The notes beneath the pieces are model-generated. The model was not told the origin of the DNA. It saw nothing but the letters and a program-made list of their open reading frames with translations, and made no database searches. A stretch of DNA of 42,979 bases from NCBI GenBank assembly GCA_022340745.1, contig JAJDNL010000066.1:1-42979 (forward strand), read 5' to 3'. This DNA is from Deltaproteobacteria bacterium (lineage in GTDB: Bacteria > Desulfobacterota > Syntrophobacteria > BM002). Within the stretch, counting starts at the first letter, position 1; each line of letters opens with the position of its first letter. A program made the position numbers and the translations under genes. This document shows positions 1-42,979 of this stretch, piece by piece.

Positions 1-592
1 TTTCCACTGGGGTTTTGCTGATGAAATTTCTGGCGAAGGACAAAATAAATTCAGCCATCCGCTCTTGGGCAACCGAGGAAACTATCTCCACGTAGTACGG
101 ACCATGAACGAAGTAGAGCGCGTTTTCTGTACTGTAGGCAAAATCGCCTACATCCAATTCTGCGGCCTCAGACCTTTTCTGCAGACTATAAACAGCGTAA
201 GAGCCCCGCGGGGACCCCATGTCGTAAATGAATGCTTCCATCCAAGCATTGGGCTCATCTCCAATGGCAAAACGTTGACTGACAAGACCAACAAATCCGG
301 CAGAAAGATAGAGTTCGGCCTTACCGTCTATCTTGTCAGAAAGATTTTCGGGCCCAAAGGTTTCGGGGGGAGTGAGTGCGGTCAGTGACTTCGGTGCATA
401 CTGCATGAGGTCTGATGGAGAGCTGGCCGGGGGAGATGTTACAGCAGGATGTTCTGGCTGTAATGTGGTTGGTTTGAAGATAGATGGGTTGTATTGGGAC
501 TGTTTGAGGAGAATCACGCCAGAGATCACCACCAGAACAATTAGGATGGTGTAGCCAACGTAGATTTCGGTTTTGCTAACCGTTCTAGCCAT
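1..592 (-). CDS. Membrane-anchored DUF6599-like protein (partial, C-terminus off the left edge)
   Basis: Reading the minus strand from an ATG at 592 gives 197 codons with no stop before the window edge, so the C-terminus is missing. The product begins MARTVSKTEIYVGYTILIV: a short charged N-terminus, one membrane helix at about residues 10-30, a Pro/Ser-rich linker, then a soluble domain containing DKIDGKAELYLSAGF and YFVHGPYYVEI. The 'D.I.GKAELYLS.GF' pattern resembles the DUF6599 family common in Desulfobacterota; this assignment is from memory and tentative. Function unknown; probably an extracytoplasmic domain held by an N-terminal anchor. An in-frame upstream ATG (12 codons earlier) exists, but neither has a strong Shine-Dalgarno. 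The plus-strand ORFs at 65-554 are antisense shadows. Confidence 0.65.
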   Translation of the reverse strand, partial: MARTVSKTEIYVGYTILIVLVVISGVILLKQSQYNPSIFKPTTLQPEHPAVTSPPASSPSDLMQYAPKSLTALTPPETFGPENLSDKIDGKAELYLSAGFVGLVSQRFAIGDEPNAWMEAFIYDMGSPRGSYAVYSLQKRSEAAELDVGDFAYSTENALYFVHGPYYVEIVSSVAQERMAEFILSFARNFISKTPVE

Positions 593-632
593 CCGATTCC
601 CGCCGTGATGAACAATCGGGCTGCAGTGCATC

Positions 633-648
633 GCGGCTAGAAAGCCGC
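633..648. repeat. REP-like hairpin GCGGCT-AGAA-AGCCGC
   Basis: A perfect six-base-pair stem with a four-base loop inside the GC-rich phrase CGCGGCTAGAAAGCCGCTCCCACTGG. It overlaps the stop codon of the PHP gene, so the last few residues of that protein are encoded by it. It resembles REP-type palindromes; no T-run follows, so it is not a classical terminator. Confidence 0.5.
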
Positions 649-1263
649 TCCCACTGGAGAGGCTCCTCTGATGCTGTCTCCGTTTTCTTGCTTACGGACA
701 TAGGAGATAAAATCTTCGACACAGGTCAAGTGGATATCCAATTCGTTAATGTATCTGCCCACAATGAAGGCATCGTGGGCATCACTGTTGTGAAAGCTCA
801 ATATGTTTTTATCGGCGGCAACTTTTCTTGCCTTGGCCTCGGCTTGGCGGTGCATGTTACTGCTGGCCACCTCCATACCATCAGGCCTTACGTGTTTCAA
901 CCACTTAGGCCACTTTGAGCTAAAGCGGAAGGGATGAGCCCAGATGACGATTCCCCCATAATTGTGGACCAAAGGGATCAGTTCGAGAACGGAGCACCAC
1001 CCAGGAATCTCGCCGTTTTCGGGGTTGGGGAGAAACACCAGGAAATGCCCTTCGGGGCAGGAAAGTTCCATGCCTCGGATGATTGTAAGTTCTGGAAACC
1101 TGTGTCGCAGTTTTTGGATCTCTGATAAGGGCCACCAGACATCGTGCTCGGTCAGAGCGATTCCCGCCAGCCCTTTCTCAACAGCCCTCTGGCACATTTC
1201 CTCAGCCGAGCCTATGGAGCAATCCGAGTAATTACGGGTATGAATGTGGAAATCGTATAGCAT
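637..1263 (-). CDS. PHP-domain metal-dependent phosphoesterase
   Basis: 208 residues. Typical PHP metal-binding motifs appear in order: DFHIHT near residue 4, TEHD near 38, GMEL near 65, WAHPF near 108 and HNSDAH near 158. These His/Asp/Glu residues bind a di- or trinuclear metal centre in the family (phosphoesterases acting on nucleotides, histidinol phosphate or 3'-phospho-AMP). The protein is a stand-alone PHP of the usual 200-280 residue class, so substrate cannot be predicted. Starts with ATG at 1263; the Shine-Dalgarno is weak. The last residues (GASPVGAAF) run into the REP-like hairpin at 633-648, so the natural C-terminus may have been displaced by repeat insertion. Confidence 0.85.
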   Translation of the reverse strand: MLYDFHIHTRNYSDCSIGSAEEMCQRAVEKGLAGIALTEHDVWWPLSEIQKLRHRFPELTIIRGMELSCPEGHFLVFLPNPENGEIPGWCSVLELIPLVHNYGGIVIWAHPFRFSSKWPKWLKHVRPDGMEVASSNMHRQAEAKARKVAADKNILSFHNSDAHDAFIVGRYINELDIHLTCVEDFISYVRKQENGDSIRGASPVGAAF

Positions 1264-1425
1264 ACAGTCAGTCCGATTCGGTGCAAAGATTTACGGGTGT
1301 CGGGCTCTGCTCACTGTTGGCCCCTGGGATGGAACCTGCAAAACTCCAGAAGGTACTTCTACAAAACATTGAGCAGAAGTTTAACAGTTAGCAGCAGGAA
1401 TGGCTAGAGGGTGACCAAGGTTCGG

Positions 1426-1782
1426 TCATTTTTGTGTGAACAGATAGACAGCGAGACCCACCAGAACACATGCAAAGATCTTCTTGAAGTGGGCTGTTGA
1501 AACATGCTCCAGCAGCCGCGCTCCGATTTGTGCTCCAACAATGCCGCCCAGGCCCAGTAATATCCCAACCCTGTAGTCGACGTTGGCCAGTCTGTTGTGA
1601 GCCACCAGGGCGGAAATAGAAATCACCAAAATGGCGAGAAAGGAAGTTCCCACTGCTTTGTGGGCTGAATAACCAGCAAAGAGCAGGATGGGCACCATGA
1701 GGAACCCACCCCCCAGACCTGAAAAGGCGGCACCTATGCCAACCAGAACACCCAGGACGGGCATTAATATGATATGTCCCAT
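1426..1782 (-). CDS. Half-size TauE/SafE-family membrane transporter
   Basis: 118 residues starting at the ATG at 1782, chosen because GGGGGAAACG lies just upstream; the longer reading to 1842 adds a non-hydrophobic leader without support. Four hydrophobic segments are seen. The family signature AFSGLGGGFLMVPIL is present near the N-terminus. TauE/SafE (DUF81) proteins are usually about 250 residues with two repeats of this unit and export sulfite, sulfoacetate or similar anions. Here only one repeat is present, with a clean stop, so it would have to act as a homodimer or with another half. It could also be the surviving half of a broken gene, but no second half is visible nearby. Confidence 0.75.
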   Translation of the reverse strand: MGHIILMPVLGVLVGIGAAFSGLGGGFLMVPILLFAGYSAHKAVGTSFLAILVISISALVAHNRLANVDYRVGILLGLGGIVGAQIGARLLEHVSTAHFKKIFACVLVGLAVYLFTQK

Positions 1783-1848
1783 CGTTTCCCCCCATTGCAA
1801 CAGACACCTGTAAGCTAACCGCGGGCAGTGTGCACCAACCACATAGCA

Positions 1849-1999
1849 GGTTATGGGTCATTGGTAACAGGTCATGGATGATGCCTTGCGGCATTTTAGA
1901 ATATTCGCTACGTCCACCATATTGCCTATCACCCATTACCCATTACCCATTACCCATTACCCATTACCCATTACCCATTACCCATTACCTATTACCCAT
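1849..1999. repeat. Opposed heptamer arrays, unit GGTAATG / CATTACC
   Basis: Left array 1849-1877 holds four degenerate units on the plus strand (GGTTATG, GGTCATT, GGTAACA, GGTCATG). Right array 1925-1999 holds the same unit in reverse complement: eight perfect CCCATTA copies from 1932 to 1987, flanked by the variants CCTATCA and CCTATTA and a partial copy. The spacer is about 47 bases. The arrays can pair as a long stem. This is one member of the window-wide heptamer-array family. Confidence 0.85.
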
Positions 2000-2009
2000 G
2001 CCTTATGCA

Positions 2010-2579
2010 TTATTCTACAATAATATCTTCCAGCCTTCTCTTGGGTACGTGGTGCAGGCCCTCATCGTCCCGCCAGTACTTGATGTCACCGTCCGGTCCC
2101 ACAGTTTCGAGAACAACAGTTTCTTTGGGCTTGCCCAGCGCCACCACCAGAAGTATCTCAAGATGATCAAAGATGTTGAGGTTTTTTCTGAGTTTGTCTC
2201 GGTTCACTGAGCCTATCATGCAACCACCCAGGCCTTTTTCAACCGCACCCAGCATAATGTTCTGACAGGAAATACCATGGTCACAGCCGAAGGATTTGCA
2301 TATTCGTGTGTCTCCCAGAACAATGATATAGGCTGAAGGTCGCTCGCCCTCACCCGGGCCGGGCCAGCCCTTGAGGTAGCCGGCCCAGCCAAGATTTTTA
2401 AATATTATCTCATTTTTCTCGGGATCGTTTGAGAGCATGTACTTGAGTGGTTGGAGATTGCCTGCCGCCGCCGAGAGCCTTGCCAATTCCACGAGCTCTT
2501 TTAATGTCTCGAGTTCAATCTTAAAGTCCTGGTGAAATCGTCTATAACTTCTTGTTTTCTCAACTAAGTCCCTTATCAT
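2010..2579 (-). CDS. Nitroreductase-family flavoprotein
   Basis: 189 residues from the ATG at 2579, chosen because GGGGAGG stands eight bases upstream; the ORF extends further but without a ribosome site. The N-terminus carries the nitroreductase FMN-binding pattern (KTRSYRRFHQD, residues about 8-18), followed by LARLSAAAGNLQPLKY and, in the C-terminal half, the typical LGAVEKGLGGCMIGSV. Such enzymes bind FMN as dimers and reduce nitro compounds, quinones or other electrophiles with NAD(P)H; related small members in anaerobes are of unknown substrate. No partner gene is evident. Confidence 0.85.
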   Translation of the reverse strand: MIRDLVEKTRSYRRFHQDFKIELETLKELVELARLSAAAGNLQPLKYMLSNDPEKNEIIFKNLGWAGYLKGWPGPGEGERPSAYIIVLGDTRICKSFGCDHGISCQNIMLGAVEKGLGGCMIGSVNRDKLRKNLNIFDHLEILLVVALGKPKETVVLETVGPDGDIKYWRDDEGLHHVPKRRLEDIIVE

Positions 2580-2630
2580 CTTGGCCTCCCCTTTTCTTGA
2601 TGACGCGGCGACACGGAGATTCAATGCGGT

Positions 2631-2778
2631 ACTTGTCCGTGGTCCGCGGCGAAAATTCATTTACGCTTTCTTTGGGGTTCGCTAACGTAACTGTTTTTTC
2701 CTGTTTGTGCACCTGAGCGCTTCCGCATCTTGTGCCTCGTTTTTTCACTAACAACGGACGACTGACAACTGACAGCAG
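2631..2778. repeat. Opposed heptamer arrays, unit ACAACTG / CAGTTGT (degenerate)
   Basis: The right array at 2751-2778 reads as four consecutive heptamers ACAACGG, ACGACTG, ACAACTG, ACAGCAG. A shorter, more degenerate array of opposite orientation (CTTGTCC, GTGGTCC) lies at about 2633-2650. The same heptamer family recurs at 9107-9316. The left arm is weak and may be chance. Confidence 0.5.
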
Positions 2779-2836
2779 TCACCGCCCTGGTATTACATAG
2801 CTTCAATCTACTCAGTGCTCAATGGGTTCGAGGTTT

Positions 2837-3514
2837 CTATCCCAGAATTACTGCTCCGAGGATGGCATACACGAGCGCCGGCAGGAGGTTGCCCGTTCTT
2901 ATATATTTGAGCTCCAGAAGATTAATACCAATTCCCAAAATGAGCAGTCCTCCCGTCGCGGTGATGGCGTTCAGGACATGGGGGTCCTGGAGAAACAACA
3001 GTTTCGCGGCCAGGAGGGTTATGGAGCCTTGGACCACCAAGACTGAAAGAGCAGAGAAGGCAACCCCCACTCCGAAGGTAGATGCTAGGGCTATGGAGGC
3101 AACCCCGTCCAAAAGAGATTTGACGTATAGAGTGCTCGGATCTCCTGCGGTGCCGTCTTGTATGGAGCCGACAATCATCATGGCGCCAACCAGATAAAGG
3201 AGAGAGGCGGAAACAAATCCTTGCACGAAGGATGAGGAGTCGGAGCCTGAACGCTTTTTCAACCACTCCCCTACTCTTTCGATACGTTCTTCGATGCGAA
3301 GGATTTCTCCCGTCAATCCACCGAGGAGAAGATAGCCGATAGTGGCGATCAATTTCTCGCCCGAGAGGGCCATTTTCAAACCAATGAGCACTACCGAGAG
3401 GCCAAGACCCTGCATGAGAATGGTCCTGATCCTCTCAGGTAAGCGTTTGCCGGCAGAGATCCCGACTGCACTACCTGCTAAAACGGCTCCGGTATTCACT
3501 ATGGTTCCGATCAA
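2837..3514 (-). CDS. DUF554 membrane protein (YdfK/YqgA-like)
   Basis: 225 residues, almost wholly hydrophobic with about six or seven membrane helices. It begins MIGTIVNTGAVLAGSAVGI and contains LLDGVASIALASTFGVGVAFSAL and ATGGLLILGIGINLLELK, which are characteristic of the DUF554 (YdfK/YqgA) family. The function of that family is not established; it is an inner-membrane protein. The start codon is TTG at 3514, supported by AGGAGCGAGG directly upstream. A perfect palindrome at 3532-3553 sits 18 bases before the start and could be an operator. Confidence 0.88.
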   Translation of the reverse strand: MIGTIVNTGAVLAGSAVGISAGKRLPERIRTILMQGLGLSVVLIGLKMALSGEKLIATIGYLLLGGLTGEILRIEERIERVGEWLKKRSGSDSSSFVQGFVSASLLYLVGAMMIVGSIQDGTAGDPSTLYVKSLLDGVASIALASTFGVGVAFSALSVLVVQGSITLLAAKLLFLQDPHVLNAITATGGLLILGIGINLLELKYIRTGNLLPALVYAILGAVILG

Positions 3515-3531
3515 ACCTCGCTCCTGTCACA

Positions 3532-3553
3532 CACAAGAAATTAACTTCTTGTG
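3532..3553. promoter_or_regulatory. Palindrome CACAAGAA-N6-TTCTTGTG upstream of the DUF554 gene
   Basis: Two perfect eight-base half sites separated by six bases (ATTAAC), 18-39 bases upstream of the TTG start of the DUF554 gene on the minus strand. The symmetry and spacing fit a dimeric regulator site; a transcript hairpin is the alternative. No regulator gene can be tied to it from this window. Confidence 0.45.
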
Positions 3554-3737
3554 AAACAGTCGGTGTTTATTCAAAACCGACCCCCAAGAGACGGCAGAAA
3601 CAGGCGATAACCTATAATAATTATGTTCGGAAGACCAGCGCAAAATACTCATCCGGGCTAGGATTTCGTGTGTTTTACCAAAAAGTGATTATAGTGCAGG
3701 GGTAACTCATAGGAACGGTCCGCGGGAGAAGTGGAAA

Positions 3738-4718
3738 ATGATTGCTGTGAGAGTCTTCTTGATTGCTCTGGCCATAACCGTCTCGGGCTGTGCTCACCAT
3801 CAGAAGTTACCCCCGGAGAAGGTGCATACAATCTACTTAGCCGACGGCGAAGATGGTGAAGTCCTGAGCAGATATGCTCCTGTCTTTCTAGATTACGATT
3901 ACCAGAGAGATTACAATCGCATTGGTCGGCCGGCGGCTCGGTTTGATGAAAAAGGCGAAGAGGTTATCTACGTGGATGCCACAAAACCGGCGATCTTTTA
4001 TCTGGAGCAAGAATTTTCTACCGAGCACGGAAAATACACCAATTTGGTCTACCGGGTCCACTTTCCCAAAGTTCCTTTCAGCATAATTCCTTTTAACCTT
4101 ACCAGCGGCAATAACGTTGGTGTCATAGTTGTCATAACCTTGGATTCCCAACAGCGACCAGTGCTGGTCACTACTGTTGGCACCTGCGGCTGCTATGTTG
4201 CCATTGTACCCACTACCTATCTACCCCTGGATGATTTTCCCGAGGATTGGAAAGATATGCCTCTCGATGTTTACGGGGAACAATTGCCTGCTATCCTGGA
4301 CTACCAGGAAAAAGAACACCCTACACTGCTTGTACATTTGAGACCGGGGGTACACCGGATCATGGATCTGGAAATAGTTGACCTAGCGGAATTGTCACAG
4401 CCAGGAAGGTTTTTTGCTATTCAGGCGCCACTGGAGCCAGTGAGTGATCTGGAGAGGATTCCTCTGGACGGTGAGACGACCAGCTTCTATTACGACTATG
4501 GCCCTCAGAAAGGGCATGTGAAGCGTTCGATGAAATTCTGGGAAACAATGCTGTTGAGTTTGATTTCTTGGGACTTTTTTGTGGGAACGGACAAAGTCTA
4601 CGGTGACAATGATAGATACGAAAACCCCTTTTATACCAGCTTGAAACCATGGAACAGAAAGGCATCGGACATGTCCGATTTCGCCGGCTTTCTTCAGTTT
4701 TGGGGCTGGAAATTATAG
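3738..4718 (+). CDS. Lipoprotein of unknown function
   Basis: 326 residues. The N-terminus is a lipoprotein signal: MIAVRVF, a hydrophobic run, then the lipobox VSGC at residues 15-18 followed by AHHQK, so the mature protein is probably lipidated and exported. The rest is soluble. Notable stretches are YAPVFLDYDYQRDYNRIGRP, a strongly hydrophobic beta-rich run NVGVIVVITLD near residue 125, and TVGTCGCYVAIVPTTYLP with a CGC pair that could form a disulfide or bind metal. I do not recognise a named family. GGAGAAG lies upstream of the ATG. It stands alone on the plus strand, convergent with the gene at 4762. Confidence 0.8.
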   Translation: MIAVRVFLIALAITVSGCAHHQKLPPEKVHTIYLADGEDGEVLSRYAPVFLDYDYQRDYNRIGRPAARFDEKGEEVIYVDATKPAIFYLEQEFSTEHGKYTNLVYRVHFPKVPFSIIPFNLTSGNNVGVIVVITLDSQQRPVLVTTVGTCGCYVAIVPTTYLPLDDFPEDWKDMPLDVYGEQLPAILDYQEKEHPTLLVHLRPGVHRIMDLEIVDLAELSQPGRFFAIQAPLEPVSDLERIPLDGETTSFYYDYGPQKGHVKRSMKFWETMLLSLISWDFFVGTDKVYGDNDRYENPFYTSLKPWNRKASDMSDFAGFLQFWGWKL

Positions 4719-4761
4719 TGTTAGAGATTAGCGGGCAGCGCAAAACCATAGAATGTTGACC

Positions 4762-5124
4762 TCAGGTGGCCAGCCACTGCTTCACTTTTTCCGAGAATGC
4801 TACCGAATCAAGGTCTTCCATTTCACGGTAGGTCTTGAGAAAGTCCTCACCACTTACTAGATAGCATCTATCGGTATGAAAAATGGCCACAACAACCCCA
4901 AAGGCTGCGTGGGGATCCACTCCTTTGGCTTTTAGATAGCGGGCAAAGAGAGGATATTCACGATCGCGCATAAACTGCCACGGCTTTTCTTGCATGAGAG
5001 AGACTTCATAAAATAGGTATGATTGAGCCAGCTGTTCTTCCACCTCTTGCCGGTACTGGTTGTAGGATTCACCTGGAATGACTTCGAAGGATTCTTCAAG
5101 TAACATTGCAAGATACGGCAACAT
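4762..5124 (-). CDS. Conserved-looking hypothetical protein
   Basis: 120 residues from the ATG at 5124 (MLPYLAMLLEESFEVI), preferred over an in-frame GTG at 5142 because GGGGAGA is placed correctly for the ATG. The protein is acidic and mainly helical, with EEQLAQSYLFYEVSLMQEKPW, a DREYPLFARYLKAKG segment and FHTDRCYLVSGEDFLKTY. No signal peptide or membrane helix. No family recognised. It is convergent with the lipoprotein gene. Confidence 0.6.
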   Translation of the reverse strand: MLPYLAMLLEESFEVIPGESYNQYRQEVEEQLAQSYLFYEVSLMQEKPWQFMRDREYPLFARYLKAKGVDPHAAFGVVVAIFHTDRCYLVSGEDFLKTYREMEDLDSVAFSEKVKQWLAT

Positions 5125-5379
5125 GGGCGATTCTCTCCCCACTTTCCCTCAGATGACAGAGTTCTTCCACCTCTTTCCTCAACTCTAGCCGATACCTTCA
5201 TTCCAGTCACGGTAAAAAATGGATGGCTCGCCGACAGCTTTCTAACAGGCACAGCATTTGCACTGGTCATACTTCGAACCAAGCCTCTGTCCTCGTTCAG
5301 TGGCTGTTTATGTGGATCTAAAGCACCTCGGGTCTGTTGGAGAGCCGGGTGGAGTCTAAAAAGCTGAACAGTTGGAGGT

Positions 5380-5763
5380 ATGTTTTTGAATACCCCTGGG
5401 GTATCAGAAAAAAGGTCGCATTCCAGAGTCGAAGTTAGTTGGCCTGTTGTCCTTTTGACCTCTCAAGGTGCCACAGTGGCAGAGACAAAGAATATCGGTG
5501 CCAGTGGGGCATTTATTCTCTGCCGAGCCCACCTCCGTCCTAAAGAGAAACTCAGAGTATTTGTCATGGCCCCCAATCGTAATTCTCTGAATATTTCTGC
5601 CGAGGTGGCCTGGTCAAATCCCCACTGCTCCGAAGAAGACAGGCCTCCCTGTGGGGTGGGCCTCCGTTTCACCAGCATTTCTCCTGCCGACCGCCAGTAT
5701 CTTCGCGACATCATAACTGCACACTACGGGAGAAAGATCAAGCGCATGGCAGGGAAGCAGTAG
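5380..5763 (+). CDS. PilZ-domain protein (probable cyclic-di-GMP receptor)
   Basis: 127 residues forming one PilZ domain. The c-di-GMP-binding motif RxxxR is seen as KRSHSR at residues 11-16, and the second motif (D/N)xSxxG as NIGASGAF near residue 38. These are the residues that clamp the dinucleotide in the family, so binding is likely. A single-domain PilZ protein typically acts as an adaptor in motility, exopolysaccharide or secretion. The start is uncertain: GGAGGT is immediately next to the ATG, which is too close, so the true start may differ. Confidence 0.8.
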   Translation: MFLNTPGVSEKRSHSRVEVSWPVVLLTSQGATVAETKNIGASGAFILCRAHLRPKEKLRVFVMAPNRNSLNISAEVAWSNPHCSEEDRPPCGVGLRFTSISPADRQYLRDIITAHYGRKIKRMAGKQ

Positions 5764-5851
5764 AGAGTCCGGGCTCAAAGGATCCGGCTTTGTGCTGCTC
5801 TCTTAGTGGACTCCTAGGGTTTTTCCTTGATGCAGAAGTCTGCCTGATTAA

Positions 5852-5867
5852 TGGAGTGGTGGAGTAA
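5852..5867. repeat. Octamer repeat TGGAGTGG-TGGAGTAA
   Basis: Two tandem octamers whose reverse complement matches the TACTCCAG family at 16523-16554 and 20544-20567. It overlaps the apparent ribosome site and start of the small ORF at 5867, weakening that gene call. Confidence 0.4.
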
Positions 5868-6034
5868 TGAAACGACCAAATCAATTTGAAATTCGGGATC
5901 AGGAACTCGCTCAAGGTTTGCGGGAAGCTGGAAACAAGATTGGTGCCAGGTATCCGGTAACCTTCTACCAGAAATTCCAACCCGAGTTTCCCAAGCCTTA
6001 TAAAGTACTCGGTGAAAAGTTTGGTATCTTGTAG
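5867..6034 (+). CDS. Possible small protein, 55 residues
   Basis: An ATG at 5867 opens 55 codons ending in TAG at 6032. The product starts MKRPNQFEIRDQELAQGL and ends FGIL; it is charged, soluble-looking and has no low-complexity bias. GGTGGAG lies before the ATG, but those bases belong to an octamer repeat found elsewhere in the window. The amino-acid composition looks protein-like, but there is no recognised family. It fills an otherwise gene-free gap between the PilZ gene and the gene at 6063. Confidence 0.3.
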   Translation: MKRPNQFEIRDQELAQGLREAGNKIGARYPVTFYQKFQPEFPKPYKVLGEKFGIL

Positions 6035-6062
6035 GCACCTGGAGTGATAGGGTACTGGACTA

Positions 6063-6257
6063 CTAGTGCTTGGTTTCGTTTTCCAAGGAAATTATCTGCT
6101 CCGGGTTGGCGAGGAAGGCACCAGCAATGAATCCAAGCAGGCCCAGATAAGCAAAGACAACCTGCCAGTTTCCCGAAAGTTGCCAGATGAGACCTGCACC
6201 AACGATTGCTGGAATTCCGAAGACGATGCTGATTCCTGCTTTTCTTTCAGGTTCCAT
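6063..6257 (-). CDS. Small two-helix membrane protein
   Basis: 64 residues with an ATG at 6257 preceded by CAGGGAGTG. Two hydrophobic helices separated by a short turn (about residues 8-28 and 32-50) contain ISIVFGIPAIVGAGLIW and VVFAYLGLLGFIAGAFL; the tail is polar. Small inner-membrane protein of unknown role. Confidence 0.6.
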   Translation of the reverse strand: MEPERKAGISIVFGIPAIVGAGLIWQLSGNWQVVFAYLGLLGFIAGAFLANPEQIISLENETKH

Positions 6258-6333
6258 TATTCACTCCCTGACTTTATTCCAATGTGCAGATTTTCACTCT
6301 ATAGCGGAAAATGGGGAGCATGTAAAGAGTTTT

Positions 6334-6446
6334 AGATTGTAGAATGTAGATTTCAGATTTTAGGTCTCAGGTAGGCCTAAGTCTAAATAGACAATTCATA
6401 ATATGGTGGAACCAACAATCTGCAATCTCAAATCTTAAATCTCACA
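6334..6446. repeat. Opposed heptamer arrays, unit TAGATTT / AAATCTA
   Basis: Left array about 6334-6372 reads TAGATTG, TAGAATG, TAGATTT, CAGATTT, TAGGTCT, CAGG. Right array about 6418-6446 reads CAATCTG, CAATCTC, AAATCTT, AAATCTC, i.e. the same unit reversed. The arrays separate the genes at 6063 and 6452. Confidence 0.8.
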
Positions 6447-6451
6447 TGTTC

Positions 6452-7141
6452 TCACTGTCCAAGAAAGCCTTCGGCGTAGAGCTGAAAGATATACCAGTCC
6501 AGTCCCTTGCTCACAACGATATGGTTCGACTCAACCTGGCAGTCCAAGTCAAAAAAGTTTTCCACATACATGTCGAAATCTCCGCGTGACCGGTCATAGA
6601 AAAAGTGCTTTATGCAAGTCCACTTCCTCTCCAGAATACAAAAGCAGAATAAGATTGAGATAGGATCGTCGCCTAGATTGTCTACGTGGGTTCTCAGTGA
6701 GCCGGTAAGCTTGGCGAAAATGTCCTCTAGGGTATCGTGGTCTATGTCCTCAAGGATGTGAAACCAGTTTCCGGTTATCGGGTCCCGGACCAATTTTTGG
6801 ATGTCCTGTCGGATTATTTCTCTTCCGGGATTATGAGCTTTGAACTCAACTCCAGCAACCTTTTTAAAGCTGCCGTTTGTAACTTCGTATAGATTGAGAT
6901 CGGATGTGGCGCTCATCTCGCTGGGATTTTCAATCAAATAGTAGTAATTCAGACCATTCAGCAGACCGCAATACAAAATCATCGGTTCATATTCGCCAAC
7001 ACGCACGTCCCCGCTTACTTGGGTTGGCAGTAGCATCCTGGGAGACAACCCGCTCGGTTTTTCATTGATGGTTGTAATGTGCCACAGTTCGAAAGAAAGT
7101 CTGCGATTGATTTCCAGAAGGTCGTGAATCAGTTTGTTCAT
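6452..7141 (-). CDS. Hypothetical protein
   Basis: 229 residues starting at the ATG at 7141 (MNKLIHDLLEINRRL): GGAGG lies six bases upstream, whereas the longer ORF to 7207 has no ribosome site. Soluble, mixed alpha/beta, with LYCGLLNGLNYYYLIENPSE, LVRDPITGNWFHILEDIDHD, ILFCFCILERKWTCIKHFFYDRS and a C-terminal VVSKGLDWYIFQLYAEGF. No family recognised. It is divergent from the mrp gene at 7416. Confidence 0.6.
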   Translation of the reverse strand: MNKLIHDLLEINRRLSFELWHITTINEKPSGLSPRMLLPTQVSGDVRVGEYEPMILYCGLLNGLNYYYLIENPSEMSATSDLNLYEVTNGSFKKVAGVEFKAHNPGREIIRQDIQKLVRDPITGNWFHILEDIDHDTLEDIFAKLTGSLRTHVDNLGDDPISILFCFCILERKWTCIKHFFYDRSRGDFDMYVENFFDLDCQVESNHIVVSKGLDWYIFQLYAEGFLGQ

Positions 7142-7307
7142 CTGCATCCTCCGGCTCGATTTCCGGATTCTCCAATCAGGTTCACCACCAGCCCTGTTGA
7201 TAAGCAAGAATCATGCTGAACCCTAGCAAGGTCAAATGCACTTTTAGGATTGCAGTCTATCTAAACCTCTTTTGTGGCATGGTATTCTGTAAAAAGATCT
7301 GAGGGGG

Positions 7308-7320
7308 GCGGCTTTGCCGC
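7308..7320. repeat. Small hairpin GCGGC-TTT-GCCGC
   Basis: Perfect five-base stem with a three-base loop just upstream of the putative mrp promoter. No T-run; role unknown. Confidence 0.3.
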
Positions 7321-7329
7321 GAGTAACGC

Positions 7330-7358
7330 TTGACAAAACGCTTGTGCGGAACAATATT
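7330..7358 (+). promoter_or_regulatory. Putative sigma-70-type promoter for the mrp gene
   Basis: TTGACA at 7330-7335, a 17-base spacer, then AATATT at 7353-7358, about 57 bases before the mrp start. The -35 is perfect; the -10 matches four of six positions. Confidence 0.45.
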
Positions 7359-7415
7359 TGGCAGTAGATATGATGATCTCTTCTTTGAATGCGACGTTGG
7401 GATAAGGAACTGAGA

Positions 7416-8321
7416 ATGGCAGAAAAAGAGTGTGAAGATAATAAACTTTGTGAAACCTGCGATCTTGCGAACAAGTGCTCTTCTGGCGAAAAAACAGAGC
7501 ATGATAAAGAAAGGTTACGGGAAAGACTTGTCAACATTCGCCGCAAGATTATGGTCATGAGCGGCAAAGGTGGCGTGGGGAAAAGTACCGTAGCAATCAA
7601 CCTGGCTGCTTCTCTGGCTCTCAGGGGTCATCAAGTCGGAATTCTTGACGCTGACCTGCACGGTCCGGATGTACCGAGAATGCTTGGTATAGAGGGGCAG
7701 CGCTTGACCGGCAGTGGTGACGGTGTCAATCCGGTCGAAGTATTCGAAGGTTTTAAAGCGGTGTCCATGGCCCTTCTCTCACCGGAGCCTGACAAGGCTA
7801 TTATCTGGAGGGGACCGCTCAAACATTCGGCTATCAAGCAGTTTCTCGGCAATGTGACGTGGGGTGATCTAGACTTTCTCTTCATCGATCTGCCTCCCGG
7901 CACTGGCGATGAACCCCTCAGTGTTGCCCGGCTCATCAGAGAGGTGGATGGTGCCGTGATCGTGACTACCCCGCAGGATGTTGCTCTTCTCGACTCGCGC
8001 AAGGCCGTCAGTTTCAGCAGGCTGATTGGAGTACCGGTGTTGGGCATTGTTGAAAATATGAGTGGTATGGTCTGCCCACACTGCAGTGAAAAGATAGATC
8101 TATTTAAGATAGGAGGAGGTGAGAAGGCAGCTGGGGAGTTGGGGGTAGAATTCTTGGGACGTATACCCATTGATCCACGTGTGGTACATCAGTGTGATGC
8201 AGGACGACCATTGGTGGCAGAACCAGTCGAGTCGGCGGCCAAGACCGCATTTGCTGATCTGGTTCGGAAGCTCCTCGATCGATTGGAATGGTCAGAGGAA
8301 GAGGCAGGTGCGGTTTCTTGA
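7416..8321 (+). CDS. mrp: Mrp/NBP35-family ATP-binding iron-sulfur carrier protein
   Basis: 301 residues from the ATG at 7416; AAGGA sits upstream and the ORF's earlier ATG has none. The N-terminal cysteines C6, C12, C15 and C21 ([12 protein letters not shown]) resemble the NBP35-type ferredoxin-like extension. The deviant Walker [10 protein letters not shown] at residues 50-58 is characteristic of the MinD/Mrp ATPases, with [14 protein letters not shown] as the switch region and [16 protein letters not shown] as Walker B. A CPHC pair at residues 220-223 is the bridging-cluster motif at the dimer interface. The family carries and transfers Fe-S clusters; in this anaerobic setting it may serve the many Fe-S enzymes further along (CooS, Hcp, Nar). 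Confidence 0.93.
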
Positions 8322-8350
8322 AAATGCTACAGCGAGCGCAATCCCCGCAG

Positions 8351-8436
8351 CGACTCGACCTGAGCGACACGACTTGAGCGACACGACCTGAGCTCGTCGA
8401 CAGGTCTCGTCGACAAGTCTCGTCGACAGGTCTTGC
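8351..8436. repeat. Opposed 14-mer and 13-mer tandem repeats (CGACCTGAGCGACA / CTCGTCGACAGGT)
   Basis: Left part: CGACCTGAGCGACA, CGACTTGAGCGACA, CGACCTGAG, a 14-base period (two heptamers). Right part: three tandem copies of the 13-mer CTCGTCGACAGGT (one with A for G). The two parts are approximate reverse complements, so the whole can fold on itself. It lies directly after mrp; bases 8322-8615 otherwise contain only a possible promoter for the next gene. Confidence 0.75.
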
Positions 8437-8531
8437 TGCAGGGAGCTTCAAACGAAACGTATGTAATCCTCAACATTTAAGGACCTATGACCGGTTACAC
8501 GGGCAAATAGTGAAAAATCTCTCTTGAATCC

Positions 8532-8560
8532 TTGACAATGTTCACGTAATATACGCCATA
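8532..8560 (+). promoter_or_regulatory. Possible promoter for the diiron protein gene
   Basis: TTGACA at 8532-8537 with GCCATA at 8555-8560 after a 17-base spacer. The -35 is perfect but the -10 is poor. Confidence 0.25.
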
Positions 8561-8615
8561 ACTTCTTTCGAGCCGAGATACTTTAGTACTTATTTGGATA
8601 CTACGGAGGAAAGCG

Positions 8616-9092
8616 ATGAGTGAATTTGAAGAGGTATGCTACACCCGGGAAGGAGCAATTGAGAAGGCAATTGAAATGGAGAAGGAAAGCTTCGATGTCT
8701 ATCGGAGAGCTTATGAGATGGTCGAGGATAAGCGAGCCAGGGACTTGGTAAAAGAGCTGGCTCTCGAAGAATTGGAGCACAAATATACTCTGGAGAAAGC
8801 CTTTCTCGAGGAAGAAATCGCCCTACACGATGCTGGGGTGGAAGAGGGTCCGAGCATGGAACTGACCATGCTGCTGCAGATAAAGTCTCTGGATGAGGAT
8901 TCAAGCTCCCAGGATGTAATGATATACGCTATCCACGAAGAAAAACGTTCGGTGGATTTCTACGGTAAAATGGCGCAGGCGTGTGTGGGTGCACCCATGG
9001 AGTCTATGTTCCGTCGGCTGCAACAGGATGAGGGCAAGCACCTTGCCAGCCTGGAAGAGCTGTACGAAAGTATTTACATGCCGGAGATGTAG
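8616..9092 (+). CDS. Rubrerythrin-like ferritin-fold diiron protein
   Basis: 158 residues, four-helix-bundle pattern with two EExxH-type diiron half sites: EKAIEMEKES near residue 19 and ALEELEHKY near residue 50, then HEEKRSVDFY near residue 108 and QQDEGKHLASLEEL near residue 133. These supply the Glu/His ligands for a non-haem diiron centre. There is no C-terminal rubredoxin cysteine pair, so it is a rubredoxin-less member (erythrin type). Family members scavenge peroxide in anaerobes. GGAGG stands before the ATG at 8616. A strong terminator follows at 9108. Confidence 0.88.
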   Translation: MSEFEEVCYTREGAIEKAIEMEKESFDVYRRAYEMVEDKRARDLVKELALEELEHKYTLEKAFLEEEIALHDAGVEEGPSMELTMLLQIKSLDEDSSSQDVMIYAIHEEKRSVDFYGKMAQACVGAPMESMFRRLQQDEGKHLASLEELYESIYMPEM

Positions 9093-9106
9093 GAATAGTC
9101 CAAAGG

Positions 9107-9316
9107 TGGTTGTCAGTTGTCCGCACTGAGCGCGGGCAACTGACAGTCCATTTTTTCAAAGTTATCCTTCCTGATTTGGTCATAGCCCCGACTACCCCGG
9201 TTTTTACGCTAACCCTGCTATTTTTCTTTTCACTTCATTGCGATTGTAAAAAATCGCTCTAACCACTAACCTAGTTATGTATTTTAATGACGACTGACTA
9301 ACGACAACGGACGGCT
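9107..9316. repeat. Heptamer arrays, unit GTTGTCA / GACAACT; gene-free stretch 9093-9398
   Basis: GTTGTCA-GTTGTCC opens the gap, and 9289-9316 reads GACGACT, GACTAAC, GACAACG, GACGGCT, four in-phase heptamers of the opposite orientation. Between them lies the terminator and an AT-rich stretch in which I see no gene. Confidence 0.65.
9108..9156 (+). terminator. Rho-independent terminator after the diiron protein gene
   Basis: TGTCAGTTG at 9111-9119 pairs with CAACTGACA at 9137-9145, with additional CCGC/GCGG pairing inside, and six T follow at 9151-9156. The arm sequence is itself of the GTTGTCA heptamer family, so a repeat array may have been co-opted. Confidence 0.7.
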
Positions 9317-9398
9317 GTTTTCATTCAGCAGTTGATTCCTTCACAAGAAGTCTTATCCTTTCTGCAGCGTTGTTTTAAAAAAATGGAGAACTCCACCG

Positions 9399-12300
9399 AT
9401 GGTATTAATAAAAAAGATCCGTTCTGCTCTGTTGATCTGTTCAATATGGGCCGTTGTTTTTTGGTCACCGCTGCCAGGGAATACAGCTTCCATGCCTCAC
9501 CACCACATAGAGATCTCGTTTGATCTCGCCGAACACAAGATTTATGGAACAGTGGATGTTGCCCTTCCTAGCACTGTACGGGCAGTAGTGGTTGGCAGCG
9601 ATTTGCAAATAACCAGGTTCACGATCAATGGAAAAGCTGCGAGCGCAAAGGTGCAAGATGGTCGGCTCCATCTGCCCAAGCATCAGGACCGGACCCGTGT
9701 ACTTATTGAGTATGAAGGGATTTTTCTTAATGAAACCGGCGGAAATCTAGAGAACATTATCAGTGGAGAGGGCGCCTTTTTGCTCTCAGATTGGTATCCC
9801 ACTGCTGAGGCCGATCTTTCCTATTTCTCCCTGCGAGCAAATATTCCCAAGCCCTTTCATGCGGTATCTGAAGCCGACCATATAACAACTAAGGATGTGG
9901 GCAATGAAAAGCAGGTGACTTTTGATTTTCCACATCCGGTGGACCATATTCACCTTATCATGGCACCGTATGTGGTGAGCAAAGACCGGTATGGAAACGT
10001 TGAGCTAGAGACCTACTTGCTCCCCGAGGACAAGGGTCTGGCAACTCGCTACCTGGACTACACCAAGAAGTACCTGGAGATGTATGAGGAGATGCTAGGG
10101 CCCTACCCTTTTCGTCGCTTTGCTGTGGTTGAAAACATTCTGCCCACCGGCTACGGCATGCCGACTTTCACCCTGCTGGGCCGGCAGGTACTCAAGCTGC
10201 CTTTTATTCCGGAGACCTCACTGGGTCATGAAATCCTTCACTCCTGGTTTGGTAATTCTGTCTATGTGGACTACGCAAAGGGCAACTGGTCTGAGGGCTT
10301 GACCTCATATCTGGCCGATCATTACTACGATGTCTTGAAAAAAAAGGGGTGGCAACATCGCAAGAAGCTTATCGAGAATTACGAAAGTTACGTTCACCAA
10401 GACAATGAAATTTCCATCCGAGAGTTCGTGAGCGGAGGGGATCGCGCTTTACGGGCGGTGGGTTATGGCAAGACGGCCATGTTCTTTCATATGCTCAAGA
10501 ACCGTGCCGGTGAAAAAGCATTCGCTGAGGGGCTGAAGCGGCTGGCTCAGGAGCAGCGGTTTCGGATAACCTCGTGGCAGGATCTGGAAACGATTTTTTC
10601 ACAGACGGCCGGGGAGGATCTCAGTAGTTTTTTTGCATTTTGGCTCAACAACAAGGGAGCGATGGCGGTAAATCTCAGCAAGATTCGGTTGAATCAGCCC
10701 GGAAGTGACTATAATCTGCAATTCGAAATTCGGGTTGCGAACAGTATAATGCCTGTGTTCATCCCGGTGGTTATCCATACCGAGAACAATCAAGAGAAAC
10801 ATATCTTGCCCGTTTCAGCCTCAGAGCAAACCCTTTCTTTGCCTTTGAAGGAAAGACCCCAAAAGATGGTTGTAGATCCAGACTACGACCTTTTTCGCAG
10901 ATTGGAGCCAGCTGAGAGAGGAGCGGTGTTAAGTCGTCTTTTGGGAGATCCGACCCGAACCATTCTCTTGCCTGCAACCAATCAGGAAATCTATGAGACC
11001 CTGATTCAAGAATTGCTGAATCAGGGTTTTAAGACCGAGAGTGCAGAAGAGATCGATCACTCCACCTTAGGCGAAAAGAGTTTTCTTCTTTTAGGATCTC
11101 AGACTAAACTCAACTCCTTTTTCCCTGGGGTGCCCGAGAACCCGACGGGTTTTTTTCTCCAGATAAGGAAAAATATTCTGAATCCCAAACGCGTCCTTGG
11201 GCTGGTCCTGGCCGAAAATGCTGCTGAGGTGAATGATGTGGGTCGAAAGCTTTTTCACTATGGCAAGTACAGCAGGCTACAATTTTCCGGAGGCAAAATC
11301 GTGGAAAAGGAAACAGCGGCAAGCGACCGAGGGATCCAGCTTGAAGTGGGCCGGCCGGCTACCGGTATTGCCCTTGAGGCAGTGCTTCCCCTATCCGAAA
11401 TTGTTTCCCGGGTAGCCGATAAAACCGTGGTCTACGTGGGCGAAAAGCATGACCGTTATGGCGATCACCTCGTTCAGCTTGAAATGATTCAGGCTTTGCA
11501 CCGGCACCATCCGAAACTAGCCATCGGCATGGAAATGTTTCAACGCCGTTATCAGAGATCATTGGATGACTATATCTCCGGGGAAACCGAGGCCCAGACC
11601 TTTCTCAAGGAGTCCCACTACTTCAACACCTGGAGGTTCAACTATCATTTATATGAAGATATCCTGCTGTATGCCAGGGCTAATAGAATACCGGTTGTTG
11701 CTCTGAACCAGGACAATGAGTTGGTTCGCAAGGTTGCTAACGAAGGGCTGGAAAACTTGAGCCCGAAGGAAAAGGATCGCATACCTGAAGAGCTTGTTCT
11801 TGATGACGAATCGTACAAGAAGCGCCTTCGAAGTGTTTTCGAAATGCACCAGACGAACCTGGATGGCGATAGCATCCCAGAAAAGTTCGAGTACTTTCAC
11901 CAGGCACAGATTTTGTGGGATGAGACCATGGCCGAGAGCATCGCCACCTTTCTGGCAGATCATCCCGACTATTACATGGTGGTACTAGCAGGCAGTGGCC
12001 ACCTAGCTTACGGTGTGGGGATTCCCAAGAGAGTATATCGCAGAATCGGAAAAGACTATGCCATTATCCTGCCCGATCCGGGAGAACCACTGGAGCGTGG
12101 TCTGGCTGACTACATAGTTTTCCCCAGTGAAGTTCAGGCGCCGGAGGATGCCAAGATTGGGATAATGCTGGATTCGTCTGAAGGTTTGCTTACGGTGGCC
12201 GGCTTTACTCCCGAAAGTGGGGCGGAGAAGGCTGGGATGGAAAAGGGTGATATTGTCCTGGCTGTGGATGGTCAGAAAGTGGAGAACATTGACGATCTTA

Positions 12301-12416
12301 GAATTTTTCTGGCCACCAGGCATGTGGATGACGTGATTCGGATCAAGGTGCGGCGCGACGAAGCAACGGTGGAGTTAGAGGTTGAACTCGGGGCTCCAAG
12401 CAGGCACGGAGGATAA
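9399..12416 (+). CDS. Secreted M1-like metallopeptidase / ChaN-like / PDZ fusion protein
   Basis: 1005 residues with an N-terminal signal peptide (MVLIKKIRSALLICSIWAVV), GGAGAA upstream of the ATG. Domain 1 (about 30-500) is gluzincin/M1-like: zinc motif HEILH at 277-281, with the third ligand Glu at 299 in NWSEG, and substrate-site-like ENILPTGYGMPTF before it. Domain 2 (about 665-900) is ChaN/Tiki-like: VVYVGEKHDRYGDH from 677, IGMEMFQRRYQ, and AGSGHLAYGVGIPKR near 868. ChaN-like proteins bind haem or act as metalloproteases (EreA/ChaN superfamily). Domain 3 (about 920-1000) is a PDZ: AGFTPESGAEKAGMEKGDIV. The order suggests an envelope protease with a peptide-binding PDZ. Each domain is known; I do not recall this exact three-way fusion as characterised. 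Confidence 0.85.
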   Translation: MVLIKKIRSALLICSIWAVVFWSPLPGNTASMPHHHIEISFDLAEHKIYGTVDVALPSTVRAVVVGSDLQITRFTINGKAASAKVQDGRLHLPKHQDRTRVLIEYEGIFLNETGGNLENIISGEGAFLLSDWYPTAEADLSYFSLRANIPKPFHAVSEADHITTKDVGNEKQVTFDFPHPVDHIHLIMAPYVVSKDRYGNVELETYLLPEDKGLATRYLDYTKKYLEMYEEMLGPYPFRRFAVVENILPTGYGMPTFTLLGRQVLKLPFIPETSLGHEILHSWFGNSVYVDYAKGNWSEGLTSYLADHYYDVLKKKGWQHRKKLIENYESYVHQDNEISIREFVSGGDRALRAVGYGKTAMFFHMLKNRAGEKAFAEGLKRLAQEQRFRITSWQDLETIFSQTAGEDLSSFFAFWLNNKGAMAVNLSKIRLNQPGSDYNLQFEIRVANSIMPVFIPVVIHTENNQEKHILPVSASEQTLSLPLKERPQKMVVDPDYDLFRRLEPAERGAVLSRLLGDPTRTILLPATNQEIYETLIQELLNQGFKTESAEEIDHSTLGEKSFLLLGSQTKLNSFFPGVPENPTGFFLQIRKNILNPKRVLGLVLAENAAEVNDVGRKLFHYGKYSRLQFSGGKIVEKETAASDRGIQLEVGRPATGIALEAVLPLSEIVSRVADKTVVYVGEKHDRYGDHLVQLEMIQALHRHHPKLAIGMEMFQRRYQRSLDDYISGETEAQTFLKESHYFNTWRFNYHLYEDILLYARANRIPVVALNQDNELVRKVANEGLENLSPKEKDRIPEELVLDDESYKKRLRSVFEMHQTNLDGDSIPEKFEYFHQAQILWDETMAESIATFLADHPDYYMVVLAGSGHLAYGVGIPKRVYRRIGKDYAIILPDPGEPLERGLADYIVFPSEVQAPEDAKIGIMLDSSEGLLTVAGFTPESGAEKAGMEKGDIVLAVDGQKVENIDDLRIFLATRHVDDVIRIKVRRDEATVELEVELGAPSRHGG

Positions 12417-12423
12417 AGGTAGG

Positions 12424-12505
12424 GAGGTTTCAGGTTTCAGTGTTCAGGTTTCAGCACTATGTTTCTTTTCCCTGACACCTGACACCTGACACCTAAAATC
12501 TGAGA
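12424..12505. repeat. Opposed heptamer arrays, unit CAGGTTT / CCTGACA
   Basis: Left array 12424-12458: GAGGTTT, CAGGTTT, CAGTGTT, CAGGTTT, CAGCACT. Right array 12471-12505: CCTGACA three times, CCTAAAA, TCTGAGA. The twelve-base spacer ends in TTTTC. Near-identical elements are at 26481-26556 and 39042-39123. The rest of the gap 12417-12630 shows no gene. Confidence 0.85.
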
Positions 12506-12630
12506 TTCGCTGCTTGTAATTTGATATTTTACAATGCGCCATCACTCAAGCAGACTGTCATAAAAGGGGAAAGACCATTGCAGTTCGCTCAGGGGACAGG
12601 CCGAAGCCGGTTCCTATAAACCCTGCTTTC

Positions 12631-15600
12631 TTACTTTCCATCCAGGATCTTACGAACCAGTTGCAGCAACTGGGTGGTATCGTAGGGTTTGCTGATAAAA
12701 CCTTTGGCGCCGCTGTCAAGGGCTCCTTTGGTGGGACCATCGGGCGAGTAGCCGCTGGCTATCAATACTCGTGCATGTGGATCTATATTGAGAAGTTCCT
12801 CGAGACACTTGCTGCCACCCATGCCAGGCATGATCAAATCCAGAATCACCAAATCAATCTGAGTCCGCTCCTGACTGTATAGTTCCAAGGCGTTCTCCCC
12901 ATTACTGGCAGTGAGAACAGTGTAACCAGCACGTCCGAGTACATCCGCCCCCAATTCCCTAATGAACTCCTCGTCATCCACCAGTAAAATGGTTTCTTTA
13001 CCTCCTCTGGCGACAGCCTTGGGTTCTGGTGCTATCATTAGGTCTACAGGTAAGGTTTCCGGCTCTATTGTCGGTAGGTAGATTCTAAAAGTGGTACCAA
13101 CCTCGGGGCGGCTATAGCAGGTGATATAGCCTTCGTGATTTTTTATGATTCCATAAACTATTGCTAGGCCGAGGCCTGTGCCCTTTCCAACCTCCTTGGT
13201 GGTGTAAAAGGGATCGAAGATATACTCCAGCGTCTCTTTACCCATGCCATGTCCGGTATCGGAAATGGAGAACAGCACGTAGTGCCCTGGCTTTACTTCA
13301 GCATATCTTTTGCAAAATTCCTGATCTAACCTCACACCTTGCGTCTCGATGAGCAGTTTGCCGCCTTCTGGCATGGCATCTTTAGCGTTGACCGCGAGGT
13401 TCACGAGCACTTGCTTCAGTTGCGCCGGGTCAGCGTTTACCATTTTGAGATTGTCGGCGAGTTTGAATTCGACATCTATCATTTTGGGAATGGTGCGCTC
13501 GAGCAGTTCCCGTAATTCTCCCACCTCCTGATTGAGATCGAGGGGCCTTCTTTTGCTCTCCACCTTGCGACTGAAAGTGAGCAGCTGCTGAGTCAGCTCC
13601 GCTCCTCTTTTGGAGGCACGGACGACTTCCTGTAGTTCTCGCCAATCAGGCTCTCCCTCCTTCTTGCGCATGAGTAGGAGTTCCGTATAGCCTTGTATGG
13701 CTTGGAGCAGGTTATTGAAATCATGAGCGATTCCCCCCGCCAGAGTGCCGACGGCCTCCATTTTTTGAGCTTGCTGCAGCTGGCCCTCCAGGTTTTTTTG
13801 TTCGCTGATGTCTCGTAAATTGATGACACTCCCCACAGGGTTGCCGTCCATATCTCGAAGGACGGCCCCACTGATGCTGACGGGAATGATCTTCCCTTCC
13901 TTGGTGTATCGGCGGGTTTCTATGCCAGAGAAACTTTTGCCGGCTAACACCCCACGGACCATCTTTTGTGTCTCTGGCCAGCTTTCCTCAGGCACGAAAA
14001 CATCCATTTTCTTGCCCAAGCGCTCACCCAGGGACCAGCCGAAAACACGGGTGAAGGCAGGGTTGTAATAGACAACTTTGCCCTCAATGTCGTAGACAAC
14101 TACGGGATCAGGATTTGCTTCCAGAACCGTGCGGTATTTTTCCTCGCTGGCCCGGAGTGCTTCAATGAATTGTTTGCGCTCGGTGATATCGTGAACGATC
14201 GAATACAGAAGCTGTTTGCCGTTCAGTACGATCGGACCACTGAAGACCTCAACATCGACAATTTCGTCTTTTGCCAATCGGTGACGGAAGAAAAAATGTT
14301 GAGTCTCTTCTGACTTCGCTCGTTCTATTTCTTGAAAAACTTGCTCGTCAGTGAGTGTATTGATATCGGTAATTTTCTTGTTGGTAAGTTCTTCATGGCC
14401 CCACCCATAAAAGGAGCAGGCTGCAGGATTGGCATCTACTATGTCTGCAGTCTTCGGATCAATCAATAGCATAACCGTATGATTGTTTTTGAAAAGGCTC
14501 CTGTAACGCTCTTCGCTTTCACGCAAGGCCTCCTCCGCCCGCTTGCGTTTTGTAACATCGCGGACTACGCCTCGGAAACCAACGGACTCGCCCATTGAAT
14601 TCGCCATTAAAGATGCAGAGAGCTCCAAGGTTTTTGTGCTGCCATCCTTTTTAAAAATGTCATAGTCCACAATTCTTGCGGGCTCTCCGGTCTGATAGGT
14701 TTTGCTAAAGACTTGATACATCTTTTTGGCGGTCTCCGGGGTGGTGTAGTCCCGGTTGTTCATGCCAATCAGTTCGTCGAGGGTATATCCCGCAATTCTG
14801 CACAGTGAATCATTTACAAAGGTGAAATTCCCAGCAAGATCCACTTCGAAGTAGCCCTCCTCAATGTTTTCAAGGATGGATCTGTACCTTTCCTCGCTTT
14901 CTCGCAGTGCTTCCTCTGCCTGCTTGTGTTCGGTAATGTCATATCCAATGGATTGATATTCGACCGCATTACCGTGCTCATCAAAGAGCGCGCGGTCAGT
15001 CCAGCGCTGCCAACAGATAGTTCCATCCGGGGAAATTACTTGATGGTCATAGGTAGTCATGGGGCTGTCAGGGTTGAGGGATAGGAAGTGGTGCTTTATT
15101 TTTTGTTGATCCTGTTTGGGAATGAATTGGAAGAAATTCTCCCCTAGCAACTCTTCTCTTTGTTTCTTGAAGTAGGAGCAATAGGTTCCATTAACGAAAG
15201 TCAAGGTGCCGTCAGGAAGAAAACGACAAATCATTGCCGGCATGTCTTCTACAACTGCACGATACCGATTCTTTCTCTTCGTTGTTTCATTCTCCGCTTG
15301 TTTTCGCTCATTTATCTCCCGCGCCACGTGCTTGTTTGTTTTTGCCACATCAGTGGCTTTATCCTCAGCGCGGCCTCCCAACTGAGCCTGGATTCCGAGG
15401 AGTTGTATCTCCTGCTGCCACTTTGCACCGAGCGCCACGGCAAACTGTTTGATTTCCTCTGGTGAAAAGGGTTTTCTTATGTAGAGCAGTTTTCCAGCGG
15501 GGGGAACGCGAGAGACAATTTCTTCTGGGCCGACATCATTGTGAGCTGTGACCATGACAATTTCGATGTTTGGATCCAGGCTTCGGATCTGCTCTGCTGC

Positions 15601-15837
15601 CCACATACCGTCCGGACCTGAATCCATGCGGGTGTCGAGGAAGGCAACAGCAAAAGGCTCCTCATCCTTGAGGGCCGTTTGCACCGCTTCAACCGCGGTT
15701 TCACTTTGGTGGCAAAGCGTTAGGTCAAACTGGTAGGCAGGGGTTGGTGAGGAAAGAAATTCCTCATAGAGGTCGAGAACGTTTTGGTCGTCATCAACCG
15801 CAAGAATTCGTACCCTGTCGGACCGATCTGTATTCAT
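12631..15837 (-). CDS. Hybrid sensor histidine kinase with N- and C-terminal receiver domains and multiple PAS domains
   Basis: 1068 residues from the ATG at 15837 (MNTDRSDRVRILAVDDDQN), preceded by AAGGA; the ORF reaches 15900 without support. Order: receiver 1 (about 8-135, acceptor Asp68 in AFLDTRMD), a short coiled linker, four PAS/PAC units (about 200-690, each ending in a DITERK- or DVTKRK-like segment), HisKA with phospho-acceptor His705 in GGIAHDFNNLLQ, HATPase (NLAVNAKDAMPEGG, DTGHGMGKE, TGLGLAIVYG), and receiver 2 (acceptor Asp1000 in VILDLIMPG). No membrane helices, so it is a cytoplasmic sensor; the PAS domains could bind haem, flavin or small ligands. Output partner is not encoded alongside. 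Confidence 0.92.
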   Translation of the reverse strand: MNTDRSDRVRILAVDDDQNVLDLYEEFLSSPTPAYQFDLTLCHQSETAVEAVQTALKDEEPFAVAFLDTRMDSGPDGMWAAEQIRSLDPNIEIVMVTAHNDVGPEEIVSRVPPAGKLLYIRKPFSPEEIKQFAVALGAKWQQEIQLLGIQAQLGGRAEDKATDVAKTNKHVAREINERKQAENETTKRKNRYRAVVEDMPAMICRFLPDGTLTFVNGTYCSYFKKQREELLGENFFQFIPKQDQQKIKHHFLSLNPDSPMTTYDHQVISPDGTICWQRWTDRALFDEHGNAVEYQSIGYDITEHKQAEEALRESEERYRSILENIEEGYFEVDLAGNFTFVNDSLCRIAGYTLDELIGMNNRDYTTPETAKKMYQVFSKTYQTGEPARIVDYDIFKKDGSTKTLELSASLMANSMGESVGFRGVVRDVTKRKRAEEALRESEERYRSLFKNNHTVMLLIDPKTADIVDANPAACSFYGWGHEELTNKKITDINTLTDEQVFQEIERAKSEETQHFFFRHRLAKDEIVDVEVFSGPIVLNGKQLLYSIVHDITERKQFIEALRASEEKYRTVLEANPDPVVVYDIEGKVVYYNPAFTRVFGWSLGERLGKKMDVFVPEESWPETQKMVRGVLAGKSFSGIETRRYTKEGKIIPVSISGAVLRDMDGNPVGSVINLRDISEQKNLEGQLQQAQKMEAVGTLAGGIAHDFNNLLQAIQGYTELLLMRKKEGEPDWRELQEVVRASKRGAELTQQLLTFSRKVESKRRPLDLNQEVGELRELLERTIPKMIDVEFKLADNLKMVNADPAQLKQVLVNLAVNAKDAMPEGGKLLIETQGVRLDQEFCKRYAEVKPGHYVLFSISDTGHGMGKETLEYIFDPFYTTKEVGKGTGLGLAIVYGIIKNHEGYITCYSRPEVGTTFRIYLPTIEPETLPVDLMIAPEPKAVARGGKETILLVDDEEFIRELGADVLGRAGYTVLTASNGENALELYSQERTQIDLVILDLIMPGMGGSKCLEELLNIDPHARVLIASGYSPDGPTKGALDSGAKGFISKPYDTTQLLQLVRKILDGK

Positions 15838-15920
15838 AATTGGAGTTCCTTGATTACAAGGACCTTCAATGTGGTGAGGGGAACACAGATTTTTATGCAA
15901 AAAGCTTGCCCGACACTCTG

Positions 15921-16036
15921 AGATTTTTGATTTTAGATTGAAGATTGCAAATTGAGAGTTACTGATTGCAGTATTTAAAATTAGTCCATTTCAGTTAATA
16001 GCAATCTTAAATCTGCAATCTAATATCTTAAATCTT
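15921..16036. repeat. Opposed heptamer arrays, unit AGATTGA / CAATCTT, abutting the selenoprotein 3' end
   Basis: Left array 15921-15955: AGATTTT, TGATTTT, AGATTGA, AGATTGC, AAATTGA. Right array 16002-16036: CAATCTT, AAATCTG, CAATCTA, ATATCTT, AAATCTT. The right array ends one base before the SECIS-like hairpin at 16038. Confidence 0.85.
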
Positions 16037-16037
16037 T

Positions 16038-16056
16038 GACTCATCACCGATGAGTC
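16038..16056 (-). promoter_or_regulatory. bSECIS-like hairpin for the second UGA (also possible 3' stem)
   Basis: On the minus strand GACTCATC-GGT-GATGAGTC forms a perfect eight-base stem closed by a GGU loop. The first G of the loop lies 19 bases downstream of the UGA at 16069-16067, within the range known for bacterial SECIS elements, which need a short stem with a GGU-type apical loop bound by SelB. It sits past the TAA stop, in the 3' untranslated region. Confidence 0.7.
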
Positions 16057-16057
16057 T

Positions 16058-16273
16058 TTACACGCCTCACGAACCCCCATAGCCGATTTCTACCTTTTCA
16101 CCTACAACGATGACAGGCACTTTCCTAACCCCTTTGGACACTTTGAGCATTTCCTCAAGCTTTTCTTTGTCGTTAACGACATCTACATACGTTGCTTTGT
16201 CTCCGTAAGCCGACCTGGCTTTGTTTGTGTAGGGTCAACTGGATTTGCCATAAATAATTACTTCGTCTGCCAT
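16058..16273 (-). CDS. UXX-star glutaredoxin-like selenoprotein with two selenocysteines
   Basis: Minus strand, ATG at 16273 behind a strong GAGGGGGG site, TAA at 16060-16058, 71 residues if UGA codons 13 (16237-16235) and 69 (16069-16067) are read as Sec (U). The product starts MADEVIIYGKSSUPYTNKA and ends EIGYGGSUGV. U13 stands where glutaredoxins have the first Cys of CPYx; VPVIVVGEKVEIG is the conserved cis-Pro strand of the fold. A Sec/Cys third from the end (U-x-x-stop) defines the UXX-star (seleno)protein family as I recall it. Each UGA is followed by a GGU-loop hairpin. Likely a small thiol/selenol redox protein; partner unknown. A conventional caller sees two stops and misses it. Alternative: a pseudogene, judged unlikely. 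Confidence 0.82.
16207..16221 (-). promoter_or_regulatory. bSECIS-like hairpin for the first UGA
   Basis: On the minus strand AAGCC-AGGTC-GGCTT forms a perfect five-base stem with the loop AGGUC. The loop begins 19 bases after the UGA at 16237-16235. The loop sequence matches the GGU-containing apical loop known for the E. coli fdhF SECIS. It lies within the coding sequence, as bacterial SECIS elements do. Confidence 0.72.
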
Positions 16274-16292
16274 AGGTATCCCCCTCTCATTT

Positions 16293-16511
16293 TAGATTTC
16301 AGATTTAAGATTGTAGATTGCAGATTTTACACTTCAAACCAGCAATCTGACATTGTTAGTTCTAGTTCATTGAGTCCTCAGTGGCACTAGCTAACAAGAA
16401 TTCACTTTACGTTAGAAATAGCTTGATCGGCAGGAATATCTCATTATCTATGAAATAGGGTCAATGTTATTTTTTCAAATCTTCAATCTGAAATCTAAAA
16501 TCTACAATCGT
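16293..16511. repeat. Opposed heptamer arrays, unit TAGATTT / AAATCTA, upstream of the selenoprotein
   Basis: Left array 16293-16327: TAGATTT, CAGATTT, AAGATTG, TAGATTG, CAGATTT. Right array 16477-16511: AAATCTT, CAATCTG, AAATCTA, AAATCTA, CAATCGT. The 149-base spacer must contain the selenoprotein promoter or a leader; I see no gene in it. Confidence 0.85.
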
Positions 16512-16522
16512 TACAGCTCCAC

Positions 16523-16554
16523 TACTCCAGTACTCCAGTACTCCAGTACTCCAT
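16523..16554. repeat. Tandem octamer TACTCCAG, four copies
   Basis: TACTCCAG three times and TACTCCAT once, ending exactly at the stop codon of the MBL gene (16555). One of the few arrays with period eight instead of seven. Confidence 0.85.
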
Positions 16555-17946
16555 TCATTCTATTATAAAGCTCTCCTCGAATGTGGGAACCACCACATCC
16601 CATCCCAATCTCTGCTGGATTTTCTCTGCCAATGATGCCGAAGCATCAGGCTCTCCGTGAACGAGAAAAGTTCTTTTGGGGGGTCGATTGAAGCCCATAA
16701 GCCAGGCCAAGATCTCGTTGGAGTCTGCGTGGGCGGAGAATCCGGATATATTTTCAACCTGGGCTCGAGTGGAGATATATTTTCCATGGATTTTTACTGT
16801 ACGCTCTCCGTCCAAGATTGTTCTTCCTCTTGTGCCTTCCGCCTGGTAGCCAATAAACAACAGGGTATCTTGGGCACGAGGCAACCGATGCCTCAAGTGA
16901 TGCAGGATGCGGCCGCCGGTGGCCATGCCGCTGGCAGAAATGATAATGGCACGTTCATCGAGTTCATTCAGAGCCTTTGATTGGTCGCGGTGTCTACAGA
17001 AATGAATCTGCTGCGGCTGAAGAATGCGGATGCCGTTCAGTTCCAGAACTTTGGCTGTCAGATCATAATACCCTTTTCTCTGTTCAAAAACAGTCGTTGT
17101 ATCTATTGCCATGGGTGAATCTACATAGACAGGGAGTGGAGGTGTCTCTTTCTGGTCCTCCAATTCCCTCAAGGCGTAAAGGAGTTGTTGCGTGCGGCCC
17201 ACGGCAAATGCTGGTATGACCAGCACTCCCCCTCTTTCCACGCTTGCATTGATTACGCGTGCCAGGTCCTTTTCAGGCGTGCTATTGTGATGCAGGCGGC
17301 CGCCGTAGGTGGATTCCAAAACAAGATAGTCCACCTCGAATGCCTGGACCGGATCTCGGAGGATAGGGCGCGCCGGTCTTCCAAGGTCGCCACTGAAGAC
17401 GATCCTCTGCACCTTTCCTTCCGCCATTGACTTCACGTCTACAAATGAAGAACCGAGGATGTGTCCTGCGTCTTTGAACTTAACCCGCAGTGTATCAGTA
17501 ATGAATATGTCCTCGCCGTAGTGATACGGCGCAAATCGTGACAGCGTTGTCTCCGCATCCTCTACTGTGTACAGTGGCAGTGCGGGTCGGTGCTTGGAGA
17601 ATCCCTTTTTATTAGCCCAATGGGCGTCTTCTTCCTGCAGGTGGCCGCAGTCGCGTAACATGATCTTGCAAAGATCATAGGTGGCATGGGTGCAGTGGAT
17701 CTCGCCCTTGAAACCCTCGTTGCACAGACGGGGCAAAAAACCCGAATGATCAATGTGAGCATGGGTGAGAAAAACCCGATCTATTTGAGCGGGAGGAACC
17801 GGAAAAGGATCCCAATTCTTCAGTCGGTTTTTTTTCAACCCTTGGAAAAGGCCACAATCTATCAGCAGTCTATTCCCGTTGACTTCCAAGAGAAATCGTG
17901 ATCCGGTGACCGTACCTGTGGCACCGAGAAAGGTCAGAGTTGTCAT
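16555..17946 (-). CDS. MBL-fold beta-CASP ribonuclease (CPSF/YSH1-like)
   Basis: 463 residues. The N-terminal metallo-beta-lactamase domain holds the zinc motif HAHIDH at residues 62-67 (first zinc-binding motif), DAGHILGSS near 165, and SGDLG near 190. The beta-CASP part follows with ESTYGGR, PAFAVGRTQQLLYAL, ISASGMATGGRILHHL, and the terminal motif SGFSAHAD near 400. These features define bacterial CPSF73-like RNases, which act as endo/5'-exonucleases in mRNA turnover, though substrate is unproven for most members. Full family length. The start ATG at 17946 begins the conserved MTTLTFLGATGTVTGS. No obvious partner gene. Confidence 0.93.
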   Translation of the reverse strand: MTTLTFLGATGTVTGSRFLLEVNGNRLLIDCGLFQGLKKNRLKNWDPFPVPPAQIDRVFLTHAHIDHSGFLPRLCNEGFKGEIHCTHATYDLCKIMLRDCGHLQEEDAHWANKKGFSKHRPALPLYTVEDAETTLSRFAPYHYGEDIFITDTLRVKFKDAGHILGSSFVDVKSMAEGKVQRIVFSGDLGRPARPILRDPVQAFEVDYLVLESTYGGRLHHNSTPEKDLARVINASVERGGVLVIPAFAVGRTQQLLYALRELEDQKETPPLPVYVDSPMAIDTTTVFEQRKGYYDLTAKVLELNGIRILQPQQIHFCRHRDQSKALNELDERAIIISASGMATGGRILHHLRHRLPRAQDTLLFIGYQAEGTRGRTILDGERTVKIHGKYISTRAQVENISGFSAHADSNEILAWLMGFNRPPKRTFLVHGEPDASASLAEKIQQRLGWDVVVPTFEESFIIE

Positions 17947-17970
17947 ACCAGCTCCGGTAGTGAAAAAGGC

Positions 17971-18176
17971 TAGGCACTAAGCACTAAGAACCAAATTATC
18001 TAAGAATTCAGGAGTCAGAATCCAGAATCCAAGAGGCAAAAACACAGAGAGTGTTATTCCTATTCTGGCTACTGGCTACCTGAGCTTTTACGATTTAAAC
18101 GACTTGAACGATTTCAACCCCTCACCGCTTGCCGCTTACCGCTCACTGCTTACCATTTACCGTTCACTGGTAACCA
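17971..18176. repeat. Several adjoining heptamer arrays (TAAGCAC, CAGAATC/TACTGGC, CTTACCG) plus a nonamer array
   Basis: 17971-17991: TAGGCAC, TAAGCAC, TAAGAAC. 18009-18036: CAGGAGT, CAGAATC, CAGAATC, CAAGAGG, opposed by 18063-18083: TTCTGGC, TACTGGC, TACCTGA. 18091-18117: three nonamers CGATTTAAA, CGACTTGAA, CGATTTCAA. 18121-18176: CTCACCG, CTTGCCG, CTTACCG, CTCACTG, CTTACCA, TTTACCG, TTCACTG, GTAACCA. Essentially the whole gap between the MBL and NUDIX genes is repeats. Confidence 0.85.
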
Positions 18177-18181
18177 GGACG

Positions 18182-18733
18182 TTATGCTTTCAGATATTCT
18201 GTGTATTCTCTGCAAAACCTGTCGAAGCTATCCTCTTCTCCTGCTCGTAGTCTTCTGAGCTTTTCGCAAATCAATAAGTCTGTTGGGAAGGCCATCCTTT
18301 CAGGTAAGGATTCAAGGAAAAAGAACTCCGCCTTGCGGGCGTCAGAGCCCGGTTGCAGTTGGCCTCCAGTCAGCCTTCCCAGAAACCAGACACCCACTGT
18401 CTGGTGCTCTGGATCATGGAAGTTCGAGTGGACGTCGAACACAGGCCCCAGCTCCACCTCCAACCCGGTTTCTTCATTCAATTCGCGGCTGGCGCAAAGC
18501 CGGATATCTTCATCCCACTCAACGTGGCCGCAGGGAATACACCACATACCATCATAGGAACCGCGCCGCTTGATCAGGAGCAACCTGCCCTGTCGCAGAA
18601 TTATGACCGCAACCCCAACGGTTGGGTTTTTGTACTGAATGAAACCACATTCCAGGCAAGAGGGACGGAGTCGCTCGCTTTGAGGGTTTAGCGTAAGGGA
18701 TCCACCGCACAATGGGCAGTAGTAATAATCCAT
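18182..18733 (-). CDS. NUDIX hydrolase with N-terminal zinc ribbon
   Basis: 183 residues from the ATG at 18733 (MDYYYCPLCGGSL); GGAG lies upstream, whereas the longer ORF begins with TTG. The N-terminus has a zinc ribbon, CPLCGG and CLECG, as in the NudC-like/zinc-ribbon Nudix group. The Nudix box is intact: G-HVEWD-E-DIRLCAS-RELNEETGLEV, with the Mg-binding RExxEE core. The family cleaves nucleoside diphosphates linked to another moiety; the substrate cannot be told from sequence alone. The C-terminus is helical and charged. Confidence 0.9.
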   Translation of the reverse strand: MDYYYCPLCGGSLTLNPQSERLRPSCLECGFIQYKNPTVGVAVIILRQGRLLLIKRRGSYDGMWCIPCGHVEWDEDIRLCASRELNEETGLEVELGPVFDVHSNFHDPEHQTVGVWFLGRLTGGQLQPGSDARKAEFFFLESLPERMAFPTDLLICEKLRRLRAGEEDSFDRFCREYTEYLKA

Positions 18734-18807
18734 CAGAGACGAATCTCCATTCAACGGTAAGCAGGCTATAAAACGCCCAGCCCCTACCCCACATCAGCGA
18801 AACAGAT

Positions 18808-18831
18808 AACCCTCCAGTGTGCTGGAGGGTT
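18808..18831. repeat. Perfect hairpin AACCCTCCAG-TGTG-CTGGAGGGTT; gene-free stretch 18734-19103
   Basis: Ten-base perfect stem with a four-base loop, 75 bases upstream of the NUDIX start. No T-run on either strand. The 370-base gap otherwise holds the 39-base direct repeat and heptamer arrays described separately; I see no gene in it. Confidence 0.55.
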
Positions 18832-18882
18832 ACTCAACATCGAAAACCTGCTTCCTAGGGCCAGTTTGTGTATGATTTATGA

Positions 18883-18960
18883 TTTGTCCTTCGGACTCCC
18901 ACCCTTCGGGCGGGTTCCCGGTTTGTCCTTCGGACTCCCACCCTTCGGGCGGGTTCCCTG
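18883..18960. repeat. Two direct copies of a 39-base unit with UUCG hairpins
   Basis: The units at 18883-18921 and 18922-18960 are nearly identical. Each contains GTCCTTCGGAC, a stem closed by a C(UUCG)G tetraloop, followed by CCCACCCTTCGGGCGGG, a second stem with a UUCG loop. In RNA each copy would fold into two very stable hairpins. Confidence 0.75.
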
Positions 18961-18963
18961 TTT

Positions 18964-19055
18964 CAGATTGTAGATTGCAGATTGAGGTGCATGCAATCCT
19001 TACCGTGAGGTACTGAGCTCTTCAATCTAAAATCTGCATTCTTAAATCTAAAATC
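18964..19055. repeat. Opposed heptamer arrays, unit CAGATTG / TAAAATC
   Basis: Left array 18964-18984: CAGATTG, TAGATTG, CAGATTG. Right array 19021-19055: TTCAATC, TAAAATC, TGCATTC, TTAAATC, TAAAATC. Spacer about 36 bases. Confidence 0.8.
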
Positions 19056-19103
19056 TCTGGGCTCCATCACTGCATCAGACTACCCAAATAGGTGTTCATT
19101 TTC

Positions 19104-19298
19104 TCATAAGTCAATAATCATGTCCGCTTCACTACCGCATCTCTCGCAGGTGAAGGATTTCTTTTCTTGTTTCTCCACTCCTGCGGCCTTCTTCTCTGGA
19201 TCTTCCACAGGTACAAGTTCGCAGGTCACAATCATCTCGGCCTCATTGCCGCAGTTCTCGCAGGTGCACACTTCCATCATTTGTCTTTTTTCGGTCAT
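19104..19298 (-). CDS. Small double zinc-ribbon protein
   Basis: 64 residues from the ATG at 19298, chosen for the GGAGAAG site upstream. It holds two similar Cys-rich knuckles: CTCENCGNEAEMI at about residues 11-23 and FTCERCGSEADMI at about 49-61, joined by a charged Lys/Glu linker. The internal duplication (CE.CG.EA.MI) suggests two metal sites or one shared zinc. Function unknown; similar tiny zinc-ribbon proteins are common in sulfate reducers. Confidence 0.7.
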   Translation of the reverse strand: MTEKRQMMEVCTCENCGNEAEMIVTCELVPVEDPEKKAAGVEKQEKKSFTCERCGSEADMIIDL

Positions 19299-19383
19299 GC
19301 TCTTCTCCTTTGATAAGCAAGGTTGCTTTCCGGAATCTGCCCAAATTATAGTATCTGGCCTTGGTGAAAGCAACGAGAAGATT

Positions 19384-19594
19384 TGAGATTGAAGATTGCA
19401 GACTGTAAATTATAGATTTTGGTTGAGGATGAAGAAAACGAGAAATTCCAAATCCAAAACACTCATTCTGCAATCCACAATCCGCCATCGTTGGGACGGC
19501 TCGAGTGCGTTTATTCTTGCATCTTTCCTTCCCTTTCCGTAAGCTACTTTGGGCAATTTAGATTTCAGATTTGTGATGTAAGGTTGCAGTTCTT
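19384..19594. repeat. Heptamer arrays TGAGATT / AAATCCA and TAGATTT; gene-free stretch 19299-19841
   Basis: 19384-19418: TGAGATT, GAAGATT, GCAGACT, GTAAATT, ATAGATT. About 19443-19490: AAATTCC, AAATCCA, AAACACT, CATTCTG, CAATCCA, CAATCCG, the opposite orientation. 19560-19594: TAGATTT, CAGATTT, GTGATGT, AAGGTTG, CAGTTCT. The stretch 19595-19750 shows no recognisable gene or repeat. Confidence 0.7.
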
Positions 19595-19754
19595 AGTTTG
19601 CTTGATCTTCTCTCGAGTACGATTCTCCAAACAGAGTTTCAATGTCCTTTCTGATTCCTTGCTATTGGGAAGGTTCCGAAAAGGAAGCGTTCGTCCCACC
19701 ACTGTTCCAAGCACCTTTGGTACAGTGGGAGTAGTGACCCATTCTTCCTGTTGG

Positions 19755-19783
19755 TTGACATCAACTTCTGATACTATTGTAAG
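19755..19783 (+). promoter_or_regulatory. Putative promoter for the pentapeptide-repeat gene
   Basis: TTGACA at 19755-19760, 17-base spacer, TGTAAG at 19778-19783. Transcription would start inside the large hairpin at 19785-19829. Confidence 0.4.
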
Positions 19784-19784
19784 A

Positions 19785-19829
19785 TTAACCCGGATGTTTC
19801 ATAAGCAATTCATGAAACATCCGGGTTAA
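19785..19829. repeat. Perfect 18-base inverted repeat with CCGGAT core
   Basis: TTAACCCGGATGTTTCAT at 19785-19802 is perfectly reverse-complemented at 19812-19829, with a nine-base loop. It ends thirteen bases before the start codon of the pentapeptide gene. A related hairpin (CCGGATAATTCACG) is at 26421-26465, marking a dispersed palindromic repeat family. Confidence 0.8.
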
Positions 19830-19841
19830 GGGGCAGGCACG

Positions 19842-20486
19842 ATGGCCGATCCAGAACATATGGCTAAACTCAGGCAAGGAGTGAAGGCTTGGAACACCTG
19901 GAGGGAAGAGAATCCGAATACTATTCCTCACCTCAACGGGGCAGATCTTTCCAGGGTCAACCTGAAAGGGGCATTCCTTGCAACCGCCGATCTTGAGGAG
20001 GCTTCTTTCGAGAAAGCCGATCTGGAAAAAGCAATCCTTTGGAAAGCCAACCTGCGAAAGTCGATTTTCTGGAGAGCCAATTTGGAATCTGCTGATTTTC
20101 TGGAGGCAGATTTAAGCGGTGCCGAATTGGTTAGAGCTAACCTTAAAGGTGCTGGTTTCTTGGGGGCTCACCTGGGACAGATCTCTCTGGCCGGTGCGGA
20201 TCTGGAAAGAGCGGATTTATGGAAGGCCAACCTGGTGCAGGCGAACCTCTACAAGGCGAATCTGCAAAAGGCGATTCTGTGGAGAACCGATCTGGCGAGG
20301 GCCAATCTTTCAGAGGCCAACCTGCTGGGGGCAGTGCTCTGGCGAGTCAGGCTGGTGGGAGCTTCAAACCTATCTGTTGGCCAGCTTTCCCAGGTCAAAA
20401 CCCTTTATGGAGCTGAATTGGACGCGGAGATCAGAGTGCGGATTGAGAAAGAATGTCCTCATATTTTGCAGAAACCGCAAAGGTGA
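19842..20486 (+). CDS. Pentapeptide-repeat protein
   Basis: 214 residues. From about residue 30 to 175 the sequence is a run of A(D/N)LxxA pentapeptides (GADLS, VNLKG, ADLEE, ADLEK, ANLRK, ANLES, ADLSG and so on), which fold as a right-handed quadrilateral beta-helix. Trp and Phe recur at fixed places (AILWKANL, SIFWRANL, AILWRTDL), an unusual aromatic ladder. N-terminal 25 residues are a short helical cap (HMAKLRQGVKAWNTWREENP), a pattern often seen before these repeats. Cytoplasmic; function not assigned, since the family ranges from gyrase protection to scaffolds. Confidence 0.9.
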   Translation: MADPEHMAKLRQGVKAWNTWREENPNTIPHLNGADLSRVNLKGAFLATADLEEASFEKADLEKAILWKANLRKSIFWRANLESADFLEADLSGAELVRANLKGAGFLGAHLGQISLAGADLERADLWKANLVQANLYKANLQKAILWRTDLARANLSEANLLGAVLWRVRLVGASNLSVGQLSQVKTLYGAELDAEIRVRIEKECPHILQKPQR

Positions 20487-20543
20487 TAATTGGTTTCCGA
20501 GCAAATTTGTTATATAAGAGAAGTTATCAGAAAGTGCTTGCAT

Positions 20544-20567
20544 TACTCCAATACTCCAGCACTCCAA
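20544..20567. repeat. Tandem octamer TACTCCAR, three copies
   Basis: TACTCCAA, TACTCCAG, CACTCCAA; the same octamer family as 16523-16554. The rest of the gap 20487-20677 shows nothing else. Confidence 0.7.
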
Positions 20568-20677
20568 AACCACCGGACATGTTTACCGGAAAAGCCACTG
20601 AACTCTGACCTGCCCTCAAATACCAGGTTTGCGATGTAAGATATATTTCTGTTGTTATGATAAATAGGGAGTCACAG

Positions 20678-21196
20678 ATGCAAAAAACATTACCAGAGGA
20701 AAAAGTCACCATTCAGGCAGCGGCCAGAACTCTGGGGGTTTCCAAGGGGACTGTGGTCCATTTCCTGAACAATGGTAAATTAACGCGCATAAAAGAAGGC
20801 TCGGCGGTTTTTGTCTCGATGGATGAGATTGAAACCTTGCTTGAGACAGAGAAAGAACCGGGTGTCATCACTCCTGAGGTCAAAGCCGCGAAAAGCGAGG
20901 CTGTGAGTACCGCTGAAAGTAAAATTGGTGACAGCGGCGGGACCACAGTCACCGTAGATAGAGCGCATTATGAGGAACTCCTGACCAGGGTGGGACAATT
21001 GGAAGTGGAGAAAGAAAACCTTTTAGTGTACAAGAAAAATATGGTCGAGACCAAAGGCGCCCTCAGCCATAAAGAGAGAGAATTTCAGCAGACGAAAGCC
21101 AAATTGCACCTGATGGAAGAAGAACTCAGACGACTCAAGAAAATGGGCTGGTGGAATAGGGTGTTTGGGCGCAAATGGAAGATGACAGGAGGATAA
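20678..21196 (+). CDS. Helix-turn-helix (excisionase/MerR-like) protein with coiled-coil tail
   Basis: 172 residues from the ATG at 20678, behind AGGGAG; an in-frame ATG at 20657 lacks a ribosome site. Residues about 10-55 form a winged HTH of the excisionase/MerR type: VTIQAAARTLGVSKGTVVHFLNNGKL with the wing residues AVFVSMDEIETLL. Residues about 95-165 are a heptad-rich coiled coil (LLTRVGQLEVEKENLLVY, FQQTKAKLHLMEEELRRLKK), ending in a basic W-rich tail (GWWNRVFGRKW). Probably a DNA-binding dimer. It has no obvious prophage neighbours. Confidence 0.7.
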   Translation: MQKTLPEEKVTIQAAARTLGVSKGTVVHFLNNGKLTRIKEGSAVFVSMDEIETLLETEKEPGVITPEVKAAKSEAVSTAESKIGDSGGTTVTVDRAHYEELLTRVGQLEVEKENLLVYKKNMVETKGALSHKEREFQQTKAKLHLMEEELRRLKKMGWWNRVFGRKWKMTGG

Positions 21197-21262
21197 CAGC
21201 GATGCAAGAGGCTTGGGCCAGCTCAGGGCTAGGTGGCCATGATTGGATATGTTCTGGTGCGT

Positions 21263-21280
21263 ATGTTTGAAATCAAACAT
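21263..21280. promoter_or_regulatory. Palindrome ATGTTTGA-AA-TCAAACAT; gene-free stretch 21197-21512
   Basis: Perfect eight-base half sites with a two-base centre. It could be an operator. The 316-base gap between the HTH gene and the sigma-54-preceded operon holds this and the promoter at 21465; the short ORF at 21243-21461 has no coding character. Confidence 0.35.
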
Positions 21281-21464
21281 TTCTATTGAACCACGCCCTA
21301 TCCGCAGTTTTTTCGAATCTTTGACCCCTTTACGCCGCAGTCGAACCTACTTCCGTCTATTTCCGGAGACTTTTTTCCTCACAATAACTAACTATATGAT
21401 AATATGGAAAAAGCCAGAATTTTTTCCCCTCTGCCTTGTCGCTTCTCAGTTGTTGCCTTGAGTT

Positions 21465-21480
21465 TGGCACATATTCTGCT
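21465..21480 (+). promoter_or_regulatory. Sigma-54-type (-24/-12) promoter
   Basis: TGGCACATATTCTGCT: the GG of TGGCAC and the GC of CTGCT stand exactly ten bases apart, as required for RpoN promoters (TGGCAC-N5-TTGCW). Located 33 bases before the ATG of the orphan DHp gene, giving a start of transcription about 21491. It would place the five-gene operon 21513-23115 under an enhancer-dependent activator. No enhancer-binding protein gene is in the window. Confidence 0.65.
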
Positions 21481-21512
21481 GTAACAGCTGGAAATACAAG
21501 CAGGGTGACCTA

Positions 21513-21932
21513 ATGACCGATGATTCTGGAACTCAAGGAGATAGACGGCAAGAAAAGGACAGGCGGAGCGGTACAGATAGACGGTCCGGACAGGATAGAC
21601 GGAGTTCCACTGACAGGCGGAGCAGCGAGGATAGACGGGAAGGCTGGGGAAAGATAGAAGATCAAAGGCTGCTCGGAGCTCTAACCACTGCGGCCACGGT
21701 GGCACATCTGTTCAGCCAACCTTTAACGATCATTATTGGCCACGTTGATTTACTTTTGTCCACTATTGAAGATAGCGTCACAAGAAACAAACTGCAAATA
21801 ATCAAAGAGCAGTTACAATCGTTAAGCGTGACATTACAGGATCTTAGAAGCCTTCGCGAGTATAAGACAGTAGATTTTGATGGTCTTAGCCTGCTGGACA
21901 TCAGCCTGCGAAGGACGAGAAAGCTGGATTAA
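21513..21932 (+). CDS. Orphan HisKA (DHp)-domain protein with DRR repeats
   Basis: 139 residues. Residues about 10-43 are five tandem DRRS/DRRx units (DRRQEKDRRSGTDRRSG), highly charged. Then comes a histidine-kinase dimerisation helix pair, VAHLFSQPLTIIIGHVDLLLS, with the His of 'AH' in the phospho-acceptor place and SL..LREYKTVDFDGLSLLDI at the end, typical of HisKA domains. The ATP-binding HATPase domain is absent, so it cannot autophosphorylate; it could act as a phosphotransfer or dimer scaffold for another kinase. AGGGTGA lies before the ATG. First gene of the operon, nine bases from the receiver gene. Confidence 0.72.
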   Translation: MTDDSGTQGDRRQEKDRRSGTDRRSGQDRRSSTDRRSSEDRREGWGKIEDQRLLGALTTAATVAHLFSQPLTIIIGHVDLLLSTIEDSVTRNKLQIIKEQLQSLSVTLQDLRSLREYKTVDFDGLSLLDISLRRTRKLD

Positions 21933-21940
21933 TCCTGGTA

Positions 21941-22366
21941 TTGTTGGCCTTGAGAAGAGATACAACTTTGCCAAATGATAAAAAGATAGAGATATTACTA
22001 TGGGACAAACACAGGACTGAAAGAGAAGTGGTCAATGAAATGCTCACCACGATAGGTTGCGATGTTACAGCCGTCCGGGATGAGCATGAGTGTCTCAGAG
22101 AATTTCGTGACCGAAAATATAATCTGGTAATTTTTGATCAAGATCTGCCCAAATTTGATGTACGAGGATTCGTTGATGATCTCGGAGAGATAGATGAATT
22201 GACGCCTGTGGCGATGATGGTAACGTTAGATGTTGAATTCTATCAGGAAAAATATGGTGATTCCAATATTGATTTTCTCATAGTCAAGCCCTTTGATTTG
22301 GGTCAGCTTAGGAACTTGGTAGAAGAAGCAATGAGGCTCTGTCAGAGGCTGAAAAGAACGGCTTGA
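21941..22366 (+). CDS. Response-regulator receiver protein (stand-alone)
   Basis: Up to 141 residues. Receiver pattern: IEILLWDKHRTEREVV, phospho-acceptor Asp in NLVIFDQDLPKFD, Thr in VAMMVTLD and Lys in FLIVKPFDLGQL. The usual pair of acidic residues at the N-terminal strand is reduced to one (WDKH), so metal binding may be altered. No output domain. The start is uncertain: the long form begins with TTG at 21941; a TTG at 21968 (just before PNDKK) has AGAAGAGA upstream. Paired with the preceding DHp protein, it looks like a phosphorelay half. Confidence 0.75.
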   Translation: MLALRRDTTLPNDKKIEILLWDKHRTEREVVNEMLTTIGCDVTAVRDEHECLREFRDRKYNLVIFDQDLPKFDVRGFVDDLGEIDELTPVAMMVTLDVEFYQEKYGDSNIDFLIVKPFDLGQLRNLVEEAMRLCQRLKRTA

Positions 22367-22421
22367 GTTGCGAGTCTGGGCATTGACAGGCTGGGACCGA
22401 AACAACCGAGGAGGTGAGAAG

Positions 22422-22625
22422 ATGGCTGGAAATGGCGGAGTTTATGACAGTGTGGAGAATATGTTAGCCAAACTCCACGTACTCAGGGATTCTTGTACAG
22501 GTGTAATTCATCGGGAAGAGTCCAACCCCAATCTAATCTGGTTTCAAGGCGCGGAGGCCATGTTGAAGGAAGCAGTTGATGAGCTGCAAAAAGCACTCAG
22601 TGCTCTGGAGGAGGGTAGCGCATGA
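22422..22625 (+). CDS. Small conserved protein, paralogue 1 of 3
   Basis: 67 residues from the ATG at 22422, with GGAGG upstream (the longer reading from 22368 has none). Begins MAGNGGVYDSVENMLAKLH and contains the core shared by all three copies: LRDSC.GV, then ESNPNLIWFQGAE and LKEAVDELQKALSALE. All helical, Cys25-type conserved cysteine (RDSC). Overlaps the next gene by four bases (ATGA), indicating translational coupling. No family recognised. Confidence 0.75.
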   Translation: MAGNGGVYDSVENMLAKLHVLRDSCTGVIHREESNPNLIWFQGAEAMLKEAVDELQKALSALEEGSA

Positions 22626-22825
22626 GTAACCAAGGCGAAGTTTATGACAATGTGGAAGGCATTCTAGCCAAGCTCCACGTACTCAGGGATTCTTGTGCTG
22701 GTGTCATGCATAAGGAAGAGTCCAACCCCAATCTAATCTGGTTTCAAGGCGCGGAGACTTTGTTGCAGGAAGCGGTGGATGAGCTGCAAAAAGCTCTCAG
22801 TGCTCTGGAGGGGGGGAGCGCATGA
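22622..22825 (+). CDS. Small conserved protein, paralogue 2 of 3
   Basis: 67 residues, MSNQGEVYDNVEGILAKLH. About 85 percent identical by eye to copy 1 over the core (LRDSCAGVMHKEESNPNLIW, then LQEAVDELQKALSALE). Its four-base ATGA overlaps with both neighbours. Arose by tandem duplication; the DNA is also closely similar, so the duplication is recent or maintained by conversion. Confidence 0.75.
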   Translation: MSNQGEVYDNVEGILAKLHVLRDSCAGVMHKEESNPNLIWFQGAETLLQEAVDELQKALSALEGGSA

Positions 22826-23115
22826 GTAACCAGGGAGAACTCTATGACCGTGTGGAAAGCATAGTAGCCAAGCTATATGTGCTGCGGGACTCTTGCACAG
22901 GAATACTACACACTGAAAAGTCAAATCCCAATTTGATTTGGTTTCGCGGGGCAGAGACTTTGCTGCAGGAGGCAGTGGACGAGCTGCAAAAAACACTTGG
23001 TGCTCTTGAAAGTGGCGAAGCAGCTGAACCGGCCGCGGTCGAGGATACAGAAGAGGAAGTTCCGGCTGAATCGGATGATGAGCAGGAAGAAAGTTCATCT
23101 GAAGAAGACGAATGA
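22822..23115 (+). CDS. Small conserved protein, paralogue 3 of 3, with acidic tail
   Basis: 97 residues. The first 67 match the other two copies (MSNQGELYDRVESIVAKLY, SNPNLIWFRGAE, LQEAVDELQKTLGALE) but with more divergence. A 30-residue acidic extension follows (EEEVPAESDDEQEESSSEED), absent in the others. The tail is disordered and strongly negative, which may serve for partner binding. Last gene of the apparent operon, convergent with the MerR-cyclase-like gene. Confidence 0.72.
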   Translation: MSNQGELYDRVESIVAKLYVLRDSCTGILHTEKSNPNLIWFRGAETLLQEAVDELQKTLGALESGEAAEPAAVEDTEEEVPAESDDEQEESSSEEDE

Positions 23116-23259
23116 GAGAAGGGTCACCGATTATGGGCTGTGCCCGCGCTCTTTTTCCGCTCGTTTAGCAATGTGGCAATACTCCTGCGGAGCCACTCCG
23201 GTAGGGGTTTGTTTATGTGGTTCATGGATGACAGCTCAGGAAACCCTGTGGTCCTGCAA

Positions 23260-24807
23260 CTATGGGAAGACCTCGACAACTTCCGTAACCGCGAGATTGC
23301 TTATTGGTTGAAGCCCTCTCCCTTCTAATTCATCTTGGCTCAGGAGTTCTTTCACCGGTGAGTAGATATTCGGGCTTACAAATCGTTCCTGGTAAAGTCC
23401 CAGCCGAACACCAAATTCCACCCGCTTCCGGTCGGAGGGAGACAGATTTTCAATCACTTTCTTGCTGGCCCAAATAGCCCCCCTTTTACAAAATTCACTC
23501 AGCTTTACTGTCTCCATCAAGGTGTCACCCACCACAGTAAATTCGAATGCCAGAGCTGACGGTACCGTTCCCGCCCATTCGTGGCCGCAGTGAATACCTA
23601 TATTTAGACGCAAGGTATTGTTCCAGGCTTGCTTGTATTTCCACCTTCGGTCAAGATCACCGATCATCCTCTGCAGAGAGTGACTGCACGCCAAGGCCCC
23701 GAAGAGGTAATCTTGAGGTGAGTCATCCGCGGCCAGAAAAAGACCGACAACTCCCTCAGGAAACGAACGTGCCGGGGTACCCCCGTGATCTTTGAAGCAT
23801 TGATGTGAGGTCAGGATAATCTGGTTGATCAAATCGAGGTATTCGGCTGCAGGAAGGGTGGTTTGCAAATGGAGGTCAGATTCCAGCCTGGCCGCTAAAA
23901 TGCAAAGAGGTAGAAGGGATGGACCTTTTCGAGACAGCATATTCCCAAAGAGTTTCGCTGTACCCAGTATCTGTTCCAGAATTTGGTCCAATTGCATACG
24001 ACTTGGCACGTAGAGCAAAAGAGTCCCTTGACGCAAAGCACTGGAAAAAAGCGTGCAGTGTCTGGTTTCACCATCGATATGTTTGAGAACCAGTGTTTGA
24101 TGATAAAATGGACGATCATCTAGGGGGTCAGCTCCACGCCATAATCGCATTACCTCCTCTTCCGCGTCGTATTCAGACCCGCGGTATATATGAGCGAAAG
24201 AGTCTTCGCTGAGATCTCTCTTGGCCAGTCGAATGTGAGGTGTAAGAATATCCTCCCAGTTTGTAAAGCCACTCGTTAGTTCTCTGATGGAGGAGGGAGC
24301 GAAAAACTTGTTCTTCATCGCTGAGGCAATTCCGAGAACTCGCCCCGTTAGAAAGAGGTTCTCGGCTGCATGATTTGATTGGATGATTTCCCAACTCCTA
24401 TTCACCAAAACAGCGGGAAAAGGAATTTGTTCGAGCCATTGGTAGGTCAAGTCAGGTTTCGATTCAACTGTGGCGGGCAGAACTTTTATTTCTTCATCCA
24501 TGAATTGCATGACAATCTGCGACATTCGCATTCCTTCGCTTTTGAGCTGGCGAACTCTATCTATTCTGTCCACAACCCATTCAGGGAAGTAGCCGATCTT
24601 GGTGGGGCCCCCAACCTCTTTCGGTTTGCGAACGGTGGGCGGGGGGATGAGGCTCAGCCCGATATAGTTATTGAGGGTAGCTCTGGATATTCCGGTCCGA
24701 GCTAAGATTTCCTTACTGGAAATCTGCTTTGAGTCAGGAGACGAATTCAAATCTTTCCTCTCTGGCTGCAGAATTTCTCCAGGTTTACTTGTTGGCTTGA
24801 TAGACAA
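23260..24807 (-). CDS. MerR-type HTH / PAS / degenerate adenylate-cyclase-like regulator
   Basis: 515 residues as read from a TTG at 24807; the start is uncertain since no good ribosome site is seen. Residues about 30-100: MerR-like HTH (SSKEILARTGISRATLNNYI, PTKIGYFPEWVVDRIDRVRQLKSEG). Residues about 120-270: a PAS-like segment (QIPFPAVLVNRSWEIIQSNHAAENLF). Residues about 300-490: a class III cyclase homology domain, LRLNIGIHCGHEWAGTV and FTVVGDTLMETVKLSEFC. The metal-binding Asp positions of active cyclases look replaced (ILAARLES for FADI, FPEGVVGLF for IGDAVMAVF), so it is probably a non-catalytic, nucleotide-sensing domain. Convergent with the operon ending at 23115, which it may control or serve. 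Confidence 0.75.
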   Translation of the reverse strand: MSIKPTSKPGEILQPERKDLNSSPDSKQISSKEILARTGISRATLNNYIGLSLIPPPTVRKPKEVGGPTKIGYFPEWVVDRIDRVRQLKSEGMRMSQIVMQFMDEEIKVLPATVESKPDLTYQWLEQIPFPAVLVNRSWEIIQSNHAAENLFLTGRVLGIASAMKNKFFAPSSIRELTSGFTNWEDILTPHIRLAKRDLSEDSFAHIYRGSEYDAEEEVMRLWRGADPLDDRPFYHQTLVLKHIDGETRHCTLFSSALRQGTLLLYVPSRMQLDQILEQILGTAKLFGNMLSRKGPSLLPLCILAARLESDLHLQTTLPAAEYLDLINQIILTSHQCFKDHGGTPARSFPEGVVGLFLAADDSPQDYLFGALACSHSLQRMIGDLDRRWKYKQAWNNTLRLNIGIHCGHEWAGTVPSALAFEFTVVGDTLMETVKLSEFCKRGAIWASKKVIENLSPSDRKRVEFGVRLGLYQERFVSPNIYSPVKELLSQDELEGRGLQPISNLAVTEVVEVFP

Positions 24808-24922
24808 GGGCTGGAGGAAATAGTGAAAATGATATTCATTTAATTTACCAGATTGAAGCCTCCTGCAGCAAGCGAAAGGGTGTCAAGGATGCTGAACCAA
24901 TTCTATTCAAATTTTTGCAGCT

Positions 24923-24936
24923 TTGACCTAAGTCAA
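24923..24936. promoter_or_regulatory. FNR/HcpR-type palindrome TTGACCTAAGTCAA
   Basis: Perfect TTGAC-N4-GTCAA site 59 bases before the cupin start. The same element, in reverse complement core, precedes hcp at 30268-30281, and both are flanked by T on the left and TGG on the right. The spacing and half-site are those of CRP/FNR-superfamily regulators. Confidence 0.65.
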
Positions 24937-24994
24937 TGGAAATACCTCCTTACCTGGTTAAGCTGCTGGGCAAACAAAAGGGGGTGAATGCAGC

Positions 24995-25312
24995 ATGAAG
25001 AAAATAAAGATGTTTGAGGAAAACAGTTTTAAGGACAGTGGTTTGAGTCGCCTCCTCGTCCATGACTCTCCCTACTTCAAGATTCTGAACTTTAATTTCA
25101 AAGCCGGGCAGGAGTTGCCCATTCACTCTCATGATATCGAAGGCCAGTTGAGTATCGCCGTGCTTGAGGGAAGCGGCGAGTTCCTGGGTGAGGATGAAAA
25201 AACAATACCTGCTCAACCTGGTGATGTTTTGATCTCTGAAATTAGCGAGCCCCATGGCCTCAGGGCTGAAACCAACATGCGTGTCCTGGTCACCATTGCG
25301 CCACCCATTTGA
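24995..25312 (+). CDS. Cupin-domain protein
   Basis: 105 residues, one cupin barrel. Metal motif 1 is GQELPIHSHDIEGQLSIAV (His-x-His and a following Glu), motif 2 is PGDVLISEISEPHGLRA with the second His. The protein would bind a divalent metal and a small ligand. GGGGGTG lies before the ATG. It is co-transcribed with the polyferredoxin gene fifteen bases downstream, and the pair stands behind an FNR-type site, suggesting a role in redox or nitrosative sensing. Confidence 0.85.
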   Translation: MKKIKMFEENSFKDSGLSRLLVHDSPYFKILNFNFKAGQELPIHSHDIEGQLSIAVLEGSGEFLGEDEKTIPAQPGDVLISEISEPHGLRAETNMRVLVTIAPPI

Positions 25313-25327
25313 GGCATAGCATCTGAG

Positions 25328-26419
25328 ATGACTGCAAAAGTTGCCCCACTTGAACTTGCTGAAGAAGCAGAGGAGAGGAAAAACGAAAACGATTTTCCAA
25401 AACCGACTCTGAAAAAGGCAAAACCGTACTCGTGGGGTTTGCGAAATTACGTCCAGTTAACCATATTTCTCATAACCATTGGGATTGGAGTCCATTTTTT
25501 TATCTATTTTCTGCAGGCCTCCGGTGATGGCGCTATCACCGTGTCAAGACCAGCGGGTGTTGAAGGCTTCCTTCCCATTGGGGCGCTTATGGGCTGGAAG
25601 TTGTTTGTCCTGACTGGGATATGGGATCCAGTACATCCCGCGGCTATGGTTATTCTCGGATTCGCTGGATTGATTTCCTTGACATTCAGAAAATCTTTCT
25701 GCGGCTGGTTTTGTCCAGTAGGAACCCTGTCGGAATGGTTATGGAAATTGGGGAGAAAGGTTTTTGGCAAAAACTATAGGATTCCGGTTTGGCTGGATTT
25801 CCCGCTGCGGAGTCTGAAATATCTGCTTCTCGGGTTTTTCATCTGGACAATCTTTTCCATGAGTCGGCTTGCCCTTTTAGCATTTCTCCGGAGTCCTTAT
25901 TACAAGATGTCCGATGTAAAAATGTTGTTCTTTTTCACCCGGATGTCCATGACCACATGTGTGGTTCTGGCCATTCTGGTTCTTGCCTCCTTGGTCTTCC
26001 GAAACTTCTGGTGCAGGTACTTGTGTCCGTACGGAGCGTTAACGGGATTGCTGGCTTTGGTCAGTCCTACAAGAATTCAGAGGAATTCCGACACCTGTAT
26101 AGAGTGTAAACTCTGTTCTGAGGTGTGCCCTTACCACCTGCCTGTGGACAGAAAAGACAGGATCATCAGTCCTGAGTGCAACGGCTGCATGGATTGCACC
26201 TTGGTCTGTCCGGGGGGGAATAATACGCTGGAACTGCAAACGCTAGGGGTCAGAAAGAAATTTTGGTCTCCAGCAAAGCTGGGAGTCGTAATTATCGTCT
26301 TGTACGTTGGATTGGTGTACACAGCTACAATTACGGGGCATTGGAAGAGTAGCGTTTCAGAGCAAGAATTCCGCATGAAACTGCAAGAGATACATATGCC
26401 CCAGTATACGCATCCCTAG
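25328..26419 (+). CDS. NapH/CcoG-like membrane polyferredoxin
   Basis: 363 residues. About five membrane helices (first near residues 45-65, last near 315-335). Two cysteine pairs of the NapH/NosR/CcoG type sit beside helices: FCGWFCPVG near residue 120 and WCRYLCPYGAL near residue 227. A cytoplasmic two-cluster 4Fe-4S ferredoxin domain follows: CIECKLCSEVCP near 258 and CNGCMDCTLVCP near 284. Such proteins pass electrons across the membrane between quinol and periplasmic or cytoplasmic reductases. No reductase is adjacent. The stop is immediately followed by a large hairpin. Confidence 0.85.
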   Translation: MTAKVAPLELAEEAEERKNENDFPKPTLKKAKPYSWGLRNYVQLTIFLITIGIGVHFFIYFLQASGDGAITVSRPAGVEGFLPIGALMGWKLFVLTGIWDPVHPAAMVILGFAGLISLTFRKSFCGWFCPVGTLSEWLWKLGRKVFGKNYRIPVWLDFPLRSLKYLLLGFFIWTIFSMSRLALLAFLRSPYYKMSDVKMLFFFTRMSMTTCVVLAILVLASLVFRNFWCRYLCPYGALTGLLALVSPTRIQRNSDTCIECKLCSEVCPYHLPVDRKDRIISPECNGCMDCTLVCPGGNNTLELQTLGVRKKFWSPAKLGVVIIVLYVGLVYTATITGHWKSSVSEQEFRMKLQEIHMPQYTHP

Positions 26420-26468
26420 TCCGGATAATTCACGGTCTCGCGACACCAATTCGTGAATTATCCGGGCT
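26419..26468. repeat. Inverted repeat CCGGATAATTCACG with 17-base loop; start of gene-free stretch 26420-26807
   Basis: CCGGATAATTCACG at 26421-26434 is perfectly reverse-complemented at 26452-26465. The family is that of 19785-19829. It begins at the stop codon of the polyferredoxin gene. The gap beyond holds heptamer arrays and a promoter for the squalene synthase gene; no gene is visible. Confidence 0.75.
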
Positions 26469-26480
26469 GGGACTGAAATG

Positions 26481-26556
26481 CAGGTTTCAGTGTTCAGGTT
26501 TCAGGTTTCAGTGCTCAGAGATTTTGCCCTCATTTCCTGACACCTGACACCTGGTA
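26481..26556. repeat. Opposed heptamer arrays, unit CAGGTTT / CCTGACA
   Basis: Left array 26481-26515: CAGGTTT, CAGTGTT, CAGGTTT, CAGGTTT, CAGTGCT. Right array 26536-26556: CCTGACA, CCTGACA, CCTGGTA. Very close to 12424-12505. Confidence 0.85.
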
Positions 26557-26722
26557 ACTCTCCAGTCATTTTCGCAAGGATCAGAACAAGCAAATCTGAG
26601 TAGCAAGTCTCATCAGTACTCTCATTTCGTTCTGTTGGTAACGACAACCTCGGATCTCCTTAATCACATACATCGCCTGAGACGTCTTTGCTTGAGGTCA
26701 ACGTCTGTTAGAGGTAAAGTTA

Positions 26723-26752
26723 TTGATTAACAGGAACAAAAACAGATATATA
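26723..26752 (+). promoter_or_regulatory. Putative promoter for the squalene synthase gene
   Basis: TTGATT at 26723-26728, an 18-base spacer and TATATA at 26747-26752. Would start transcription about 26760. Confidence 0.4.
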
Positions 26753-26807
26753 TTGGCGAACGATCATGTGAGACAATGTGACCTCCGCACCTGAGGCAGA
26801 CAAGCAT

Positions 26808-27773
26808 ATGCTTGAACGATGGGTAAAAGCCAACGAGCAGTCTCTTATTAATCAATCCCGTAGTTTTTCCCTCCCCATCCTGAACCTGGACGATCGGTTT
26901 AGGATCCCGATCATGGTTGAATATAATCTGAACAAGACTATCGACACAATTGAAGACTCAACAGGTTTGGAACCAGATGAGAAGATTTATCTGATTACCA
27001 CCTTTTGTGCATACTTGGAACGAGATAGCTACTCGGCTGCAGTGCAAAACCGTATGCTCGAGGTTACTCCCGAAGAGGAGGCGTTCGTTTTCAATAACTA
27101 CGAAGCCACCATACGTCTTTACAACACCTTATCAAGCGAAGAGAAGAAGCTGGCACGGAGATGGACTGGCGAAATGGCCAAAGGAATGTGCACTTTCCTG
27201 AAAAAACCCATTAACACTCACCATGACCTAAATGAGTACTGCTACTACGTAGCCGGTACTGTGGGCCTCTATCTGACCAACCTTCTGAAGCTAAACGGCA
27301 GCAATGTTTCAAACGAAATCTTCGAAAGACTTTCAGTGAATGCTGTCTCTTTCGGATTATTTCAGCAGAAACTAAATATAATAAGAGATTTCGTGGAGGA
27401 TAAGATTACCAAGAAAAGATCTTTTTGGCCCCGGAGCTATTTTGAAAAAGAGAAAGACAATGTGAAAATTTTGAATAAGATGTGTTTCGACGTTCTCAAG
27501 AACGATATACCTCGAGCCATTGAATACTCTGGACTTGTGCCACCCGGGAATGAATCATACGATTATTTTATTCGCTTCATTCTGTGTTCAGGGATTGAGT
27601 ACTGGAAACTTCTCAAGAGCGAAAGATCGGTTTTTTCTGAGACCAAGGTAAAACTAGCCAGAATATTCATTCAGAATTTGTACGGTAATGTTTCCTCTCA
27701 GACTCAGGAGGAATTTCTGGACTATTGCCAACGATTCTACCAGGAAGAAATCTCGACCTGGCCCGAGAATTAG
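26808..27773 (+). CDS. Eukaryote-type squalene synthase-like (farnesyl-diphosphate farnesyltransferase family)
   Basis: 321 residues from the ATG at 26808 (GAGG upstream); a GTG at 26778 would add ten. Motifs of trans-isoprenyl squalene synthases occur in order: NQSRSFSLPI, the first Asp motif DTIEDS at 46-51, EYCYYVAGTVGLYLTNLL near 143, and LFQQKLNIIRDFVED with RSFWPRS downstream. These match animal/fungal squalene synthase (YCHYVAGLVGIGL, FLQKTNIIRDYLED) more closely than bacterial HpnC/HpnD proteins. The family condenses two farnesyl diphosphates to squalene via presqualene diphosphate. No hopanoid or sterol genes flank it and no C-terminal anchor is seen. Suggests acquisition by transfer. 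Confidence 0.82.
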   Translation: MLERWVKANEQSLINQSRSFSLPILNLDDRFRIPIMVEYNLNKTIDTIEDSTGLEPDEKIYLITTFCAYLERDSYSAAVQNRMLEVTPEEEAFVFNNYEATIRLYNTLSSEEKKLARRWTGEMAKGMCTFLKKPINTHHDLNEYCYYVAGTVGLYLTNLLKLNGSNVSNEIFERLSVNAVSFGLFQQKLNIIRDFVEDKITKKRSFWPRSYFEKEKDNVKILNKMCFDVLKNDIPRAIEYSGLVPPGNESYDYFIRFILCSGIEYWKLLKSERSVFSETKVKLARIFIQNLYGNVSSQTQEEFLDYCQRFYQEEISTWPEN

Positions 27774-27962
27774 CATGGAGCATAGAGAGAAAATTTCGAA
27801 TTTCGAATTGCGAAATAAAGGAGTCAGAATTCAGAATCCAGAATGAAAGACCAAAAAGCAAATACCTCCTTTCTACTGACTACTGGCTACTGAATTCTTT
27901 GTTTGTTTTTCCTGACACCTGAAACCTGATACCTGTACCCTACTTTCACCTGATACCTGAAT
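27773..27962. repeat. Composite heptamer array filling the whole gap after the squalene synthase gene
   Basis: Starting at the stop codon, the sequence reads in one heptamer phase: GCATGGA, GCATAGA, GAGAAAA, TTTCGAA, TTTCGAA, TTGCGAA, ATAAAGG, AGTCAGA, ATTCAGA, ATCCAGA. After about 30 bases the opposite array begins at 27873: CTACTGA, CTACTGG, CTACTGA, then from 27908 TTTCCTG, ACACCTG, AAACCTG, ATACCTG. The same module order recurs at 41764-42076. Confidence 0.85.
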
Positions 27963-27965
27963 ACT

Positions 27966-28004
27966 AAAAAGACCCGGCAGGGGCCCTACCCTGCCGGGTC
28001 TTTT
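27966..28004. terminator. Bidirectional rho-independent terminator
   Basis: AAAAGACCCGGCAGGG at 27967-27982 pairs perfectly with CCCTGCCGGGTCTTTT at 27989-28004 around GCCCTA. The A- and T-runs serve both strands; it lies between the convergent squalene synthase and cooS genes. Confidence 0.9.
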
Positions 28005-28033
28005 CATTGGTCTTCTGAATTATGGAGGATGTC

Positions 28034-30025
28034 CTAGTCTATTTCGCCCGCTTCAACCTCCAGAGCCTGGCGATCGGCCATATCCATGAGCACACGCTCA
28101 CGCTCACCCATAATGCCCAGGGCCTCGCGCTTTTTGTCGATATGGTCGATGATCAAAGCCGCCATCTCGTAGGGATCTGTGGCAAAACCCCACTTGCCCA
28201 GACCCTGCTTCTCCAAACCGTCAAAGAGCAACTTGTGGAACTTGGTCTCGGCTATAGTGGGGAAGGTCACACCAAAGACCGTATAGATCCCTGAAGCCAC
28301 AACATATTGGCCAATGGCTATGGCCTTCTCGCTGTACCACTCAGGGGCAACACCGGCAACCGGCAAATCAGCGATGCTGTCTCCCAGACCACCGGTTTTT
28401 ACCATCTCAGCGCAGGCAATCAAAATCCGGCTGTTGTCCACACAGGAACCCAGACCCAGTACCGGAGGCATACCAACGGTCTCACACACCTCCTGCAAAC
28501 CGTCTCCTGCCAGTACCGAAGCATCGGGCTTCATCAAACCGGCCTTGGCCAGAGCGATCTGGGCACAACCAGTCTGGACCACCAGGATATCGTTCTTGAT
28601 CAACTCTTTGACCAACTCCACGTGCACATAGTCTTGGCGAACCCTGGGGTTGGTGCAGCCAACCACACCGGCAACGCCGCGGATCCTGCCGTTGATGATG
28701 TTGTCGTTGAGCGGTACGTAGGAAGCCCTGAAGGTCCCGCCCAGCATGTAGTTGATATACTCGTGGCTGAAGCCGTGAATCCCAAGGGATTTATTCTGCG
28801 GAATCACGATCTTGACCTTGCGGTTCTTGAACCGACCGATGGCCTCCTTCACTATCTTGTCCGTGCACTGGCGCGGTTTGTGCTCATGAAACTCGATGTG
28901 CTGAGCACCTTCCATCTTGGCCCGGGGATTGGTGGTGAAGAACTTGGTGCCGTAACACTCAGCCAAAGGCGCCAAAGCCGGCATGATGCACTGCACATCC
29001 ACCGCCATACAATCCACCGCACCGGTCACCAGCACCGCCTCGGTGCTCATGAAATTACCCGCATGGGGCACGCCGTGCCGGCCCAATACCTCAGCCCCAG
29101 AGCAGCACATCCCCAGAATATTGATCCCCTCTGCTCCGGCTTTCTCTGCTTCCTTGAGCAACTGGGGATCATTTACCGAGGCAATGATGGACTCAAATAA
29201 ATTGGGCTCATGACCGTTGACGATGATGTTTACCTGCTTCTCATCCAGATAGCCCATGTCCACCCCGGCCAAAACCGGTGAAGGAGTGCCAAATAAAATG
29301 TCGGAGATCTCGGTGGCCACCATGGAACCACCCCACCCATCAGCAAGGGCTGTCCGGGAACACTGCTTCGTCATGTTCTCGTGATCCTGATCCACACCCA
29401 TGTGCGTCCGGTGCATGATCTCCATGATCTCACGCATGGCCCCCCGGGGCACGATCCCCAACTCACGCCACTTCTCCAGGGTCTTCGGGGGTACCCGGTT
29501 GGCAAAAGGAATCTCTCCCTCAACCTGGGTGTAGGTCCGCTCCAACTCCTGGTAAAGATCCGTGGCGATCTCTTTGACCTCACGACCCTCAGTCTCTATG
29601 CCGAGCCCTTCCGCTACATCCAGAAGCTTCTGCTCGTCTTTGATCTGATAGTCCTTGATCTCGCCGTTTACCACTCCGCGAAACACATCCAACATGGTCA
29701 TGCCGTGGTCGGTGTGAGCTGCGGTGCCAGTGGCCACCATCCGGGCAAAGTTTCTCGAAGCGATAACATCGATGCTGGCACCGCAGACGCCAGTCTTACC
29801 ATAGGGATCTTTGGAAGAAAGTCGACAAGGGCCCATGGCGCAGTGCTTGCAGCAGGCAGAGTCCGCGCCAATAGGACAGGCCTTCATGTCTGCCGCCCGG
29901 TGCATGGCGGTCTCCACGCCATCTTCCGCTGCCTTGCGCAACATCTGCTGGGTTGACTTGCAGGTGGTTACCTGCGCAATGGGCAGCTCCTTTTTCTTTT
30001 TCTCTTGCTTTACCTCTTCTGCCAT
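28034..30025 (-). CDS. cooS: Anaerobic Ni-Fe carbon monoxide dehydrogenase, catalytic subunit
   Basis: 663 residues, full family length. Cluster D cysteines are C50 and C58; cluster B cysteines are C59, C62, C67 and C81 (KACPIGADSACCKHCAMGPC), in the same spacing as characterised CooS. C-cluster ligands are all visible: His in VNGHEPNL, GMCCSG, VDCMAVDVQC, VGCTNPR, TGCAQ and GSCVDNSR, plus the catalytic Lys in SEKAIAIG. The enzyme oxidises CO to CO2. No acsB, cooF or hydrogenase genes are beside it, so it is a stand-alone CODH that would feed a soluble ferredoxin, perhaps the one at 32203. AAGGAG precedes the ATG at 30025. Divergent from hcp. Confidence 0.95.
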   Translation of the reverse strand: MAEEVKQEKKKKELPIAQVTTCKSTQQMLRKAAEDGVETAMHRAADMKACPIGADSACCKHCAMGPCRLSSKDPYGKTGVCGASIDVIASRNFARMVATGTAAHTDHGMTMLDVFRGVVNGEIKDYQIKDEQKLLDVAEGLGIETEGREVKEIATDLYQELERTYTQVEGEIPFANRVPPKTLEKWRELGIVPRGAMREIMEIMHRTHMGVDQDHENMTKQCSRTALADGWGGSMVATEISDILFGTPSPVLAGVDMGYLDEKQVNIIVNGHEPNLFESIIASVNDPQLLKEAEKAGAEGINILGMCCSGAEVLGRHGVPHAGNFMSTEAVLVTGAVDCMAVDVQCIMPALAPLAECYGTKFFTTNPRAKMEGAQHIEFHEHKPRQCTDKIVKEAIGRFKNRKVKIVIPQNKSLGIHGFSHEYINYMLGGTFRASYVPLNDNIINGRIRGVAGVVGCTNPRVRQDYVHVELVKELIKNDILVVQTGCAQIALAKAGLMKPDASVLAGDGLQEVCETVGMPPVLGLGSCVDNSRILIACAEMVKTGGLGDSIADLPVAGVAPEWYSEKAIAIGQYVVASGIYTVFGVTFPTIAETKFHKLLFDGLEKQGLGKWGFATDPYEMAALIIDHIDKKREALGIMGERERVLMDMADRQALEVEAGEID

Positions 30026-30211
30026 AATGTTCTCCTTAGGAAATTTAGATTACTGGGTTCCCTGGATTTAAGAGCCTTAATTCCGTAAATATTCGCAAAC
30101 GTCTCATTCCTAAAAGCAGTAATCGTACCAAAAAAAATAATATTGAAACATACATGATATTCAATAGTTACAGATACGGTATAAATGTAGTCCAAAGCAA
30201 AATATGCCGTT

Positions 30212-30231
30212 TTGGAATGACACTATTCCAA
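30212..30231. promoter_or_regulatory. Palindrome TTGGAAT-N6-ATTCCAA in the cooS-hcp gap; gene-free stretch 30026-30397
   Basis: Seven-base perfect half sites with a six-base centre, about midway between the two divergent genes. Different from the FNR-type site at 30268. The 372-base gap also has the AT-rich leader of cooS; no gene or heptamer array is seen in it. Confidence 0.45.
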
Positions 30232-30267
30232 TTTGACAGAATGGAGTCTCAAGTTTTTTTCTATCGT

Positions 30268-30281
30268 TTGACTTAGGTCAA
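30268..30281. promoter_or_regulatory. FNR/HcpR-type palindrome TTGACTTAGGTCAA upstream of hcp
   Basis: Perfect TTGAC-N4-GTCAA site 117 bases before the hcp start. If transcription starts near 30313-30322 (behind the TATTAC or TACAAT candidate), the site is centred near -40 to -47, fitting activation. HcpR, a CRP/FNR-family regulator, is the known activator of hcp in sulfate reducers; identity here is inferred. Confidence 0.68.
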
Positions 30282-30397
30282 TGGCTCTACCAATCTAATC
30301 TATTACGGTTACAATTATTCTAAGCAGAGAGTGAAAAACTGGCTTCACGCTTTGGATGATTTAACTATAGGCAAAGAATTAGAAAAGGAGGAGTTTT

Positions 30398-32026
30398 ATG
30401 TTTTGTTATCAGTGTGAGCAAACGGCTAAAGGTGAAGGGTGCACCAAGATAGGGGTTTGTGGCAAGGAACCCGAAGTCGCTGCCCTTCAGGATCTCTTGG
30501 TATACGGTCTTATCGGCTTGTCCCAGTATGCAGTGGAGGGGCGGAAGGTAGGCGTTAACGACAGGGATATCAATGTCTTCACGGTTCAGGCCGCATTTTC
30601 CACCTTGACCAATGTTGATTTCGACCCGGATCGGTTCGTGGCCCTGATCAATGAGGCCGCAGAAAAACGGGAGCAGCTCAAGGATAAAGTCAAGGCGGCC
30701 GGCGGCAAGGTGGATTTCCCTGAGGGGTCAGCATCTTTTACACCTGCCTCCACCTTAGATGACCTCATTCAGCAGGGTGAGGCTGTGGGCATTCATTCCT
30801 ATCCCAGCGCCAATCCAGATATCCTTTCCCTCAAACACATTTTGTTGTTCGGCCTCAAAGGTGTCTGCGCTTATGCGGACCACGCCCAGATTCTCGGGCA
30901 GGAAGATGACGCAGTTTATGCTTTCATCCACGAAGGTTTGGCCGCCATCCCGAGGGAGGACCTGGGTCTTGAAGAATGGATCGGCCTGGTCCTAAAGTGT
31001 GGTGAGGTCAACCTGAGGACCATGGAATTGCTGGATGCCGGAAACACCGGTACCTACGGCCATCCGGTGCCCACCAAGGTTCCCCTGGGTGCGAAGAAAG
31101 GCAAGGCCATCCTGGTTTCGGGTCACGACCTGAAGGACCTTGAAGAGCTTCTCAAGCAAACCGAGGGCAAGGGTATTAATGTCTACAGTCACGGCGAGAT
31201 GCTGCCCACCCACGGCTACCCCGAGTTAAAGAAATATGACCATTTTTACGGTCATTACGGCACGGCCTGGCAGAATCAGGCTAGGGAATTTTCCCAATTT
31301 CCCGGTGCCATCTTGATGACCACCAATTGCATCCAGAGACCAAAAGACCTCTACAAGAGCAACCTCTTTACCTGCGGCCTGGTGGGTTGGCCTGGAATAG
31401 CCCACATATCCGACCGCAATTTTCAGCCGGTCATCGATCGAGCTCTTGCTCTACCGGGGTTTCAAGAGGATCAAAACGGCAAGGAAGTAATGGTGGGTTT
31501 CGGCAGAAATACCGTTCTCGGTGTAGCCGATAAGGTCATCGAGGCGGTAAAGGGCAAAGCCATCCGCCATTTCTTCGTGGTGGCAGGCTGTGATGGAGCC
31601 AAGCCCGGCCGAAACTATTACACCGAGTTTGTGGAAAAGGTTCCCGAAGACACTGTGGTTCTGACCTTTGCTTGCGGGAAGTTTCGCTTCTTCGACAAAG
31701 ACTTGGGCGACATCGGTGGAATCCCCAGACTGCTGGACATCGGCCAGTGCAACGATGCTCATTCGGCAATCCAGATAGCTGTAGCCCTGGCCAATGCTTT
31801 TGAAGTAGGGGTCAACGACCTGCCGCTGTCCATTATTTGCTCCTGGTATGAGCAGAAGGCTGTGGCCATTCTCCTGTCCTTGCTCCATCTTGGAATCAAG
31901 GACATTCGCCTTGGTCCTTCGCTGCCGGCATTTGTCTCCCCTAATGTCCTGGATGTCCTGGTGAAAAACTTTGACATCAAGCCCATTAGCACGCCGGATG
32001 AGGATTTGAAGGCGATTTTGGGATAA
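30398..32026 (+). CDS. hcp: Hybrid cluster protein (hydroxylamine reductase / NO reductase)
   Basis: 542 residues. The N-terminal cysteines C3, C6, C15 and C21 have the spacing CX2CX8CX5C of the anaerobe-type Hcp, binding a 4Fe-4S cluster. Hybrid-cluster ligands are recognisable: SGHDLKDLEELL and YSHGEMLPTHGYPEL (His, Glu), TTNCIQRP, AGCDGAKPGR (persulfide Cys), TFACGKFRF, DIGQCNDA and SWYEQKAV (Glu, Lys). It is associated with NO and hydroxylamine detoxification. GGAGGAG precedes the ATG. A GC hairpin follows the gene; a separate ferredoxin gene is next. No hcr-type reductase is adjacent, so the ferredoxin is its likely donor. Confidence 0.95.
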   Translation: MFCYQCEQTAKGEGCTKIGVCGKEPEVAALQDLLVYGLIGLSQYAVEGRKVGVNDRDINVFTVQAAFSTLTNVDFDPDRFVALINEAAEKREQLKDKVKAAGGKVDFPEGSASFTPASTLDDLIQQGEAVGIHSYPSANPDILSLKHILLFGLKGVCAYADHAQILGQEDDAVYAFIHEGLAAIPREDLGLEEWIGLVLKCGEVNLRTMELLDAGNTGTYGHPVPTKVPLGAKKGKAILVSGHDLKDLEELLKQTEGKGINVYSHGEMLPTHGYPELKKYDHFYGHYGTAWQNQAREFSQFPGAILMTTNCIQRPKDLYKSNLFTCGLVGWPGIAHISDRNFQPVIDRALALPGFQEDQNGKEVMVGFGRNTVLGVADKVIEAVKGKAIRHFFVVAGCDGAKPGRNYYTEFVEKVPEDTVVLTFACGKFRFFDKDLGDIGGIPRLLDIGQCNDAHSAIQIAVALANAFEVGVNDLPLSIICSWYEQKAVAILLSLLHLGIKDIRLGPSLPAFVSPNVLDVLVKNFDIKPISTPDEDLKAILG

Positions 32027-32039
32027 AGGGAGAATTCAG

Positions 32040-32063
32040 GGGCGGGGGTACGCCCCCGCCCTT
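32040..32063 (+). terminator. GC-rich hairpin after hcp, probable terminator
   Basis: GGGCGGGGG pairs with CCCCCGCCC around a TACG loop, followed by TTCATT. The stem is very stable; the T-run is short. Confidence 0.6.
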
Positions 32064-32072
32064 CATTCAAAT

Positions 32073-32178
32073 GATGTGTGATGTGAGATATGAGATAGAG
32101 GATACGAGTTGTTACCCAAATTCAGTGGATACGCCTGGTTTATCCCACATCTCACATCCCACATCTCATATCTCTTAA
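32073..32178. repeat. Opposed heptamer arrays, unit GATGTGA / CTCACAT
   Basis: Left array 32073-32107: GATGTGT, GATGTGA, GATATGA, GATAGAG, GATACGA. Right array 32144-32178: CCCACAT, CTCACAT, CCCACAT, CTCATAT, CTCTTAA. Spacer 36 bases. It separates hcp from the ferredoxin gene. Confidence 0.88.
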
Positions 32179-32202
32179 ACGAAGAGCCGAGGTTGATAGA
32201 AA

Positions 32203-32397
32203 ATGGCCCGACGAGTTGTTGTTGATCAGGATGAATGCATCGGTTGCGGAACCTGCGAAGGGATCTGTCCTGAAGTCTTCCAACTCAATGAAGAAACAGG
32301 CAAGTCGGAAGTGATCAAAGCGGAAGGAGGACCCGAGGATCTCATTGAAGAGGCCATTGATTCATGTCCGATGGAGGCTATCCGCTGGGATGAGTGA
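32203..32397 (+). CDS. Single-cluster [4Fe-4S] ferredoxin
   Basis: 64 residues. Cluster ligands C12, C15, C18 (CIGCGTC) and C55 (SCPMEAI); an extra Cys22 follows (GICPEVF), resembling the Desulfovibrio-type ferredoxin with an additional cysteine. Acidic, soluble, cytoplasmic. Located between hcp and narG, it is a plausible electron donor to Hcp and acceptor for CooS. The ribosome site (AGGTTGATAGAAA) is only moderate. Confidence 0.88.
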   Translation: MARRVVVDQDECIGCGTCEGICPEVFQLNEETGKSEVIKAEGGPEDLIEEAIDSCPMEAIRWDE

Positions 32398-32616
32398 GAC
32401 CTATAGGACCTCGGGAGGAATGAGAAAAGATAATTATGAAGATTCTCAAATTTTGCCCTGCAACCAGATGACAAGTAATTCCTAAGTATGCGCTCTCACT
32501 GCTCTCTGAAAGCGACTTTCCGGTTCGAACTGATCTATTTTCTTTAGACGTAGACAAATTTCTAACAAACTAGTTTCTCAAGACTTAATCCAAGGGATCG
32601 AACATGGAGGGAACCC

Positions 32617-35600
32617 ATGGCCAAGAAAAGCCTCCTGTCATCTCTCCGCCTTCTGCGACCTCGCGACGGGTGTGAAAAGGAAGCCATAGCCGGCGGTTGG
32701 GCCGAGATCCGCTGTGGCGAGCGGGAGTGGGAGGATTTCTACCGCAGAAGATGGCAATATGACAAAAAGGTCCGTTCCACCCACGGGGTCAACTGCACTG
32801 GATCCTGCTCCTGGGATGTGTACGTCAAGGACGGGATTATCGTCTGGGAAACCCAGAGAGGTGATTACCCCAGTTGCGGACCGGATTTGCCCGACCACGA
32901 GCCCCGTGGCTGCCCCAGGGGTGCCACTTTCTCCTGGTACACCTACAGCCCGGTTCGGCTGAAATATCCACTCGTACGCGCTGTTCTGTTAGAGATGTGG
33001 CGGGAGTCCCTTACGTCCCAGCCGGACCCTGTACTCGCTTGGCAGAGCGTTGTTGAGGACGAGGAGAAAAGGGTAAAATATCAACAAGCGCGGGGCAAAG
33101 GCGGGCTGGTGCGAGTTACCTGGGACGAGGCGGCCACGCTCATCGCCGCTTCAACCGTTCACACTATCAAGAAGTATGGACCTGAACGAGTTTTCGGTTT
33201 TACCCCCATCCCTGCCATGTCCATGGTCTGTTATTCGTCTGGCGCCCGGTTTCTCTCGCTTATCGGCGCTTCCCTTATTAGCTTCTACGACTGGTACTGT
33301 GATTTGCCGCCTGCCTCTCCTCAAATCTGGGGTGAACAAACTGATGTTCCAGAGAGCGCGGACTGGTATGAATCAAGCTACATGATCGTTTGGGGTAGCA
33401 ACCTGCCCATGACCCGTACCCCTGACGCCCACTTTTTTACCGAGGTACGGTACCGGGGAGCAAAGGTTACGGCGGTGGCTCCCGATTACGCTGAGTATGT
33501 GAAATTTGCCGACACCTGGCTGCCGGCAAAGGCGGGCACCGATTCCGCCCTTGCCATGGCCATGACCTTTGTGATTTTCAAAGAGTTCTATCTCGATCGA
33601 CAGTCAGAGTATTTCACCTCATATGCAAAGGCCTTCACTGATCTACCCTTTGCTGTGGTTCTCAAACCCCAAGAGGACCAACACGTTTCGGAACGGTTCT
33701 TGAGAGCTTCAGATCTCGGTGTTGACCAGAATAACTCTCAGTGGAAAACGCTCTACTACGATGTGAAAAGCAAGAGTTTCGTAGTCCCTAACGGCAGCAT
33801 TGGTTTTCGCTGGAATGAGGAGGGACGCTGGAATCTGCACCAGATGGATTCAGAGAGTGGCGAAGCGGTAGATCCTCTTTTAAGCTTTGCGGACGAAAAT
33901 GATGGTTGGGTTTCCCTCAGGTTTCCATTTTTTGATTTTCATGGTGCCGAGGTAAGAATCGGCAAAGTCCCGGTAAAGAAGATCACTGGGGACGGCGGGG
34001 AAATTCTGGTTACAACGGTCTTTGATCTTATGGCCGCCAATCTCGGTGTGGACAGAGGTCAGGGAGGCGAAGTTGCAGAAGACTATGACGATTTTAAGCC
34101 ATATACTCCCGCCTGGCAGGAATCGATAACCGGAGTAGCCAAAGATGATGTGATTCGGGTTGCCCGCGAATTTGCCGAAAATGCAGACAAAACTAAAGGG
34201 AAATCCATGATTTTTCTGGGTGCCGGCACCAATCACTGGTTTCACAATGACATGACCTATCGGGCTATCCTGAACCTCACCACTCTTTGTGGCTGTCAGG
34301 GAGTGAACGGCGGGGGTTGGGCCCACTATGTTGGTCAGGAAAAACTTCGCCCCCAAGCATCCTGGGCTGCCATTGCCTTCGGACTGGATTGGAGGAGACC
34401 TCCCCGGCAGCAAAATGGTACTTCCTTCTACTATTTCGCCACGGATCAGTATCGCTATGAGACCTTTGATGCTCAGCACATTGCCTCGCCGCTGGCCGAT
34501 GGTGGGACGGATAAGCACCTGGCTGACTATAACGTCATAGCCGCCAGACTTGGGTGGCTGCCTTCCTATCCCCAGTTCAATCGAAATCCGTTGGATCTCT
34601 GTAGGGAAGCGTTGGAGAGCGGAGCGAGCTCTGACGAAGAGATCGTCTCTTATGTGGTGGACAAACTGAAGAAGGGCGAAGTTTCGTTCGCTCTTGAGGA
34701 TCCGGACAGTCCAGAAAATTGGCCTCGACTTCTTTTTCTTTGGCGGGCAAACCTTCTGGGCGCCAGCGGCAAAGGCCATGAATATTTCCTCAAACATCTC
34801 TTGGGAACCAACAATGCGGTGCTCAACAAAGAGGGTGAGAAAAAGCCAGAGGAGATACAATGGAGAGACCCGGCTCCAGAAGGCAAGCTGGATCTTCTCG
34901 TTACTTTAGAACTCCGAATGTCCACCAGCGCCATGTACTCGGACGTGGCCCTGCCGGCAGCCTCCTGGTATGAGATGCACGATCTCAGTACCACGGATCT
35001 GCATTCCTTTATCCATCCTTTCAACCCTGCCATTGATCCTCCCTGGGAGACCAGGACCAATTGGGATCAGTTCAAGGCTATTGCTGAGAAGTTTTCGGAA
35101 CTCGCTGCAACCCATCTTGGGGAACAGAAGGATTTGGTGGCTACCCCCCTACTCCATGATTCATCCGGTGAAATTGCCCAACCGACCGTCAAGGATTGGA
35201 AGAAAGGGGAAGTGGAGCCCATACCGGGGAAGACCCTGCCGAATCTCTCTGTGGTCACCAGAGATTACCCTAATACCTACAAAATGATGACAGCCCTGGG
35301 GCCTTTGGTTGAAAAGGTAGGCATAGGCTCTAAGGGAATTATGTGGAAGTCAGATGAAGAATATGAGGCACTGAAAGAGAAGCTCGGAATGGTAGCAGGT
35401 TCCGGAATAACGCAGGGCATGCCGGAATTGAAAACTGGCAAGCAAGTGGCTGAGGCAATTCTGTTGCTGGCCCCAGAGACCAATGGACGTACTGCGGTGA
35501 AAGCATGGGGCGGCTTAGAAAAGAAGACAGGGCTCAGCCTTGCCCATCTGAGTAAGGATAGAGAGGGAGAGAAGATGAGCTTCGCGGATCTGGATGGACG

Positions 35601-36300
35601 ACCGCGCAAGATTATCACCAGCCCTATCTGGAGTGGTATCGAGTCTGAGGACCGAATGTACTCTCCCTTCGTCATTAACATAGAGGAGAAAGTTCCCTTC
35701 CGCACTCTCACGGGGCGGGCTCAATTCTACCAGGACCATGAGTGGATGCTGGCTTTTGGTGAGGGTCTGCCGGTGTTCCGGCCCCCTCTGGATATGCAAG
35801 CCCTGGGCTCTACAGAAATCACACGCGGGGCGGGCAAAGAGATTGTCCTGAACTACCTTACCCCGCACTCCAAGTGGTCTATCCACAGTACCTACTCTGA
35901 CACCCTCATCATGCTGACCCTGTTTCGGGGAGGTGAAGCGATCTGGATTAATGACGAGGATGCAGCTTCCATTGGGGTTGAAGATAATGAGTGGCTTGAA
36001 TGCTTCAATGTCAATGGGGTGGTGATGGCCAAGGCGGTGGTAAGTCATCGGATTCCCCGGGGGAAGGCCTTCATGTACCATGCCCAGGAGAGAATGATCA
36101 ACACTCCGGGCTCAAAGCTTTCTGGGATGCGAGGCGGGACCCACAACAGTGTGACCCGCATCTTGGTGAAACCCACCCAGATGATCGGTGGTTATGCTCA
36201 GCTGAGTTACGGTTTTAACTACTACGGACCCACAGGCGCCCAGAGAGATGAAGTGATAGTAGTCCGCAAGGCGGGAAAGGTGGACTGGTATGAAGATTAA
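32617..36300 (+). CDS. narG: Respiratory nitrate reductase alpha subunit
   Basis: 1227 residues, the full length of NarG. FS0 cluster ligands His56, Cys60, Cys64 and Cys99 are present in HGVNCTGSCSW and RGCPRGA. The molybdenum-ligand Asp229 is in FYDWYCDLPPASPQIWG, and NarG hallmarks WGSNLPMTRTPDAHFF and VAPDYAEYVKFAD follow. The absence of a Tat signal at the N-terminus indicates a cytoplasm-facing enzyme. It reduces nitrate to nitrite, taking electrons from NarH. AGGGAACC lies before the ATG. Overlaps narH by eleven bases. Homologous NxrA or perchlorate reductases are the alternatives; the neighbouring narJ, narI and narK favour Nar. Confidence 0.95.
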   Translation: MAKKSLLSSLRLLRPRDGCEKEAIAGGWAEIRCGEREWEDFYRRRWQYDKKVRSTHGVNCTGSCSWDVYVKDGIIVWETQRGDYPSCGPDLPDHEPRGCPRGATFSWYTYSPVRLKYPLVRAVLLEMWRESLTSQPDPVLAWQSVVEDEEKRVKYQQARGKGGLVRVTWDEAATLIAASTVHTIKKYGPERVFGFTPIPAMSMVCYSSGARFLSLIGASLISFYDWYCDLPPASPQIWGEQTDVPESADWYESSYMIVWGSNLPMTRTPDAHFFTEVRYRGAKVTAVAPDYAEYVKFADTWLPAKAGTDSALAMAMTFVIFKEFYLDRQSEYFTSYAKAFTDLPFAVVLKPQEDQHVSERFLRASDLGVDQNNSQWKTLYYDVKSKSFVVPNGSIGFRWNEEGRWNLHQMDSESGEAVDPLLSFADENDGWVSLRFPFFDFHGAEVRIGKVPVKKITGDGGEILVTTVFDLMAANLGVDRGQGGEVAEDYDDFKPYTPAWQESITGVAKDDVIRVAREFAENADKTKGKSMIFLGAGTNHWFHNDMTYRAILNLTTLCGCQGVNGGGWAHYVGQEKLRPQASWAAIAFGLDWRRPPRQQNGTSFYYFATDQYRYETFDAQHIASPLADGGTDKHLADYNVIAARLGWLPSYPQFNRNPLDLCREALESGASSDEEIVSYVVDKLKKGEVSFALEDPDSPENWPRLLFLWRANLLGASGKGHEYFLKHLLGTNNAVLNKEGEKKPEEIQWRDPAPEGKLDLLVTLELRMSTSAMYSDVALPAASWYEMHDLSTTDLHSFIHPFNPAIDPPWETRTNWDQFKAIAEKFSELAATHLGEQKDLVATPLLHDSSGEIAQPTVKDWKKGEVEPIPGKTLPNLSVVTRDYPNTYKMMTALGPLVEKVGIGSKGIMWKSDEEYEALKEKLGMVAGSGITQGMPELKTGKQVAEAILLLAPETNGRTAVKAWGGLEKKTGLSLAHLSKDREGEKMSFADLDGRPRKIITSPIWSGIESEDRMYSPFVINIEEKVPFRTLTGRAQFYQDHEWMLAFGEGLPVFRPPLDMQALGSTEITRGAGKEIVLNYLTPHSKWSIHSTYSDTLIMLTLFRGGEAIWINDEDAASIGVEDNEWLECFNVNGVVMAKAVVSHRIPRGKAFMYHAQERMINTPGSKLSGMRGGTHNSVTRILVKPTQMIGGYAQLSYGFNYYGPTGAQRDEVIVVRKAGKVDWYED

Positions 36301-37717
36301 AGCGCAGATTGCCATGGTTTTGAATCTGGACAAATGTCTCGGCTGCCATACCTGCAGCATTCCCTGCAAAAATGTCTGGACCAACAGGAGTGGCGCCGAA
36401 TACATCTGGTTCAACAATGTGGAGACCAAACCGGGGATTGGCTACCCGAAGAAGTGGGAGGATCAGGCTCTTCACAAAGGTGGCTGGGAGATGGGATCAA
36501 AGCTCCGGCTCCGTGCCGGCGGTCGGCCGGCTAAATTGCTGAACATATTTCATAACCCTGATCTGCCCGGTATCGACGAATACTACGAGCCCTGGACTTA
36601 TGACTATGACAAACTGGTCTCCAGTCCCCAGAAAAAGCATCAGCCGTCAACGAGACCGAAATCCTTGATCAGCGGTAAGCCCTTGCGCCTCAAATGGGGT
36701 CCCAACTGGGAAGACGATCTTGCCGGGGTCAGCTCAACCGGCTCTGGTGATGTGAATTTCAAGAGGTTGGAGCACCAAATCTATCTACAATTCAAAAAGG
36801 TTTTCATGTTCTATCTGCCGCGGCTCTGTGAACATTGCTTGAATCCAGCCTGTGTGGCCTCTTGTCCCTCAGGTGCTCTCTACAAACGGGAGGAGGATGG
36901 CATTGTCCTGGTGGATCAGGAAAGGTGCCGTGGTTGGCGTTATTGTGTCTCTGGTTGTCCGTACAAGAAGGTCTACTTCAACTGGCAAACGGGGAGATCA
37001 GAGAAGTGTTTGTTCTGCTACCCAAGAATAGAAGCAGGTTTGACCAACCTCTGCGCTGAGACCTGCGTGGGCAAGATCCGTTATGTGGGAGTCATTCTCT
37101 ACGATGCGGAAAAGATTGTGGCGGCAGCCTCCAGTAAGGAAGAGCCCGATCTCTACCCAGCGCAAACAGAACTGTTCCTTGATCCAAATGACCCGGAGGT
37201 GGTGGCTGAGGCAATTTCTCAGGGCGTGGAGCAAAGCTACATTGAAGCGGCCCAGCGTTCACCGGTCTACAAGCTTGCGAATGACTGGGGATTGGCCTTC
37301 CCACTCCATCCGGAGTTCAGGACGCTACCCATGGTCTGGTACGTTCCTCCCTTGAGCCCACTGGTGAAGTTTTTCGAGGACTCGGATGATGATCTCGATA
37401 ATCCCGAAGTGATGAGGATTCCATTGACCTATCTTGCCAATCTCCTGACCGCTGGGGATGAGGAGCCGGTTCGTCTTGCGCTTCGAAGGCTCATGGCGCT
37501 CCGCAGCTACATGCGCTCGAAACGGTTGGAGGGCGAGGCGGATAGTGGGGTCTTGGAGAAGGCAGGGATGACTGAGGAGATGGCAGAAGAGATGTATCGG
37601 TTACTGGCCATCGCCAAATATAAAGATCGGTTTGTGATTCCCACGGTTAAGAAGGAAAAGGAAGTAAATCTCTACTGTGAGCAAGGGGCTGCGGGATTCA
37701 ATCCGCATGGGGCATAG
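36290..37717 (+). CDS. narH: Respiratory nitrate reductase beta subunit
   Basis: 475 residues. Four cysteine clusters of the NarH family: C16, C19, C22, C26 (CLGCHTCSIPC), LCEHCLNPACVASCP near 182, CRGWRYCVSGCP near 210 (Trp in place of one Cys, the 3Fe-4S signature), and CLFCYPRI with CAETC near 238-258. It wires electrons from NarI haem to NarG. Starts inside the end of narG, so the two are translationally coupled. A REP-like hairpin separates it from narJ. Confidence 0.95.
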   Translation: MKIKAQIAMVLNLDKCLGCHTCSIPCKNVWTNRSGAEYIWFNNVETKPGIGYPKKWEDQALHKGGWEMGSKLRLRAGGRPAKLLNIFHNPDLPGIDEYYEPWTYDYDKLVSSPQKKHQPSTRPKSLISGKPLRLKWGPNWEDDLAGVSSTGSGDVNFKRLEHQIYLQFKKVFMFYLPRLCEHCLNPACVASCPSGALYKREEDGIVLVDQERCRGWRYCVSGCPYKKVYFNWQTGRSEKCLFCYPRIEAGLTNLCAETCVGKIRYVGVILYDAEKIVAAASSKEEPDLYPAQTELFLDPNDPEVVAEAISQGVEQSYIEAAQRSPVYKLANDWGLAFPLHPEFRTLPMVWYVPPLSPLVKFFEDSDDDLDNPEVMRIPLTYLANLLTAGDEEPVRLALRRLMALRSYMRSKRLEGEADSGVLEKAGMTEEMAEEMYRLLAIAKYKDRFVIPTVKKEKEVNLYCEQGAAGFNPHGA

Positions 37718-37728
37718 GTAATGTAGGC

Positions 37729-37760
37729 CGGATCGTTCCCGCGTCAGCGGGGTTGATCCG
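37729..37760. repeat. REP-like hairpin between narH and narJ
   Basis: CGGATCGTTCCCGC pairs imperfectly with GCGGGGTTGATCCG around GTCA. It is the only element between the two genes of the operon and may modulate downstream expression or mRNA stability. Confidence 0.5.
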
Positions 37761-37796
37761 ACAAAAGGAAGGAATTGAACGGAGCGTGTTGAACAA

Positions 37797-38327
37797 ATGA
37801 CAAATGAAAAACGTCATCTCTTGAAGGTGCTATCTATACTACTTCAATACCCGGATGATGAATGTATTCTATCACTCGAGGAGTTGAAGGAAGCGGTGGC
37901 ACAGATTTCTCAGACGGAGCAACGGGAGAGGTGTGTACATTTCTTAGACTGCCTCAGCAATAACTCGCTGATTCGTCTACAGGAGGAATACACCTCAACT
38001 TTTGACTTGAACCCAGCGACATCTCTTAACCTCACGTACCACAAATGGGGTGATTCCAGAGAACGAGGAAATGCTCTGGTGGACTTTCACCGGCTTTACC
38101 ATGTAGCCGGCTACGAAGGTTCAACTGGCGAACTGCCTGATTATTTGCCGCTCGTCCTCGAGTACCTTTCAGTAAGCCGGAATGGTGACCACTCTCCGGT
38201 TCTTGGACAGTATTGCGAGGAGGTGGAAACCGTTCACTCCAGGCTTGAAAATGCCGGCAGTCTTTATGCCGGCCTTTTGGCGATAGTCACAGATCTTTTC
38301 ACCGAAATGAAAACCATGGGAGTGTGA
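37797..38327 (+). CDS. narJ: Nitrate reductase assembly chaperone
   Basis: 176 residues, all helical, of the NarJ/TorD superfamily: LLKVLSILLQYPDDE at the start, LQEEYTSTFDLNPATSLNLTYHKWGDS (the substrate-binding segment typical of NarJ), then DYLPLVLEYLS. NarJ inserts the Mo-bisMGD cofactor into NarG and is not part of the final enzyme. It starts at an ATG with GAACGGAGCG upstream; narI begins five bases after its stop. Confidence 0.88.
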   Translation: MTNEKRHLLKVLSILLQYPDDECILSLEELKEAVAQISQTEQRERCVHFLDCLSNNSLIRLQEEYTSTFDLNPATSLNLTYHKWGDSRERGNALVDFHRLYHVAGYEGSTGELPDYLPLVLEYLSVSRNGDHSPVLGQYCEEVETVHSRLENAGSLYAGLLAIVTDLFTEMKTMGV

Positions 38328-38331
38328 GGAA

Positions 38332-39015
38332 ATGAATATCTTGAACACCCTGGCATTTCTGGTTTTTCCCTACCTGGCTCTTACCACTTTTGTGGTTGGC
38401 CTTCTGTATCGCTACCTGACGAATCCTTACAACTGGAACTCAAAGTCAAGTGAACTTCTTGATAAAGAAGGCTTGAAGATCGGTATTACGATATTTCATT
38501 GGGGGGTTATTTTGACTCTCCTGGGGCATGGCGGCGGGTTACTGATTCCTCAAAAGGTCTATGACTTCGTGGGCATCAACAGCCAGGTCCACACCAGACT
38601 TGCCCTGGTGGTGGGATTCATCGTAGGAGGTGCGGCTCTTTTAGGTCTTGTACTTCTTACCTGGCGGCGGATCACCAAAGACCGAGTGCTAGCCACCACA
38701 ACTTTGAACGATTTTGTCACCCTGGGTTTGCTGCTTTTTGTGATCACTGCCGGACTTGCCAATGTAGTCTATGGCTTTTTTGAACATTTCGATGTCCTGC
38801 ACTCAATTGCTCCGTGGATTCGCGGGATTGTAACCATGACTCCCGATCCGACTCTCATGGTTCAGGTGCCGTTGAGATATAAGGTCCACATTCTCAGCGC
38901 CTTTGCCTTGATCGGATTTTCTCCGTTCAGTCGACTGGTGCATATATGGAGTGCGCCGTTCACTTATCTTTTCCGCAGATGGATAGTATTTCGAAGGAGA
39001 GAAGCTATTTTCTAA
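38332..39015 (+). CDS. narI: Nitrate reductase gamma subunit (cytochrome b)
   Basis: 227 residues with five membrane helices. The four haem ligands are at His56 and His66 (FHWGVILTLLGHGGG) and at His186 and His204 (YKVHILSA, LVHIWSAPF), in almost the same places as in E. coli NarI. It oxidises quinol at the membrane and passes electrons to NarH. GAGGAA precedes the ATG. Last gene of the narGHJI unit; the heptamer array follows. Confidence 0.94.
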   Translation: MNILNTLAFLVFPYLALTTFVVGLLYRYLTNPYNWNSKSSELLDKEGLKIGITIFHWGVILTLLGHGGGLLIPQKVYDFVGINSQVHTRLALVVGFIVGGAALLGLVLLTWRRITKDRVLATTTLNDFVTLGLLLFVITAGLANVVYGFFEHFDVLHSIAPWIRGIVTMTPDPTLMVQVPLRYKVHILSAFALIGFSPFSRLVHIWSAPFTYLFRRWIVFRRREAIF

Positions 39016-39041
39016 AACAGGACTAAGGAAATAAAGCTGTA

Positions 39042-39123
39042 GGGTTTCAGTGTTCAGGTTTAAGCTTCTATGATTCTTTTTCCTGACACCTGACACCCGA
39101 AACCTGGTGTCTGCCAGCTGAAA
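39042..39123. repeat. Opposed heptamer arrays, unit AGGTTTC / CCTGACA
   Basis: Left array 39042-39062: GGGTTTC, AGTGTTC, AGGTTTA. Right array 39082-39123: CCTGACA, CCTGACA, CCCGAAA, CCTGGTG, TCTGCCA, GCTGAAA. The array lies between narI and narK, inside an apparent nitrate-respiration operon. Confidence 0.85.
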
Positions 39124-39148
39124 CCCTATCGGGAAGGAGGTGGTGGCT

Positions 39149-40453
39149 ATGAGTGAAGAAGCTGTCTGCTATGCTCAATCAAGCCGGGGTGCGGCTCTTG
39201 CCTGGACTACCCTGGCATTTTTTGCAGGTTTTGCCGGGGTATCCGCTTTCGGTCCTATCGTCACCAAGCTGAAACAATCCATGGCCCTGAGTCCTTTGCT
39301 GATGGGTCTCTTGGCAGCGAGCCCCGCCCTCAGCGGCTCGTTGTTGAGGATACCTTTTGGTGCTATGGTGGACCGCACGGGAGGGAAAAAACCCATTTTG
39401 ATCCTTCTCGGCCTGGCCGTGGCGGGTATTACAGCTATTACGGTGCTGTTCAGTGTTTTTTCCACGCCCCAGCCCTCTCATTACCCTCTGTTCCTCATGG
39501 CTGGAATTCTTTGCGGCTGCGGCATTGCCGTGTTTTCTGTGGGCATTCCCACGGTGTCTTACTGGTACCCACAGAAAAAGCAAGGCGCCGCCCTAGCCAT
39601 CTATGCCGGGTTGGGGAACATGGCCCCGGGAATGTTTGCCATGGCCCTGCCCTTTCTGGTGGTTTCTCTGGGATTTGCCATTTCTTATGTTCTTTGGCTC
39701 GGAATGCTCCTCTGTCTGCTTGTTGTTTTCTTGCTATACATGAAAGATGCGCCCTATTTTCAATACAAGGAGATGGGAATCCAGATTGACGAGGATGCCC
39801 TGGTCATTGCCTGTGGCCAGGAATTGATACCGTCGGGAAACATCACGGACTCTCTAAAAAAGGCGGGATCAAACTGGCGGACATGGATATTGACCACCTT
39901 TTATTTCGTTACCTTTGGTGGATTTATTGCCCTGACTGTCTGGTTTCCAACCTATTGGCGGGAGTATTTTGACACAAGCCTTGTTATGGCTGGTTCCCTC
40001 ACAGCCTTGTATTCTTTGTCCGCTTCCTTACTCAGGGTTCTTGGCGGCTTTACCTCAGACAGGATTGGTGGAGAAAAGACCGTGTTCCTCTCCTTTGTTA
40101 TAGTAACAGTTGGTGCGTTCCTTATGATCGTGGCAGGCCGATCTATGGCCACGGCGGTTACCGGGGAGATGTTCTTGGCACTCGGAATGGGTTTTGCCAA
40201 TGCGGCTGTTTTCAAACTGGTTCCCAAGTACACACCCGAGACGGTTGGTGGTGCTGCCGGCATAGTGGGAGGTTTGGGAGCTTTCGGCGGCTTTGTGATT
40301 CCTCCCGTTATGGGACTGTTTGTCAAAGTGTCTGGAGTCGAAGGTTATGCTTTGGGTTTTGCCGTCTTTCTGGGGCTGTCGCTCCTCTCATTGGGGTTGT
40401 TTGTCATTTTGAACCGTTATGCTCCTGATACTGCTGTAGAGGCTGTGGCATAA
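39149..40453 (+). CDS. narK: NarK-type nitrate/nitrite MFS transporter
   Basis: 434 residues from the ATG at 39149 with GGAGG eight bases upstream; the GTG at 39140 is too near that site. Twelve hydrophobic segments. NarK-family signatures: GLGNMAPGMFAMALP in the first half and GFANAAVFKLVPKYTPETVGG then GIVGGLGAFGGFVIPP in the second, with the conserved Arg in LLRIPFGAMVDRTGGK. These shape the nitrate path. It would import nitrate or exchange it with nitrite for the adjacent NarGHI, whose active site faces the cytoplasm. Confidence 0.92.
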   Translation: MSEEAVCYAQSSRGAALAWTTLAFFAGFAGVSAFGPIVTKLKQSMALSPLLMGLLAASPALSGSLLRIPFGAMVDRTGGKKPILILLGLAVAGITAITVLFSVFSTPQPSHYPLFLMAGILCGCGIAVFSVGIPTVSYWYPQKKQGAALAIYAGLGNMAPGMFAMALPFLVVSLGFAISYVLWLGMLLCLLVVFLLYMKDAPYFQYKEMGIQIDEDALVIACGQELIPSGNITDSLKKAGSNWRTWILTTFYFVTFGGFIALTVWFPTYWREYFDTSLVMAGSLTALYSLSASLLRVLGGFTSDRIGGEKTVFLSFVIVTVGAFLMIVAGRSMATAVTGEMFLALGMGFANAAVFKLVPKYTPETVGGAAGIVGGLGAFGGFVIPPVMGLFVKVSGVEGYALGFAVFLGLSLLSLGLFVILNRYAPDTAVEAVA

Positions 40454-40601
40454 GTTCAGCTGGCAGCCCTTCGGCAGACTCCTTGGGGCTATGCCCGGGA
40501 CAGGCAGGCAGGTACATGAACTGGGCAGCAGGCACAACAGACTAAACACCAGGAACCATGTGATGTAGGGAGGATGCTGACCTTCATGAAAGAGGCAGTT
40601 T

Positions 40602-41252
40602 GTGTTTGAGATGGTAGTTGAATCGCTTAATATCGGTCTTCCCAAGAAGGAAGTATTCTACGGCAAAGAGATCACGACTGGCATGTGCAAAAGGCCGGTT
40701 TCAGTCCCACTTCGTCTCAAAAAACGTGGTTTTGCTGGGGATGGTGTGGCTGATACAAAAAATCATGGCGGAGTGGACAAGGCCGTTTGCGTTTACAGTC
40801 TTGATCATTATCCGTATTGGGAGAAAACTCTAGGAATCAGGTTACCTGCCGCTGCCTTTGGTGAGAACCTTTCTGTTTCCAATCTGGCGGAAGATACTGT
40901 TTGCATAGGTGATGTGTTTCAACTCGGTACAGCCGCAGTGCAGATAACTCAACCTCGCCAACCATGTAACACACTTGCGACCCGATATGGCAGGAATGAT
41001 TTGGTAAAGCTCGTAGTTACTTCGGGATTTACCGGTTTTTACTTCAGGGTACTACAAGAGGGTATTGTGGAAATGGGAACCTCTTTGGTTCTTATGGAGA
41101 AAAATCCCCAGGAGATATCTGTGGCTTTTGCGAATCGAATTTTTCATCATGACAGGAAAAATCGTGAAGGAATCGAGGCTGTTCTGGGCGTCTCAGCCCT
41201 TTCTAAGTCCTGGCAAAGCTCCCTTCAAAGATTGAGGGAAAAATGTATTTAG
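40602..41252 (+). CDS. MOSC-domain protein (YiiM-like)
   Basis: 216 residues starting at GTG 40602 (GAGG six bases upstream). MOSC motifs: GDGVADTKNHGGVDKAVCVYS at about residues 47-67 and QPRQPCNTLATRYGR near 117, with the conserved Cys122 of QPC. C-terminal 3-alpha extension (ISVAFANRIFHH, LSKSWQSSLQRLREK) as in YiiM. The family binds molybdenum cofactor or transfers sulfur; E. coli YiiM reduces N-hydroxylated substrates. Position next to narGHJI suggests a molybdenum-cofactor role. Confidence 0.88.
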   Translation: MFEMVVESLNIGLPKKEVFYGKEITTGMCKRPVSVPLRLKKRGFAGDGVADTKNHGGVDKAVCVYSLDHYPYWEKTLGIRLPAAAFGENLSVSNLAEDTVCIGDVFQLGTAAVQITQPRQPCNTLATRYGRNDLVKLVVTSGFTGFYFRVLQEGIVEMGTSLVLMEKNPQEISVAFANRIFHHDRKNREGIEAVLGVSALSKSWQSSLQRLREKCI

Positions 41253-41309
41253 TTTATGTCACCTGAATGTGGCGATTCATCGATGTTTTCAATGGAAGGA
41301 GAAACAGGT

Positions 41310-41750
41310 ATGGAGACAGGTAGCCGTGACTGGTTATACCAAGAGATCGTCGAGGGAGCTCAGGATGCCATTATCTTCGCAGACCAGGATGGTATCATTC
41401 GTCTATGGAACTCTGGAGCTGAAGTGATATTTGGTTATACGGCGGAAGAGGCCATAGGGGAAACTCTGGATCTGATTGTTCCTGAGAAGCTGAGAAAAAG
41501 ACACTGGGAAGGTTATCGCAAGGTAATGGTCACCGGAACAACCAGGTACGGCAGTGACGTACTGGCAGTTCCAGCGACCAAGAAAGATAGCAGTCGCATT
41601 TCTGTGGAATTTACCATTGTGCTACTGAAGGATGACGCTGGCAAACCAATGGGCACAGCGGCTATATTGCGTGATGTGACGAAGAGGTGGCAGAAGGAGA
41701 AGGAGCTCAGGAACCGCGTGGCCGAACTGGAAGGTAAGGGTTCACATTGA
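41310..41750 (+). CDS. Single PAS-domain protein
   Basis: 146 residues from the ATG at 41310, chosen for GGAG upstream; an ATG at 41256 has no site. One PAS/PAC domain: EIVEGAQDAIIFADQDGIIRLWNSGAEVIFGYTAEEAIG and GTAAILRDVTKRW, ending in a short coiled helix. No kinase or other output. The QDGIIRLWN..AE..FGY pattern with a following RxHW segment (RKRHWEGYRKVM) is typical of FixL-like haem PAS or of PAS in phosphorelays; haem binding cannot be told. May be a sensor adaptor for nitrate-respiration control. Confidence 0.8.
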   Translation: METGSRDWLYQEIVEGAQDAIIFADQDGIIRLWNSGAEVIFGYTAEEAIGETLDLIVPEKLRKRHWEGYRKVMVTGTTRYGSDVLAVPATKKDSSRISVEFTIVLLKDDAGKPMGTAAILRDVTKRWQKEKELRNRVAELEGKGSH

Positions 41751-41763
41751 TCTGATTATCTTT

Positions 41764-42076
41764 GAAATTCGAAATCTAAATTTCCGAATGTTCAAAACGA
41801 TGATACCTGCAAGCAAGTCAATATGTTTTGGTCATTTGAATTTGGAGAATTGGAAAATTGTTTCGGATTTCGATATTCGGATTTCGGATTTTGGAAGGCA
41901 TAGAGCATGGAGCATAGAGTAAGAAGCCAGAAGTCAGAATTCAGAATTCAGGAGAAAAGGAATCAAGAGTAATTCCCTTTCAACTACTGGCTACTGACTA
42001 CTGAATTCTCTGTCTTTCTTTCCTAGCACCTGAAACCTCAAACCCTGACACCCGAAACCTGACACCTGAAACCTCA
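41764..42076. repeat. Composite heptamer array filling the gene-free stretch 41751-42116
   Basis: In order: GAAATTC, GAAATCT, AAATTTC; then from about 41871 TTCGGAT, TTCGATA, TTCGGAT, TTCGGAT, TTTGGAA, GGCATAG, AGCATGG, AGCATAG, AGTAAGA, AGCCAGA, AGTCAGA, ATTCAGA, ATTCAGG; opposite array from about 41984 CTACTGG, CTACTGA, CTACTGA, ATTCTCT; then GCACCTG, AAACCTC, AAACCCT, GACACCC, GAAACCT, GACACCT, GAAACCT. Most of it stays in one seven-base phase. No gene is visible in the gap. Confidence 0.88.
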
Positions 42077-42116
42077 TTTTGTGATTTGAGACGCGAATTT
42101 TGACAGGGGATGAACG

Positions 42117-42979
42117 ATGCCTATTCCTGGAAACCTTCTAACCACTGCCATGGCAGTTATGCCCCATAAAGATGTGGACCGGGCCCTGGAGATGGCCCTG
42201 TCACTGGATGTCCCCTTTTGGCCTCAGTTGCCCCTGGTTAGTTACTTCGAGGACATGTATGTCCAGGCGTCTGAGCATTTTCCAGGAATTCTCCTGGATC
42301 TGGAGAAGCGCACCTTAAGATTTTCAATGGAGAAATTTGTGGCTGAATTTGAAGAAACCATGGCGCACTTTGATGAACCCGGATATTTCGACATTAGCGA
42401 AGAATATTCAGTGGTGTATCACAAGTTTTTGAAGATGGATTTCTCAGGTCGCCCAGCTATTCGGGGTCAGATGGAGGGACCCATCAGTTTCGGTTTCAAT
42501 GTGGTGGATCAGGATGACCGCCCTATTATTTTTGACGATACTGTTCGACCGTTCCTGATGGAATTTATGGCCAAACGGGTAAATGCCCAATTGCACCGTC
42601 TCGAGAAATTGAACTCCAATGTCTTCATGTTTATTGACGAGCCCGGGCTGCAATTCCTGTTCAGCGCCATGGCAGGGTACGGGGATCTTGCGGCCCGAGA
42701 AGACATGGAAAGCTTTTTTGCCTTGATCGACAGACCACGCGGTATCCACCTCTGCGGCAATCCTGATTGGGATTTTCTCCTGGGACTGGACATGGATATC
42801 CTCTCGCTGGATGTCTACAGCAACGGAGAAGTCTTCACTCAATACGCCACCTCAATTCGGAAATTCTTGGATCGCGGCGGCAGACTGGTGTGGGGTGTTG
42901 TCCCTGCCAATACTGAGCCATTTGAAGAAGAGACTTTGGATAGCCTGGAAAAAAGACTCGCCGAAATCTGGGCTGCCCT
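42117..42979 (+). CDS. MetE/UROD-superfamily methyltransferase-like protein (partial, C-terminus off the right edge)
   Basis: The ATG at 42117 opens 287 codons running off the window. AGGGGATG is the ribosome site. The product (MPIPGNLLTTAMAVMPHKDV) contains MFIDEPGLQFLFSAM near residue 175 and GIHLCGNPDWDFLLGLDMDILSLDVYS near 210. The H-x-C-x-x-N segment matches the zinc site of cobalamin-independent methionine synthase and its relatives. A methyltransferase using a zinc-bound thiol is likely; substrate unknown. Preceded by the largest heptamer array of the window. Confidence 0.78.
   Translation, partial: MPIPGNLLTTAMAVMPHKDVDRALEMALSLDVPFWPQLPLVSYFEDMYVQASEHFPGILLDLEKRTLRFSMEKFVAEFEETMAHFDEPGYFDISEEYSVVYHKFLKMDFSGRPAIRGQMEGPISFGFNVVDQDDRPIIFDDTVRPFLMEFMAKRVNAQLHRLEKLNSNVFMFIDEPGLQFLFSAMAGYGDLAAREDMESFFALIDRPRGIHLCGNPDWDFLLGLDMDILSLDVYSNGEVFTQYATSIRKFLDRGGRLVWGVVPANTEPFEEETLDSLEKRLAEIWAA

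Follow-up and report, generated by a model that had tools for sequence, protein, structure and literature searches.

Locus and reading frame

The window, meaning the whole stretch of DNA analysed here (42,979 nucleotides, from an assembly of 3.9 Mb that is 95.8% complete), carries on its minus strand a short gene with two in-frame UGA codons. The features of the locus are as follows.

16058..16273, minus strand: UXX-star selenoprotein gene, 71 codons plus TAA (based on translation with UGA read as U, the match to NF041114, and dN/dS)
16280..16288, minus strand: Shine-Dalgarno-like GAGAGGGGG, purine-rich, before the ATG (read directly from the sequence)
16273, minus strand: ATG start
16235..16237, minus strand: UGA codon 13 (Sec), opening the UPYT active-site motif
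16207..16221, minus strand: putative SECIS 1, AAGCC-AGGUC-GGCUU, inside the reading frame
16067..16069, minus strand: UGA codon 69 (Sec), third residue from the C-terminus
16060-16058, minus strand: TAA stop
16038..16056, minus strand: SECIS 2, GACUCAUC-GGU-GAUGAGUC, just past the TAA stop

Re-reading of the sequence bears out the preliminary description of this locus in its account of a 71-codon minus-strand frame, preceded by a ribosome site and closed by TAA, in which codons 13 and 69 are UGA. With UGA translated as selenocysteine, the product is MADEVIIYGKSSUPYTNKARSAYGDKATYVDVVNDKEKLEEMLKVSKGVRKVPVIVVGEKVEIGYGGSUGV* (71 residues). The UGA at codon 13 is followed by PYT, giving a Sec-containing active-site motif of the UxxT type. 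The 3′ end of the gene reads UGA-GGC-GTG-TAA, that is, U-x-x-stop, which agrees with the earlier placement of the second UGA third from the end.

Family membership

The decoded protein matches NF041114 (“UXX-star selenoprotein family 1”, NCBIfam) with 108.8 bits against a curated cut-off of 72 (E 1.1e-31), and the alignment covers the whole length of the profile (1–70 of 70) over 67 residues. This is the group of proteins to which the preliminary description had pointed. The NF041212 Uxx_star subfamily model is also passed (74.4 versus 66 bits); searched directly against genomic DNA it scores 59.7 bits, below its cut-off. NF041212, NF041211 (family 2) and NF047338 (family 3) likewise describe small glutaredoxin-like proteins with a C-terminal U/C-x-x-stop, but families 2 and 3 differ in that the decoded protein lies far under both of their cut-offs, scoring 46.6 versus 100 bits and 50.5 versus 97 bits, respectively. 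The Pfam glutaredoxin model PF00462 is detected at 27.6 bits in a six-frame search of the genome despite the internal UGA, and reaches 38.5 bits (cut-off 22.9) in the frame with both UGA codons decoded, which assigns a glutaredoxin domain to the protein.

The gene is a new member of an already catalogued family. NF041114 is listed in a 2026 review as “Distant Grx-like protein 1”, with the motif UxxT and two Sec residues (PMC13188914), and the same name is carried by an earlier review (PMC9312934). Because these reviews already list the family, the arrangement of two Sec residues in so small a protein, described earlier as remarkable, is upheld as a layout but is not new. The product resembles NF041114 in fold, length, UPYT site, C-terminal G-G-[ST]-U-x-x-stop and the presence of two Sec; no difference from that family was found, and the gene in the window is an ordinary member.

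Selenocysteine machinery

The source assembly contains selA (629.9 bits), selB, and selD, which itself contains an in-frame UGA (in GGUACK), together with a tRNA-Sec gene (selC; anticodon TCA), whose 75.2 bits exceed the gathering score of 47. The complete SelA/B/C/D set implied by the preliminary description is thus encoded; absence of selB or selC, which it had named as evidence against its own reading, was looked for, and both genes are there. A search of the window with Rfam at gathering thresholds returned no match.

Relatives and sequence conservation

A first set of relatives comprised 18 loci obtained by searching genome contigs, 17 of which were used. Across the phylum, 99 of 395 genomes hold an NF041114 member over the cut-off, and among the matches listed most members contain two UGA codons. 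Within the genus the gene is carried by 6 of 10 genomes, in every case with two UGA codons.

Codon 13 was compared in 105 distinct relatives: 93 carry UGA, 11 encode Cys, and a single one has TAA, so that 104 of the 105 encode Sec or Cys at this position, in agreement with the earlier claim that the first UGA stands in place of the active-site Cys. The TAA (L013:4037-4039) is on a low-coverage Nitrospirae contig, in a gene that is otherwise undamaged; either the assembly is wrong there or the gene has been lost. At the C-terminal site all 105 relatives have UGA and none has Cys; in L023 this UGA is reached only after an apparent frameshift. This site was scored with a simple pattern in 100 relatives and by eye in L023, L068, L120, L122 and L128, all five of which keep the C-terminal UGA with altered spacing or surroundings. 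Apart from the single TAA at codon 13, therefore, the survey disclosed no homologue with neither Sec nor Cys at the two sites, which the preliminary description had regarded as the other finding that would speak against it. An insertion of ∼12–15 residues precedes the C-terminal GGT-U motif in L120 and L122, and the motif is retained.

In an alignment of 60 members, with Sec and Cys counted as one letter, the invariant positions include G9, Sec13, P14, T16, P53, V54, G64 and Sec69, and G66 and G67 are nearly invariant.

Hairpins downstream of the UGA codons

The published bacterial SECIS model requires a loop of 3–9 nt, a stem of 4–16 bp, a G in the first two loop positions, a UGA-to-loop spacing of 16–37 nt, and a minimum free energy of −7.5 kcal/mol or lower (PMC13188914). 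Hairpin 2, with 8 bp, the loop GGU, and a loop start 18 nt after UGA69, meets every one of these rules; its energy is −10.8 kcal/mol as folded and −9.3 kcal/mol as an isolated hairpin (z −2.6 to −4.2), and its stem score ranks 3rd among the 1,622 UGA trinucleotides of the window. In relatives, the UGA69 hairpin passes the full model in 74 of 100, with the loop 16–25 nt after the UGA, compared with 50 of 1,050 (5%) random UGA trinucleotides in the same loci (Fisher p 4e-60). No excess of stems was seen at mid-gene and 3′ (shifted) control positions in the relatives. The 5′ arm occurs as 88 different sequences in the 100 relatives with the fold kept, indicating that it is the shape of hairpin 2 and not its sequence that is conserved.

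Hairpin 1, with 5 bp, the loop AGGUC, and a loop start 18 nt after UGA13, is modest by itself: it fits the published model in loop, stem and spacing, but its energy of −6.0 kcal/mol misses the −7.5 kcal/mol limit, its z-score varies from −0.65 to −1.76 with the stretch that is folded, and its stem score ranks 27th among the same 1,622 trinucleotides. Only 4% of relatives pass the published energy rule at UGA13. With the limit relaxed to −5 kcal/mol, a hairpin is present in 57% of relatives having UGA13, mostly at spacing 18, compared with 14% of random UGA trinucleotides. At the same limit it is also found in 4 of 11 relatives having Cys13 (36%; p 0.22 versus 57%). Since Cys13 relatives show the hairpin nearly as often, part of hairpin 1 may reflect coding constraint. 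We therefore do not accept hairpin 1 as a full SECIS by the published model, given the energy and the lack of a significant difference from Cys13 relatives; it is nevertheless the probable SECIS of UGA13, weaker than hairpin 2. The preliminary description had assigned to each UGA a hairpin with a GGU-containing loop beginning about 19 bases downstream. This stands in full for hairpin 2 and falls short for hairpin 1 on energy only, and in each case the distance from UGA to loop is 18 nt.

Both UGA codons as sense codons

Two in-frame UGA codons could in principle mark a pseudogene that has acquired two nonsense mutations. Comparison refutes this reading, whose probability we regard as negligible. 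Between the two UGA codons dN/dS is 0.078 relative to the nearest relative (L007, a homologue 89% identical) and ∼0.11 relative to two further relatives, so the segment is, judged by its substitutions, under purifying selection, and the same UGA codons recur in most relatives across the phylum. A second possibility is that only UGA13 is recoded and UGA69 is a true stop, giving a product of 68 residues at the small cost of the two codons beyond it. Those two codons are conserved, however, encoding GV in 66 of 100 relatives with V or I as the second residue throughout; UGA69 is never replaced by TAA or TAG in relatives, though the stop that follows switches freely; and a base-paired hairpin with a GG/GU loop lies in the right register behind UGA69 in spite of its 88 different 5′ arms. 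Termination at UGA69 thus appears highly improbable.

The comparisons show that both UGA codons are read through, that the machinery is present and that hairpin 2 is a conserved RNA structure; 16273..16058 is almost certainly a true double-selenoprotein gene with both UGA codons read as Sec. We are highly confident of the gene and of its two Sec residues, moderately so of hairpin 1, and have little confidence as regards the exact chemistry. The family match and the Sec machinery support the overall reading of the locus in the preliminary description as a double-selenocysteine UXX-star glutaredoxin-like gene, and its judgment that such a combination is unlikely to arise by chance is backed by the PF00462 score from the six-frame search, the NF041114 E-value, the low dN/dS relative to L007, and the rank of hairpin 2. 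The gene is a clear, well-supported double selenoprotein of a kind that standard gene callers would miss.

A probable double meaning of UGA within nine nucleotides

The gene in the window stops at TAA and not at UGA. In 100 relatives, by contrast, the stop after U-x-x is UGA in 53, TAA in 29 and TAG in 18 (UGA-stop examples are L008, L010, L012, L014, L016 and L020–L022), and the protein tree requires a minimum of 28 changes between UGA and UAA/UAG. L008 and L012 read UGA-GGC-GUG-UGA-UGA. UGA serves as stop in 43% of neighbouring genes versus 53% in the relatives, with p 0.04 when relatedness is ignored; enrichment of UGA stops in the family is not claimed on this uncorrected value, which is taken to mean only that UGA is not avoided.

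In the 53 relatives with a UGA stop, the SECIS model is satisfied at UGA69 in 41 but at the stop UGA in only 2, which suggests that spacing probably decides the meaning. Measured from the U of UGA69, the loop starts on average 21.8 nt away; from that of the stop UGA the distance is therefore ∼12.8 nt. About 11 nt of mRNA are covered inside the ribosomal tunnel (PMC4513850), so the hairpin should be largely melted with the stop UGA in the A site. The distance to the hairpin thus probably determines whether a UGA is read as Sec or as stop. It is likely that about half of the family carries a Sec-UGA followed nine nucleotides on by a stop-UGA, that only the spacing to one shared hairpin separates the two, and that evolution has not avoided termination at UGA. 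A third Sec at the terminal UGA was considered and rejected, because the frame beyond it has no common length or evident shared sequence and the spacing fails the SECIS rules. No earlier report of a bacterial Sec-UGA and stop-UGA three codons apart was found in the open literature, which is not proof of absence. If this reading is true, the family offers a naturally occurring way to gauge the precision with which the bacterial SECIS places SelB, and the relatives are an existing set of variants in which to measure how much positional tolerance bacterial selenocysteine insertion has and to study the choice between SelB and RF2.

Structure and proposed function

The AlphaFold model, computed with 60 sequences, has a mean pLDDT of 88 and a pTM of 0.71 and shows a short glutaredoxin fold that lacks the final helix. 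Its matches in the PDB are glutaredoxins (3ic4, TM 0.74; 7c12, 0.75; 7c10, 0.73; E. coli Grx3 3grx, 0.75), which, with the PF00462 match, confirms the earlier description of the frame as glutaredoxin-like. Selenoprotein glutaredoxins with UxxC, together with the bacterial Grx1 type represented by 7c10 and 7c12, have the same fold (TM 0.73–0.75) and the nucleophilic residue in the same place. Unlike these, the protein encoded in the window is of the monothiol type (UPYT), without a resolving Cys in the motif, and it stops right after the Gly-Gly loop with a second Sec at the C-terminus.

Following established SelB biology, SelB would bring Sec-tRNA(Sec) while held by a hairpin with a GG/GU loop 18 nt behind each UGA; UGA13 and UGA69 would both be decoded as selenocysteine, and translation would end at the TAA two codons after the second. 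Sec13 in UPYT would then stand where a monothiol-type (CPYT-like) glutaredoxin has its nucleophilic Cys, and Sec69 would most likely either resolve Sec13, through a diselenide or mixed selenide, or provide a second ligand. Position 13 corresponds to the attacking residue of glutaredoxins. The Gly-Gly near the C-terminus corresponds to part of the glutathione-binding loop of ordinary glutaredoxins, and Sec69, two residues past it, would lie near that loop. For these two reasons we favour a redox role as fairly probable, the protein acting as a selenol-disulfide oxidoreductase, with Sec69 resolving or supporting Sec13. Direct pairing of Sec13 with Sec69 is a more tentative prediction.

The main rival to this assignment is that the two Sec residues jointly hold a soft ion such as Hg, As or Cu and do not cycle electrons. 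Sec residues in UXX-star proteins may be metal ligands according to a review (PMC13188914), and a C-terminal Sec that is never exchanged for Cys would suit a ligand. Position 13 nevertheless coincides with the catalytic site of glutaredoxins, the Pro and Thr that come after it in the motif are invariant, and no recurring metal-resistance neighbour stood out in ∼107 loci, which makes metal or metalloid binding rather unlikely. Clustering of 645 neighbours from these loci likewise gave no conserved partner pointing to a substrate: the commonest cluster occurs at 17 of the ∼107 loci in varying positions, and the neighbour clusters look lineage-specific. No conserved neighbour discriminates between the redox and the metal-binding role; the oxidoreductase is the favoured function.

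Other features of the window

Degenerate short heptad repeats, (NNAATCT)n, occupy intergenic gaps as facing pairs, each consisting of a minus-strand run, a spacer and a plus-strand run.

15921-16035: heptad-repeat pair, directly flanking the selenoprotein gene on one side
16286-16510: heptad-repeat pair, directly flanking it on the other side
6335-6448: heptad-repeat pair
18959-19056: heptad-repeat pair
19379-19482: heptad-repeat pair

The heptad pattern has 362 exact 18-base matches in the assembly compared with 0 for a reversed control pattern, indicating that the repeats are a dispersed palindromic element family. Elsewhere in the window, a 200-base unit is present in ∼2.9 tandem copies that are 81% alike (22434-23006), and a single protein of 1005 residues combines M1 peptidase, ChaN/Tiki haem-binding and PDZ domains (9399-12416). 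A small protein at 19104-19298, for which the YyzF match is sub-threshold only, contains two similar Cys-pair motifs, CENCGNEAEMI and CERCGSEADMI.
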